Program-made: the position numbers and the translations under genes
Shown: positions 1-64,000 of the stretch, piece after piece
Numbering within the stretch: the first letter of the stretch is position 1
Layout of the letters: each line of letters starts with the position of its first letter
Notes under the pieces: model-generated
Databases searched by the model: none
What the model was told of the DNA's origin: nothing
Seen by the model: the letters and a program-made list of their open reading frames with translations, nothing else
Assembly (NCBI GenBank): GCA_001598975.1
Contig: BBXU01000533.1
Span: 1-64,000, forward strand
Direction: 5' to 3'
Length of the DNA stretch: 64,000 nucleotides
Source: Parachlorella kessleri
Taxonomy: Eukaryota; Chlorophyta; Trebouxiophyceae; Chlorellales; Chlorellaceae

Positions 1-3000
1 CCCCCCCCCTCGATGGACACCGCCAGCACATCCGAACCGCTAAGCCCATCCCCCACCTCCGAGCCCGGTAGGGGCGACCGCTGGCAGCCGGCGTGACGTG
101 GTCTCATGTCGCAGACATCGGGCCGCCACCCCTTCAATGCTACAGCCCCCCCCCCCCCCCTGACATAAGGCACTGTCAGCGTTTGTCAGCACAGCCTGAA
201 AATCCCACCTGGCAGGAGGCGGAAGTTGAGCTTGACAGTGCCAGAGGTGGGCAGCACGTTGTCGGCGATGCCGCCAGCCTGTATCCCCACCACCCCGCAG
301 GTGGTGCGCACCAGGGCCGCGATGTCGTCGCCCGCCTGGGTCAGGGCCTGGGCCAGCAGCGGCCGCAGCAGCTGCACCCACAGCCAGCCAAAACGTGCAG
401 GAATTAGGTAATCCAGGCCGCGATGTCGTCGCCCGCCTGAGTCAGGGCTTGGGCAGCAGCGGCCGCAGCAGCTGCACCCCACAGCCAGGGCATGCAAGCA
501 CTCGATGATCCAGCCCCCATGCACCGAGCCGCGTCCAATAGCAGTGCAAGGGAGAGCCACCTAGAAGGGCAGTGCCATTGCAAAGGAGGGGCCGCCTAGG
601 GTGCATCTTATGCAGTGCTGAAGACCACACAGTGCTGCGGAATAGGGGGTTCAGGCTCAAGTCCATGTGTCAACAAGGCTGATGCCCCTGACCCATATCT
701 CCCAACTTCATATGTTGTCAGCCCAATCCCAGCGCACAGATCAACGCCTTCAAACCATGCATCCACCCATGCAACCCCGTTCCCTCCCATGCCAGCAACA
801 CTTTAAAACTACCTCACTGCCAGGCTCACACAGCCCAGCCATTGAACACCCCCCCCTCCTTCCCGCAACTTCGTTCTGAAGATGTGCAGTACTTCGCACT
901 AGTCCAAAGCACCCTCCTCCCCGAACTGTTACTCCACATAGCCCCCAGCATGTAGGTCCGCCAGCTGACCTTGTTATCCGAGTTTTGGAGTAGCAGGCGC
1001 AGGGGCGTCTGCCGCACCGCGGCCCCGACCGCTTTTGTCCAGTCGATTACGGGGTGGATGAGGCTGGCGGGAGGCGGGTTGGCCAGCAAGTCTGCCAGCA
1101 CCCGTGACAGCCTAGAGGCCACTGCAAAACATGTACGCAAACACAGGCAGCGAGCTTCTTGTTCAGGTGTGCCAAACCGGGATGTAAGTGGGGTGGGTTA
1201 CTGTATGAGAGGTGCAACGAGGGCAGGGAGAGCTGCTGAGCCAGCCACCCACAAGGCCGCTCCGCCCAGGCTGTTACAAGTCTCATTAGGGTGCATGAGC
1301 AGTGGTTACTAGCTAGCGGCAAGCTAGGGCACACATGGCTGAGTACCACAGCACAGCATGTGCTCGTCCGGCCAGCGGTTCAAGCGGTGGGATGCAGCGC
1401 TCGATGATAGGTCACTGACGGCTTACCAGAGTCGGTGCCTACTGGAGGCATAGAGGAGTGCCCTCCCGTGCCTGTGATGTGCAGCTCCCACGTTTCAAAG
1501 CCCTGCACAGCAGTTTCACGTTCACGCCATGAGCCCACCACAAACCGAGCCACCACACTCAGGGCCAACTGAAGGCTTGATGCCAAGGGCTCCATGCCCT
1601 CCGGTCTCCACAGCGGAATGTGGAGACCCTGCCACCCAAGGTATCACACAGTAGCAGGTGCCGACCCTGGGCCCCACCCTCCCACCTTCTCAGCGGTGCC
1701 TATCAGGGCCAGCGGCTTGTCCACCAAGGTCAGCCCCGAGGCCTTGATGCCGTCAGACAGCACAATGCCGCCTTCATCCAGCACCAACTCAAGCTGCACA
1801 CCTCTGGACTGAAGCAGCAGCGCCAGACCATGAGCACCTGCAAGCCACAGGCACGGGCAGCATGGCGGCCTAGAAGCCTGGCAGCAACATCATCTCAGCT
1901 GCCCCTCAGCCCCATCATACTGGTGAACTAGAAAGTAGGAGGAAGGCTGGGGCGCGGAGAGGCTGGCTGCTCACAAGCCACCAGGCATGCCATTTTTGAG
2001 TGGCTCCGCATATCGTGATCAGTCAGCTAGGCGGTAAAGAAGGTCCAACCCAACCACTCTGCATCTGTTGCCACCGAGCATGGGCACGGAGCTTTAGCGG
2101 TTGTAGACCGCCACCCGACCCACCCACTACAGGAGGCCCTGACAGCTCACAGCTACCTCCCACCGTCATGCGAAGGTTGTAGGAAGCATATCCTGCAAGG
2201 CCCGCCAGCGGGCTACCCAGCATCAGGTCCAGACCCAAGACCCAACATGCCGCAAAGGCTACACCATCAAACCAACCAATTAAACCAATTCCTGGTCACT
2301 CAGGCGCAGAATAGGGGAGGGCAAAGAAACGGGGAAAAGCTATTGGTACCCACCATAGGGGCCCCCGACCTCCTCATCGTGTCCAAAGGCAAGGTATATG
2401 GTTCGCCGCGGCTTAAAGTCCTGGCGCAGCAACTCGGTCACCGCCTCCAGCAGCGATACGACGCCAATCTTCACGTCTAATGCGCCCCGGCCCCAGATGT
2501 AACTGCACCAGAGTCAGGTAGTGACACGATTTCAGTGATGCTTACCTTGCAATGGTGTAGCAAAGTTCCAAGGAAGGGAGGCGAACGACGCTTGCATGCT
2601 AGCACAAAGGGCAGATAGCTGGGGCAAGCATTCCAACACCGCCACAACTGCTAGTGTCACCCACGGCAAACCCTTCCCTGGTGTCTCACATCGGTAACGT
2701 GTAAATGAGGTCACATAGAGCAGACTTGGTGCGAAGTAACCCCATGCACAGCACAACAGTTGAGCGCCTCACGGCACCCTATGCACCCACCCATCGGCCA
2801 CCGTGCCAGAGAAGGGTGGGTAGGTCCAGTTGTAGCTAGGGCCTTTGGTGGGGGCTGGGACCACGTCAAGGTGGCTCATCAGCAGGATGGGTTTCAGGGT
2901 GGGGTCCGCCCCTTCCCAGGTAAACAGCAGGCTGAAGTCATGGACCTGCAAACCGTGGCCCAACGGCACGGGGTTCGTTGCGGCACCACTGTCCTTACCA

Positions 3001-3428
3001 TATGCCTAGGTACTGCTAGGCAGCATGACGGAGTCTTCAAAACTATGTGCCCAGCAACTGCAAGGCCAGCGGGGCGTCTCAAGGCCGGTGAACCGGACTA
3101 AACCACGCAACAGAACATAGAGCTCACTCACCAGTTCCACCTTCAGCCGCTGGTAGACGGTGGCATAGGTTGTTTGCAGGTACTGATGCAGCTGCTGGAA
3201 CGGCTCGGGGTTGACGATGCTGTTGGGTGCTCCTCGTGAAGCGAGGGTGGGGAAGGAGAGCACTTTTGCCAGGTGCTGCACTGCGCCATCCGGGTCAGCA
3301 ACGTTGATCTGCAGCCTCTGGTACGACAGTTCTTCAGGCTGGCTGGTGCTTTGCAGCTTGAAAAGAAGGGCAAGCGCAACGGCTGCAACCACTGCCAGGC
3401 TGGATAGGGATGTGTAGAAGTGCACCAT
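1..3428 (-). CDS. M20-family metallopeptidase, PM20D1/carboxypeptidase S-like (3' end off window)
   Basis: Zinc-dependent M20 peptidase of the PM20D1/carboxypeptidase S type, which cleaves or forms amide bonds of N-acylated amino acids or small peptides. Exons that close in phase: 3132-3428, 2791-2945, 2354-2502, 1686-1837, 1427-1502, 970-1121 and 209-371. The start ATG at 3428 is followed by a hydrophobic segment (about residues 5-24) that should act as a signal anchor. Metal-site motifs are visible: LLMSHLDVVP (first ligand H plus D), DGYIWGRGALD across an intron (second D ligand), and GHDEEVGG (catalytic and ligand E pair). The lid/dimerisation domain begins near GTGGHSSMPP, and NVLPTSGTVKLNFRLLP matches the conserved C-terminal lobe. 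The last exon(s) fall left of base 209 or outside the window and I could not fix them. A decayed copy of the 209-371 exon lies at 417-488. In-phase splicing and motif order make the family call firm; substrate is unknown. It shares a 306-base divergent intergenic region with the BRO1 gene. Confidence 0.9.
146..160. repeat. Poly-C run of 15 bases
   Basis: A homopolymer of 15 C between a predicted exon of the M20 peptidase gene and the left window edge, probably intronic. Length may be uncertain, because such runs are error-prone in sequencing. Confidence 0.7.
417..488 (-). repeat. Decayed partial copy of an M20-peptidase exon
   Basis: Bases 417-488 repeat 316-388 almost exactly, including the splice acceptor and the first part of the exon that encodes the LLRPLLAQALTQAGDDIAA segment. 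Copy 2 has small deletions (for example GCGGCCTGG for GCGGCCCTGG) that break the reading frame, so it is read as an intronic relic of a local duplication and not as a used exon. Confidence 0.7.
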
Positions 3429-3734
3429 CGTCACACCCTCCACCCCGGGACCCAATCGTTGTTCGGAAGACAGCGGTACTGACGACGCGCAACATATATC
3501 TCAGGATGACCCTGATACAGGCCCGCGTCTTGGCCAATTGGCGCACTCTGCTGGTCTGGACTGCGTCGCAAGGGGATCGCGGGCTCTCACGGGATCCCAG
3601 GTGGATTCCCACCCTCCGGATAAGCGGAGCGAACCCCCAGCATGGTGAAGAACAAACCAAGAAGTATAACTCAGAACTCTGATAGCAAGTACCTTGGCTG
3701 ATCACCCTTCCTGGCATGAGCATTCAGTACTGCC

Positions 3735-6700
3735 ATGGCTTGTTTGCAGTTTGGGGATGACTTTACTAAGGCATCAACAAAGCATTTTGCCTTCCAGCTT
3801 GAGATAGCTAGCGCGGACCCTGCCGCACTAGAGGGGCTGAGGGAGCTGACTCTCAGAAGAGACCAGGCCTGCAGGGCTGAGTGCTACAAGCTCCCACATG
3901 CAACCTTGGAAGACCAGGCACAGTGGTGAGACGTCCTAAGTTCAGCACTCTATCCTGTTGGGGCTGGCTTCGGTATACGCATTGCGGCAGACATATGTAG
4001 ACAGAGCACATTTCACCTTGCTAGGCTCTCTGCCAGAACCGCCTTGTGCGCAAGGCTCCTAGCAGACCTGCTGCAGCTAGTGTGCGCAGGTTCGTAAAGT
4101 ATCTAGCTCTCCTGCGGCAGTTTGTTGCGTCTGCCAGCCACTGGGAAGGCGCCCTGCAGAAGGACCGCAGCGGCTTCATTTGGAGCTCACCCCTCTCAAG
4201 CTATGCAGCAGACGCCCGCTTCTCACTGCGATCTGTGCATGCTGAGGAGATTATGGTGAGCCGTGGAGCGATCAAGCTCGCTGGGCAGTGGGAGCCTTTA
4301 GCACAGAACCTGTCTGTTGAGTTGTGGGGATGGCATGATGGGCGTCACAGCGTATGCAGCCTCTAGGGCATGCTAGCTTTTCCCACAGATGGACCCAAGC
4401 ATCAACCGCCCTCAGTCTCACATACATCGTCCTATGGTGTCCCTGCAGGCTCTTTTCATGTATGCGGCCCTGCTGCAACAGCAAGCTTACGATCCAGCCG
4501 TGCAGCCAGCACCAGACTCATCAACCGCTGGGGCTGACCCTGCTGGATCGTCCAGGCGCTCATTGAAAGCTACCCTCAGTGGCCTCTCCCTCACGTCCGG
4601 GATCAGCCGGCGCTGCAGCAAGAGCCTCAGCTTTGGCAGGTCGCACGCTGCCCCCGCCGAAGCCACCCCTGGCGAGTCAGCCGACACTCCAAACGGCGCC
4701 GCCGCAGCCGGCACCGGTAGCGACGCAGCGGCCGACACATCTGTTCCTGCCGCGGCTGCCCCAGACGCCGACCATGCGGCCATAGTCACGTTGTACAGGC
4801 GAGCCGCGGGCGTGCTCCAGTTTGTTGCTGAGCAGCTGTTACCTGCCGCGGCGGCAGCGGCTGGGTTTCCCGCGGGCAGTGATTGCCCAGTAGAGCTCCA
4901 TGAGGGAGCAGCAGCAGCGATGCAGGCTCTTTGCCTCGCGCAGGTGTGAGCCGTGCTACTACTTTGTGCTGTTGCAGCCCTGCTATGCCTCATATCAGGG
5001 CAGTACATTTTGTGAAATAACGAGCTTGAGCAGATGGGGTTCTGGGAGGCACAGGTGAACCCACGGTTGCTGTAAGGTGCTGACTTGCTAAGTACCGTGA
5101 TGAGGTAGTTGTTGGCCACGTAATAGAGGGCGCCACAAGCTTGCCCAGGTTGTGATCAGGTGTGCAGAGGCGGGTACGACAAATCTAGCTGCGGCTACCC
5201 TGCGCCGCCGTGCTATGGGAGATTTGGAGGATTGGTTTTGGAGGATTGGTCATGTGGTGGCTGGTTGCAGATTGGGAGATGCAGCTCAGAAGCTGGTCTT
5301 TGCTGCAGGCACAAGGCGTCGCTGCCCTCAGGGCAGAGCTACGAGGTACCAGCCCTGCCCTGGTGGCCGCTTTGCACTGCGGCGCAGCAGGTACGCGACA
5401 GCCTCAATAAAATCTGCTGCCCGGCCAGCGGCTCCTAGGCCGGCACTTCACGCGTTGGGCAAGAAACGTGGAGGCGGGTTTCGTCCAATCCCTGGGACTC
5501 TAGCCTGCCCCAGCGGCTCTGCTGATAGCCCTGCAGCCTGGCACATGGCAAAGCCAACTAGGACCCCAGGTCGAGCTCCTCATAGCCTTTCCGTGCCTGC
5601 CGTTGTGCGCCATGCTGCTACAGAGCTGTATGAACAGGCTGCCTCCACTCTCCGTAGCCTCAAGCCGCCTTCCCAGGCTGGAGGTGCCGTGGCGCCCGCC
5701 GGCGCGTCCCCGCCGCTCTCGGAGCGCCTGCGCCGCTTTCTTGCCATCAGTGCCACGCGTCACGAGGCCAAGGGGCTCCAAGCGCTGGCGGCGAGCTGTA
5801 GAGCGGAGATGCAACTGGGTCAGGCGTCGGCCTGCTTGCGGGTGAGTGTTCGTAAGCAGGCCTGTCAAAGGCTTTGGTTGCCAGCAGTGGAGATGCCAGG
5901 TGGTACAGACTTGCCAGTTGCAGAGGGCCCATGGGCTCTCCAGGCTGTAGTTGGGCCAAATGCCGGCATGCTTGTGAGGAAGGTTGCTTGGTCATGCCGG
6001 TGGGCTGTGGCTGCCAGCCGTGAGCCAGACCAGCTTCTGGGACAGGGCATCGGCTTGCTGGCTGCCGGAGTGTCAGGGAAGGAGTAGTGCTTGGTGCTGT
6101 TTTGGTGCGGTGGGAATGGGGATGGCTTGCCTACGCTCCAGCATGCCTCGGGCCAAAAGCTCCGGCTGGCTGACTGTCGCGGTGTCCCTACTCTCTTGCT
6201 TGGCGATGTATTGCAGGACGGCCTAGCCAAGGTGCGGCAGTGCCTGGTGGTATGTGAGAAGGACGAAGACTGGAAGGCAGCCCTCCAGGCAGACCTGCAG
6301 GAGCTGGAAGTCCTGCACAAGGCAAGCACTCGGCCTCCCTCTGGCACCGCACACCCAGGGCAAACTTGCAAGCTGGCGAGCATGCGTGAGCTTATGGAAC
6401 CTGCTCCCAGGGTTCCTGTCCGGCCGCTCCGGGTTCTGCTGGCACAGCCTTACTTTGTTGGTAGATGTTGGTAGATGCTTGCTGGGGACCAGCGGCTACT
6501 ACGACGGTCTGGCAGCGACTGTTCCTACACCTGCCAACCTGACTTTTGCAGCTGCACAGCAACACCCGCAGCCCCCTTGTGGCTCGAGGCTTGTCAGGCT
6601 GCAGCTTGGTTGCAGACTGGAGGCTGTTGCAACCCCAGTAAAGCAAACGCCTCCCTTGGCCTGACCCTGCAGGCTTACGAGAAGGAGCGGCAGGAAGTGT

Positions 6701-6807
6701 ATAGCCAGCGGGTGCCCGCAGCAGCACCTACCCTCCCAGCTGGCAGATGCATTGTGACACCCATTGCCTATGCGAGTCCCGAATGTGGCGAGGGCTTCTT
6801 CAAGTGA
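3735..6807 (+). CDS. BRO1-domain protein (plant endosomal BRO1-like type)
   Basis: Seven exons close in phase from ATG to TGA: 3735-3925, 4090-4255, 4449-4943, 5309-5390, 5624-5841, 6217-6321, 6673-6807, giving 463 residues. BRO1 domains bind ESCRT-III/CHMP4-type proteins and act in endosomal sorting. Family-like segments in order: KHFAFQLEIASADPAALEGL near the N terminus; ASHWEGALQ and SLRSVHAEEIMALFMYAAL in the middle; a low-complexity Ala/Pro/Ser insert (about residues 140-210); RRAAGVLQFVAEQLLP and LCLAQAQGVAALRAEL; LYEQAASTLRSLK; ERQEVYSQRVP and LPAGRCIVTPIAY near the C terminus. These match plant single-domain BRO1-like proteins more than ALIX, since there is no V domain or proline tail. 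The intron after 6321 starts with GC (AAG|GCAAGC) and keeps phase. The long insert in exon 3 is probably a flexible loop. Confidence 0.85.
6322..6672 (+). other. GC-AG intron in the BRO1 gene
   Basis: The exon ending HK (phase 0, AAG at 6319-6321) is followed by GCAAGC, and the next in-phase exon starts at 6673 after CTGCAG. No GT donor nearby keeps frame into the conserved AYEKERQEVYSQ segment. GC-AG introns normally show a strong AG|GCAAG match, as here. Confidence 0.7.
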
Positions 6808-8305
6808 TAGGGCGGGGCTCCCTGCAACTGCCGCATGTCGAGCGAGCGAGGGCTGATACCTAAGGCAAGTGGAGGAGCAAGTGATGGTGGCAGCAGAGTA
6901 ACAGCATGCCCAGCAAGGAGGCTGCCGGTGATGTATGATTGCAGGACCGAGCATGAGTGTGCAAGGCCAGCATGGGCAATCACAGACAGCAAAGTTCTTA
7001 TGGATTTAGGACAGGAGGCTGGAGTGGAGACATCGAGCTGAAGAGAGGGGCTGTTGCCGCAACTGTGCACATGTGCGCGCTTGTGTACAGGAAGCAATCT
7101 GTTCTCGAGTGAACGCTGGCAGAGTTTCACATTAAGGCATGGGATACGCTGGCTGGCTGCTATGTCAGTATGTCTACACACCTTGTAAGCATACATCGTG
7201 CGTGGCAAGTAACACTGTAACAGGCAAAGGAAGCCATAGGCAGCCAAGTTTGTAACTACACCGATATTAGTACTCAGAAGATACACACAGCATCTATAGC
7301 GCTGGAAACCCTCGCTCACACCATGGGGCTTGTACTCCTAAAAACGGCCATGCAGTACATCTTGGCCTTGCCTGCAAGCCTAGTAGATTGGTGACCTCTC
7401 AATCACGCACATGAACAACAAAACATCACTTAACAGCATACCCAAATCTGTAGGTTACAGCACTAACAATAGAAATGAGCAAGAAGCCATGTCAGCTGAC
7501 CAGCAGCATATATCTGTGGGAAGTGCTGGCAAGCCTGGCACACAAGCAAGGCAAACCATAACGGCCGAGCTAGCTATTGATTTGGGCGAGTACGGAAAAG
7601 CCTGCAATCTGTTTGTGGAAAGTTGACCTGCCTCGGAAAACTCAGAACACGCCCACCTGTCCTTGCCAGTAACATAACAACGGGCTGGGAGAACAGAAGC
7701 ACAAGGACCCGGCAAAAGGGACAGAAAGAGCAGCAAGGACAGCAGAGAAGGCACTGACAGACGTCCTGCAGGGACCATGCAGCGATAACAGAAGGGGTCT
7801 AGATGTTTGTGTGCAAAAGGCTATCCCTCCGGCACTGACAGGCTCATTGTTGTACACACTCGCTTGCAGCAAATAGCATGTTCAGTCTGGAGGTGTTCCT
7901 CTCGTTTCAAATGAAATGGGAGACATGGCAGAAGGAGCAGCATCCGTATATAAGTTCAGACGGGTCAGTACTCCCTGGCAGCCCTCATTAACACCTGCTT
8001 GCCACACAACAGACAGTAGGAGTTCTGGCAATGTCACCACAATTCCATGACTAATGTACTGGGACAGGGGCTCCAGCTCCTTAGTATTCATCCGGAGGCA
8101 CATGGCTCCAGGATTCACTCTTTCTTCCTCTTCTTGCCTTCACTTCTGGGAGCTCTACTGTTTGCAGCACCAAGAGGCCTTCAAAGCCCCCTGCCCAAAG
8201 TACCCAGGACACCAAACGCCCTCATCAAACCTTCACCATCAGACCCACCCTTGCCGGAGGACCTTCTGTTAGGCCCTTGCCAGTGCTCGATTTGCTCACC
8301 AGCAA
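6808..8305. other. Intergenic region, no gene recognised
   Basis: About 1.5 kb between the tail of the BRO1 gene and the tail of the next minus-strand gene. It is richer in A/T than the coding parts and no ORF in it has conserved motifs. It should hold both 3' UTRs; a TGTAA element, the usual algal polyadenylation motif, occurs near 7214 on the plus strand. Confidence 0.5.
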
Positions 8306-9012
8306 CTAGCAGATGCCATACAGTGGGATGTCCAGGGCCATGGCCAGCTGCCTTTGCTCCCGGGTGGGTTCCACATACCAGGCGTCCTCGTCGGCGCGGG
8401 TTCGGAAGGGGTTGCCGGGGCAGGGGTGGGTCAGCCTGCACGAAAGTCAGCAGGCAGAGCAGCTGAACACCAGTTAGGCTTCCACTACACAGCGCACATG
8501 TGTCCAAGAGGTTCAAGCATTTCGCTGCGACTCACGAGGTGCTCAGCAGCCAGAGCCGTCCCTGCCTTACTACCTCCGGAGGCAGGCCCTGATGGCAATG
8601 CATGTGACAGCTCAAGGAATGGCTCGGAGCCCAGCCAGCTATGACACGCACCAGGTGTAGCCGTGGTTGGGGTCATCCGTGTGATCCCTTACGCTGTCGA
8701 GCCTTCCCCGGCTTGCTGAGAGCAACGGCAGGAGCACCAGCGGGGGTGGAGCAGAAGCCGCTACCTCAAGCTCCTTGGCCAAGGTCAGGACAGCCCCACC
8801 CCTGTGACCATCTTCATACCATGGTGCTGGCTCAGGGGCCGCAGCAGCGACCACTAGTCGGTGAGAGGTGGCAGGATGACCGATCTTAGAAGCCTGCAGC
8901 AAAAGCCCAGTGGGAGCTCAGCAGAGGGCTAGCTGTCAAAAGCTGCCTCTATAGCGGCAGCAGTACCAGACCCTGCGGCACCACCAGCACCAGCAGCTGC
9001 CTGCCTTGCCAT
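8306..9012 (-). CDS. Small protein of unknown function
   Basis: Three exons join in phase on the minus strand: 8648-8893, 8536-8588 and 8306-8435 (stop TAG at 8306-8308). A likely 5' exon with ATG at 9012 (reads MARQAAAGAGG) cannot be joined with certainty. The protein has an Ala/Pro-rich start, a segment PPPLVLLPLLSASRGRLD, the acidic turn DHTDDPNHGYTWC, then PPEVVRQGRLWLLSTS and a charged end (NPFRTRADEDAWYVEPTREQ, stopping at LYGIC). The donor of the first listed exon could instead be 4 bases further downstream in the sequence (plus-strand 8652), which would need another acceptor. Splice sites and clean phase argue for a real gene, but I do not recognise the family. Confidence 0.5.
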
Positions 9013-9888
9013 CTGAGCATCACACTTACCCCGTACATATTCAGCTGCGCGCAGTCGCCGAGAGGTTGTCTAGCCGGGAGTGTTTGCAGGCCACCACCGC
9101 TGCAGGACGTGATCGTGCAAGGTTACTGGTGGCCGGACTACAAGACAGACGTTTCCACTACAAACGGCCTGGGCTGACTACCCTGAGCATTCAGAAGAGA
9201 AACAAAGTTTCGCAAGCGTTTCGTCGGTCACCTGGCTGCTCCCGAAGCCTTTCTAATCCCACGTGATGGGTAGTATGCCAACGGCCTGCAATGACGAGAG
9301 CTGTAGCGTTGAGGGACGTGCCGACCGCATCAAGGACGAGCCCACACTTCAGGACGTTACCTAGTTAATCGCAAGTGGCAATTACTTGCCTGCAGGGTGC
9401 GCACAGTGCTGCGGCCATCTGACTCTGGAACCAGGTATAACCGCTTCGCAGTGCTGAGTTTTGTGCTACTTAAGCTACGCAGCTGCCAGGTTACTAGATC
9501 AAAGCAGGGTTGAAAGGCTCGGCTAGCAATAGCTTGGTGATTTAATGGGGGCGATCTGTGGCAAGGTGCGCGGGAATTTCAGGTGGTACTGGTCGTTAAT
9601 ATGCGGCGTGCAATACATGGCCACTGGGCCTTGCCAGTGCGGCGATCACCTCATCGCAGGACACACAGGAACAAATGCCTATAGGAAGGATGAAAGACTC
9701 TGTGCTTTGTACTGACAGACCTAGCTCACCCAAGCTATACCGAGTACAAGACCTCGTGAGGCGCGCTTCCTAGCCTCCTTGGCAGCACTGGCGCCCAACC
9801 AAACCAAACCTTATGCAGACCTGGCACAAATCAACTGACAGCAGGATCTGTATCTCCTGGCAACAACCGACTGTCAGACACCCACTTA
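9013..9888. other. Intergenic region, no gene recognised
   Basis: Lies between the AFG1-like stop (9889) and the putative start of the small upstream-facing gene near 9012. No conserved ORF or RNA gene seen; likely the AFG1 3' UTR plus a promoter for the small minus-strand gene. Confidence 0.4.
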
Positions 9889-12800
9889 TCAGGAGCCTCC
9901 TGCGTCCCCGCCAGCCCCCCTGGTCATCTCGTCTAGACGAGACATGGCCCGCCGGTAAGCAATCACCTCCTCTTCAAGCCTTGCCCTGCGGGCAGTCCAA
10001 CCCCTGATCTAAAACCCAGCGCAGCTTCTGAATGGGTCACTCCCAGATTGTCACCGCTACCAATGAAACCACGCTGGTCGCTAATCCTGGGCACCATCGG
10101 TTTTGCGCGTCCAGGACATACCTCTCACGCCGCAGCAGGCCCAGCAGGAGCAGCTATGCAGGCCTGGCAGCGGTCCAGCACTGGCAATATACTATACCCA
10201 ACACTTTCATAACAATGCAACTTCTGAAGCATTACCAGCAGCGCCCTGGCAATAGCCAGGCATGGGTACCTGGTTGTTCGGTCCTCCGGCTCCCTGTCCT
10301 CATGCTGGGGGGCTGCAACAGTAGGCACCTCAAGGGCGGCAGCCCTGCTGGCGCCCAGATTAGGGTCCACGCCCTGTGCCTGCACCACCAGAGTTGCTTG
10401 ATTAAGACCAGCAGCAGTGGGAAGGGTAAAGTGGTGCTAAGCCGCCACGGGCCCCTTCCAGCAGAGAAGTCCTTCGCAGCGCCTCGATTGGTCATTCTGC
10501 GTCAAGCCTACTTCACAGGAGCAAGCAGCCTGTCAGCCTGAAACTGTCAGACAAGGGCGAGCAGGCATCCATGCAGGAGCAAGCAGCCTGTCAGCCTGAA
10601 ACTGTCAGACAAATGCGGGCAGGCACCCATGTCAGGGGCATCGCATGGCAGCTCCAAATGAAGCTGCATAATTGGTCGTCCGCAATGCTGGAAGGTTTCC
10701 CCCCAACACAGCCTCAACACCGCCTATCGCTGGCATGAATGAGGCCCCCTAGCGCCTCTTTCCAGCAACACACCTTGGCTGCTGCCAGCAGTGGCAGGAA
10801 AAGGTCCCTCGGGGGCACTGCCATGGAACAGCACAGCTTGGCACCACGGTCATAGAGAGCATCAACCAGGGTGAGGAAGCGCCTTGCTTCGTCACGCTGT
10901 GCTGGGCCCAGCGCGGGCACTCCCTCCAGGAACAACACATCGACCTGAACAGCATGAGACAGCGTGACAGGTTCCTAATCTCCTAATCTCTCACAGTTAT
11001 TATGCATTGCCAGGCTCCGCTGGCCCAGCTGGATCTGAACCTTACTAATAGTGCTGACATGCTCCCAGCCCAGCGCAGCAACCAAAGCATGGCTGGGTGA
11101 GAGAGGCATGCTGTCCACGGTCCCACCACCCTCACACAGAGGCTGCCAAACCATGTGCCAGGCGTGCACGATGGGTGTGATCACGCACAGCACGAGGCTG
11201 CCAAACCATGTGCCAGGCGTGCACGATGGGTGTGATCACGCACAGCACAACTCATTCCTACACAGTTGGTCAACAGGCTGGCACCCAGGAGCACAGCTTG
11301 ATGCACACTATGGTCAGGCAACAGCAGAATTCGGCAACAGCCAGGAAGGGAATGCAAGGCACAACCCCCAGCATTGGCGGGGCACGCCATCACCTTGCTG
11401 GCCAGGGATACAAAGTCTGCCGGACCTAAGGCGGCCCCAAATCGCCTTTCCTGCACAAGACAGGATAGCAAGGGTGAAATGGAAGGCTTTGGGGCACTGC
11501 CCTCACCAGCAGTCTGAATGTCGTTTTATCGAAGGGAAAGCATACTACGACGCGACGCTTTACTTAGATGGGGACCTTGCACAGCCTGCAGCACCTCAAG
11601 CTGGCACTTCCCAGAGTTCATGCCTTGGAAGCGGAAGCCGTGAGGTGGGTCCGCCACCTACCCAGCCACCTACCCAGCCACCCTTGAAGCAGCAGCCCCC
11701 TCACCTGATCTACGATGCCATGCCGACCACACAGCTGGTCAAATGTAAGGTAGGCAGCCAGCTTGCCCTGTGCCCAGGCAGCTTCTGGCAGCCCCAGCTC
11801 CCGCCCAAACCCCACTGACAGCCTGTGTTCTTGCAGGGTCTGAACAACAAAAACAGTGCTGGGTGAGGCATGCAGCCCGTCAAAGAGCAGCAGGCTTAGT
11901 TTGTGCAGCATCCTGAATGCTGGTCCGGCAGCACCCTCAGTCACTGCAACTGTCATGCATGGGATGCCAGGAAACCCGCCTGCTACCATCTTGCTTCAGG
12001 CAGCACTCGAGCTATCACACGCGGCCTACGATATACATGCCACTACGCAATAAGACCTCTTGACAGCTCATCAGCTGGTTAGTTCATTACATACCTGAGC
12101 GTGGTGCTGCTGCTGCCATGACAACCAGGCCGCCCTCAGTTTCAGCCCTGCCTCCGCCGCACCCACAAAGCGCTGGCCTTGCCAGGTGGCAGGCGACCCG
12201 GCAGTGGAACCTTGGCCTTCGGTCTGCGGGGTTGCACCCTCCGCTTGTTGCTGCTTGAAGGGCTGCTGGGGCAGGGGCTGGCCCCAAACCTGGGCGTCCA
12301 GTTGCTGTGACTGCTGCTGCTGCTGCTGCTGCTGCTGCTCAGTGTGCTGCCGGTAGTCGACACCGCTGCCCACCCGGGCTACTTGAAGGTTTCTCTCTAT
12401 GAGGTGGATGAAGGGTTCAAAGTACTTGCGACTGCAAGGGAAGTGCAGCAGCCAGGGTTGCGTTTGAGCAATTTGTGGACTTCTGCCTGGGCGGGACCTA
12501 GTCCCGTCGCATACAGGCCGAGGTTGCTGGGGTGTGCTGCTCAGAGGAAGCAGCCCTTCAGCCTCCTACACCATATGTAGAAACCACACCACTGCCATGG
12601 TCCCGCTGTAAAAGTGCAGGCCACAGGAAACAGCATGCATGCCGGCCTTGACGCACTACCCTAAGTAACCTGGGCCCCCTATAGGATGTCATTTCTCTGC
12701 CTTTGCACCACCACCCACATCATACACCGTAACATCATACACCGGAATCCCACCCAGCGCAGCGTCAGCACAGTCTTTGCGCGTACCTGAGACCGCCCTT

Positions 12801-14760
12801 GTACAGATCCTCAGGAGGGCGGTTGGATGTGAACACAACCCAGGTGCCACGGCCCAGAATGGCTTCAAACAGCTTGTTTAGAATGAGGGCGTCAGCCACA
12901 TCGGTCACTGCATGCATGAGGTCATGGCATGAAGAGGCACACAGCAATGTGAAGCCAGGGTGCAGCCTACCAAGACAAAAGAGCTATGACACACAGTTGA
13001 TGGCATCGCCCCCCCAGTCCCGATAGCCGTTCCTCTCAGCTTGATGAGCTCAGGTGACAGATGACTCATGCTCAAAAGTGAGTCATCTAAGATACACAGC
13101 GGGTGTGCCTTTCGACAATCTACTGGCCTTTGACTCCATATCCTATGGCGTAGCCAGCCACTTTTCTACCATCATCTGCGAAAAGCTGCGATGGAGCGTG
13201 GTGCGGATTTGTCACATTTCCAAGACACCTACACCTACAGGTGATGACTTCCGTTGCAGCTCACCATAAGAAGTTTACCCAACAATTACTCACCATGCAG
13301 CTCGTCAAGGCACAGCAGGTTGGCCTCCTGGGCAATTTGATGACCCACAAGCCTCACAGGGTCTTCCAGAATGGGGGCGTACCTACATCCCCACACCCAT
13401 TACACAAAAGTAGTCGTGGAGCATCACACATGCCACTGCGTTGGAGTTTGGCGCTTACCCGGCTGTGCTCAACCAGAAAGCCGCAGCTTGAGGCGCAGCT
13501 TGGCACGTCAGCATCTAACATCACATGCATGTAGCAGCAAGGCCTCAACAAGGCATGGCTGGGCCAGGTGAGGACCAATGCCAGTTCACACCTGTAAACT
13601 GGCAATCCCTGCCGGCTTTTTGACGCCACTCGGGGGACCCGCTGATGCAGATCATGCAGCCGCTTGTGCACATCGAGCATGAAAGCATCGGAAATCCGTG
13701 TGCGCCTTGCGACGGCAGGGAGCCTGCCGCTACCGCTGCCGCTGCGTACACCTTGGCTGGCCGCGCTGCTGGTGCCACCCTCCCCAGGAGCAGCTGCACC
13801 TGTGGCTACGATGGAGCCAGATGCCACCTGGCGCTCCTCCCTGGGCATAGCAGGTACTTGAGGTGCTGTTACTGGGATGCGATGCATGTCTTGCCCTGGG
13901 GTTTCATGCTGCTGGGGCGCTCCTGGCATGGCCAGTGTTGCTGCTGCTGCTGCTCTGTAGAACGCGTCCATGAGCAGCGTCTTCCCAGACCCCACCTGCG
14001 TGGTAGCCACACCGACCCAACTGTCCACCTACTACTGCCACCCAGCACCTCAGAATATTGCCGACGCTGTGCAGGACACGGACGCAGTGAAGACAAACGG
14101 GCCACCTTTCTAAAAGCCACATTTGCACTGCACTCCTGCCATAGCAGATGCACATCCGGCAGATTCTAAAGAGGATCGCCACTGTACCATATCTGTAAGG
14201 ATCTGTACCATATCTGTGAGGAGAAATGGAGGGTTACCTGGCAGGCCACCCACCTCTCCCCACAAATAGGCCCCTCGGTGACCTTGTTGCTGCGGCATTG
14301 GTCGGATGTTTTCTGAAGGCTTACTAGTGTCGCAGCTGCCTTGCACACTCTGACTCTCCAGCGGCCCTTCCACTGCCGCAGCTGATGCTGCAGACACTGA
14401 AGCCCCCGCGCTAGAGCTCAGCAAACCTTCCTCCCTTGAAGCCTCAGGTGCCTGCCCCGCAGGTTGCTCCTGCTGGGCTGGGTACCTCGCCTCTTCCCTG
14501 CCAGGTCTTGCATGCTGTAAGAAGCTGAGGAACAAGCCATCCAAGAGACGTGCCGCTGCCTGCTGGCTCTCGTCCGGCCGCAGGCTTCTCCTGGCTATCT
14601 GTTCCTCAAGGAAGGCTGCCACAGGGCGCAACTGCCCTTCACATCCTGTGTCCGTAGAGGTTGTGCCCTCTGTGCTTGCTGGTGGTGGTGCTGCTGCTGT
14701 TGTGCTGTTATGGGCAACTGTGCTGCAAGAGGTGCCCACGAGGCGAGTGTAAACCCCAGC
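9889..14760 (-). CDS. AFG1/LACE1-type mitochondrial AAA ATPase
   Basis: AFG1-like ATPases act in mitochondria in quality control of respiratory complexes. Ten exons keep phase: about 14254-14750, 13592-13995, 13294-13382, 12787-12907, 12095-12431, 11705-11839, 11394-11450, 10774-10944, 10270-10379, 9889-9985 (stop TGA). Visible: N-terminal helix RPVAAFLEEQIARRSLRPD; Walker A GEVGSGKTLLMDAFY across an intron; AFMLDVHKRLHDLH; Walker B region LLCLDELH then VTDVADALILNKLFEAIL (the family usually has DEFQ, here DELH); sensor segment FTSNRPPEDLYKGGL; YFEPFIHLIER; GVPALGPAQRDEARRF; and the C-terminal AYRRAMSRLDEM. Two low-complexity inserts are unusual: about 70 Ala/Gly/Pro-rich residues after Walker A and a Gln-rich stretch in the 12095-12431 exon. 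The true start lies upstream of 14739: the reading frame continues through a presequence-like stretch without an ATG, so a further 5' exon is expected. Confidence 0.9.
10516..10631. repeat. Two tandem copies of a 58-base unit in an AFG1 intron
   Basis: 10516-10573 and 10574-10631 are near-identical (unit begins CAGGAGCAAGCAGCC). It lies between the exons 10270-10379 and 10774-10944, so it should be spliced out. Confidence 0.85.
11139..11248. repeat. Two tandem copies of a 55-base unit in an AFG1 intron
   Basis: 11139-11193 and 11194-11248 are near-perfect copies (unit begins GAGGCTGCCAAACC), located between the exons 10774-10944 and 11394-11450. Confidence 0.85.
12310..12342 (-). repeat. CAG/CTG triplet run coding a Gln tract
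   Basis: An almost pure run of CAG codons (CTG on the plus strand) inside the AFG1-like exon, giving about nine consecutive Gln within EQQQ...SQQLD. Likely polymorphic in length. Confidence 0.8.
14182..14221. repeat. Short tandem repeat, 20-base unit x2
   Basis: CTGTACCATATCTGT occurs twice, 20 bases apart, in the intron between the first two AFG1-like exons. Confidence 0.6.
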
Positions 14761-15272
14761 AGTCTGCCTGGCAGACCGGGGCGCCAGCGCCAGGGAAATG
14801 CCTAAGACTTGGATCGCTTGTCCACATGGTCTGCAGGGGATAAAATACTTCCTTCTAGCCTACCTCTCACTAGACTAGCAGGCTTGACCACCGGTGCCAA
14901 GGTTAAGGCTCGAATTAAGCAACGTGTCGTCCTCGTAGCAATTGCAGACCTCCGGCATCACCTCGATAGCTTGTGCATGATGGACACCATAACTAGGTTT
15001 TCTGCTGTGAGTGGCAGCTATGCCACATCAGCCACACATGTCACCAGGGCAGGGTTGCCTACACTACAACCCATGCGCCCTGCTGCACACAGCAAATTTT
15101 GCCACCTACTGCCGTTCAAGAGCAGCTGTTGCCTCTTAGGTCTCAGTCATAGGAGCATGACCTGCTGTGCGTGCTGACCTCGAGAGGTGTGTGGCAACCT
15201 GAGAACTCTGCACTCGAGCTAGCTGGTGTTATCTTAAAGTGTTTATTTGTATAGGTTTTAGGAGCCTTAAGA
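14760..15272. promoter_or_regulatory. Putative bidirectional promoter, AFG1-like / HIG1 genes
   Basis: The AFG1-like gene (minus) and HIG1 gene (plus) diverge from this stretch, part of which probably also holds an unmapped 5' exon of the AFG1-like gene. No specific factor site can be named. Confidence 0.4.
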
Positions 15273-16250
15273 ATGTCTCAACCAGAGTTTGATTATCATG
15301 ACATCTTTCCGGAGCAGAAAAAAAGGAATCCTTGGGTAGCAGTTGGTACGCTGCTACGCTGCTGCAAGAACTGAAAGGTTGCATGTCGTCTTACCTTGTA
15401 AGGAGGGGAGGCCGCACTTATACCTCGAGTGGCTGCTAAAGCTTCTCTCACTACGGGTTGCAGGCGCCCTTGCCACAGCAGGAGTCTTAGTATCCGGCCT
15501 GGTAGCTTTTCGACAAGTAAGTCCCTATCGCTGTACAGCCTGTATCACCAGGCAGCAGTGCACCTGTCCATTGGCCCTGGGAAATCTGTCCTAGGAGGCT
15601 TCCGCGTGATGCCTTACCGTCACTTAGCCCAGTCTGACGTCTCATCGCTGCTGGCTGCAGGGAAATCAAAGAGTTTCCCAGTCTATGATGCGCTGGCGAG
15701 TGGTGGCGCAGGTCAGTGTGAATAGTCGTCGTTTCATTTTTCTCTGAATAGAGCGAAGCAGAGGAGCGAGTGCTTTGTTCAGTGGCATAGTAGCCCTGGC
15801 TGCTGCGCACGACTTCACATGGCGTTCTCCCATGCGTGCTACTGATACTTCTCTTAGCCAAGCGCATTAGTGAAAGCGATGTCTCCCTATGCCTTTTGCT
15901 CCGCTGTGTTTATACGTTGTAGCACTGGCCGCCATTGCACTCTTGTGAGGAATCAAGGCAATCTTTGCTGGTTGCAGGGCGCAACAGTGGCGCTGATGCT
16001 GGGAAGCTGGATGGTAAGCTTGGAGTGGAAGTTTGAAATTTAATGGTTGGACAGGTTGTAGGTTGCAGCCTGTTCTTTGCTTCTAGTGACTTTTTGATTT
16101 GCTGAAGAATTCGACAGCGAAGGTGCATCTTCGAATCTCTGTCGCTCATGAAAAGAACAAAATTTCAATGCAGTGATGCCGTTGGGCTTGCAGAGCATGG
16201 CTGCGGAAGACAAGAAGAATCAAGCAGCAGCCCCAACTGAGAGGCAATAG
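15273..16250 (+). CDS. HIG1-domain protein (respiratory supercomplex factor RCF1/HIGD type)
   Basis: Five exons close perfectly from ATG to TAG: 15273-15345, 15464-15516, 15661-15711, 15978-16013, 16194-16250, giving 89 residues. HIG1 proteins sit in the inner mitochondrial membrane and help assemble or stabilise cytochrome oxidase and III-IV supercomplexes. The HIG1 signature is clear: KKRNPWVAVG, first membrane helix LATAGVLVSGLVAF, then RQGN, SQSMMRWRVVAQG and the second helix ATVALMLGSWM, followed by a short polar tail ending ERQ. The RxGN...(M)MRxRV..QG pattern is the family hallmark. Length fits small type-1 HIG1 proteins. No ORF of the gene is longer than about 25 codons, so automatic prediction could miss it. 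It faces away from the AFG1-like gene; both products act in mitochondria, so the shared upstream region may coordinate them. Confidence 0.93.
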
Positions 16251-16699
16251 TGCAATGGGCAACTCAACTGAGTGTCGCTAGACCTAGGTGGGGACGGGAA
16301 TGTGTAGCTGTGTATTGCCAAGTTGTTATGTATGCCACGTGCCTTTCTTGCTTAAATTTTTAAGCTTGTATGATACCTCCTTTCTCTTACAAGCCGCTCT
16401 CTGGCGCTGTACTTGTTGCCGGCCATGGTGAACCGTGGCTGTGTTATTTCTAATCTGTCCGTCTCCTCATGGCCAGACTCCACATGTATGGCAGCTCGTG
16501 TTTACATGATCTGACTGATTGTGGGAGTACCTCAGCACCTAGCAGCCGCAGTCATGTAGAGTGATGTTGCACTCGCTATAACGTATGCTCTCAGTAGCCA
16601 CGATCTACCAGGGGTAGTGCCATCAAGTCAGCCTAGGCGCGCCACCTCAAGCCAGGTGCACTAGTTCCGTGCGGTTGTGGGGTCATTGCAGTCAGGAAA

Positions 16700-19600
16700 C
16701 TCAAAAGGCATGTCCGTCTACAGTTGGTTATGGTAGGTATCGAGCTCACTTGAGGCTGCGCACCAACGACACTTCCTCGGCAGCCACATTCATGCAGACT
16801 CGCTCCGCTGCCATCTCCTCAGCCCTTGGCCTGGCCATCTGGGCTGGGGCCGAGTGCGGCAGCACGGGCAGCAGCCGCCCCGGGCTGCCGCGGGCCCCTC
16901 CTGCTGTTCCTCCTGCTGCCCATGGCATGGAGCCTGCCTCTTTGACCACTGGCATCTTCGGTGTGGCCACACCATTCCGCCGTGGGACGGGGGAAGGGCT
17001 GCTGCCGCCTGAGCTACCTCCAGCACGGGGGTAACAACTGCTGGCTGCCCTTACGTGCCGTGCAGGCGTGCAGACTTTGCGGCTCCTGGGCATAGGATCC
17101 TTGCTGTCGCAGCCCATCAAGGCCGCAGTAAAAAGGGGGTCATCTTCTCCAGTCCATGTGTAAGCCGCACCCTCGAGGCTTGTTGTTGTATCCTCATATG
17201 ACCTGGACGACCAAAAGGGGCGTGCTGTGGGCGTCCTTACCACAGTGGTCCCAGAGGCTGTAGTTGTCTCCCGAGTGAAGGCCCTCTGGCATCCTCACGC
17301 ACTTCAAAAAGTGGGAAGTCATGCACCACCAACATCCTCCCCATACCTGGCTTACATGGCTTCTTTGACTTCTGCCAAGCCGGGCAAGCCTACGAAAGCA
17401 ACACTGCTTCGCCTCAAGAAAGGCTTCATACCTCCTGCCTGCAGCACATGTCGGGCCAAGCTTAGCAAAATAGCATGGATTCCAGCCTAAATGCAGATCT
17501 TTACTGTCTATTTGGTAAATTGTGAAAGCTTGACAGCCCTTTGCTGCCTCCATAGCATGTTTGACTAGAGCCAGTAATCCATCGGGACAGCAGTTCACCT
17601 CGCCGTCAAGCCCAGCAGCATCCTCTTGCTGCCCTGGGCTGCCTGGCCCGCCTGGCCCCATGCCGCCTTCCCGCCTGGGGGCTGTGGGGTTGCGAGTTGA
17701 CATGCTGAAGCGGCGGGGAGATTTGACATGCCATGGCTGCGGCGTCTGCAGGCTAGCCACCTCAGATGCGGTAGCTGCAGGCTGCTGGTTGAGAGTGAGT
17801 GCAACAGCAGTGGACAGCCTGCAGAGTGAGTGGTCGTTGACAGATGGTTCGAAAAGGATGCCACAGCACCAGGCGACTTGCTAAGGGCTCGGCAAGCCGC
17901 TCACACCTGCAACAAAAACTTTTTTAAGCCTTCAAAGAAAGTAGCAGCGTTTCAGAGGGCAGTCCCACCTGCGCTGGCGTGCTGCTGCCCAATTAGGCAT
18001 CTGAATTTCCTCAGCAGCAGCCGCAGCAGCCCTGGCTGCCCGGCGAGGAGTTCCCGGCAGGTGGACACTCAGATGGGCTGGCATGCTTGCAGTGAATGCT
18101 TCATCACCAGCCCGCTGCTGCGACCATGCTGCCTGCTTCTCAAACTGAGCTCTTGCGAACAGCTTGCCCATGAATGGCTTGTAATCCACAAGTCCATGAG
18201 TGTCCCGCAACCCTCCCACCAGCTTGGAGACCTGCACACCATATAACTTCTTTATGCTTGCTTGGTGTGCAGCATGCCGTTGAGAGCCTCTCCCTGTTCA
18301 ATTGTTGCTTCTTTAGCAGTTGCATCTGCTGGTAGCTAGCAAATCTTGGCCAGTAAGGCAACACAAAGTGCATATCCTCACTGAGCCATGACCTTCCAAA
18401 TCACAGCTTACAGAGCTGTTCCCCTTCTGACATCCCAGCCACTGATCACAGCGCGTATTGGGCATGACTGGCTTCTATAGCACAGACCCCGCGCCCCCAT
18501 CAGCCCCCATTATCCACCCCGTCCACCGCGCCTCCGTACCTCCTGATGGCTTAGCCCCAGGCTGGCATGCTTCAGCACCGCCGCAAACTCGCCCTCATGC
18601 AGGCGCCCACTGCGATCCTTGTCTAATGTCTTAAAGCCTTTGAGCAGGACAGACAGGGCAGTAGCGCTGGCAATCTGGGCCCCGCGACTCTCCATTGTAG
18701 AGTCAGCTACTGCCCTGGCCTCCCGCAGTGCTTCACCCTGCTCTCGCAGCGCCTCAAAATGCTGCCGCCGCCTACTTGACAAGAACACAATGGCTTATTT
18801 GATTCTGTCTGGCACACACCGTCCCCATGCCGTACCTCAAACTTGGGGCATGCTGGGCGGCCTGTGTACAGCCCATTCCAAGGAGAGCGCATACAGGCAA
18901 GGGATGGCAGAGGTAGGCCAGCCAGTACTCACCATTCCAGGCTCTTGACCACGCCCACATCACTAAGCCGTGCACTGGGCACCGGTGGCGCTGAGTATGC
19001 CTGGCGCTCATAGCCAGCACAACATGGATCGCCGCTGCAAGGACTCAGCGCATCAGTGCGAGGCGTGCCATGCTGAACCATCTGCTGGTGTTTTTCTTGG
19101 AAGCTGGGGTCATTGACGCAGATATCAGTCACGTCAAGTGGGTTGCGGAGGAAGGTCTGGCGTATGTAGGCAGGCTTCCCAGGCTGTGCCCCCGGGATGT
19201 CATTGACTGTCAAGCTGCGTAGCTCCCGCTGTGGTCGTGTGTTTGATTTGGCCTGCAAGCAAGGCACTCTCCGTTGTGGCGATGGCAGCCCAGTTTTGAG
19301 CCGACACTGCCCTGCAATGGATAGCACTGGAGGGTGCAACAAACAGCTCTAATACAAGGCCCTAAATACAGGTTGACGCAAGATATGGTTCAATGGCCCC
19401 ACCCCCAAGAGTAGCCTGACCTGCTGCAAACCACTGCCAAGTAATACCGACCTTGGTACCGTCAATGTCGCTGATGTTCAGAGGGTCACGTAGGAACTTG
19501 AGTTCGGGTGCTGGATCAGGTTTGGCCGACGGCAGTCTATATTCAGGGTCCAGAGGGTTGGTCCCACGCGCTGAAAGATAGTACCAGTCCTTCGGGTGAG

Positions 19601-19898
19601 GCTGCGTGCCAGCGATGTCGGTGATGTCAAGCTGGAAGTCTGGGACATTGCGGGGTTTCTTGGGCGTAAACTGCCGCGGCTGCATGCCTGCCTCAGCAAA
19701 CACCTTGGCCAGCGTGGGCTGCTCATACTGCCCCTTGTGGGTGTACCTCTCCAGCGGACGTGGCTGTGCGCCCGTAACGCCTTGTGTAGTGAGCGTGCCA
19801 TGCGCCCAGACTGCCCCATCAGTCCCAGGGGCAGCGAACACGATGCTGGTGGGGTTGAACGGACTGTACTGCTTGCTATACTCGCCCTTGCCGGGCAT
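16700..19898 (-). CDS. EF-hand calcium-binding protein with repeated DI-(G)-T/A motifs
   Basis: Exons in phase: 19452-19898 (ATG at 19898), 18933-19252, 18540-18771, 17969-18231, 17599-17752, 17241-17301; the 3' exon(s) within 16746-17200 could not be joined in phase. The N-terminal half has degenerate repeats built on a hydrophobic-D-I core: FQLDITDIAGTQP, LNISDIDGTK, LTVNDIPGAQP and LDVTDI, each followed by an aromatic/Pro-rich segment. A charged helix (ALREQGEALREARAVAD) precedes a canonical EF-hand loop, DKDRSGRLHEGEF, with D1, D3, S5 and E12. A second, degenerate EF-hand follows (RDTHGLVDYKPF, lacking several Ca ligands). The C-terminal part is basic and low complexity. Similar repeat-plus-EF-hand proteins occur in protists and algae, often with cilia. 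I am sure of the EF-hand and gene structure, not of the role. Confidence 0.75.
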
Positions 19899-22587
19899 CA
19901 CTCCCGCTGTGGACTCCCTGGCTTCGATGAGCAGTCCAAGGGAGGGCCTGGTGGAAAAGACGCTGCTCAAGGTTCTCGCATTTGCTCCAGTAACGTGGCC
20001 CCGGCGAATCCTAGCCTCGCATTGCCACGTCCACACGAGTAAAAGACGGTGGAGATGTGCGACTCGAAGGCCAGACAAAGTAATAAGACAGCTTGTGTAG
20101 TTTATACAACACTTGACTTGCGGGAGGTGAGAACGCCTGTACCCAAAGGCTTGGGTCGGAACTGGAAGTCGACAGCGTAGCACGACGCAAAGCAGGGCCG
20201 CCAGCGCGTTCCTGGCGAAACTGCATCTCACAGGCTGAAGTTCCTTTAGAGCTGATCCGTTGCATTACGCTACCGAGTTTCAATCCCTTGTTGAAGAGGC
20301 CCTGTTAGTGGAGGGAGGTAGTGCGATCTGCTGATTAGCTAACTTGGGTCAGGCAGGGCAGCGCGTAAGGGATTCTCTGTGGCCTAAGTTAGCACCCAGT
20401 GCTTACCCCACACAGCCATGCGAAAGAGGATACTGCGGCCTGCCTCACTGGTAGATATCCAGCGGCAAGGGTCCATAAGTACGTAGCTCCTTACTTGGAC
20501 AGGTTGTGGGAGGCCAATGGATTGTGCAGGTTTTTGAGCTTGTTGTGAACTAAGCTTCGTCATCTCTTCTTAGACTCTCCATAAGTGCAGAATGCCAGAG
20601 AAGTACGAAGAGATTGTGGCTGAACCATAATATGTAGTATGCAAAATGACCAATAGGCAAAAATGGGCCATCTATATGTCAAAAACGTCTGGTAACCAGG
20701 TTGTATTCCACCGTGGGGCGCTGAGAAGCACCGTGATTCTTCCAATGTCCATTGCACAGACAGCTCACTTGGACCCTGTATGAAACAAGACAACATTGCG
20801 TCAGTGATTGAAATCTAAGCTATCACTGCCGTCGCATGGTTGAATGGTTGACAACAGAACTGTGAGAGGCCAGCCGGGCACAACCGCATAGTACCTTGCA
20901 GCTGCTCCAACGCTATGCAATGCTTAACGCGACCCGGCCGGCCACTGCTTCACTGTTCGCAACTAATGGCCCAGTAAGCCACAGGAGAAGGCGCACCAGG
21001 ATGGAAGTGTTGCGTTGCTAGGCGCACGTTGCACCAGGGACCTGCCTTAGGGGCCTCGTGCGCCCCACGCCACTGCTGTGACACGCAGAACACCCAGCTT
21101 CCACTAACCTCCGTGTCCACAGTTTGCACACCAACAGGACGTTGGCTGTGCTTGACAACGCTCATCTCTCAGGAGGGCCCGGCGCTCCCGTTCCTGCGGA
21201 CAAAGCAGGGCACAATCAAGTGAAACGCTGCATTTTCTACAATCGCTGGAAACTGAAGCTCTCAAACGCATATCTGGGTGCATCTTCCGCCAAGCTCAGA
21301 TTTTGGCCTTCGCCCACGGAATAGGTACAGCTCCCAAGTTCTTCTTGCCCCTGTGAGTGACCGACGGTCGTGGCGCACCACAACGACCGTGGGCTGGAAA
21401 GGGGCCCAGGTTCCAAAAACATAAGCACAGGCAACTCAAAGGACAACGCCCGGATATCATCTGTTGGCAAGACAGGATGCAGCAACATGCATGCAGACCC
21501 CGAACGGGGTACCCAGGTGCTACTGATGCCTTGGTTGCTGCTCAGGCAATAAGCGGAAAAGAACCCTCATGGTGATCAGTTTGCATAGTTCTCGTCACCG
21601 CAGCACCATGCACCACCTGGCCTATCCATTGACCTATCCATCAGACCAACTTGTTCACCACGCATCTCCATTCCTTGCAACTCGTGCAAAGAACCACCAG
21701 GCTGCACTAGCAAGTGTGCCGTATGCCCTCACCTTCGACTGAACACCCGCCGTCTTAGCACCACATCATATCGCGTATTTTATCTTCGATAATAGTGAAG
21801 GAAGTCAAGGGCAACGGAAGCAGACATTGCTGAGGCTGCGGGAAAGGAAGAATTCAAGCTGTACACCTTGTACTTTGCTCCAGGGAAGTTCATGGCAAGG
21901 TCGTATGGATCCCCATATGGTGGACATGCAATAGCTATACCACCTTCACACGGAGTTTGGGTTCACTGAATTCTTCAACTGCCACTGAGGATCCCAGAGT
22001 GGTGAAGGTTGCCAAGGAAACGGGTGCAGGAGCAGTTTTCACCGCTTTCTCACCTCCGGAAGTGACTTCAGGACTGGAAGTTGATCCAGGGTACCGTTCA
22101 ACAACCAATGTTCACAGCTCAACAGATGTGTAGCCCCTGGTAGTTGCAGGCAGTCTTACAATGAGAGATGAAGGAGCTCAGCATGAGTTGCAGGCCGTCT
22201 TACAGTCTCTACCAACAAAACTTGACGCCAACTCCAAAGTGAAGGCACATTCCGGAAAAAAAGGTAATGCTAGCACCCTCACTGCGAAGCCAAGGGTCAC
22301 TCCAGGGGGTCCTGAAAACTTGCATCCCTACTTTTGTAATACAAAAGGACCCAGCCCTGGCCACACTCGCTCACCCACTGATGGTACAAAATTTCCAAGG
22401 CTACTCTCTTGGGAGTATCTAACTCGTAGCGCAGAACGGCAAACAACAGGGTTCCATGAAGGGAGAGGGTACCATGAAGGGAAAGGTAACATCATGCTGC
22501 ACCGCAATAGAATGATTTGTTCTATCCTTGATACTATACATTTCGTCTCTGTCCTCTGGCACTCACACTTGCACTCTAGCTCTGCCT
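19899..22587. other. Gene-poor region with unexplained ORF fragments
   Basis: Most of this 2.7 kb has no recognisable gene. It includes the 5' flank of the EF-hand gene. On the plus strand, about 21950-22685 forms one reading frame interrupted by a single TAG near 22127 (SSTATEDPRVVKVAKETGAG upstream, MRDEGAQHELQAVLQSLPTK downstream); it has no recognised motif and its end overlaps the small coiled-coil gene on the other strand. It could be an old gene or element remnant, or chance. Confidence 0.35.
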
Positions 22588-23250
22588 TCATTCCTCATAC
22601 TTTATCTCGACCTTATTCCTCACTAGGGATGCTGCCTCAGGGCCCAATGCCTCCGACTCGGTTCTCAACGCTGGGATGGAGCTAGGGGGAATCTGAGCTG
22701 CCAGACTTGTTGCGGTGCCCATGTCGTCCTTGGTGCCTGCAGGGTGCTCACCAACACAACTGAGGGGTTTTCCCAGATGGCCAGACTATGCTGTCCCTGT
22801 AAGTCCCTTGTCACAAGGGCCCGCCCTACTCTAACACAAAGGTGGCTGCAAGGCGACTCTGTACGCCACTCGGCCAGCAGCTGACAGAACTAGACCGCAC
22901 ATGATGTGTGCCACATCTTGTGTAGCAAGGCTGTGCTACCCCCCAGATGCCTGAGGAAGCCGCTGTCCCAAAAAGTTACCTGCCTGCCTCAGCCAGCGAG
23001 CACCAGGTGGCTTGAACCAACTTACAAGGCCCTACCCACCAGGTACATCATCGAACAGTCGTACCTTGTTCCTCCTCCAGCTGGTGCAGCCCCTTTTCAG
23101 CCACCCTGTAGGCAAAGCAGACCAGTGCAGTTTAGCCTATGTGACGCGGACCTGCAGGCTGGCGGCAGCTGTGCTCGCCGACGCATACCTGTTTGCTCGG
23201 TTGGCAAGAGAGCGAAGCCGCTCTAGATCCTCTGCTCTGGACTGCGACAT
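22588..23250 (-). CDS. Small coiled-coil protein, 83 residues, unknown function
   Basis: Three exons close in phase from ATG to TGA: 23189-23250, 23065-23105, 22588-22736. The first half is a charged coiled coil (EDLERLRSLANRANRVAEKG, then LHQLEEEQ); the second half is Pro/Ser/Ala rich with a basic end (VRNKVEIKYEE). An in-frame upstream ATG at 23343 would add a hydrophobic N-terminal segment (IADLLLLLYLLSC), which would turn it into a membrane or secreted protein; I prefer the internal start because the helix begins right after it. The very short middle exon (41 bases) keeps phase at both sides, which supports a real gene. No family recognised. Confidence 0.5.
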
Positions 23251-24330
23251 GATGATCAGACTCGCAGCGGTACCTCGGCCTTCACAGGAAAGCAGGTAGA
23301 GGAGCAACAGCAGGTCAGCTATGTTTCCTTTCGTGATTCTCATATCTAGTGCACACCGTTGAAGCCACGCCGCAGGTAGCCATTGACTCCCTTAGCGCTC
23401 GCGCCTCACACACTGGTGGAGAGGATAGTACACCGAACATTCCCTTGCGAACCCATGGCTGGTTTTGCCATTTTAGGGAATCTTGCAGCTCGTTAGGTTG
23501 AGAGGGCTCTGTCCCAGCAGCATGAATCAAAGCGTTCGGTACGTTGCTACTAGGTGGGTGCCGCAGGTAGGCCTTGGGGATTACTAGCCTGCCAGCCATG
23601 GCCGAACACTGCCTTCAGCTTACCTTAGGGTCTGTCAAGTGTGTTAGCACAGCTGAGAATGTATTGGCCACCCTTGCAAGAGACGGTATGGCCCCTCAGC
23701 TCTATGCCTAAAACGGGGATCACTAGCTAGCAAGGCAAGCCTGTTCCGTTGGCACCTAGCACCTGCTTAGTAGCTGTTGCAAGATATAGGGTGGACTGCA
23801 TGATATCATAGGAAGGTAGCAGAGTAGTCTTACCAAAGGGTAGCAACACGTGCGCAGACTGCGGCAGTGAACATGACGCAGAGGGACGACTGGGCCTTGG
23901 GTATCTATTGGCCAAGAATGTCTCCCTCAAGCTAAATAAACATGGACACTTTCGGCTCTCAAAGCTCCACATTCGCTGCCTGACTCCCATTCCGTGCATT
24001 GGCACCTGCCCTGCAAAGCAAAGCAGCAAGTTTCGATCAGACGCGCAGGGAAAAACCGCCTCACACTGTATCCCTATGAGCAGCCAGCTGGGCATCTCCT
24101 ATGTAAGATAAGAGGCTCCAAGCCATCGTAGCTACACCCTCTTGACCCAGGCGGCGAGACAAGCAGCCAACCTCGGCTGGGGGGCACTTCTGCTGAGCCA
24201 CCGCCCGCCTGCGGGTATGCGGCAGGATCTTACAGGGTGGAGTTTGACATATGACAGCGGTTCCTCACCGAAAGATGAGGTAACGCAGGGCCCCCCGTAC
24301 CAGCGGAGCAGCACCCCATGCAAATGGTGC
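23251..24330. other. Intergenic region
   Basis: Between the small coiled-coil gene and the DUF707 gene stop. It should hold the promoter of the former and the 3' UTR of the latter. If the splice donor at the DUF707 stop is used, one more coding exon would lie at about 24064-24190. Nothing else supported. Confidence 0.4.
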
Positions 24331-26596
24331 TTACCTGGCAGGCTGGTGGTACAGTGCAGCATAGCACAGCATGGCCAGCAGTGCGACGCTCAGCAGCAGC
24401 GGCCAACCTCCGCCGATCCATGACAGTGCGGCCGCCCCGCATCTCTGCAAGGTCGGCTCTGCCCGGCGCAGAGTGCGCTTGCAGCGGCCCGAACCTCCTT
24501 GGCAGTCCGCCTGCTGTGCTTCGCTTGCAGGCACAGCGTGCTGCCCTGCATCCTGATGCTGCTGCTGCTCATCTGGCTGCACTGTGGCTGAGGAGCCACG
24601 AGAAGCGGCACTGCTGTTGGCGGCTGCAGGGGGCAGTGCCGGCCAAAATATCACGTCGCTAGGCCAGAATGGCAGGCCCCGCGCTTCCACGGCCTCCTTT
24701 GTTACCCCATAGCGAGCCAACAACTCCTGCAGTTCGACATTCCTGCAAAAGCGAACACCCAGTATGAGTTAACACAGCACGACATATGCGGAGTGCAGGG
24801 GCTTTGCTGTGTTTGTTGCCGCCACGCGACAGCACATGTGTGACAGGTCCCCGGCCTAACATTGGGCACACCGCTTGGCTGGGGTCTCATACCTGTCCTT
24901 TGGGATTGTACTGTATATGCTGCTTCTGCCCTGCTTGGCAGCACGGCCCGTGGGATGATCCATGCACACTGCATCTATTACGCCAACCTGCGCAAATACG
25001 CAGAGCGGGAGGTTCTTGTAGCTTACCTTTTGGCAGCAGCAGCAGCAGCAAGGACAAATCAAGGCAACAAGACCTTGGACAGACAAGAGGAGGTTGTGGT
25101 GTCAGCCTGGAGGGAGCCAAACAGCCAGCAATGTTGGATGCCACTGCATAAGCCAGCCACCTCACCCTGTCTTTAGGGTAGCCAAGCAAGAAAGGCCAGA
25201 CCAAGTCCAAGCCCCAACCTGCAGAGACAGTTAACACTACATACTGACAGGGTGTTGCTTGCTGTGCCATCTTTCACTTCTACATACCAACATACCCGAA
25301 AACCTGGTAGGCACTATCAGAGAAATGGCACCTGTAAAATACCAGCGTCATATGCTTGACAGATCGAGACAAGGAGCCATGGGTACGCGAAAAATACTGT
25401 CGCACCTGAGTAGGCAGTGCGGAGTGTATCTAGTACAGTGGTGTTGAAGAAGCCTATTTCAAACATGGGAGCCATGACCTCCACAAATGCTGTGTAGTGC
25501 AGCTGGAACTCCACCTTCTGCTTGACAGTCTCCCAGTAAGTGTATGATGTGTCGCTCCTGTAGCACGGCAAACGAGTGTGTGCTGCATGCTAAGACACAT
25601 CGTAGGGAGCAGCCCGTCGACTCGTAGGCACTGCCCTTGCCATGCCAGCTTACCTACACAGCTCCACACCTGCCACAGCCTGGCATGCAAATCGTCACTA
25701 CTTGTTTCACCAGGCTTCTTTGCCGCGGTCGCCGTGTCACTGACAAGCTGTCTGGGTTCTCTGTGACAACCAGCATGCTCACCGGCAGATAGAGGGCTGG
25801 CCCAGAAGTAGTCCATGGCGGGAGAAGACCTTGAAGGCCAAATCTATTATGCCGCTGTTCATGCGGAGGTCATCGTCAGGTACCATAACTGCCTTGTACT
25901 GGTTGGACAGCGACCGCCAGGATGAGCTGCAGCAGGGGAGGTAAATGTCCTGCTGTGTAGCACTGTCTAAACGCATGGGGATTGGCACCGCACAAGTTGA
26001 TTGCACAGCCACGGGGAGGAGCAGATAAGGGCCAGGTGCCAGGTCACGCTGTGCATCAAGGCTCCCGCCTGAGTGCACGTCAGCAACGTGTTGCCGGCCA
26101 AAGCAGGAGAGGCGAGGCTGCACAAGACTTAGCCAGGAAACCTGCCTAGGTGCCGACCAGTGCTGCCCTACCTGTTGCTCGTCATGTACTCATACAGAAG
26201 CCGCCACTTGGGCCCTTTCCGGAGCACTATGTCCCGACACTGAGGGCAGGTGAAGTTGGAATCACTGCCGTAGTAGAGCAGAATAACGTCAAAAGTGGCG
26301 GAGTCAAGGCCATCCATCCACCTGCATAGAAGCAGGGACAGTCGGAGCTACACAGCAAAGGCAATATCTAGTGCAAAGGACCTTGCAAGTCAGGGAGGGA
26401 GAGACGCAAGCTGCCAGCAAGCATCTCCAGAGGCACTCCTTCCAAGACACAACGAATGGCAGTGGACGACAGCTCACATGCCGTGCTCTGACACATCGCC
26501 CGCAGCAGCTATAACGAGGTATGAGCGGTTGCTGGTGTCCTCTGGAAGAGGTTTGCCAGCCTTGACAGGCCTTAACATAACACAGAGCACAAGCAT
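24331..26596 (-). CDS. DUF707-type (nucleotide-sugar transferase fold) glycosyltransferase-like protein
   Basis: Seven exons keep phase from an ATG at 26596: 26478-26596, 26172-26321, 25783-25926, 25406-25557, 25166-25218, 24893-24987, 24331-24742, giving 374 residues if the TAA at 24331 is used. DUF707 proteins resemble GT-A glycosyltransferases. Evidence: DVILLYYG and CPQCRDIVLRKGPKW; the metal-binding VMVPDDDLRMNSG; GLLLGQPSICR; TSYTYWETVKQKVEF; TAFVEVMAPMFEIGFF; WGLDLVWPFLLGYPKD; VGVIDAVCMDHPTG; and a C-terminal FWPSDVIFWPALP. Unusually, the predicted protein ends with a Gln/Ala-rich linker and a hydrophobic helix (WPLLLSVALLAMLCYAALYH), i.e. a C-terminal anchor. The last codons read CAG|GTAAGC: the TAA stop lies inside a consensus donor, so a spliced form with another C terminus is possible. 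Upstream 5' exons also cannot be excluded. Confidence 0.85.
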
Positions 26597-26948
26597 GATT
26601 TTCCAAGCCGGGGCCGCTGGCATCGTCTAACTCTGTCTGCATTTCAAATCCCCAGGTGAAAGTTTCTAGCCCCAGTACAATAACACAACTGACCCAATGC
26701 CAGCATTCACCGATCATCCCATGGCGAACCTCGGAATTACCAAAGCATGCATTGCACGACGCAGGTGAAAGGAGAGCTTGAAAGGGTTAAGGAGATCTGA
26801 CGCGAAGAGAAATCCGGAACAAGCGCTTCCTAGTTTCACCTCGCTCTTCATATTGGGAGGGGAGGGTTTTATCACCAGCGATTTTTAGCAACTCTCCCAG
26901 CTGGAATAGTTTACTACCATGCGATCATAGTTCTACAGAAGGGAACGA
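26597..26948. promoter_or_regulatory. Putative bidirectional promoter, DUF707 / LRR receptor kinase
   Basis: 352 bases separate the divergent start codons of the glycosyltransferase (26596, minus) and the receptor kinase (26949, plus). An untranslated or short 5' exon of the glycosyltransferase may lie inside. No named element seen. Confidence 0.4.
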
Positions 26949-29900
26949 ATGCGAAAGAGGGTCCAGCCTGTATGGCATTTGCAGCTGGACAAGGTTCTGC
27001 TAATATTTTCTTTGGCGGTTTGCTGCCTAACAAAGCTGGTTGCTGCACAAAGCGGTGGGTACTGTGGGGAGTGCTGCGTGAGTGCTGAGAGGGCTCACTA
27101 AACGTGCAGTAAGCATAGCGAGTGTGTCCATGCAGGTAACCCAAGCTGCCCGACGGGCTTCCCAGCCGATGCCTCCTGCAATGTGTGCCACAGTGATTCA
27201 ATGTGTGCCAGCACCACAGGCAACGCGCAGGCTGTGTGTTACAATGCCCTGGCTTACTCGTCAACCTCACAGGTGCGCTGCGAGTGCAAGGCACACCCTG
27301 CCAGGCTGGGTACACCTGTGATGGCTTGCCAGTGCAGCCTCCACTCCCTTACCCTACCCATCTGACTCGTTACCTTGGGTAGTGCTCCTGGGGCTGCTGC
27401 AGGCCAAAGCCTACCAGTGCAACACCACAGACCCATCGGTGACCCAACTCGTGCCCAGCGTGACCATGTATTGCAAGACGGGGTTCCCGTCCTCTGTGGG
27501 GTCCTGCACACTCTCCCTCCTTGCCCTGGGCAACAACGTGGTCTGCACCACCGCTGGGTGCTCGCTGCGTGCCAACTCCTCCAACATAGTCTGCGAGAAG
27601 CCCACCTGCAAATGCGTGCCTGGGCCCTGCAACAACCGTAAGCGTGGGGACGGCGGTGCCTCTCCGTGTTGAAAAGTGACATCCATCCTTGTCTAGAGTG
27701 TGGAATGTGCTGTCGCCCTGGCATTGCAGAGCGCTTGTTGCCTGCCTTGGGCCGCCTTTGCAACTCCTAGCAGCTTGGTGCAGCATTTGGACCCCTGGGT
27801 GCGCTGCACTGGTAGCAAACTCAGGCGCAGCCTCTGCCAAGTTGTTTGTTGGGGGTGAGATGCAGTGTGCGTGTTGATAGGGCTATAGCCACCTTCCAAT
27901 ATGGACCCTCCCTTGGAATGCCCTTCTTGCAGCCACCATGGCCAGTATAGTGGAAGGGCCTTTCGGGGAGCTCACAATAACCTGCGATGCTGAAGGCTTA
28001 TGCACCATCAAGGCAGACGGCCTGCCGGCAGACAACGTCCAGATGCTGTGTGACGTTGGGGAGTGCCTCATACCTGGGACTGACAGCCAGGGTGACACTG
28101 CAGGTTGGTGTTAGGGGGGTGCTGGTCTTTGACAGCAGGATGAGAGGGGGAGGGTTCGCTGCTGCTTTAGGAAGAGTGACCACAGTGGGAGACCGCTTTG
28201 CATAGCAGAGGCAGGCCGTGAGGCGGGTTCACCGTTTGTGATGGTGCCCATGGGCAGGGTTTGGCAGTTCATAGTAATACCCGTTTGGGTGACAGCCGCA
28301 AGTGGGTGGGGTTCTGGGAAACAGGCCTGGCTGCAGCCTGTTTTCAGGAGTTTTCCGTATGACTGGCTTTTAAGCAACTGTGAGCTATTTGCCCTCTACT
28401 CCATATTTACTCACGGGCGTAGCTGAGCTGCATGCTTGCCATCGATGTGAAATGAACCGTCACACTGACCTGGGATTCCCAGGTCCCGTCCGCTTGTATG
28501 TATGTTCCGCAGTGAATCATACCGCTAATGCTGCCACCCTGATGGACTTCAAGGCCAGTTTTGAGAACGGCGACGAGGCCCTGCCAGACTGGAATGAGAC
28601 CACCTTCACCCCCTGCTCCTGGACCGGCGTCTGGTGCAATACAGAGGGCCGGGTGACCCGCATGTGAGTGGCAAGGGGGCGGAGCCGAGCTGCTTGGGAC
28701 CTCCCCGTGGTGTGCTCTGCTGCGCTGTGCTGAGCTCCCTGTCTTCTAGCCAGCCGTTTCTGCTGTTGCTTAGCTGGGCTTGGCTTGGCTCCTACCTCCG
28801 TAGGATGTGGGTGTGGTGGCCTTGGCTGTGCCAGGTGGCCTTGGCATGGCCAGTAACACCAATCATTGCAGAGTATCCCGCCTACAAGGCCCTGCAACGG
28901 TTTTTAGGCGGGCCGCCGCCTGAGATGTGCAATGCCTGCCATGGACTGGCTGCACCTCCCCAGCCAGCTCCCCAGACAGCCAGGGTGATAGTAGTAGTGC
29001 TTTCGGAGGACGTGACGGCAGTCACAGCGTGGGCGTCACACAAACCAAATTTCTCTGGACTGCAGAACCCTGCGAGGCAGCGGCCTAAGGGGAACCATCC
29101 CCCCTCAGGGCTGGCTCCTCCCGAATACTCTGACAGTCCTGTCGCTGACCAGCCAGCAACTGTACGGCACGCTGCCGCCCATCCTGCTGCCCCCCACGCT
29201 GCAGCAGCTGCTGCTGTCACAGAACCAGCTGACGGGGGCAATCCCCGGTGCCGAGTGGGAGCTGCCTGCTACACTTGAGTGGCTATGGCTGGACTATAAC
29301 CGCTTCTCAGGTCCGCAACGGAGGCCAACCCTGTGCCCAGCCAGTGCTGTCTCGTGGTGTGTGTGCGGTAGGGAGGCTGGCAAGTAGCAGCGGTACAGCT
29401 TGCAAGGAAGGCCCCTTATGCAGAGCAATCTAGTGCATGTAGAGGGTGAGGTGGATGTCAGACCCATATGCTGTTCAAAGAAGTATCCCCTATAAATGGT
29501 CTGCCAACCCTCCCATGATCAGGTAGGATGATGTGCATGCAAGTATCCCCATATTGCCTACCACCTCCTGTGCATACGCTCCAGCCGTCGCGTGTCAGTG
29601 CCTTCTGCAGGTACAATCGACCCCGGGTGGCGGCTCCCACCCAACCTCACAAACCTAGTGCTGGGGCAGAATCAGCTGACCGGCTCCTTGCCAGTAGGCT
29701 TACCCCTCCCGGACTCCCTGCAGCGGCTGTCTTTCTGGGTGAACCGATTCAATGGCTCCATACCTGGAGATTGGTCGCTGCCTTCTAGCTTGCAATATCT
29801 GGTGAGTGCAGCCGTACCTCCGGGCTGGGGTGTGTGACAGGGTGCTAGGAATTGTGTGCAAGGGGGATTACGGATGGAATCTCAACGGGAGATCGGCAGA

Positions 29901-32900
29901 GCACAAAGGTTGAAAGCTAGGTAAACCGTTCATCCATTGCGTATCCACGCATGAGCAGCAGCCTGATCCAACATGTGGTTGATGCTGGTCGTACGGGTGT
30001 GCAGGGCCTGGATAACAATTCCCTGACCGGCAGTTTGCCGCCAAACCTCAAGCTGCCACCTGGCGTGCAGCAAGTAAACCTCACAGGGAACTATTTGTCA
30101 GGTGTGTCGCAGCTTGGGGAAAGCAGGCAGAGCAGGCAAATTTGTTGGAAACTCAAAGGTCAAGTGAAAGGCCTTCGCCTCTGCTAAGCTTTGTGCTTGC
30201 ACAGCATCACCTGCTCACTTTTTGCAGCCAGTGTTTGAGTTGCCTGCAGGCCCCCTGCCTGGCTGGAGCCTGCCGGCAAATGCCAAAGTGCTGGGGGTTT
30301 ATATCCCTTTTTGTTGAATTGCCTGCAGGCCCCCTGCCTGGATGGAGCCTGCCGGCAAATGCTAAAGTGCTGGTGCTGCCCCAAAAGGGAGGGCCTGGCT
30401 TATGTGGCACGGTGAGGCACACGTGTCTGGAGGGCTTGCAGCACATGGCACTGGAGAGACGGCGCGCACACACTGTAGAGAATCGGTGGCAGAGTGCGCA
30501 CGTGTCGCGTGTTTGTAGGAGAAGTGCGGCTGCAGCTGTCGTCCTGTGGCCCTTTCAGGCTTGATGTTTTGGTACGTCTTGCAGGCCCCCAACCCTAACT
30601 ACTACTCTGCCGGCACCACTGAAGGCGACACTATGGTTAAAGACGACACCTTAGCGTCTTGCCAGGCGGAGGAGCCTGCAGCAGGAGGTAAGCTACTGAT
30701 ACTGATTTGTGCAGATGTTGGTCGCAGGCTTGGTGGTTGCTCTGTGTGCTTTCCGTAACTCTTAAAGTTGGTCATGGTTAGCCTTCACACAGATTAAGAC
30801 CCCCCCCAGCAGGATCGGCATGAACTGCCAATGCTGAAGCTTGTGCCGCTGGTGCTACCAGCGTTGCAGCTCGGTTTGTGCAACCTGCTCCTGGACAGGG
30901 TCGTTAGCTGCACCTGCTGCACCCTCTGCCGCTGCACCTGCTGCTGCACTGCAAGCATCGGCCCACGCTTGCTGGCGGTGGCATTGCCTACCTTGGAAGC
31001 TGGCGGACGGATGCCATGTCTTGGGTTATACGGCCATCGTACGAGCCCCTCCCGTGCCCATGTTTGGATCCCAGTCAATGTTGCAGTGGGAGGCAGCAGC
31101 ATCTCAGGTGCTGCCATTGGGGGCATTGTGGCCGGGGCTGTGGTACTAGGTGAGTGGCTTTTACCACTGCCAAGCCGTAGACTGTGAGCACAACACTACC
31201 CCGGTGTTTTTTGATGCGCTGTTTAGTGTCACTGGGCACCTGCCTTGAGTGCGTCCTTGGCAGCAGCAGTGCTTGCGGCCCGACCAGGTGGTGGAGCTTT
31301 CTCATATGCAATGCCCTTGGCTCGCTTTCCAGCGCTGTTGGCGCTTCACACGTGTCTAGCATGCTTGACCATGACTGCAGCAGCTGTTGCGGCCCTGGCA
31401 GCATGGGTGGCAGTCGCTAGACGCCGGCGGCGAGCCAAAATGCAGCAGAAGCCTTATGCTGATGACGGTCCTCAGGACTGGACAGCCAAGTCGGCAGGTT
31501 CGTGCATCGACTTTTACCTAGCGAGGGTGGATTGAACTGCCGATGCGCAGAGAACGGTGGCGGCTTACTTTGCAGTAGCTGTTGTGCACCCTCTCACGTG
31601 TGTCGCCTTGCCGGTGCGTCAACTAGCTACACAGCACCAACACACCAGCATGCGAGCAAGTTGACGACGCCGATTGCCAAGGCCGCGATACTTACCTCTG
31701 GTTAGACACATCACCTGGGACAGCAAGCTGACTGGACTCATTGAAGGGTTGTGTTAATGATCACAGGGACCCAGTCTGCAGCCACGCCCAGTCACAAGCT
31801 GGTGCAGCAGTTGAGCCGGGGTAGTGAAACCCGGCCGTGGCAGCCGTGGTCCACAACAAGACCTAGTCTGACAGAGGACAAGTGAGCCCCGGATTCAGGT
31901 TCACTGCCGCAGGGGCAAATGTGGCCAGCTGGCATGCCTTTACCTTGTTGAGACCCACATTGGGGCTTCTCGCTTTGCTTGTGCTGCTTCCTTGTGGTCG
32001 TATGAAGGTTGTTTGTTTGGCTTACCCCGCCCTACACGAGTGTCCGTGAGCAACTTGCAGGAGCCCATCTGGCTTTCCCTGACAGGTGTCATAGGAGTTG
32101 TGCCGATCATTAAGTGCTCCTCGTACTGCAGTTTGGAGAAGGGCGACGACCTTGAGGGCGAGCCGGCTGGGCTGGACATGGTGGGTAGCCACACAGCGAC
32201 AAGTAGTAGAGGCCTCGGTGGCAGCAGGTGAGGTTTCATGCCACCATCAGGCTGGCGTTGGCTAGGTGGGCGTTAAGGCTTAAGGCTTTCTCAACCGGTT
32301 GGGAATGCTGGATGGTGGGCCACCTGCCACCCACGACCAAACTTTACCCCATTTCCTGTGAGCCCGGGACTATGATTGCTACTTGTGACACTGGCATTGC
32401 ACTGGTGCACACTGGAAGTTTGAAGTCTGAAGCTCCGGGGCACCCCATAAGGTAATGTTTGGTTTGATTGTAGCCAAGTGTGTGATAGGATGCGGAACAA
32501 TGGTGGCCCTCCCCTGAATATCGCTAGCTTTCTATGTCTATGCTTCCCTGCCCTGCTCTTAAACTAGACTAGACCTGCCCTGTGTACACTGTGGTGCAGT
32601 CTGGGTGCGTCCCTGACTCTAGACACCCCCATCACTCCTGAGGCTGGGTCGTCAAACCCCTGGCAGTCAGCAGGTGTGTGTTTTGATGCTCTGGGGATGG
32701 GTGGCAGCACCTGGGATCTGAGGGCCAAGCCTAGGTCATGTTGATGTGCTGCTGGGGTGTGGCTTGGGCACTTCCTTCTCAGCATCTTTTGCATTCACTC
32801 ATAACATGCATGCGTCCTTCCCAGAGGCCTTCCTTTCACACACGGTCCCCTTCTGTCTGGAGAGGTGACCCAGTGCCGCTTGTGCAGTCGTAGCTGATAT

Positions 32901-35900
32901 ATATATTTGATGACTGCAAGCATGTGAATGGCAGTTTGCTTGTCTGCAGATAGCGGCGCCTCTGGGCTCCGGAAAGGGAGCTCCAACAACTATGGCATGG
33001 ACTTGAGGCTGTGGCAGATAGACTTCCGGGACCTAGAGCTCCAGAGGGAGATTGGCGAGGGCAGCTTTGGCAAGGTGGGTGCCCTAGTTCACAAGAACAC
33101 CTCCAAGTGTGTTCCAGGCAGGCGTGCCCCTCCACAGGGACTTGTTGCCTGGCTGTGATGGGCTGGTCAGGGCACTGTCACTCATCTAGCATCCATGGGA
33201 TGGGGTCGGACGTGCTAGCAGGCAGGGCTCGCTGTCCTGCACAGGCTGGGGGCCCCATGCAGTCCTGGCATGTTATGGCGTCAGTGGCCCGCTGATGGCG
33301 GTGGTGTTGGGGGTTGACAAAAGCCATCAAGCCAAAGTCGTGTCCCTTCCCTTCATTCCATGCCAAAACACAACTGCCTGCAGGTGTACCTGGGCTTGTG
33401 GCGGGACACACGGGTGGCTGTGAAGGTTCTGCGGAACAGCGGGCTGGAGAATATGCCGCTTGAGGAGGCGCGGGAGCAGGCACTGTCGCTGTCGAACCCC
33501 ATCCTGGCAAACTTGCAGAAGGCGAGGCCTGCAGCTTGCCTGCTTTGGATGTGTCTGCTTTCCACTTACTCTTCAGCCTAGGCATCCGCCTGTTTGCTGA
33601 CAGGTATGGGGGCTGATTTTTGTACCATTGTAGCTGGAGTTGCCTCTGCTGCTTCACACGCAGGGGTTTGTCGCCGGTGGTGGCACCGTGTGAGTCAGTC
33701 GCCCATGCGTTGCCAAGGTAGCCCGCATGCAGCAGCCTCATGAAAGGGTCTCTACTGGTTTGTGACCTTTGGCTCCACCGTGGCTGCTGCGCAGGAAAGC
33801 GCGGTGATGGCTCTCCTGCGGCACCCTAATGTGCTGTCCTTCTTGGGAGTGGTCCCCATGCCGCCCTGCGTTGTGACCGAGTACTGCCCCCGGGGGTCAT
33901 TGGCAGACATTCTCAGGGCGGCCAAGAGGAGCCCAGCGCTGGCGGCAAAGCTGGACTGGAGCCGGCGTCTGAGCATGGTAAGGATGGTGGAAGAAGCTGA
34001 CGCGCTGGGCTTGGAGGTTGCTGGCACGTGGGTTCGAGACACGAGGAGAAGACTCCCTGGCAGGGTAGTGTGGCTTGAGCAGGGCGGCCAAGGCTGATCA
34101 GTGCCACGTGCCCACCTGCCCGCCTGCCTGACTGCTGGATTGCTTGCTATACCTGCCACGGTTTGGTGCAGAGTCTCACTGGAGCGTTGCGGTCGATCAT
34201 GGTAGGGGTGCAGAACACACGCTTTCTCCCTATTGTAAGAGATGCTTTGCAATGAACACCTCCTGCCTTATCCGCAGATGCTTGACACAGCCAAGGGCTT
34301 GGTCTATTTGCACGGCCACAACCCGCCCATCATCCACCGTGACCTCAAGAGCCCTAACTTGTAAGTGGCGTCTCAATATTTTTTGGGTGCACATGCATCA
34401 TCCGTAATTCCAAGTGCGGCAGCTCCAAGCTTCTAAGATTTGGACATTTGATTTTTGGAACAGTTTTGCTTAAGCATGCTCAGTCCATGTATGGCTCATG
34501 GGGGCAAAAATTGTGTGTGTCCTGCTAGCGCTTGCGTTCTGGAGTGCCTTGTAGGCACACCAGGCAACAGCTTGCCTGCTGCCATTCGAAATCGAGCGAC
34601 GGTAGCAGTTTGTGAGCTCCATGCCGGGTAGCAAGCATTCTTTGCCTCGGTGGTGTGACATGGCAGCATTGTGTGCCCGCCGACACAAGCGCAGTGGTGT
34701 GGGGAAGCGGCCTAGGTGGGTGCGCTGGTTGTGTGCAGGCTCCTTGATGCATCCTGGCACGTCAAGGTGTCAGACTTCAACTTGAGCAGGTGCGCCCTGT
34801 GCAATACACAGCCAGTACAGGCAGTACAGTCTGGCATGCGCATCCTTCCCTGTCAGTCCCACTGCGATCATGGTGTGTGCTGGCAAAGCATCTTAGCATG
34901 GAATGTGCACGGTGTGGCAACTGGTGGCCATGGTCCCCGCCAAGGGCCGCCTAAGGCAGCTTAATGATCGCTACATTGTTCGACCCCTGTAGTGTTTGAG
35001 ATGCACCCACCCTCTTATGCAGGGTGCTGGAAGAGTCCACCATCCATAGCAGCGTCACAGTCAACAACCCCCGCTGGCTTGCCCCGGAAGGTGACCCTTC
35101 AACGCTGATATGCTTTTCATTATCCAAAATATGGCTGCCCAGAGGTCCCCTTGCCCATGGTGATATAGTTCTCTAGCGATGTCATCTATGTTATCCATCC
35201 TATTCCGCCCTCCTGGCCCTCCCTGGCTGGGTATGATCCGCTGGCTCATGTGTAATGTTCTTGAAGCTTGATGTCAGCGCCAGGCAAGTGCAAGCAGGCC
35301 TGAATAGCTAACCATCCCGGAGTGTTTGTGAGAGTCCCGCATGCTGCTTGCAGTGATGGATGGCAACTCGGCCACCCTGCAGTCGGACGTGTTCTCTTTT
35401 GGGGTGGTGATGTGGGAGCTACTTACTTGGGAGATGCCGTTCACCTCGGAAAACCACTGGCAGGTGGGTGATGGCAGTAGCCTGCCCGCATGCAGTGACC
35501 TGAAAGCTAGGCTTCCTACTAATGTAAAACGGGATATGGAATTTTCAGGTCTGCTGTCCCATGGCTGGCTAGCACAGCCACCCGTTGTTGCTATGTTGTG
35601 CTTACACCAGGCGCAAACCTAACATGCTTCCCCTGTTGGTATCGGGTTGGCAATATTGAAAGCTGGAAAGTGGGCAGCGCCTTCGTATGTACACACAAAT
35701 CATGGGGTCGGGATAGCTAATACTACAGCCGGGGCTGCCTTGCTGGGACATGTCAACCACTGTGGCGGTGGAAGCTCTCACCGTCCTGCCATGCCTTGTA
35801 CAGGTGGTGAAATTCGTAACCAGTGGTGGGCGGCTGCCTATTCCTAGTCCGGAGTCACTACCGGGGCCCCCGTGCAGTTCGTTTGACACCTTGCAGCAGT

Positions 35901-36405
35901 ACATTGCCCTCCTGAACAAGTGCTGGGCCCATGACCCGGCTGAGCGGCCATGCTTTGTGGAGATTAGTGAGAGCTTGAGGTGAGCCTTACGTCATCGCGC
36001 CCGAGCCGCATGGCAAGGTGTTGTTACAACTGAAGATCTGGTCAGCCGAAACAGCCATGAGGCACATGTGCACCTTGCCCGGTGGAAAGCAGGCATTCAA
36101 GAAACAGGGCGGCTAGCCATTCCCAACCAGCGGCCCGCCTGGGTGCAGCCGTGAAATGCTGCTCCTGTGCTTGAAACTCCCTGTTCGGCATATGTGGGCT
36201 GTGCTCAGACCGCAACGTGCTCTGCCTGAGCGTGTACACAGCATGCTCACACAGCTGCCATAGAGATCAAGTTAACTAAGACACGCCACGGCCAAAGTTG
36301 TCATTGAGGGCTTTCTACTGCAGGGGCTTGCTGGGACGCGTTCCCCGCTCACGCTCTGGAATGGCACAACAAGAGGAGAGCCATGCGGGGGCAGAGAGAA
36401 TCTGA
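26949..36405 (+). CDS. Leucine-rich-repeat receptor-like protein kinase
   Basis: About 25 exons in phase, near 1,036 residues. Exons: 26949-27054, 27136-27272, 27403-27637, 27933-28103, 28513-28663, 29066-29310, 29611-29801, 30005-30101, 30329-30411, 30585-30687, about 30899-31024, 31087-31149, 31381-31497, 31782-31881, 32132-32227, 32600-32673, 32950-33074, 33384-33521, 33795-33977, 34278-34360, 34739-34789, 35023-35090, 35354-35463, 35804-35979, 36324-36405. Order: signal peptide (VLLIFSLAVCCLTKLVAA); Cys-rich modules (about 36-216); LRR cap with PCSWTGVWC; about seven plant-type LRRs (LxGxLP/IP) to residue 470; Ala/Pro linker; membrane helix split by an intron, then RRRRR; kinase (about 705-1010) with GEGSFGK, VAVKVL, HRDLKSPN, DFN instead of DFG, WLAPE, SDVFSFGVVMWE. 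The kinase resembles TKL/RAF types. The Pro/Ala exon borders are uncertain. The ligand is unknown. Confidence 0.88.
30237..30373 (+). repeat. Duplicated LRR exon fragment with its splice acceptor
   Basis: 30237-30294 and 30316-30373 are nearly identical, each with TTGCCTGCAG followed by the sequence for GPLPGWSLPANAKVL. Only copy 2 continues into an open frame and a normal donor (30411); copy 1 runs into a stop and lacks a good donor, so it is a pseudo-exon inside the intron. Confidence 0.8.
33522..33794 (+). other. GC-AG intron in the receptor kinase gene
   Basis: The exon encoding the kinase N-lobe ends phase 0 at AAG|GCGAGG, and the next exon (GAA AGC GCG, ESAVMALLRHPNV) starts phase 0 at 33795. 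No GT donor maintains the kinase frame here. Confidence 0.65.
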
Positions 36406-37168
36406 CATGTGGATAGCGGGCGCTTTGCAAACTCCTTTCACCATGACTGGATATTCATGACCCAATCGCGTCTGTGTAACTGGACTGACGATGGTCACCT
36501 GGGGCTAGAATATGTGCGTCTCAAACATCCGTGCGTACGCGCCATGTATTGTGCTCTATATTTCATATGGTAGGTAACACTTTTTTATACTGTACATGCG
36601 TAACATCTTCTTCTCTGTTGTATTCTAAGCTGTAAGTTGCTGTTCCCTTATGCTTGACCAGGGGATCTGCTCGTTTGCAGCTTGACATCATGCCAGTGAC
36701 TGACCCCAAGCCCGTTGGGCTGGCAGCTTCTGTGGTAAGTGTCCATTGAACAGTGTTTCGAATTATGTCGGTAGGCATAACTTACTGTTTGCTGGTAGCC
36801 AGCAGTGAGTTTTATTGCTTGTAGTGCAAGACGCAATCGTCTGCCACTGGAGGCTTGGGCGGGTTATCACAGTCCTTTCACCTCGGTGGACAGGTCCACA
36901 GCTGGAGATGACTCCGAAAAGTTGGCAATTGACATTCCTCCTGGGTCATAGCAGCCACATCTGACACACGCGAGCCCATCCCCTTGTATGCTTCAACTAC
37001 TCCCACAAAGCCCGCTTCTAATCAAGTTGGATTCCATGCAAAGAGAATCTGATACGGTGGATCCGCCAAGACAACTGAAAGGTGTCAGCCCGGGCGGTGG
37101 CTTGGCTGTTGGGAAGAAATGCTGATGTACCAGCTATGGCAGGAGGTTCCAAGGCTTTTCTCTTCCAG
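36406..37168. other. Intergenic region / 5' exons of the next gene
   Basis: Holds the 3' UTR of the receptor kinase (AT-rich, around 36540-36620) and probably the first exon(s) of the next plus-strand gene; a candidate start is the ATG near 36690 (MPVTDPKPVGLAASV followed by GTAAGT), but I cannot connect it with certainty. Confidence 0.4.
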
Positions 37169-39235
37169 TCACGGCCATCACCTGCCTGGCTTCGAAACTT
37201 TATCCGTAACAGCGTTGTTGCTGTGCAGAATGTCAGAGGTGGTAGTCGGTAAGTATCGATAGGGTGCCATGACACCCTCCTGCCGGGGCACGCTCCAATC
37301 CGCCTGCTCAATTTCTCCCCTCTGCAGACAAAGCCGCAGCTTCTCCCCACGCAGAGCTGCCTGTTGGCAACAAGAAAGAGGTGAGCTGCTGTTGGGGTCT
37401 TCGGCAGCTTACTGGTGCAGCTATTGCTTACGACTCAGCTGGCTGTGTTCCAGGGAAGATACAAGGAGTGGCAGCAGCAAGCAGCGCAGCGGAGGCTGCA
37501 GCAGCAACAGATGCCTGGGTCACGTTGCAACCGACGGCAGCCAAAGGGCAACTCTATGCTGCGACACTTGGTGATGGGCATACGCTTTGGCTCGAGGTGT
37601 TAAGTGCCAAAGGCCCTCGCGTTCAGCTGCTGTGCTACGGGGAGACCATCGATGTCAACCTCAGTCTGACACCAGCTGAGGTGCGGCATAAAGGTGGGCA
37701 CATGTCGGGTTTCTTGCTGCAGTCCCTGGCATGTAGCTGTGCAACATTGTGGAAAAAAGTGGTGGAGCGCTGGGCAAGCCAGGCAAGCATGTGTGGTAGC
37801 ATGCATGAGGAAAACCCAGCTGATGAAGGACTGATTCGAAAAGTACTTCTACCATTGGTAGCACCTGCAGTTCCCTGCCCTGCGTCAGAATATGTGTCCG
37901 GTATGCAGGCTTCCTCCCGCGCTTGTCCGAACCCTGGCTGAGGAGGTGCCCAGGACTTGCAGAGAGTCTCACAAAGATGCGCAAACACCAGCAAGAGCAG
38001 CAGCAGCAGGGGCCATGGGATGCAGGCAGTTTGCTGCCCTCTCAGCTGCTGTCTCAGCATGGAGTGTCGCAGCTGCGGCTTGTGACTTCCATAAATGAGT
38101 TTGCAGCGGAAGTGCAGCAGCACCCGGCTTGGTGGTGTGATGGCACAGGCGAGTGTTCTTGCACATGGGCATATGCTTTTCTGCAGGACGCTCGCTTGGC
38201 TTTTGCGCCTGGGTAACAGCATGCATTATATGCGGCTATATGTCGCCTGATGGGTTGGTGGCAAGTGCTATCACTGCTCGCATCAAGCCATATGATGTAC
38301 TATGTTCTGAGAAGCACAGGGTGACCTACTTGCCGTTGAGGATGTGAAACTTGCTGGCTTGCCTTTTGCAGGCCCAGAGGACCCTCCCCTCATCGCGGAG
38401 CAGGTGGCTCTCTTGTCAGCAGGGGAGTTGCTGGCCTTTTTGCAAGGCAGCCGCGGCGTGTGCATCTTACAGCTGTACAAAGGCTGGGGTGAGAAGGGCG
38501 CTGACCAGCAGCCCCTGCTGCGGCCTTTTGTGCTGCAGCTGTTGCAGCGCGCAGCAGAGGACAAGGGGGTGCTGCTGATGGGTTCAGCGGCACCAGAGGG
38601 GTTGGGAGCCTCCCTGTTGCTTTGTGCGCGGCAGCAGCCATTCAAGGCTTGGGCTGAGCACCTGGCCACGGTTGGGGTGCAAGCGGCACTTGTTGCGGAC
38701 TCGCCCTTCTACAAGGTGCACCATGCCAGGAAACATTCTGACATACCTGTGCCTCAAAGTACTCCTGCTGCCACGTTGAGGTGGGAGCTATGCTACAACC
38801 GTGCTTAAGTACTTGCCTTGCTGATATGTCTGTTTGCAAGCTAGCCCCGATTGAGTGATGACGACAAGCCAACTGTTTTTTATTACTTGAGATTATCGTG
38901 CAACATGCAGTTGTTGGTGGGGCGGATCCTAGGATACAAGGAGGGAAACATCCACCATCATATTGAGGTGACCAAGATGCAGGGCACATGGCTCGTATGC
39001 CTTATTACTGCGAAGCAAGTAACGCCATGCTACTCTGTGACAGCTGCCCTGGCAAAGTGTAGCCTGGATGTACTCTGAGACAGCAAACCTTCTGTCTTTG
39101 TAGTGAATTCCTTTGAATGCTGAAATGCAGGCTACTGGGGGGTCCCTGGATGGGAAGGTCATTGCAGCAGTGGATGAACAGCTGAAGAGCTTGAGTAGTG
39201 CAGCAGCAGTGTTGCCCTGGAAGAGGAGACGCTAA
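37169..39235 (+). CDS. Conserved-looking protein of unknown function (5' end unresolved)
   Basis: Seven exons keep phase to a TAA stop: 37169-37248, 37328-37380, 37454-37693, 37909-38148, 38372-38715, 38911-38967, 39131-39235 (about 370 residues without the missing 5' exon). The protein begins with a basic stretch (SFSPRRAACWQQER) that could be part of a transit peptide, then LWLEVLSAKGPRVQLLCYGE, a Gln-rich turn, QLRLVTSINEFAAEVQQHP, a globular segment (GELLAFLQGSRGVCILQLYK), and a very conserved-looking C terminus (DSPFYKLLVGRILGYKEGN, HHHIEATGGS, ending LPWKRRR). The intron after 38148 starts with GC (CAG|GCGAGT). The C-terminal block looks like a plant/algal conserved domain but I cannot name the family, so no function is assigned. 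Confidence 0.65.
38149..38371 (+). other. GC-AG intron
   Basis: Donor CAG|GCGAGT after 38148 and acceptor TTTTGCAG before 38372 join two long open exons in phase (carry one G). GT sites in the vicinity give the wrong phase. Confidence 0.65.
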
Positions 39236-40228
39236 ATAATGACCGAGATGATTTCTTTCCTTGCAAAACGGTGTGCACCTTGTTACTTCCCTGTGGTATC
39301 AAGCTATGGCTCTGTGCCGCTGAAGGCCTCTGCCATGAGCCAAGCATCTGCTGCCGAGGTGCAGTGTCTTGCGAATATGTGCTGAGTGGCATCTGCTTGT
39401 GTGTGAGAAGGGGCGCAAAGTTGCCACCACATAGGAAAATGGAGGCTGCTGTGGATCTTCATACTTGTTGCCGTGCCTGAGTGCGAAAGAGGTCCAGCTT
39501 GGTACGTCTCTCTGTTTAACCTTTTCTTATATCTGACCGATAGGGGTATAACTGTATAGTACTACTTCCTTCAACATCATCTACCAATGCTCATCTGTTG
39601 ATATACAGATGTCGTATGTGTCACATTTGTACAAATAGCTGCAATGGCTCGACTTGACGAAAGTGGTAACAGAAGTCACCCCATCGCGAGAAACGTAAAC
39701 AAGCAAGACAAAGGTGCTAGGCACTTTGTAAGTACTGGTAGAGGTTGGACACCTGCATTTGGAACCACTGTAATTACATTACATTACACACATTTAACGT
39801 CCTCGGAGCCAGCAGAACTCATGGGACAGAGACTTGCATCAAGCGAAATCAATGTTCATATCACTAATTACTGTAATGGCCATGGTGCAAAGGCAAGCAA
39901 ACTCATGCTGCAGTTTGTGGCTAGGTTGCTGCCCTGAAATCGTCCTACTCGTTTGCACCTAACAGGAGCGCCTTAGTATCCGCACCCCTCACATTCCTGA
40001 ACCGAGCATAGTTGAAGCAGGAGCAGGCTTTGCATGTCTGAGCACTTCAGTACAAGGTAGAACTACATGTTCTTGCCGCAGTGAACACAATAGATTGTGG
40101 CAGGAAGATCTCTGCAGTGTGCCACGAAGGTATCCTTACGCACGGCACAGCAGTACACATGCTATTGCTCCTGCAGTGCTAACAGCAAACAGTGCTGCCC
40201 GCATGCCAGCGCCACAGCAGCCGCACCC
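39236..40228. other. Intergenic region between convergent genes
   Basis: Tail-to-tail spacer between the unknown plus-strand gene and the CK1-like kinase. An ORF at 39644-39937 has no recognisable motif. TGTAA, the algal poly(A) motif, occurs on the plus strand near 39769 and 39872. Nothing else seen. Confidence 0.45.
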
Positions 40229-43219
40229 CTATTCTTCTGCCGCTGCCAGCAGCGCCCAGGGCCCAGCCGCAGAAGGGGCTGCCTTGGGTATGTAGGGTGG
40301 GTAAGTGCGATCGATGATCTGGTGCAGATAGGCGTAATCTGGGAAGCCGCCAGGTGGGAGGCTGCGGCAGTGGTTCAGGATCTGGACCAGGAACTGGGGC
40401 ACCTCGCCTGCATTGGAGGAGGATTGGGGCCCACAACAGACTGGCAAAGGGAGCAAGGATGAAGCGCACCCATTGGCCGCTGATATCATGCGGGTGTCGA
40501 GGCTGCACTTGGTGGTGGTGGGCCTGGGCACACCCCTCAGCAGCACGTGGGAAGGTTGCAAACTGGATTGCACCTAGTGTGTGGTGACATGACCAGTCAG
40601 TTAACTCATGCATCATCTCACACCTCTCAAGACCATGGAGTTCCACAGCTGCTCCTTGCGCTGCGCCATGGCCAGGAGCTGGGAGTCAGTCCAGCCGCAG
40701 GAGCTGTTCTGGGGCACTGTGGACTTGACGGGCGGCGGGTCTGCTCCGCCATGGCGGGTGCGCCCCTCCAGCACCAGTGCTGCATTCTCACGAGCAAGCT
40801 TGGCCTCGTGCTTCTCGGTAGGCCTTGTGATGTCCTGCAATACCATGGGACACGCCAAATGCAGCAGGTGTGAGCAACAACGGAGGATGAGGACAACGGA
40901 CGATGAGGACATCCTGTTATCACCCACAGCATCACCCCAAGCAGTGCACTTTATTGAGGCACAATCAGGAAAGAACTTCACACATTGGTCCAAGTGAGCG
41001 CACCCAGGGCATGTCCCTCAGGTAGAGCTGCAACAGCGAGTAGACCAATCCTTCACAATCATCAGCAGGGCCGGGGAAATGGCCGCGCAGGGATGCCAGG
41101 CTGGCAAAATCTGCAGCAAAGACGGCACTCGGTAACACGCCAGCAGGGCAGTTGTATCGCCCTATGCACCTCGCCAAGGGCCTGTATAGGTCCAGCAGGA
41201 ATCCCATAAATAGGCGTCATTTCAGCCTCTGACAAAGCACCCTTGCCCATACCTGGGGTGCCGCAGAAGTCCAGGGTGCCGGCACACTGCGCTGGGGACC
41301 AGCGCTGGGCGAATCCAAAGTCAATGAGTACCACCCTGGGGGCCTCGCTGCCATGACCGTCAAACCCAGCCTGGGTGACAAAGTTCTGCATGCAGGGGAA
41401 ACAGCAGGATGAGCATGCTGTACACAAGTCTAGGTTCACAGTACTGGGTGAAGCTGCCATGCACCGCGTTGTCGCAGCCCTTTAGCGCATGGCAACGTAG
41501 CCAGCTGTGACAGTCCCAAACAGCCCCAGTACCACCCACCGCCGGCTTGACATCTCGGTGTACAAAGCCAGCGCAGTGCAAGTTCTCCAGTGCGGTCAGC
41601 ATGCCGTGGGCATAGGGGGCCAGGTTGGAGGGACCCAGAACCTTGCGGTGGTGCATGAGCTCGTGCAGGGAGGGTCCCAGAAGCTCCATTGAGATCCTGC
41701 AGGCACGAGGGTCAGGCAAGTGCTTAGAAGAAGCGCAGGGCCAGGTTGTAAGACAGCAAGGCGCTTATGGCAGGGAGGGCCTTAAGGGTGCAAAACAAGG
41801 AAGAAGCTCACCATGGAACAACACCGTTGCTTGTGCGGTACAGCCCACTCTGGAACGCGTCTGGCATCCAGGGCAGACCGTGCCCAAGGTTGAGCGCACG
41901 GTAGCAGCCCCACTCGTTCTCAAATGTCCACCTGCATGCAGTGAGGAGGCTTCATAAGTTCCACTTGCTTCGGCAGGAACTCAATCGTTACCTGGCTAGG
42001 TGCTCAACAAGTAACCCTTCCTGGCAACAGACAAGCATGTCAGACCCACACTTGCCATGTGAAGTCGGAGCTGCCCTGGTCCCTCTCAAATTCCTTGCTG
42101 CCAAGCTTGAGGGCCACCACGGCGCCGCTCCCTGTAGGCAGCATATGTTGCTCCATTAAGGCCAGCTAGTTGACGAAATCTTTGGACACGGATGGAGTGT
42201 GATCCCTGCTGCGTACCTGGGTGGTGAGCTTTGAGGACATACCCCAGGCCTCCATCACCGACACTCTTCTCCTTCAGCAGCTGGTAGCCCCCAATGCAGC
42301 TCTCTTGGTGAGGAAGAACCACTAAGTGCTCTGCCGCCTGCAGGCCATGGCCTTCGAAGAAGGCTTCAACAACACGTGCGCAAGTAACATTCGTGCATGC
42401 GACCCACTCCCTGCAACAAGCATGCCCAACCACCAATACCCACCTTGCTGTACTCATCATCCTCATTACTGAGGCTGCAGTTGCCTGTTCCACTGCTGCT
42501 GCCGTCCAGGGCAGTGTCTGCAAGAACCTCCACTGCACACTCCTGAGAGGCTGCTGCTGGTGCTGCTGCTGGCGAGCAGCTGCCCAGCTTGTGGCCCGCA
42601 GGCGAGCCACAGACAGGCAGCAGCTGACTACCGCTGATGCCGTGGGCAATGGTGAGTGACTGCGTCGCATATATGGCCGTGCTTGGTGCTGCAGCTTGCA
42701 CTGCGCTGGGCTCGCTTGTTGTGTCGCTGCAGCCGTCAGCCTCGACTGGAGGGAGGACGACCTTAGGGGAGTTGGGCAGCTGCTCCTGCAGATACGAGGG
42801 GCTAGATTGGGACTGCATTCACGACCTATTGAGGAGCTTCTCTTTGCCGAAGGGACTTAGGTTTAACGATAGCTTCCTGCACTGCGTGACTTGCATGTGG
42901 ATTCTCACCTGGGCAGGGCTGGTGTAAGTTGAGTCAGCAGCAGGCTCCTTTGCTGGAGAAGGGCATTCATGTTGGCTTTCCTGCCGGTTGTCCTGCAGCC
43001 ACAGGTTATACGCAGCGCTGTTGCAAGCATACCGATATTACAAACCAGTTGCTCGCTGGCAGCTGACCCACTTGCCTCGCTCTCAAACCCAGCTTCCAGC
43101 CTGGGGAGTTTGGAGGGCTTGCAGCATCCAGGTGCAACACCCAGGCTGCGCTTCTTTGACTTTGCTGCAGGCTCAGTGCCCAGAGCCTCCTGGATCGCTT
43201 CAACTAGAATGTCAGCCAT
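40229..43219 (-). CDS. CK1-like (casein kinase 1 superfamily) protein kinase
   Basis: Multi-exon Ser/Thr kinase from ATG 43219 to the TAG at 40229. First exon 43046-43219 carries a helix (MADILVEAIQEALG) and a basic stretch (KSKKRSLG, KPSKLPRLE), a possible nuclear signal; a Ser/Ala-rich low-complexity exon (about 42440-42810) follows. Catalytic elements in order: GGYQLLKEKSVGDGGLGYVL (Gly loop); GAVVALKLG (Lys); FENEWGCYRAL; ISMELLGPSLHELM; HRDVKPANFVTQ across an intron (KPxNF, a CK1 hallmark); VVLIDFGFAQRW (DFG); FCGTP; GPADDCEGLVYSL (CK1-type DD plus Y in place of a normal APE-helix region); and the C-terminal VPQFLVQILNHCRSL. Several junctions in the N-terminal third are not phase-checked. 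An extra insert (about residues 330-385) near EGRTRHGGADPPP separates the C-lobe helices. Relation to CK1, TTBK or VRK cannot be settled by eye. Confidence 0.8.
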
Positions 43220-43409
43220 GGTCCTGTCAACGCTAAGCGCTCCAAAACTCCAGCACAGAGGATTAAGCTGTGGCGACAGTAGTTCCCAAGGGAGCTATAA
43301 AGGCCCTCCTGCCATGGCACTTTCCCGCCATGACTCATGCAATGTATTCGCATTTGGCCAAGACTGTAAACCACATCAGCCACTTGAACTCCAGCAAACG
43401 GGCTGCAGG
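43220..43409. promoter_or_regulatory. Compact divergent promoter region (190 bases)
   Basis: Only 190 bases separate the start codons of the CK1-like kinase (43219, minus) and the coiled-coil gene (43410, plus). Both must use overlapping upstream sequences. No named element recognised. Confidence 0.5.
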
Positions 43410-44636
43410 ATGTCGTTCTTCAATAGCAGAAACTTTGGCTCCCAGGCAGCCTTTGTGACCAACAACCCAGCAGCCGAAGTGGCTAGGCTCCTGAACAGTT
43501 ACAGCAACCAGTTCATCGCTGTGGAGAAAGCAATCAACGACACCAGGAGCCAGCAGGCAGAAGCCCAGCAAGTAAAACGAAGTATTGCAAGAACCTATGG
43601 TGTCTGGCCCGCAGTGCTCCTATACTGCCCAGTTGCGGTGTTTCATGCGCCTCGCAGGCCTACCACAAAGCTGTGCAAGAGCTGCACGGCGCTAAGGAGC
43701 AGCTGGTGCGGGCGGAGGGGGCGCTGGCCCGCATACAAGCAGACGGCAAGCACGTGCAGCAGGACGTGGAGGCCAAGCAGGTGTGTGCCACTTTGACTCT
43801 GAATCCTGGACGGCGCTGCTTCAGAAGTGGCTACTCGTTGGCATGTGTGCCTCCCTCACACACATGGCCCGCCATACAGGTGCCCGCCTGCTGCAGTTGA
43901 CCATTGCCAAGTTGCTAGCACGGTACCCTCCATTTGCAGGGTACCAATGGGAAGCTCAAAGAGGAGGTGAACAAGCTCAAGGATGAGGAAACACAGCTCC
44001 TTCAGCTCATGGAGTCTGCCAGGTGTGCCCTTGGTTCAGCTAGGAAGGCGTGTTTGTGTGACGGTGTCAGTGACAAGGACCTTACAGCAATAAATGAAAT
44101 AGTTAACAACCTCGGATGCTACTCAGGCTCAATACACGACTACGGAAGGCTGGTGGGTGCAAGTACCTGGCATGCTAGGCGCGATGCCTCTATACACGCG
44201 CTTTGCATTGCAACCATTTTTACTGGCTGGGTTTGCGGTGCAGGGCGGCCTTCCTTCAGGAGTGTTCCAACCTCTCCGAACAGCTGCGGTAAGCTGGGTC
44301 CTCTGGTAAGGTTGGCAAATAGGGCGACCTCTGCAATTGGCTCTGTACATGACAGCAGCATGGATGGCATGACTTATGTCTGTCCATCAGGTGGCATATC
44401 ACCCACAATCGTGCCCAGAGGCACAAGCTGCACCAAGTCAGGGCATGTACCGCTGAAACCCCCCTGCAGCATGTCACATTCCATCAGCTATGAGAAGCAT
44501 GTGGTCTGGTCTGTCGCCCACGCATTTGCGCATTTCGGCCACTTGTCCGCTCAGCTTTCATACTTCCTGTGTTATTTGCAGAGCGCTCAAGAAAGCTCAC
44601 CCCGATGCCTTCTTCAAGGCACGCCCTGAGTCGTGA
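43410..44636 (+). CDS. Coiled-coil protein, 155 residues
   Basis: Five exons close in phase from ATG to TGA: 43410-43571, 43658-43780, 43940-44022, 44244-44288, 44582-44636. The protein starts MSFFNSRNFGSQAAFVTNNP, then is almost wholly predicted helix with heptad-like leucines and charged residues (AVQELHGAKEQLVRAEGALA, NGKLKEEVNKLKDEETQLL, LQECSNLSEQLRALKKAHPD). No enzyme motif, membrane segment or targeting signal is evident. Such small coiled coils are often subunits of cytoskeletal, kinetochore or vesicle-tethering complexes, but nothing here names one. Confidence 0.7.
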
Positions 44637-44839
44637 CACGCGGTGCCAACAGCAGCAAACGGCAGACTCCCAGCAGCTTTCCGCATGCAGCAAACGCCTT
44701 GGTGCCTTCACTACCAAAGACCTAGGTGCCGCATCTGTATGCCCAAGCTTTGCGGAGGCAGGGAGAGTCTTTAGAAAGAGACAAGGAGGAAAAGTATATT
44801 CCAAACTCACACGGTCAACAGGCTAGGGCGACAAGCTAC

Positions 44840-46780
44840 CTAGCAGCCCACAAATTTGCAGTCGTTGAACTTGGTTTGGGCCTCGGCAATGCTGTGCTTG
44901 GTCTCCTCATCCTGCCAGAAGTTGATGACCTCCGTGCACTTATTGAGCAGCGCCACACGGTCACTGCACACGATAACCAAGGCGTGATGAGTCTCAGAGC
45001 CACCACGAAAGGCCCTGGCTACGCGCCTGTCAAGCTTTCTGGCTGCAATTGGCCTTTGAAAAGGAGAGCATATTTAGAGAGAGAGCATATTTCAACGCCC
45101 CAGCACAGCTTTCCCACAAGAGGCATATACCTAGATAGCGCACAGTCACTTATCAAACATTGCCCACAATATCATATATCATTCAAACTGTTCACTACGG
45201 GCACCGATCCCAAGGCAAGCAAGTCCCAACTGTGACTGCCAAGATGCAGAGCAGGCTGCTTTCGTGATGCCATTATCACTGCTCCACAGCCCACGGGGGT
45301 AACACTGATAGCGAGGACCATATCATCAAGTTACCCGCACTGTCTCGGCACATGGCCAGTGCCTGCTTGCCCTCCTCACCTCTCACTGATCCAGGACTTC
45401 TCTTGCAAGGCCACATTCAGCTCCTCCCAGGCATCCTTTCGCGGCCAGAAGAAAAACTCTGTCACAGGGCTGCGCTGGCCCTGCACAATACCCCAAGCCA
45501 AATGTCTAACTGCAGTCAGATTCACAACCCATGATGAGACTCCAACCAGCACCCTACACACTATGTGGAGCGGCATGGTGGGCCAGCAGGCGTGCATGGT
45601 GGGAGTGTAACATAGAACAGCGCTCATCAACCCTACTTGGGACAACATACCCTGTCCCCATTCACTACCTCCCTAATGCCTACGGAGTCTTCAACCACAT
45701 GGTCCTTGTCTTTATTGCCCTTAGTCCACCGCCATGCAGATCATACACGCAGCAAAGATGAACCCCAGTAGCTTAAAACCAGTCATGTCCAGCACGTGAA
45801 TGGGCAGGCAGCCCAATCCTACCTTCTTGAACACTTGGTCGACCGCCACGCCAATCTGCTTGTCGAGCCAGAGGAAATTGAGGGAATACTGCGAGGATAC
45901 CCCCTGCTGGTGCTCAGCAGCCTGCAGCCGCGCCAGGCGAGCTGCATTCCAGGCCTGCAAGCAGGCAAATTCGCGTTAGATTCTGACTGTAAGGTGCATG
46001 CTGCGAACCTGGGTGACATCCCATGGGTGCCACATATGTTATCTATACATTATTTACGATGGCATGCACGCGCCAAGAAGGTATAAGACAGCAGTTTGGA
46101 AAGTGTTTACCCTACTATAGGCAACACAGCTACATTCAGCAGCAAGCAGACATGGGCATTTGGAGACAAAGGACTGTCCCGGACTGTCCCAGAGGCGAAA
46201 AAAAACACTCAATGTGAACCAGCCCACCTGGAGCTCCTCTGGTGTGGTTGGTGCTGCTGTCGGCACCTCTTCTTCTTCGCTGGCCGCCTCCACAACCAAC
46301 TCCTCATCACTCAGCACAGCCTCCTCCTGCAGGGATGAGACGTTGCGACCACGTGAGCTGTTCAGCTCCGCGTCTGTTTCCTGGGGGCCCCATCAAGGCC
46401 TCCGGAAGGCCAGGCTACTGCAGGGGTGCCGCCCCAGCAATGGCGCCTGGAAGTGCCAGCAGCACGGTTCAACACTGTTCACCACGCCAGCAGCCTCAAA
46501 TGAAGAGCGCACAAACTCAAGCCCAACACAACCACTGCAATCCGGCTACACAGGACAAGCAAGGAAGGCCACAACCCTGCGAAAGTGCGGTCCCGAGTGC
46601 TGAACAGTACTGTAACCTTTGCCAGCCACACCTAGCCCTGCTGGTGATGGGCTCCCCAGCCAAGCGTACCTCAACAGCTGCCTTTACCGCCAGCCTGTTG
46701 TAGAAGACAACAGCCCTTCTGGGTGCCTTCACTGCCAGTTGGAAGGGGCGGGTCGCTCTGCAGCGAGCAGCGGCCTGCAT
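44840..46780 (-). CDS. PSRP3: Plastid-specific ribosomal protein 3 (PSRP3, Ycf65 family), nuclear encoded
   Basis: Five exons close exactly from ATG 46780 to TAG 44840: 46670-46780, 46228-46326, 45823-45954, 45380-45480, 44840-44963; 188 residues. PSRP3 is a component of the small subunit of the chloroplast ribosome. Exon 1 is a typical basic, Ala-rich transit peptide ([20 protein letters not shown]). Exon 2 is strongly acidic ([17 protein letters not shown]). The conserved Ycf65 core follows: [48 protein letters not shown], and [19 protein letters not shown]. An upstream in-frame ATG at 46795 would add five residues. In red algae and glaucophytes this gene (ycf65) is in the plastid genome; here it has introns and a transit peptide, as expected after transfer to the nucleus. 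It diverges from the transporter gene at 47161. Confidence 0.95.
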
Positions 46781-47160
46781 GCAGCCAGGGCACACCGTTA
46801 TTTACGCGTCTTGTCGCTACACAACAGTGAACAGATACTGTAGTTGACCGACTGTGGAGCACCTGTGCGGGCCTTGCAGCCATGGTGCTTGATGCCAAAA
46901 GTGCAGCCGACATTATCCTCGTTCCAAGCCTGGTAGTCGAATAATAAATTGAATGATTACCTCGATAGTTCTGCCCATGCATGCCTTGCTGGCCCACAGA
47001 GGATGAGCGGTGGAAAGAAAAGGCGGCAACTGGCCCATCGAGAGCTCGGTACCTGTCGTATGAGCAGCCCAATGAAGTCTCGTCCCGGGCAGCAGTTATT
47101 GACAGATCGAATAGGCGTCGTTGCTGTATTTGCCTGTGGAGTGTTTACTAGCTCTCGGAC
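46781..47160. promoter_or_regulatory. Putative bidirectional promoter of two plastid-protein genes
   Basis: About 380 bases between the divergent starts of PSRP3 (46780, minus) and the GDT1/PAM71-like gene (47161, plus). Both products are expected in the chloroplast, so co-expression from this region is a reasonable inference; no specific motif identified. Confidence 0.5.
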
Positions 47161-49387
47161 ATGCAGACCCTCCCTCAGGTGCAGCAGCTCTTGCAACCTG
47201 CAACCCTACGCCACCAGCATCCTTTCAGTTGCAAACCACATTTAAACAAGGCCAGGAGATGCAGCTCCAGGAACACAGCTGGGCCCACCACCCAGCTACG
47301 ATTAGCAGTGACACAGCAGCGGCTGACTGCAGCAAAGCAGCAACTCTTGGAGGCAAGTTCCAGGTCACTGGTGCTATGTCAGAGCCACCCCGCTCACAGC
47401 GGTCTTGACTGTGGACCTACAAGCAGGGCTAAACCACACTGAACCGGCGCCCTGCAGCTACTTTCACACCCCGGCTCAAAGGTGACTGGCGGGGCACTGC
47501 TGGCCACCCTAGCAGGCCTAGCAGCCTCCCACCCAGCAGCTGCCGTCATGTTGGACCAGGCAGCTTTCATTCCAGGTGAGCTTGCTGCTGGGAAAGAGAG
47601 GTAATTGCTGCTGCAGCTGGGAAGGGGTCCACCGGGGTGCCAGGGCCATGGCTGGCTTAGTGGCGCCAGCTAGACACCCTGTCCTTGAACTTATTGCAGC
47701 TAAAGATAACTGCACGGTGGAGCCAGGCCTTAACACACGGAGCGCTTGCCTGGCCTGGCTGGCACCTGCGCCGGCTGACTACTCCAGTGGGATCATCCTC
47801 CTTTGCAGGCGTGGTGGGTGACGACCCCTTGCGTGAGGGTTTCATACAAGCCTTCCTACTGATCCTCTTCTCCGAGATTGGCGACAAGACCTTCTTCATA
47901 GCGGTCCTGCTAGCGCTACAGCAGTCGAGGAGCGCGGTGTTTGTGGGCACCTTTGGGGCGCTGGCAGTCATGACAGTCATCTCTGGTGGGTTTGTGGGGC
48001 TCCTCCTAGCGGTGTGCTGTGCATGAAGGCGTCTCTTTTTTATGCTTGGGACTCTTCAAAGTGCATGCCTGCTTGCTGGAGAGGGGGCGAGCGAGCCACT
48101 GGGCAGTCCTGGGACCTACCAGGTGTACGAAATAAGTCAAAAAGAGCCCTGTGCTTGATGCTGGGCTATCCGCGCTGGGGTACTGCTGCAACAGTACCCC
48201 TTTGGATGGCTCACACCTCTGCTGCCAAGGCCTTCTGGAAGTGTATCGGCTAGTGCATCGGCTAGGCAGTCGTGGCTTTCTTGCATGAGTGAAAGGAAGC
48301 CTCGGTCACTCTGCCAATGCATGAGCACCCTTCCCGTGGCCCTGTGCTGCCTGCAGTGGCCCTCGGGGAAGCTCTTCATAAGCTTGACAGCCTGCTACCA
48401 GCCTCCTCCCTGCCGGTGGATGACTTGCTCGCGGTCGCGCTGCTGGTGTTCTTCGGCGTGCGGACGCTGCAGAGCGCGGCCGAGGCGGAGGGGAAAGCTG
48501 CTGAGGAGAAGGAGGAGGCCGCGGAGGTGGTGTCCGGCATGGGGGGAGGTGAGGGGTGGAAGCATGGTTGTCACTGCTTACTTGCCAGCGGTGCCTGAAG
48601 GAAGGCAATGGCAGCAGTGAGCTTGAGCTTGGGCATGGCTCCCGCTTTCGAAGCAGCCAAAGGGGGCTCTAGGGATGATTGGCCGGAGGACACTGTGTGC
48701 CTTCAGTACATGGCTACCAAGGAAGCTGACACTGCGACCGTCGTATCATGTCCCTGCGCCCGTGTTCTGCAGGTGCTGCTGCCGCCACCCTGGCTGCATC
48801 CACCTTTGCACTCGTCTTTGCTGCCGAGTGGGGAGACAAATCCTTTCTTGCAACTATCGCTCTAGCTGCAGCTTCCTCACCCCTCGGTAGGTGTTCGGGG
48901 CATGACAGCTGCATGGTAAGCTCTCCAGCACCTGCTACCGTCATGAGTCGCTAGTTGCTGGTTTTAGCCTCCTTAGTGGGTGTTTTGTTGCCCCTCGAAA
49001 CACTGAAAAAGGACCTTTGTGCAGCGGAAGTGGAGAAACATGCCGCCGGCACGCTCAAAGGGCATGCACCCCCCGGTTCGGCCAGCATCTGCTATGGAGC
49101 ACTTGTTCGAATGAACACATGCTCGGGGCAGTTGCTGTGCGGCTGCCCCCAAGTGCAGAAGATCATACTGCTGCTGTGCCGCCTGACTCTCCTGCCTGCC
49201 TGACACTACTGCAGGAGTGGTCACAGGTGCGATCGCGGGCCATGGGGTGGCCACTATTATCGCAGTGCTAGGAGGCTCGGTACTGGGCAGGTACCTGTCA
49301 GAGCGAGTGGTCCAGTACGTGGGCGGCTCGCTCTTCCTGGTCTTTGCAGCGGCGACCATCTTTGACATCGTCACCGGGCAACACTAG
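47161..49387 (+). CDS. GDT1/PAM71-like (UPF0016) plastid Mn2+/Ca2+ transporter
   Basis: UPF0016 proteins transport Mn2+/Ca2+ (or exchange them for H+); plastid members supply manganese to photosystem II. Exons in phase: about 47470-47575, 47809-47985, 48357-48548, 48773-48886 and 49215-49387 (stop TAG). The family signature E-x-G-D-K-T/S occurs twice as expected: LILFSEIGDKTFFIAVLLAL and LVFAAEWGDKSFLATIALAA. Six or seven membrane helices are visible, including VGTFGALAVMTVISG, DDLLAVALLVFFGVRTLQSA, GVATIIAVLGGSVLG and VVQYVGGSLFLVFAAATIF. The loop between the repeats is acidic (AEAEGKAAEEKEEAAEVV). The 5' part, starting with ATG 47161, is Gln/Ser/Arg-rich, fitting a transit peptide, with ALLATLAGLAASHPAAAVML before the first helix; its exact splicing is not resolved. 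Family assignment is firm; plastid location is inferred. Confidence 0.92.
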
Positions 49388-50621
49388 GCGGCTCCCACCT
49401 GGGCAGCCTGCACACATTTGCGGCGGCAGCAGGGGCACCGGCCGCGGCTGCCGCAGCCGCCGCCACAGCGCGGCACAGGTGGCGGTGCAGGATCGAGCCT
49501 AGCCAGGCTTTAATGGCTTGGGCCCTGCCACAGCTTCTGTCCGTAGAAGTGTCCCGGCCGTACTTTGCTTGACCTGGGCCTGGTATTTGGATCTGCTGGC
49601 AGGTGGCGAGCCTCCACACCGAGGACTGTTGTACTGACAAGGACTAGGCGGGTGTAGGTGTGCATGCTAAAGCACCCACGCTGCGCCTGCCTACATTTCC
49701 CGGAAGTTATTGTTTCCTTTCCTCCCCAAGACCAGGCATACTTCACTACAGCAGTCCCGCGTTGTCTTTGGGCAGTCCCAAACTGTATTGTGCATGCTCT
49801 CATCATCATCGCATCCACGGCTGGCTATGCTTGCCTGTCATGTTTCCGACTGTGTCATGACGTCAGCTGGCTACCACCATCTTGCAGTGTTCAAACTGCG
49901 TGCTGAGTTGTTGACGGCACTGATGATGGGCCGGCATATACTTAGTACAGGCTGTGGTATGTATGAAGACAGGCAATGACAGCTGCAGCTAGCTGTGCAA
50001 AGTTGAGAGCCAGTGAGGGCTCTTGGTTATCAGGCTTGCCAACCATATTACACACGTCACTCTAGGCAGCCATGAGGAGCGCCCCAGCGCTTGTATCAAG
50101 TGGGAGGCCCCAAAAAGAAAAAGGCAAGTGTTGATAGCGCAGACTCGATCTATCATGCCTCACGCGGGAGAGGCACATTGCAGACAGCAGTGCCAGGCGA
50201 ACCATGCAAAGCAGCGAAAATCTCGAAAGTGTTGTGCGGCCACAGTGCGAGTTCACAGAATAGCAACGAGTGGGCACAAGCCTGCCCAATCAACAATGCA
50301 TTGTTTGAGCAACGCAGCAGACGGATTGCAATTGGGACAAAAGAGGTGGTTTCGGGGGGGGGGGGGGGGTTCGATGCCTCACACGGGAAAGCATTCAATC
50401 TCAGAAACCATAAGGAACAACATCAACATGTCCAAGGCATATAGCCAGGGATACCAGGCAGCATGGCTGGCACACGAAGCCAGCAACTTTGGGCAAAGCA
50501 GTCACACACCCGTGAACAATAGCAACCACACAAGGGCATCACACATCATGTTGACCTGCAGACTCATCACACCTGTAGCCTCAGCACACTGCAAGCCTGC
50601 TCTCAAGCTAGCCATGCTCGC
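49388..50621. other. Intergenic region between convergent genes
   Basis: Tail-to-tail spacer between the transporter and the prenyltransferase. ORFs here have no recognisable content. Contains a 16-base poly-G run at 50354-50369. Confidence 0.45.
50354..50369. repeat. Poly-G run of 16 bases
   Basis: Homopolymer of 16 G flanked by TTC. Long G runs are rare and often mis-sized; could form quadruplex-type structure or reflect assembly error. Confidence 0.7.
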
Positions 50622-53542
50622 CTAGCGGAACAGGGGGAGCAGCAGGTACTCCAGATAGAACAGCTTCCACACATCCATGTAGCACTTATAGATGCTGGTG
50701 CTAGAGCTCAGGTCTGTCTGCCGGGCCCGCCAGTACAGTACTGCCCCCAGCACAGCATGGGCGCCCGTCGTGGCCACCCTAGCCCACAGGGAGGACGAGT
50801 AGAGCCCTATCACGATGGCACCTAGGTAGGCAGCTTCCAGTAGGGCTATGCAGGCCCAGTAGATGCGCGGCACGCCCAGCTGCACACTCAAGGTTTGCAG
50901 TCCCGCCTGCAGCAGGGGAGGGCACAACTAGCATACAGCCCTGTCAGTCCAGTATACCCATACCTCCTTCCTAATCCACATCACCCGCCACCCTGACCAA
51001 ATGCTGGGGCATCTTGCCGGTGGATGTTTAAGGGGATGCCGGTGGGTATCTGGGGATGCAACAGGCAGTCAGGCTTGGCCAACTGAGTGGGGCACCTCCC
51101 ACTGCTAGCAGGCCCTCCCAATACACCCGCTCCAAAAGCATGGAAACCGCACCGCCAGCAACGCGCTGTGAGAACAGGGGCCGGCCGAATCCACAATCCA
51201 CAACTTTCAATGCAATCATGCAGGCCAGTCCACAACCACCCCACTGAGCAGCAACCAGAGGAGGAACTCATGCTGTCGGATTGCTCGGCAAGGCTTCGTC
51301 CGCCCCGGCCAGGCAGCATACTCAAGCAAGGCTCAGGCGCATTCAACATCCAGCCCTGTCAGTACAGCCCACCCCTCACTCCCTGTCCGCACTACCTGCC
51401 ACCCAGACTCATACTGGGGTCCCCAGACCGCACACCCTGTCGGACTGCTTGGCTTGGCTTGCCTTCCTCTCCCCCGGCCAGGAAGCATATCGGGGTCCCG
51501 ACGCGTACCTTGCTATCGCCTCGCACATCCGGGATGTCCTTGAAGAGGGCTATCACGATGGAGAACAGCAGCATGAATGAGGTGGCAAATGCCACGGGGC
51601 GGGTGATGGCCGCCAGCCCGCCTGCGCCCCCCAGGGCCCCTCGCATGTGCAGGTAGAAGCCCAGCTGTACCAGCACAGCCCTGCAGTAATATGACTCATT
51701 TTTGATCATCTTTGGGGTTCTGGTAGTATAGCAGAGTCCACGGAGACCAGATGAGTAACTACCAGTAACCCTGGGGGCAGCAAAGGGTGGGGCATACCAC
51801 GAGGCAGAGGCCTCATAGGGTGAACAGCGACCCTCGCCCACAAGGTGCCCCACACTGCCCTGGCTTGCAAAGGTATGCCAGCGGTACTTGGCGGCCCGCT
51901 CAGGAGCAGCATTTCAGGCAAGCTCAGTTGGGACCCGCGGCTCAGAAGCGCTTCCACCCACTCCTTGGGCCAGGTCTCCACCCACAGACAAGCCCACTAC
52001 AGGAGTGTCTGTGTGCCCAGGACCCAACTTCCACACCCACGCGCCCGCTTAAACACCAACCCCTACGGCAACCGTTGCAGTGCACACTCTTCCAGAATGC
52101 CGAAGCGCGACCGGCGCGCCAGACCTGACTGCAGCCCGCGTGGCCGCCAGTGAGGCCACCCACGTCAACCTCGTCGTCTCACAACACCCCCTCCACACCC
52201 ATGGCCCCACCGCAGCGCACCTGACGGCCAGGATGCACCCCGCTGCCAGCAGCGGCCACCGCTTCCACCTCAGCAGCGGCAAGTCCGTCGAGTAGGCTAT
52301 CCCCAGCAACAGGCTGCCCCCCAAGGTCGCCAGCAAAGGCACTGACCCCGTCCAGGTGCCAATAGCGAGCGCGGCAGCACCCGTGGCCACTACAATCGCA
52401 ACGCCCGTGCGGACGCCAAAGTCGCCGGCTGCCAAAGGGAGGTAAGGCTTGTTGATCCTATCAATCTCAATGTCATAAATCTGCATAAGGGGTTTGCAAG
52501 TCAGAAAGGGCTGTCATGCAAAGATTTAGGGCCAGCTTTGCCGGCAGGGTGTGTGCGCAGATGGACGGCAAGGCACAGCCCTGCCATGCAATCTCTGTCA
52601 GAAGAGAGGAGATACTAGGACAGGCCAGGACCCAGACAAGGCCACCCTAGCTGGCCGGGACATGCGGATACCGCATCCCAGCACTGCATCAGTGAATCCC
52701 TACACCATGGCAGATCCATTCTCACTTCCAACGTGGGGGAGGAGCAACAGTCCAAACCCCTACCTGTAGTCCATTCAAGGACACATTTTGCATCCCCTGG
52801 TTCGCCCTTGGTCAGCCAATCTCAACCCTTACTCACGCACCTGGTTGATGCCAACAATGCAGATGTTCATGAGCAGTGCTGATGACAGGGCTTGGAGGAA
52901 GGCTGTGAGCGCTGTGATGCCCAAATCCCCGGGGCCCTGCGGGCCACAGCGCAGCGCGGTGGGGCCGCTTACATGCAGCGCAAGCACTGTTTGCTGGTCC
53001 TACTAGCCCTGCTGTACTTTCTGTAACAACCACGGGCCGCTCAACTGGGACCCCCCCTTTTTCTATTCCCGTCAAGGTACCCAGGCACTGCTGGTGATAA
53101 GAACAGGTATCCTAGGGGAGGCACACTGCAGACTGCCCACAAGTTTCACTCCCGTACTCACCACTGCGAGAGCAGAGATGGAGCAGACGCTGACCAGCGT
53201 GCCCAGCATGGTATGGGGCCGTGTAAACTTGTAGAATGCTAGAAGTCGCGCCGCCAAGGAGCCCACGCGGCTCTGTAAGCTGCTGACTGACTCGGCGGCT
53301 GCATCCAGGCTCAGCTCGCTGCCGCTGTCTAGGTTCTTGGCTGCTGCTGAGGCTCGTTGCCATGCCAACCGCTGTGGGGCTAAGTGGCTCCTGCCACACG
53401 GCGGCTGCCTTGGTTGCAAGCAGCTGAAAACTGGCTGTCGTAAGAAGAGGCCTGTTGCAGGCCTAGCTTGAGATCGCCCTGCAAGGGGGCCAGAAGTCCA
53501 GAATGCCAAGGTAAGATGTGGTGGGGCAGGCTGCCTTGTCAT
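50622..53542 (-). CDS. Homogentisate prenyltransferase (UbiA family, HPT/HST type)
   Basis: UbiA-family membrane enzyme that joins homogentisate to a prenyl diphosphate (phytyl for tocopherol, solanesyl for plastoquinone) in the plastid. Five exons close exactly: 53162-53542, 52841-52936, 52221-52480, 51509-51680, 50622-50906; 397 residues, ATG 53542. N-terminal about 90 residues are basic and Ser/Pro/Gln-rich (SCLQPRQPPCGRSHL), a transit peptide. Then FYKFTRPHTMLGTLVSV; the first diphosphate/Mg motif NQIYDIEIDRINKPYLPLA (NQxxDxxID); LLGIAYSTDLPLLRWKRWPLL; the second motif ALFKDIPDVRGD; and QTLSVQLGVPRIYWACI. Seven to nine membrane helices are present. Motif spacing matches plant VTE2-type enzymes; HPT versus HST cannot be separated by eye. 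Confidence 0.93.
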
Positions 53543-54239
53543 GCTTAAGCTGATGGCCACACCGCCCCACCTGCTCGCCAGCTTGCAACTGGCGGTACCA
53601 GTTCCCTCACAGAGTTCGAGCAAATCATCCCTGCGCCAAACATGGTTAGCCTCGCTCAGCCTCCAGGATCCCTGGGTCTGGACCGGACTGCAAAACCTGT
53701 AAAAGAAAGGCGATCGGCGGTGTGATGGCAACAGTTCGAACCTATACCTTATAGAGTTCGACGCTGGATGGCCCTGCTTATAGGGAGATGCGATCAGGAC
53801 TTCGCAGGCACACCCATGCAGCCACCTTGCTTTCAACTGGAATAGGTGGATGATTGGGAGTGGAATTGGCTGACGATGCATCCGTGGTGTAAGGCAAACC
53901 AGCCCTCTAGCTGCGTTGTACTGCCTTGGAAGCCTGGTAATGCAATGTGATAATGGATCCTGCTGCATGCATGGCACCGACAGATGCTGCCAGATCGTCC
54001 TCAGACTGCCTTTGAAGTTCGGAGTAGCACTCCGTTGCGAAGAGTTTGGGCACTATATCCAGTAGTATTTCATAACAAGCTACGCTCATCATGCGCTGTG
54101 CCGCCTTTCACTGCTACCAGGATGGCAATTCTGCCAAGAGCAACCTGCTGAACCTCGCGAAAACGGCCAAATCTGAACGAAAATAACAGAATATTGAAAA
54201 TGCCATATTCCACAAAATGCAGTGTCCAAAGCGCCCTTG
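53543..54239. other. Intergenic region
   Basis: Between the prenyltransferase start and the Stealth-family stop, both on the minus strand; holds the prenyltransferase promoter. The prenyltransferase reading frame stays open upstream of 53542 to about 53977, so a longer N terminus starting near 53974 is formally possible but looks like UTR. Confidence 0.45.
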
Positions 54240-55860
54240 CTATTTGGGTTCCTCGGCACCTAAATCTTCCAACCCAGAACCTGCGGCACCAGCCACCCTG
54301 CAGCCACCCCCAACCTCTGCTTTACTACAGATACAGTGCCAAAACTGAGGGGCAAAACCAATGCCAATATACCCAACCACGGCAGCACAAATGCTCCTTG
54401 CAACTTGAGAAGATAGCTTGGTGAAAGACTGGCACAAGGTGAAGTCTACAGGAAGGCCGTCCCCGCTGCTAGCTTGGAAGTACCCGGAGGGCAGCTCGGT
54501 AGCGTCCCTAGCTATCTCAGCATAACGAGCTAGTTTTGGCGTCTGCATGCCTAGTTCTAGAGCGGTGTACTGCACAAGGGGGATGGGAGAGAAGTCCCCG
54601 CCTCGCTCCCACGGTGCATAGTACCGCAGCCTATGGGAAGCCGTGCGGTTAAGGGCCGCCCCAAAAATGGCCCAAGCCGCCTTGTACGCAGAGCGGCGCA
54701 GCACAAAGCCGGCATGCCACCCACGCAGCTGCGTCCCTCTTAAGTGCTCAGCTAACAGTTGGCCAGCATTGTAGTACACCCAGCGCCAGGCCTCGGGCTC
54801 AAAGTCTGTCGGCGGCGGCTCAGAGTATATTCTCTGCCAGTGGGGGCTGCTAGAGAGGAACACGTTGGACATGCCAGGCTGCTCAGCAAAGAATCTCTCC
54901 CTGGGGAACGGACGGGACAACCACATATCGTCATTCAGGTACAAAAAGTGCTCCTGCAAGCCTGGGATGCGGTGCAGGAACATCTCAATGACCATGGTAT
55001 TAAAGGTGGGCAGAAACTCCCCAGGGATGAAGCGGCTATGGTCAACTACCTCCACCTTCCCCTGCAGCTCTTGAGACAGCAAGCCCAGCCTGCTTAGCTG
55101 CTGTCCCATCGTGACCACATAAATCCTGCGCACCCAGGGTGCGTATCGGTGTATGGCCGCAAGACACAAGTACACCTCTCCCCTATCAGGCAGCGCCCCC
55201 TTGGGGTACCTAGTGGCGCTATAGTACTTCACCAACTCTTGTCGCCAGAGGGGGTCCGAGGCATTCACCCAAGTCACGACCGCATCGATGGCAGTGTCCG
55301 CATGCCAGGGCCTGGCGGCTTGCTCCTGCAGTAAGGATAGCCACAGCCCAGCTCAGAGGGCAGTCTAGCATCTGCTGCGCCAGCAGTGGGGACGTGTTAC
55401 AGTGAGCTCAGGTGTCTGTAAAGTTGGGTCATTCCCAGCTTTGACGTTTGACTGACCTTAGGTTTGAACTAACTGCGCCCTCATGTCAGGGCAGCTTAGC
55501 AAAGCAAGTTTCCTAGCTCAGGGTTCAGTCCATGGGAGGCTGTGTAACTGAACTGGTTTGCAATTGTGACAGCTGATAACCTGGGCAGAGCCTCGGGTGG
55601 GTCCACACTAGCTACAGCTGTACGCAAACCGTTACCTGGACGTCAAGCTGCACCCTCAAACCAGTCCTGGCGACTCCACAGCCAAGGTTGCTGATCGCCT
55701 TGCTCCGATTAGCTGGGGTAGCCGCCAGTCCCGGCCCCTTGAGCGCGAGTGTCCCTAGTGCACAAGGTCTCCCTGGGTGAAGCCATGATAACCGTAGCCC
55801 AGTCAGGAACAAGGCTAGCAGGCACGCTGCAGTAATGCTAGCCGTGCGCCAGTTGCACAT
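54240..55860 (-). CDS. Stealth-family sugar-phosphate transferase (GNPTAB-like), type II membrane protein
   Basis: Two exons, 55636-55860 and 54240-55325, close in phase; 436 residues. Stealth proteins, including animal GlcNAc-1-phosphotransferase and bacterial capsule enzymes, transfer sugar phosphates. The N terminus MCNWRTASITAACLLALFLT is a cytosolic stub plus membrane helix, giving a Golgi-type luminal enzyme. Conserved regions in order: CR1 DAVVTWVNASDPLW; RIYVVTMGQQ; CR2 VVDHSRFIPGEFLPTFNTMV, IEMFLHRIPGLQEHFLYLND and DDMWLSRPF; CR3-like GWHAGFVLRRSAYKAAW. The C-terminal tail after residue 380 (CAAVVGYIGIGFAPQFWHC) is hydrophobic and not typical of the family; it may be read-through of an unrecognised intron. 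The exon is unusually long (1,086 bases) for this region. The substrate in algae is unknown. Confidence 0.88.
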
Positions 55861-56679
55861 CTGTGGAGCCACTGTTGGTGACGCTCGCCATTCTTGCGTT
55901 TGATCAATTCGAAAGGCGGTACACAGTACGATGGCTTGCCCACATTTCAATGCGCACTACATTGTAACAAGAGCTCACCCGACAGCAGCTTTTCATATGC
56001 TCGTCAAGCGGAAAAAGGCGCGCGCACAATAAGCATCTACAAGAAAAATAGATGCGAATGTTCGTTTCAAGTCGATGACAAACTCACGACTAACATACCA
56101 AGCCACAACCCAGCCCGTTTTGTGGCTAAGCCACAACTAGTGGGCCATGGCTACCTTGCCACAACATAAGCGAAAGCAATCGACACAACCCAACAGCATG
56201 TCGACAGGAGCTCCAAAGACGAGTCAGCAGCGTGCTCCAACAAACAACTCCCAAAGCTGCGTCCCTACCACTGGTAGCTGATTGTACAGGACCGAGCCAA
56301 ACGGACAGAGAATAGGTCTACTGATCACTACAGCCAACGCAGCTTTCCACCCCCCAGCTGGACTGTACTTGGACCGTGAACTGCACGGAAACCATACGTT
56401 TCCTGTTCCAACCCAACACAATACAATACATACGTGCACTCTCTACCACACAACAGGAAATGGCAGTGGAACCCACTGCAAGAATGGGGGGTACTACGAA
56501 TGCAGATCTGACATTCCCCTTCCCGGCAAAAACTGGGCCTTTCCTAGAACACTGTTGATCTCTCAACACAGCGAGCCTAGCATATTGCTGAGAGCTAAGA
56601 TGCACCGGGCAGCAGTCCTACCACTACAGGCCGCTAGAGCACAAACCACTACCAGGTTTCAACAACTCGCTCACACGCA
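55861..56679. other. Intergenic region
   Basis: Upstream of the Stealth gene and downstream of membrane-protein paralog A. ORFs seen on both strands lack recognisable motifs. Nothing further supported. Confidence 0.4.
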
Positions 56680-59600
56680 TTAACCCTTCCTGCCAAAGAT
56701 ACTCAGGCGCATCTTTTTCTCTTGGGGTGGCAGCTCCGCTTGCGAGGAGCGCGTGGCGTTGGCGTCCTGCAGGCGACAGTTGCAAGCTCGCGTTGCAAAA
56801 GAGTGTGGCCCGCGCCCCTCGGGCAGGCCACGTCGCAAGACAGCGGCACAACATACAGGTTGATTTGCATCGCGAGTACCAAGCCTCCTATAAAACTTGC
56901 GCAGGAACAACCAGCCTCAACTACCCCACATCCCAGCCAGGAGGCTGGCAGGCACTCAAGCGCTCGCTGCTGCACGGCTGTAAGGCTGGCTGAGCCACGC
57001 TGGCCGTCAAGCAGTCGACTCACCAGTACAGTGTCAAACTCGTCGTCGGGGACCTCAATGTCGTCGGCGTGAGCCGGGGTGGCAGACACGTTGGCGACAC
57101 CAGGCGCGGGCACCGCGGCACCGCTGCCTGCCCCTGCAAGGTGACCAGAAAGGCTCAAGATGTCACCAAAGTTGGTAGCCGGTGGTTAGAGACCCCCTGT
57201 CTGCACCTCCTTCACAACAACACCTTACTGCATGGTGTGATGCCGCCACCCCTGCAGCGGCCCTCCCTGCCAATTTCTTAAAGACAAACAAACGTCATGC
57301 CAACGACGCCGGCATCCTGCCTAGCTGGCACCCTCGCTGCTGCCCCTCCTTGCCCAAGCCCCCATAGGCCAGCACTTGCTAGGTCAGTCGTCAGACAAAC
57401 ATCGCTCACGCTCTGTGAAGCTGATGCTCGTGCTGCTGCCCTTCTTGCCCAGGCCCAGCTTGGACCGCTCTTCCACCCGCGCCCGCTGCTGCCGGTCCCA
57501 CTCAGCCATCTTGCTGATGCGCTCCAGGGCGGGGGAGGTGTCGCTGCCTGCGAAGAGCACAAGCAGGGAACCACTCAATCAACTGAAGGCAGCACAGCAA
57601 GCCAGCAATTTCACACCGCAGGGTGGATTGCTGATGCGCTCCAAGGCGGGGGAGGTGTCTGCGTGCCTGCCTGCGCCCGGCCTACGAGGAGCAACAGGCA
57701 AGCTTCCCTCGAGGTAGCACAGCAAGCCAGCAATCTCACACCGCAGGGTAGATGGGCTGCCATTACGCACCCTGTTCTTCCAGGCCCTCCCAAGACAGCC
57801 CCTCTGCCCTGGACCCCCACCAGGACCGCTCGGCACCCACTTGGCTGGGCTGCATGACTATCACATGACTCACCCAGCCTGCTTCCCCTGCGCTTTGCTC
57901 GGTGCTCTGCAAGGTCCTCCTGGAACTTCTCCCGCGCCCGCACGTAGCTCTTCCTCCGCAATATTAGCGCGCCCACTGCAGCCCACGCCAGCAGCCACAA
58001 GCAAGCGGCCAGTCAGCCCCGCCGCTCTCCAGCAGGTGTGCACCGCCAAACAATGCGCTTTCCCAATGCCACCTGGTCGGGCCACATACGCATACAGCAT
58101 ATTGGTGTACAGGCACCCTCAAGCCCGCAGAGCCGGCACACGCCCGTGCCCCATCTCCTTCTAGAAGGCATCGAATTCCAAGGGGCACCGAACGCACCGC
58201 AGCCGCCCTGACTTCCCCCTAGGGTCCCTAGCTGTCACAGCCACAGAAGCACTGCTCAAGGCTTTAGGGCACAGCCCCGGAAGTCCCGCCAGCGGTTCTT
58301 TACAGAACCAGCTAGTCAGCCCCCCCCCCCTCCCCGGTGGCTACTACTCACCCAGGGCAGAGATGACCGCCAGCCCCACCACCCCACCAATCACGCCGCC
58401 AATCACCGCCGCCTTGTTGCTGCCGCCGCCGCCCGAGCTCTCAGGGGGGGCGCCTGGTGTGGTGCCCGTGCTGGACTGGACTGTGTTGCTGCTGGGGGTG
58501 GGGGCGGGCACTGGTGTTGGGCTGGGGGACACAGCGCTGGCCGCCGGGGCGGGGGCGGCCGCCGGGGCGGGTGGTGGGGAGGAGGGAGGCGGGGGCGACG
58601 GCGGCGGGGTGGTCTTGTTGGCCACGTCAATGTACCGCAGCACGATCTGGTCCGCCTTGACGGCTGCAGGGAGCACGCAGGGAGGCAGGTGTGCTGTGCT
58701 GGGGAGGGGGAGACCAGCACGAGCAAACATACACGTACACAAGGGGGCAGCATGGGTGGCCAGGGTGGCAGGGGGCAAGTGGGTGCTGCCTTGGGAGTGG
58801 TGGGCCGGCATCCCTACCCCAGCCTGCGCAGCCCTGAGCATGCAAACCACGCTAGGAGAGCCTCAAGTGGCTGGCTGGCCACCACTTGGGGGAAGGCAGG
58901 GGAAGCGTGCACAGCGTAACCACAGGCCAGAACTTCGCCAAACTCACAGGTCCCGGCAACCGAGTTCACAAAGTTGCCATTCGTCATGGACGTCCGCACG
59001 AGGTTGATGATCGAGTTGCCGTCCCAAACGCCGGAGACCGGCTGCGTGGTGTCCCTGCATCACATTCAGAACACAGCATGGTCATGAGCAGCCTCGCTTT
59101 CTCACAAACTAGTAGGTGTGTGTGCCGGGTTTGCCAAGTGCTGCCCAGGCGCTAGGGTGGCTTGCGCTGGAGTGGGCTCGCCCAACCTGGACCAGAAAGG
59201 AATACATGATGCGGTCACCCAGGTTGACGCCCTGCCTTGCGCTGGCATAACCGCCGACACCAAACCCCTCAACCCCGGCACGCAAGGAATACCACCAGAT
59301 CCGGTAGTGTCACCTAAACCGCCCTGCCCACCACACCCACGAAACACAGCGCAGTAAAGCATCCATGCGCAGGCCCCCTATTCAACCTCGTACACTAGAC
59401 AAGCCGGCATCCATGCCACCCACCTACCCAATAACCTCCCCTCCCCGCCGACCGCACCCACATGAAATATCGCAACCACACGGGCCCAACTACCACATGC
59501 TATTCAACCCCTAACGAGCTGCCGTCGCATCGACACAAGTCGCCATTCCACACCCCCCGCCCCGCCCCGCACTCACAGGTAGAGGTACCAGTAGTCACCC

Positions 59601-60275
59601 GGGCAGGAGCTGCTGCTGCTCGACTGCAGCAGGCTGCGGCGGCGGGAGCCGCCGCCGGCGCAGTTTGCGACGCCCGTGGTGTTGCACAGCTTCTGAAAGC
59701 CAGAGGCCTGGTGCTGGTTGCCCCAGGGTACATTAGTGATGCCATTGACCACTGTAATGATCGAGACCATGGCGCTGTCCGACTGGGGGTAGCAGACGCT
59801 GCGGAAAGACCATATCGCCCGCACTTGGTTGAGCGCTGCAGCGAACACGGAGGCAGAAGGGAGGGGGGTAGTGGCACTTGTCAGGTAAGCTCTTCCGAAG
59901 CCATACACCTACAACAAAACCTCTGTGCGGCCCCCGCATCCGGCCACCCTACGGAGTAGTTAAAGTGACCGCAGTGCACCAGGTGCGCTCGGTCAGGCTG
60001 AGCGTCCGAGTGTAGCCAAACTCCAAAGCCATACCCAGCCCGACCCCTCCATTGCTCCTGCCACTCTGCAATTTGCTTTGTTACTCGATTACCACAAGCA
60101 AGGGTTCTCCGCCGCTTCCTGGGCTCCCAGGCAACCACATACCATTCTGGAGTCGGCCCGCCAGCACAGCCGAAGCCTCCAAAACCCCCTCACCTCCAAC
60201 AGGAGCAGGGCCCAGCCCACAGAATAGCGCTGCCAGCACCAATATCAACAAGCCGTCGCTTATACCAGGCTGCAT
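56680..60275 (-). CDS. Single-pass type I membrane protein with Pro-rich stalk (paralog A)
   Basis: Multi-exon gene from ATG 60275 to TAA 56680; several internal junctions are not phase-proven. Exons include 60143-60275, about 59577-59838, 58950-59055, 58352-58663, 57898-57975, 57412-57548, 57025-57135 and 56680-56790. Order: signal peptide (LLILVLAALFCGLGPAP); an ectodomain with scattered Cys and N-glycosylation-like sites (SVCYPQSDSAMVSIITVVNG, CNTTGVANCAGG, GVWDGNSIINLVRTSM); a stalk rich in PPPSPPPPSSPPP and Ala/Pro as in algal cell-wall glycoproteins; a Gly-rich membrane helix (AAVIGGVIGGVVGLAVISAL); a basic cytosolic start (RRKSYVRAREKFQEDLAEHR); SDTSPALERISKMAEWDRQQ; ERSKLGLGKKG; an acidic segment (DDIEVPDDEFDTVLV); and a basic tail ELPPQEKKMRLSIFGRKG. 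A related gene lies upstream (paralog B). The C-terminal tail may bind membrane or cytoskeleton; function unknown. Confidence 0.65.
57511..57753 (-). repeat. Direct duplication of an exon edge and its intron in paralog A
   Basis: The block beginning TTGCTGATGCGCTCCA at 57511 recurs at 57628, and the following GCAGCACAGCAAGCCAGCAAT block at about 57588 recurs at about 57714. Each copy includes the coding segment DTSPALERIS. Copy 1 continues into the open KMAEWDRQQ frame; copy 2 runs into intron-like sequence, so it is probably not used. Confidence 0.75.
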
Positions 60276-62345
60276 TTCCCAGGGAAGGAGGAAGCCTTGT
60301 CGTATGCCTCCTGGACCCTGTCGCGGCCTGCAAGCGGGGAGCAAGATCAACTGCCATATCAGCCCAACAGTTCAGTGGCTCGTCTTCACTCGTTGGAAAC
60401 TGCGAGAAATCCTCCTAACTTGCGAGTTGGCCGAGAGACCAGGCATCCTTCTGTCACATGTCGTGGCATGTCAGAAGATACCCAACCGCACCTGGAACGA
60501 GCCGTAGATGGCTGGGTGACTGAGTCCAGTTACCTACAGAAGCCGCCCCAGGCTGACACCTCACCACACACCTAAGAAGGGAGTTGCCCAGATACAGGAG
60601 GGATCTACTGCCAAATGCCAGACCAGGAACTGTTCGCTGTCCTTAACAGTTATCCAACCTACACTGCTGGGGCGGGCTGCGTCTCTGACGTCGATGTCGG
60701 GTGAGGAGGAGGGCAGTACAAAGTCGTGGTACAGCTCTAGCTCCCAACAACCTGCAACAGTCGATGGAACCAGTGACGGGGGCCATCATATCTCGCGTGC
60801 GCTTGAACCCGCACTAAGCACGGTTGAATTAGGGGCTCGATGTGCTAGGAAGAGGGAGTCGTACCATGGTAGGGAAAGGCCAGGAACTGGCATCAGCTGG
60901 CATGGGTGCCAAGGTTAGTCACTGGTGTCCTACTGAGCAGCACTGAGGGTCACTTCTTTGCACACAAAGCCACGTCTCTGACTGGCCCTTGTTTCAGCTT
61001 GCACAAGGTCTTCCAAACCTAGGCTCTGCTGAGAACAAAGGACACAGGCCAAAGACTCCCAGTTTGGACAAAGCCTCAACGAGCCACAGCCAGCTGTGTA
61101 CAGAGCCACGAGGTTGGGGGTCCTCCAAGTGCTGTGCTCGTCAGCTGGTCCCTGACAACGGGTCACTTGCAATAAGCTGGGGGTCCTCGGTCCTGAGCTG
61201 CTACTTGGCCTGCCCAGTTGCTGTAACGCTGGAGCATGCAGACGCCTGACCCACTTAGGTACCCTGCAAGCCCAGCTACTCAAATTGGTGTGATGTAATA
61301 CTCTCTGCCCGTCGCTCCAGCCTTTGCTAAAGTGGCAGGCAATGCGATCAGAGAGGAGGTACGGGTATCCTAACAGGGTTGTATGCAGTTCTACTCTGTG
61401 TCTTGCCTGAGATCTTTCTCCACCTCCAACTTCGTATCCAGACAGCTGAGGTACATTTCCCTCAGCCCACTGTACCATGCAGGAAACAGTTACACAAGTA
61501 AGTAGGTCGTATAGCCTAGCGTCTTCAACCCCCAGCCTACCAACATACGCCAGTGGCCCTAAGCGCTTCACGAAATGGCCGGACGACACAACTGGCAGGA
61601 CAAAGATGAATACTTCAGCAGCACCTAACGAGGCATGGGCCCACAGAACATACGCTGCGTTTTAGGCATCAAGAACCTCCAGCCTGAATGGCGGGCCGGA
61701 AACAATGAACACGCACGCTATCCTGCACATATGTGCATACAAATCAAGCAACCCTGCTGCAATGAAACACCACGGCCACGAACGCAACATGAGCAAGCAA
61801 GGCACTCAATGGAACCACCAGGCAGCCTGCGTTAACAGGGAGAAAAAACAAACACCCGCCGCACCCAAATACCGACGTGGCGGTCAACAGATCACCCCCC
61901 AGCTGCTACTCCTGCAGGCTGATCGCAACAGAGCACGACATGCCGGCCTTCAGCAGGCATGCCCAACAACGCAGCGCGCACAGCTCATAGCAGAGTGCAA
62001 AACTCTCCGTGCAAGGGCCACGCAGCACAAATGAGTGTACAGCCTCTGCAGCACAAACGACAGGCCTTCCAGCTGCTGCATGCCCGGCAGGCAGGCAAAG
62101 AACACATGGCAATCGAGGTGCACGACCGTCCGAGCCGAAACAAGACAATCAAATGGCAGCAAACAAGCCCAGCCGTGCCGTGGAATGTGCAGCCCACAAA
62201 GACCGCACCGCCCCCCATGCCTGCCTAGGCGGAGGAGCCGCACACATTTCTGGTAGGCAGAGGCAGGCACAGGCAGCATGCTTGATTCATAGAGGCTGCT
62301 TGGCGGGGGCCACGGCCTAAGGACCCCAGCTGTTAGCGGGGACGC
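60276..62345. other. Intergenic region between the two paralogs
   Basis: About 2.1 kb between paralog A's start and paralog B's stop. A 219-codon open frame on the minus strand (60930-61589) has no recognised motif and looks unlike its neighbours in composition; it may be chance or an old gene fragment. Rest: promoter of A and 3' UTR of B. Confidence 0.35.
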
Positions 62346-64000
62346 TCACTTCTTGAACAGGCTCTTGAACCCCTTCTTCTGCTGTGGCGGCATCTCGATG
62401 TCTGCTGACCGGGTGTGGTCCCTGTCCTGCTGGCAGCATGGGACAGACACTGGCCAGTCAGCAGCCCACCACAACTCATTCCAGCAGAGTAGACCCGCTG
62501 AAGCGGACAGAGCACCCAATTTTTGTCTAGAGTACCGCCCCACAAGGTCAGGGTGTCTTGTGCAGGATGGGATGCAGTACCCAAGCTGCCTCGCTAGCAA
62601 ATTGGCTTCCAAACAAGTCTGGCCAGAAGCTTGCAGGACCAGCTTGGGGGAGGGGCCCATGTCAGGCACTGAGTTGATCACCAAGTCGCTGTGTTCCGGT
62701 ACATAACCCTCTTAGTGACCCCTGGCAATCGTACAACTTACCCAGGCCACAACCACCCCTCCCCTCCTCCCACACCAGCACCATCGTGAGCTCTAAATCG
62801 ATGACCTCCAACCCCAGGCCCAGTGCCAGTGATATGACTAGCCAGGATTCGCCCCCCCACCCCCTCCCACCCCCCTTCTTACCAGCACAGTGTTGAGCTC
62901 CAGGTCGATGTCATCCAGCGGGTCCTTGTCTGGCGGGCTCTGCTGCCTCTTCTTGGATGCGCCGGTGGTGGGTGGCGGGGTCACAGGGCTGCTGGCAGAG
63001 CCTGCAGGGCACGAACTATGGTACTATCTTTAGTGCTACCACTTGGTTGACAGCCGACAGGGCAGACACAGCACTTCACAGCTGCTGGCAGAGCCTGCAG
63101 GGCACGCACAACAACACGGTCACGGGCTATCTTCAGTGCTACCAGTTGGTTGACTGCCGAGTGGGCAGGCGGGCAAAAGTACTTCACAGGTGCTTCCACA
63201 GCTTGCAGGGGATACAGAGGGTCGCCCAATCCCTCGTGTAGGTTTGTTGAGACTCTCGAGGCTGGGGAGGGTGGGGAGGGAGTTGCACGACTGCGTGTGG
63301 TGCGTACCAACCACAGCGAATGTCACACCGTCTGACCTCCAGGTGTTACACGGTGGGAGAAGGGGACCCAACCCGAATACAATTGCATTGCAGCTTGCTA
63401 CAGACCAGTGCCTGCACCCACGGACCCCTGGACTTTCCTTCACACACCAAAGCGCAAGGACAGCCAGCATCAGAGATGGTGGGCTTCACCCTTTCAGCAG
63501 ACCCATGCATTGTCACCTTCAGGATTCTTTATCACAAACTTGTCATTTCACACACGAATCGACTTCTACTACCACCACCAAGGGTGTACCATCCCACCTA
63601 CTGCATGATCCACACCCGCCCCAATGCCCACAGGCACACCACTGACGCCCCAGGCCCCCCCCCCCTAGCGACACTCACGGGGGTTGTCTCCCCGCCCGCT
63701 GTTGGATGCCCAGCGGCCCAGCCCCAGCTGCGAGCGCTGCGTGCGGTCTGACGTGCTGCGGAACGACTTAAAATCCTCATGGGCCAGCGTCTTGCTGCCC
63801 AGGGCCGACGCGCCGCGGATGGAGGCGGCACGGTCAAAGGGGCTGCGGCCGCTGGCCGTGCCATCCACCTTGGCGCGGTAGGCGGCGGCTGCACCGGGGG
63901 GGAGTGAAGGAGGGGGACTGGCTTCTTGTTGCTGACAAGGGCTAGGGTTTGGTGTTAGGGGTGAGACAGTATGAAGAGATTACACAAGGGGGGAGTGAAG
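62346..64000 (-). CDS. Membrane-protein paralog B (3' part only; 5' end off window)
   Basis: Only the cytosolic end is in the window. Exons: 63679-63888, 62883-63001 and 62346-62426 (stop TGA). It reads SPFDRAASIRGASALGS, LAHEDFKSFRSTSDRT, RSQLGLGRWASNSGR, then a Pro/Lys-rich part with DPLDDIDLELNTVLV, and ends EMPPQQKKGFKSLFKK. The order and spacing match paralog A: RSQLGLG versus RSKLGLG, an acidic stretch ending (N/D)TVLV before an intron at the same position, and PPQ(E/Q)KK followed by a basic, hydrophobic end. The signal peptide, ectodomain and membrane helix should lie to the right of 64000. Confidence 0.65.
62985..63190. repeat. Direct repeats of about 100 bases in a paralog B intron
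   Basis: GCTGCTGGCAGAGCCTGCAGGGCAC occurs at the exon edge (about 62988) and again near 63081, each followed by TTCAGTGCTACCA-like and GGTTGAC(A/T)GCCGA sequence; a third degenerate start (GCTTCCACAGCTTGCAGGG) is near 63191. Copy 1 includes the true splice acceptor of the exon ending at 63001, so each copy carries an acceptor-like CTGCAGG. Confidence 0.7.

Follow-up and report, generated by a model that had tools for sequence, protein, structure and literature searches.

A predicted LRR receptor kinase gene of Parachlorella kessleri and its relatives on a DFN-marked algal TKL clade

Known LRR receptor kinases and the Parachlorella gene

Chlorella variabilis was one of six green algae studied by Dievart et al. 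(2011, PMC3268121) and, in the parts of that paper covered here, has five LRR-TM-kinase genes, for which an independent origin was favored without the placement of the kinase being resolved. The LRR-TM-kinase architecture is thus already known in green algae, and these five genes contradict a preliminary description of the locus reported here, according to which most chlorophytes are described as having LRR proteins and kinases apart. In the portions covered, a 2026 survey places LRR-RLKs in 'Algae' and leaves green algae unnamed (PMC13091385), and the table of a 2024 review gives one to four RLKs per listed chlorophyte (PMC10868138). The open-access literature, covered mainly as titles and abstract openings, yielded no account of green-algal receptor kinases that form a family of the DFN type.

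The present gene lies in a 64,000-nucleotide stretch of Parachlorella kessleri DNA (the window), which is contig C320 of a 50.9-Mb assembly of 1642 contigs. Like the C. variabilis receptors, as the covered parts describe them (PMC3268121), it comes from the order Chlorellales, has the LRR-TM-kinase domain order and carries a kinase of a lineage-specific clade. By the same description it is set apart from them by at least 16 candidates in this genome versus five genes, and by DFN in the kinase, a Cys-rich N-terminal region and relatives with LysM and F5/8C domains. The size of the family, the DFN signature, the occurrence of LysM and F5/8C ectodomains within this kinase clade and the Cys-rich module seem to be new. 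With the RLK/Pelle LRR-RLKs of land plants (FLS2, PEPR1, BRI1) the predicted protein shares a signal peptide, an LRRNT_2 cap, LxGxIP LRRs, one helix and a cytoplasmic kinase; however, its kinase falls outside RLK/Pelle, has DFN instead of DFG, and reads NPRWLAPE where BRI1 has GTPGYVPPEY. The Raf-like kinases CTR1 and EDR1 are similar in providing the best solved match and in the motifs HRDLKSPNLL and W[ML]APE. Their clade, chlorophyte members included, has DFG, whereas the window kinase has DFN, lies outside that clade and belongs to a predicted membrane receptor in which a Pfam search found no EDR1 domain.

We consider it probable, at roughly 0.8, that the gene encodes a cell-surface LRR receptor kinase of an expanded Chlorellales family on a DFN-marked algal TKL clade, signaling by the following mechanism. 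The Cys-rich and LRR ectodomain would lie outside the cell, one helix would span the membrane and the TKL kinase would lie inside. The gene model, the domains, the signals of membrane topology, the family and the kinase clade are visible in the sequence itself. We infer that the gene is expressed and its kinase active and, by analogy with plant LRR-RLKs, that the ectodomain would bind an external ligand (a peptide, glycan or surface molecule), after which receptors would pair and their kinases would cross-phosphorylate and act on a downstream cascade, perhaps a MAP-kinase-like one because of the resemblance to CTR1. In a single alga, at least 16 candidate LRR receptor kinases whose kinase is not of the RLK type would allow a test, in parallel, of the features that surface-receptor signaling needs, including LRR caps, juxtamembrane region and kinase type, and would supply, outside streptophytes, sensor candidates for symbiosis, mating or contact with microbes.

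Gene model, protein domains and the question of one gene or two

The gene occupies 26949..36405 of the forward strand, from an ATG at 26949 to a TGA at 36403-36405, and comprises 24 exons with 3000 nt of coding sequence for a 999-aa protein. Both end points agree exactly with the preliminary description, which had counted 25 exons. Splice sites were chosen by eye from the sequence and the model was then checked by script. All 23 junctions of this hand-built model are in phase; intron borders are GT-AG in 22 cases and GC-AG in intron 17 (donor at 33522). Because the splice sites were picked by the authors, phase agreement alone is weak and non-independent proof.

Exon 1 (26949..27054) carries the start codon and a hydrophobic stretch at residues ~15-34 (hydropathy 2.13 over 19 residues); by hydropathy alone, residues 1-34 were judged signal-peptide-like. 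A Cys-rich extracellular region with 18 cysteines (residues ~36-216), to which exons on contig C527 are related, is encoded by exons 2-4 and their introns (27136..28103), and the N-terminal LRR cap, LRRNT_2, at residues 224-259 by exon 5 (28513..28663; Pfam PF08263, 4.8e-9). Exons 6-9 with their introns (29066..30411) encode eight LxGxIP-type LRRs, counted by eye, each of 23-24 residues and reaching residue ~455, and a C-terminal cap ending LPQKGGPGLCGT (Pfam LRR_1 at 1.5e-11, LRR_4 and LRR_8). After an extracellular juxtamembrane stretch in exon 10 (30585..30687), which by Pfam is without a known domain, the protein has one membrane-helix peak at residues ~512-540 (maximum hydropathy 2.53 at residues 520-538), split by an intron between exons 11 and 12 (31087..31497) and followed by RRRRR. 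A cytoplasmic linker with zero Pfam matches (exons 13-15; 31767..32673) leads to the TKL kinase domain at residues 690-972 (exons 16-23; 32950..35979), which matches PK_Tyr_Ser-Thr (PF07714) at 3.6e-54 and contains VAVK, HRDLKSPN, DFN and WLAPE. Exon 24 (36324..36405) holds the C-terminal tail and the stop codon. All of these features are on the forward strand, and the spliced model combines a predicted signal peptide, an LRR ectodomain, one helix and a cytoplasmic kinase, as in LRR receptor kinases.

The LRRNT_2 cap and LxGxIP repeats are those of plant LRR-RLK ectodomains, and the best PDB matches of the ectodomain, taken from LRRNT_2 to the last cap, are the plant LRR-RLKs FLS2, At4g26540, GSO1 and PEPR1. 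Thirteen of 34 LRR rows, two of seven F5/8C rows and one of 60 other algal rows contain the C-cap pattern PQ..CG. It occurred in none of six plant rows; a similar LCG is present in three of these. Within intron 8, a near-copy of the start of exon 9 (30250..30294, forward strand; 43 of 45 bases alike) is preceded, like exon 9 itself, by an identical run of 10 bases and an AG acceptor, and its reading frame, read by eye, hits a stop. The copy is a small tandem duplication and could serve as an alternative exon but for the stop.

LRRs and kinase occur together within single proteins of algal relatives. In 27 of 34 algal LRR-labelled relatives, a helix with three or more basic residues after it lies ahead of the kinase, and seven lack such a helix, by a rule that leaves the position relative to the LRRs unchecked (the helix of P0011 lies far N-terminal). 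P0027 and P0028, which have LRRs, F5/8C, helix and kinase, would take up most of the contigs on which they lie (90% and 88%), with little space for introns. P0012 aligns with the window protein from the LRR cap to the kinase end, at 57% identity in the kinase and weakly, at 26%, in the LRR part. Seventeen loci were fetched from the P. kessleri genome, 16 picked for having both LRR and kinase matches and one, on C527, for its Cys-rich matches; the latter has neither LRR nor kinase matches. In 14 of these 17 loci, kinase exons come after LRR exons on a common strand, two further loci have a gap of more than 7 kb, and opposite-strand LRR or kinase matches at E <0.01 numbered zero across all 17. 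A scan of the unspliced gap for a membrane helix with basic residues, which misses intron-split helices, gave candidates at six of the 16 kinase-bearing loci (C597b, C1460, C1145, C716, C592 and C308) and at none of 16 antisense controls.

This recurrence of the domain order, at related loci and in single proteins of relatives, argues against two adjacent genes wrongly joined, namely an LRR protein, secreted or membrane-bound, next to an independent TKL kinase, as does the position of the helix and basic stop-transfer, in phase between LRRs and kinase. We regard such a pair as very unlikely, even though the gene at 26949..36405 is known as a spliced sequence model, its linker exons are without a known domain and a full-length orthologue is absent among the best 120 of 2420 relatives. 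Pfam, hydropathy and relatives bear out the one gene of the preliminary description, with signal-peptide-like start, LRR cap, LxGxIP repeats, one helix, basic stop-transfer and kinase, and on these sequence grounds the single LRR receptor kinase gene is confirmed as a real feature.

Kinase placement, origin of the fusion and the DFN signature

The best solved match of the window kinase is CTR1 (3ppz, 4e-54), and no plant RLK is among the best 60 of 2547 distinct solved-chain sequences. For a first tree of 114 rows, 117 of the 120 listed relatives matched the kinase query and 110 entered. Manual exclusion removed P0029, P0041, P0072, P0081, P0085 and P0101, for the most part because their matches were partial or interrupted (that of P0101 is nearly complete), and also P0116, a plant RLK. 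A second tree of 57 rows contains 34 chosen algal rows and the window kinase. Rows without a named source were counted as algal by tree position, and LRR labels were taken from Pfam, by which weak LRRs may be missed.

In the 57-row tree, RLK/Pelle (7 rows) was recovered at 100/100, CTR1/EDR1 (12 rows) at 99/96 and the algal set (35 rows) at 97/98. At 99/94, the window kinase joins the LRR kinases of Parachlorella and falls outside both the RLK/Pelle and the CTR1/EDR1 clades, which upholds the earlier view that it is not a plant RLK/Pelle kinase. Because Scenedesmus, Micromonas and Chlamydomonas leiostraca have CTR1-like kinases that are placed within CTR1/EDR1, the algal set is distinct from that clade. 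In AU tests, holding the algal clade together with RLK/Pelle was not rejected (p 0.184, and 0.359 after two long rows were dropped), nor was its union with CTR1/EDR1 (p 0.499 and 0.445, respectively). Placing the window kinase by itself in RLK/Pelle was weakly disfavored (p 0.07). The 20 LRR-labelled rows were rejected as a clade of their own (p 6.75e-10) and as a clade with RLK/Pelle that omits the other algal kinases (p 4.9e-8). The LRR label changes 16 times in the 114-row tree, at least 12 of these forced by well-supported branches. These changes and the rejected LRR-only clade point to LRRs having been repeatedly gained, lost or swapped on the algal kinase clade.

The kinase had also been called TKL/RAF-like. 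The TKL part stands, with CTR1 as the most similar solved chain, but the kinase belongs to an algal clade of its own whose pairing with RLK/Pelle is permitted by the AU test, and a Raf affiliation, like any deepest branching of this clade among TKL kinases, is tentative. A comparison of CTR1 and RLK profile scores was discarded: all 35 algal kinases prefer CTR1, but DLK, EGFR and an Acanthamoeba kinase do so as well, and the comparison is therefore not diagnostic.

Because the closest resemblance of the ectodomain is to plant LRR-RLKs and that of the kinase to CTR1, we favor a separate fusion of the two, which the preliminary description had proposed and which appears probable. A deep homologue of plant LRR-RLKs, in which an LRR-RLK of the green-plant ancestor kept its ectodomain while the kinase diverged in algae and LRRs were lost many times, is possible but doubtful. 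It would account for the plant-like LRRNT_2 cap, LxGxIP repeats and LCG-type C-cap and is permitted by the pairing of the algal clade with RLK/Pelle, but it sits poorly with the rejection of LRR-labelled rows plus RLK/Pelle as a sole clade, with an RLK/Pelle clade at 100/100 that holds no algal LRR rows, and with a kinase that among solved chains is nearer to CTR1. Far less credible still is a plant gene acquired by transfer or by contamination of the assembly. The plant-type ectodomain, and the weakness with which the AU test disfavors moving the window kinase to RLK/Pelle, could be read that way; against it stand the many introns, a set of 23 kinase relatives, 16 having LRRNT_2, whose genes are spread over many contigs of this genome, the grouping of the kinase with Parachlorella, and identities of up to 100% between other loci of the genome and proteins of P. 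kessleri. Beyond the separate fusion, it is an even bet that Chlorellales separately built a receptor-kinase superfamily on the DFN-type TKL clade, swapping LRR, LysM/PAN, F5/8C and ABCG-related Cys-rich ectodomains, and that RLK surveys centered on RLK/Pelle have largely missed it.

DFN was read in 93 of 101 algal-clade rows, DFG in two and DLN in one, with five unread by pattern; P0114, which has a very long branch and was counted as 'other algal' in the first tree, is excluded from these counts. DFG was read in 11 of 12 CTR1/EDR1 rows, the twelfth being unread by pattern. An LSNP-type insert ahead of the alpha-C helix is present in the window kinase and in 33 of the 101 algal rows. In the window kinase, Asn replaces the glycine of DFG, which could mean weak or absent activity. 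A receptor pseudokinase, which would signal noncatalytically as a scaffold or co-receptor, would fit this replacement and its prevalence in the clade; we nevertheless consider it quite unlikely, as the VAVK lysine, the alpha-C glutamate and the aspartates of HRD and DFN are all present in the window protein, as read by eye.

Relatives, the genomic family and the Cys-rich module

The best 120 of 2420 relatives include 11 P. kessleri LRR-kinase proteins. Within the same 120, named LRR-labelled members of the algal clade come from Parachlorella, Micractinium, Chlorella, Prototheca, Auxenochlorella and Nannochloris, all Chlorellales, five of these genera being additional to Parachlorella. Named kinases of the clade without an LRR label come from Trebouxia, Coccomyxa, Elliptochloris, Myrmecia and Apatococcus (again among the best 120 of 2420). 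An orthologue of exactly this gene was not among these 120, the highest kinase identity being 61% in a search restricted to protein lengths of about 549-1748 aa; split or absent annotation, or a strain difference, could explain this. Four P. kessleri proteins of the N2152v2 annotation (P0001, P0004, P0005 and P0008) share the subclade of the window kinase at a support of 99, and P0001, P0004 and P0008 are those that also group with it at 99/94 in the 57-row tree. All four resemble the window protein in DFN, the LSNP-type insert and an LRR ectodomain, with kinase identities of 60-61% at best, but P0001, P0004 and P0005 are without the Cys-rich N-terminal region and P0008 begins within the LRRs.

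In the genome itself, LRRNT_2 matches number 40; a kinase exon lies within 12 kb downstream on the same strand of 16 of them, upstream on the same strand of five and on the opposite strand of one. The window kinase as a query gave 135 exon matches, which were assembled into 23 kinase genes (each with at least three exons or 120 residues). LRRNT_2 lies upstream on the same strand without an intervening kinase in 16 of the 23, and seven have no upstream LRRNT_2. An opposite-strand LRRNT_2 within 11 kb was found at none of the 23, and in four LRRNT_2 lies downstream, where the next gene may begin. The kinase counts are lower bounds, because the searches score just the best candidates. C597:6972-32760 holds a tandem array of three such kinase genes, two of which have an upstream LRRNT_2 exon.

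The best pieces of P. kessleri proteins P0003, P0006, P0007 and P0029 match genome loci at 81, 87, 96-100 and 100%, respectively. P0029 maps along C592 at 89-100% (pieces above 85% were kept), with residues 97-407 outside the kept pieces. The matching gene lies at C592:6836-17885, with a LysM exon on the same strand at C592:17311-17412, and the Pfam domains of P0029 include LysM, PF14295 (which we take to be PAN), LRRNT_2 and a partial kinase. This gene is likely a LysM-LRR receptor kinase outside streptophytes. A run of LysM exons on one strand at C1380:51021-56323 accounts for five of the 13 LysM matches of the genome. F5/8C (presumably PF00754) has one match in the genome, barely above the cut-off: at C247:30272-31521, an LRRNT_2 exon is followed 1 kb on by the F5/8C match on the same strand, in an order resembling that of Micractinium LRR and F5/8C receptors.

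The Cys-rich region (residues ~36-216) has zero Pfam and zero PDB matches, and residues 36-222, compared with a large protein set, gave 5575 word-sharing candidates, none at E <=0.1. It matches C527 in three collinear pieces at 43, 31 and 37% identity, two of which were also found genome-wide (1e-7 and 1.6e-6). On the reverse strand of C527:1-6500, a hydrophobic stretch, seen by eye, and ABC_tran-scoring exons lie downstream of the Cys-rich matches and on the same strand as these. We infer that the C527 exons form one ABCG-type gene; receptor and transporter may share an extracellular module, and the Cys-rich region may resemble the N-terminal ectodomains of plant transporters of the ABCG24/28 type. 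Elsewhere in the window, 54240-55349 of the reverse strand encodes a Stealth protein, in which CR1 and CR2 score above the cut-off and CR3 just below it.
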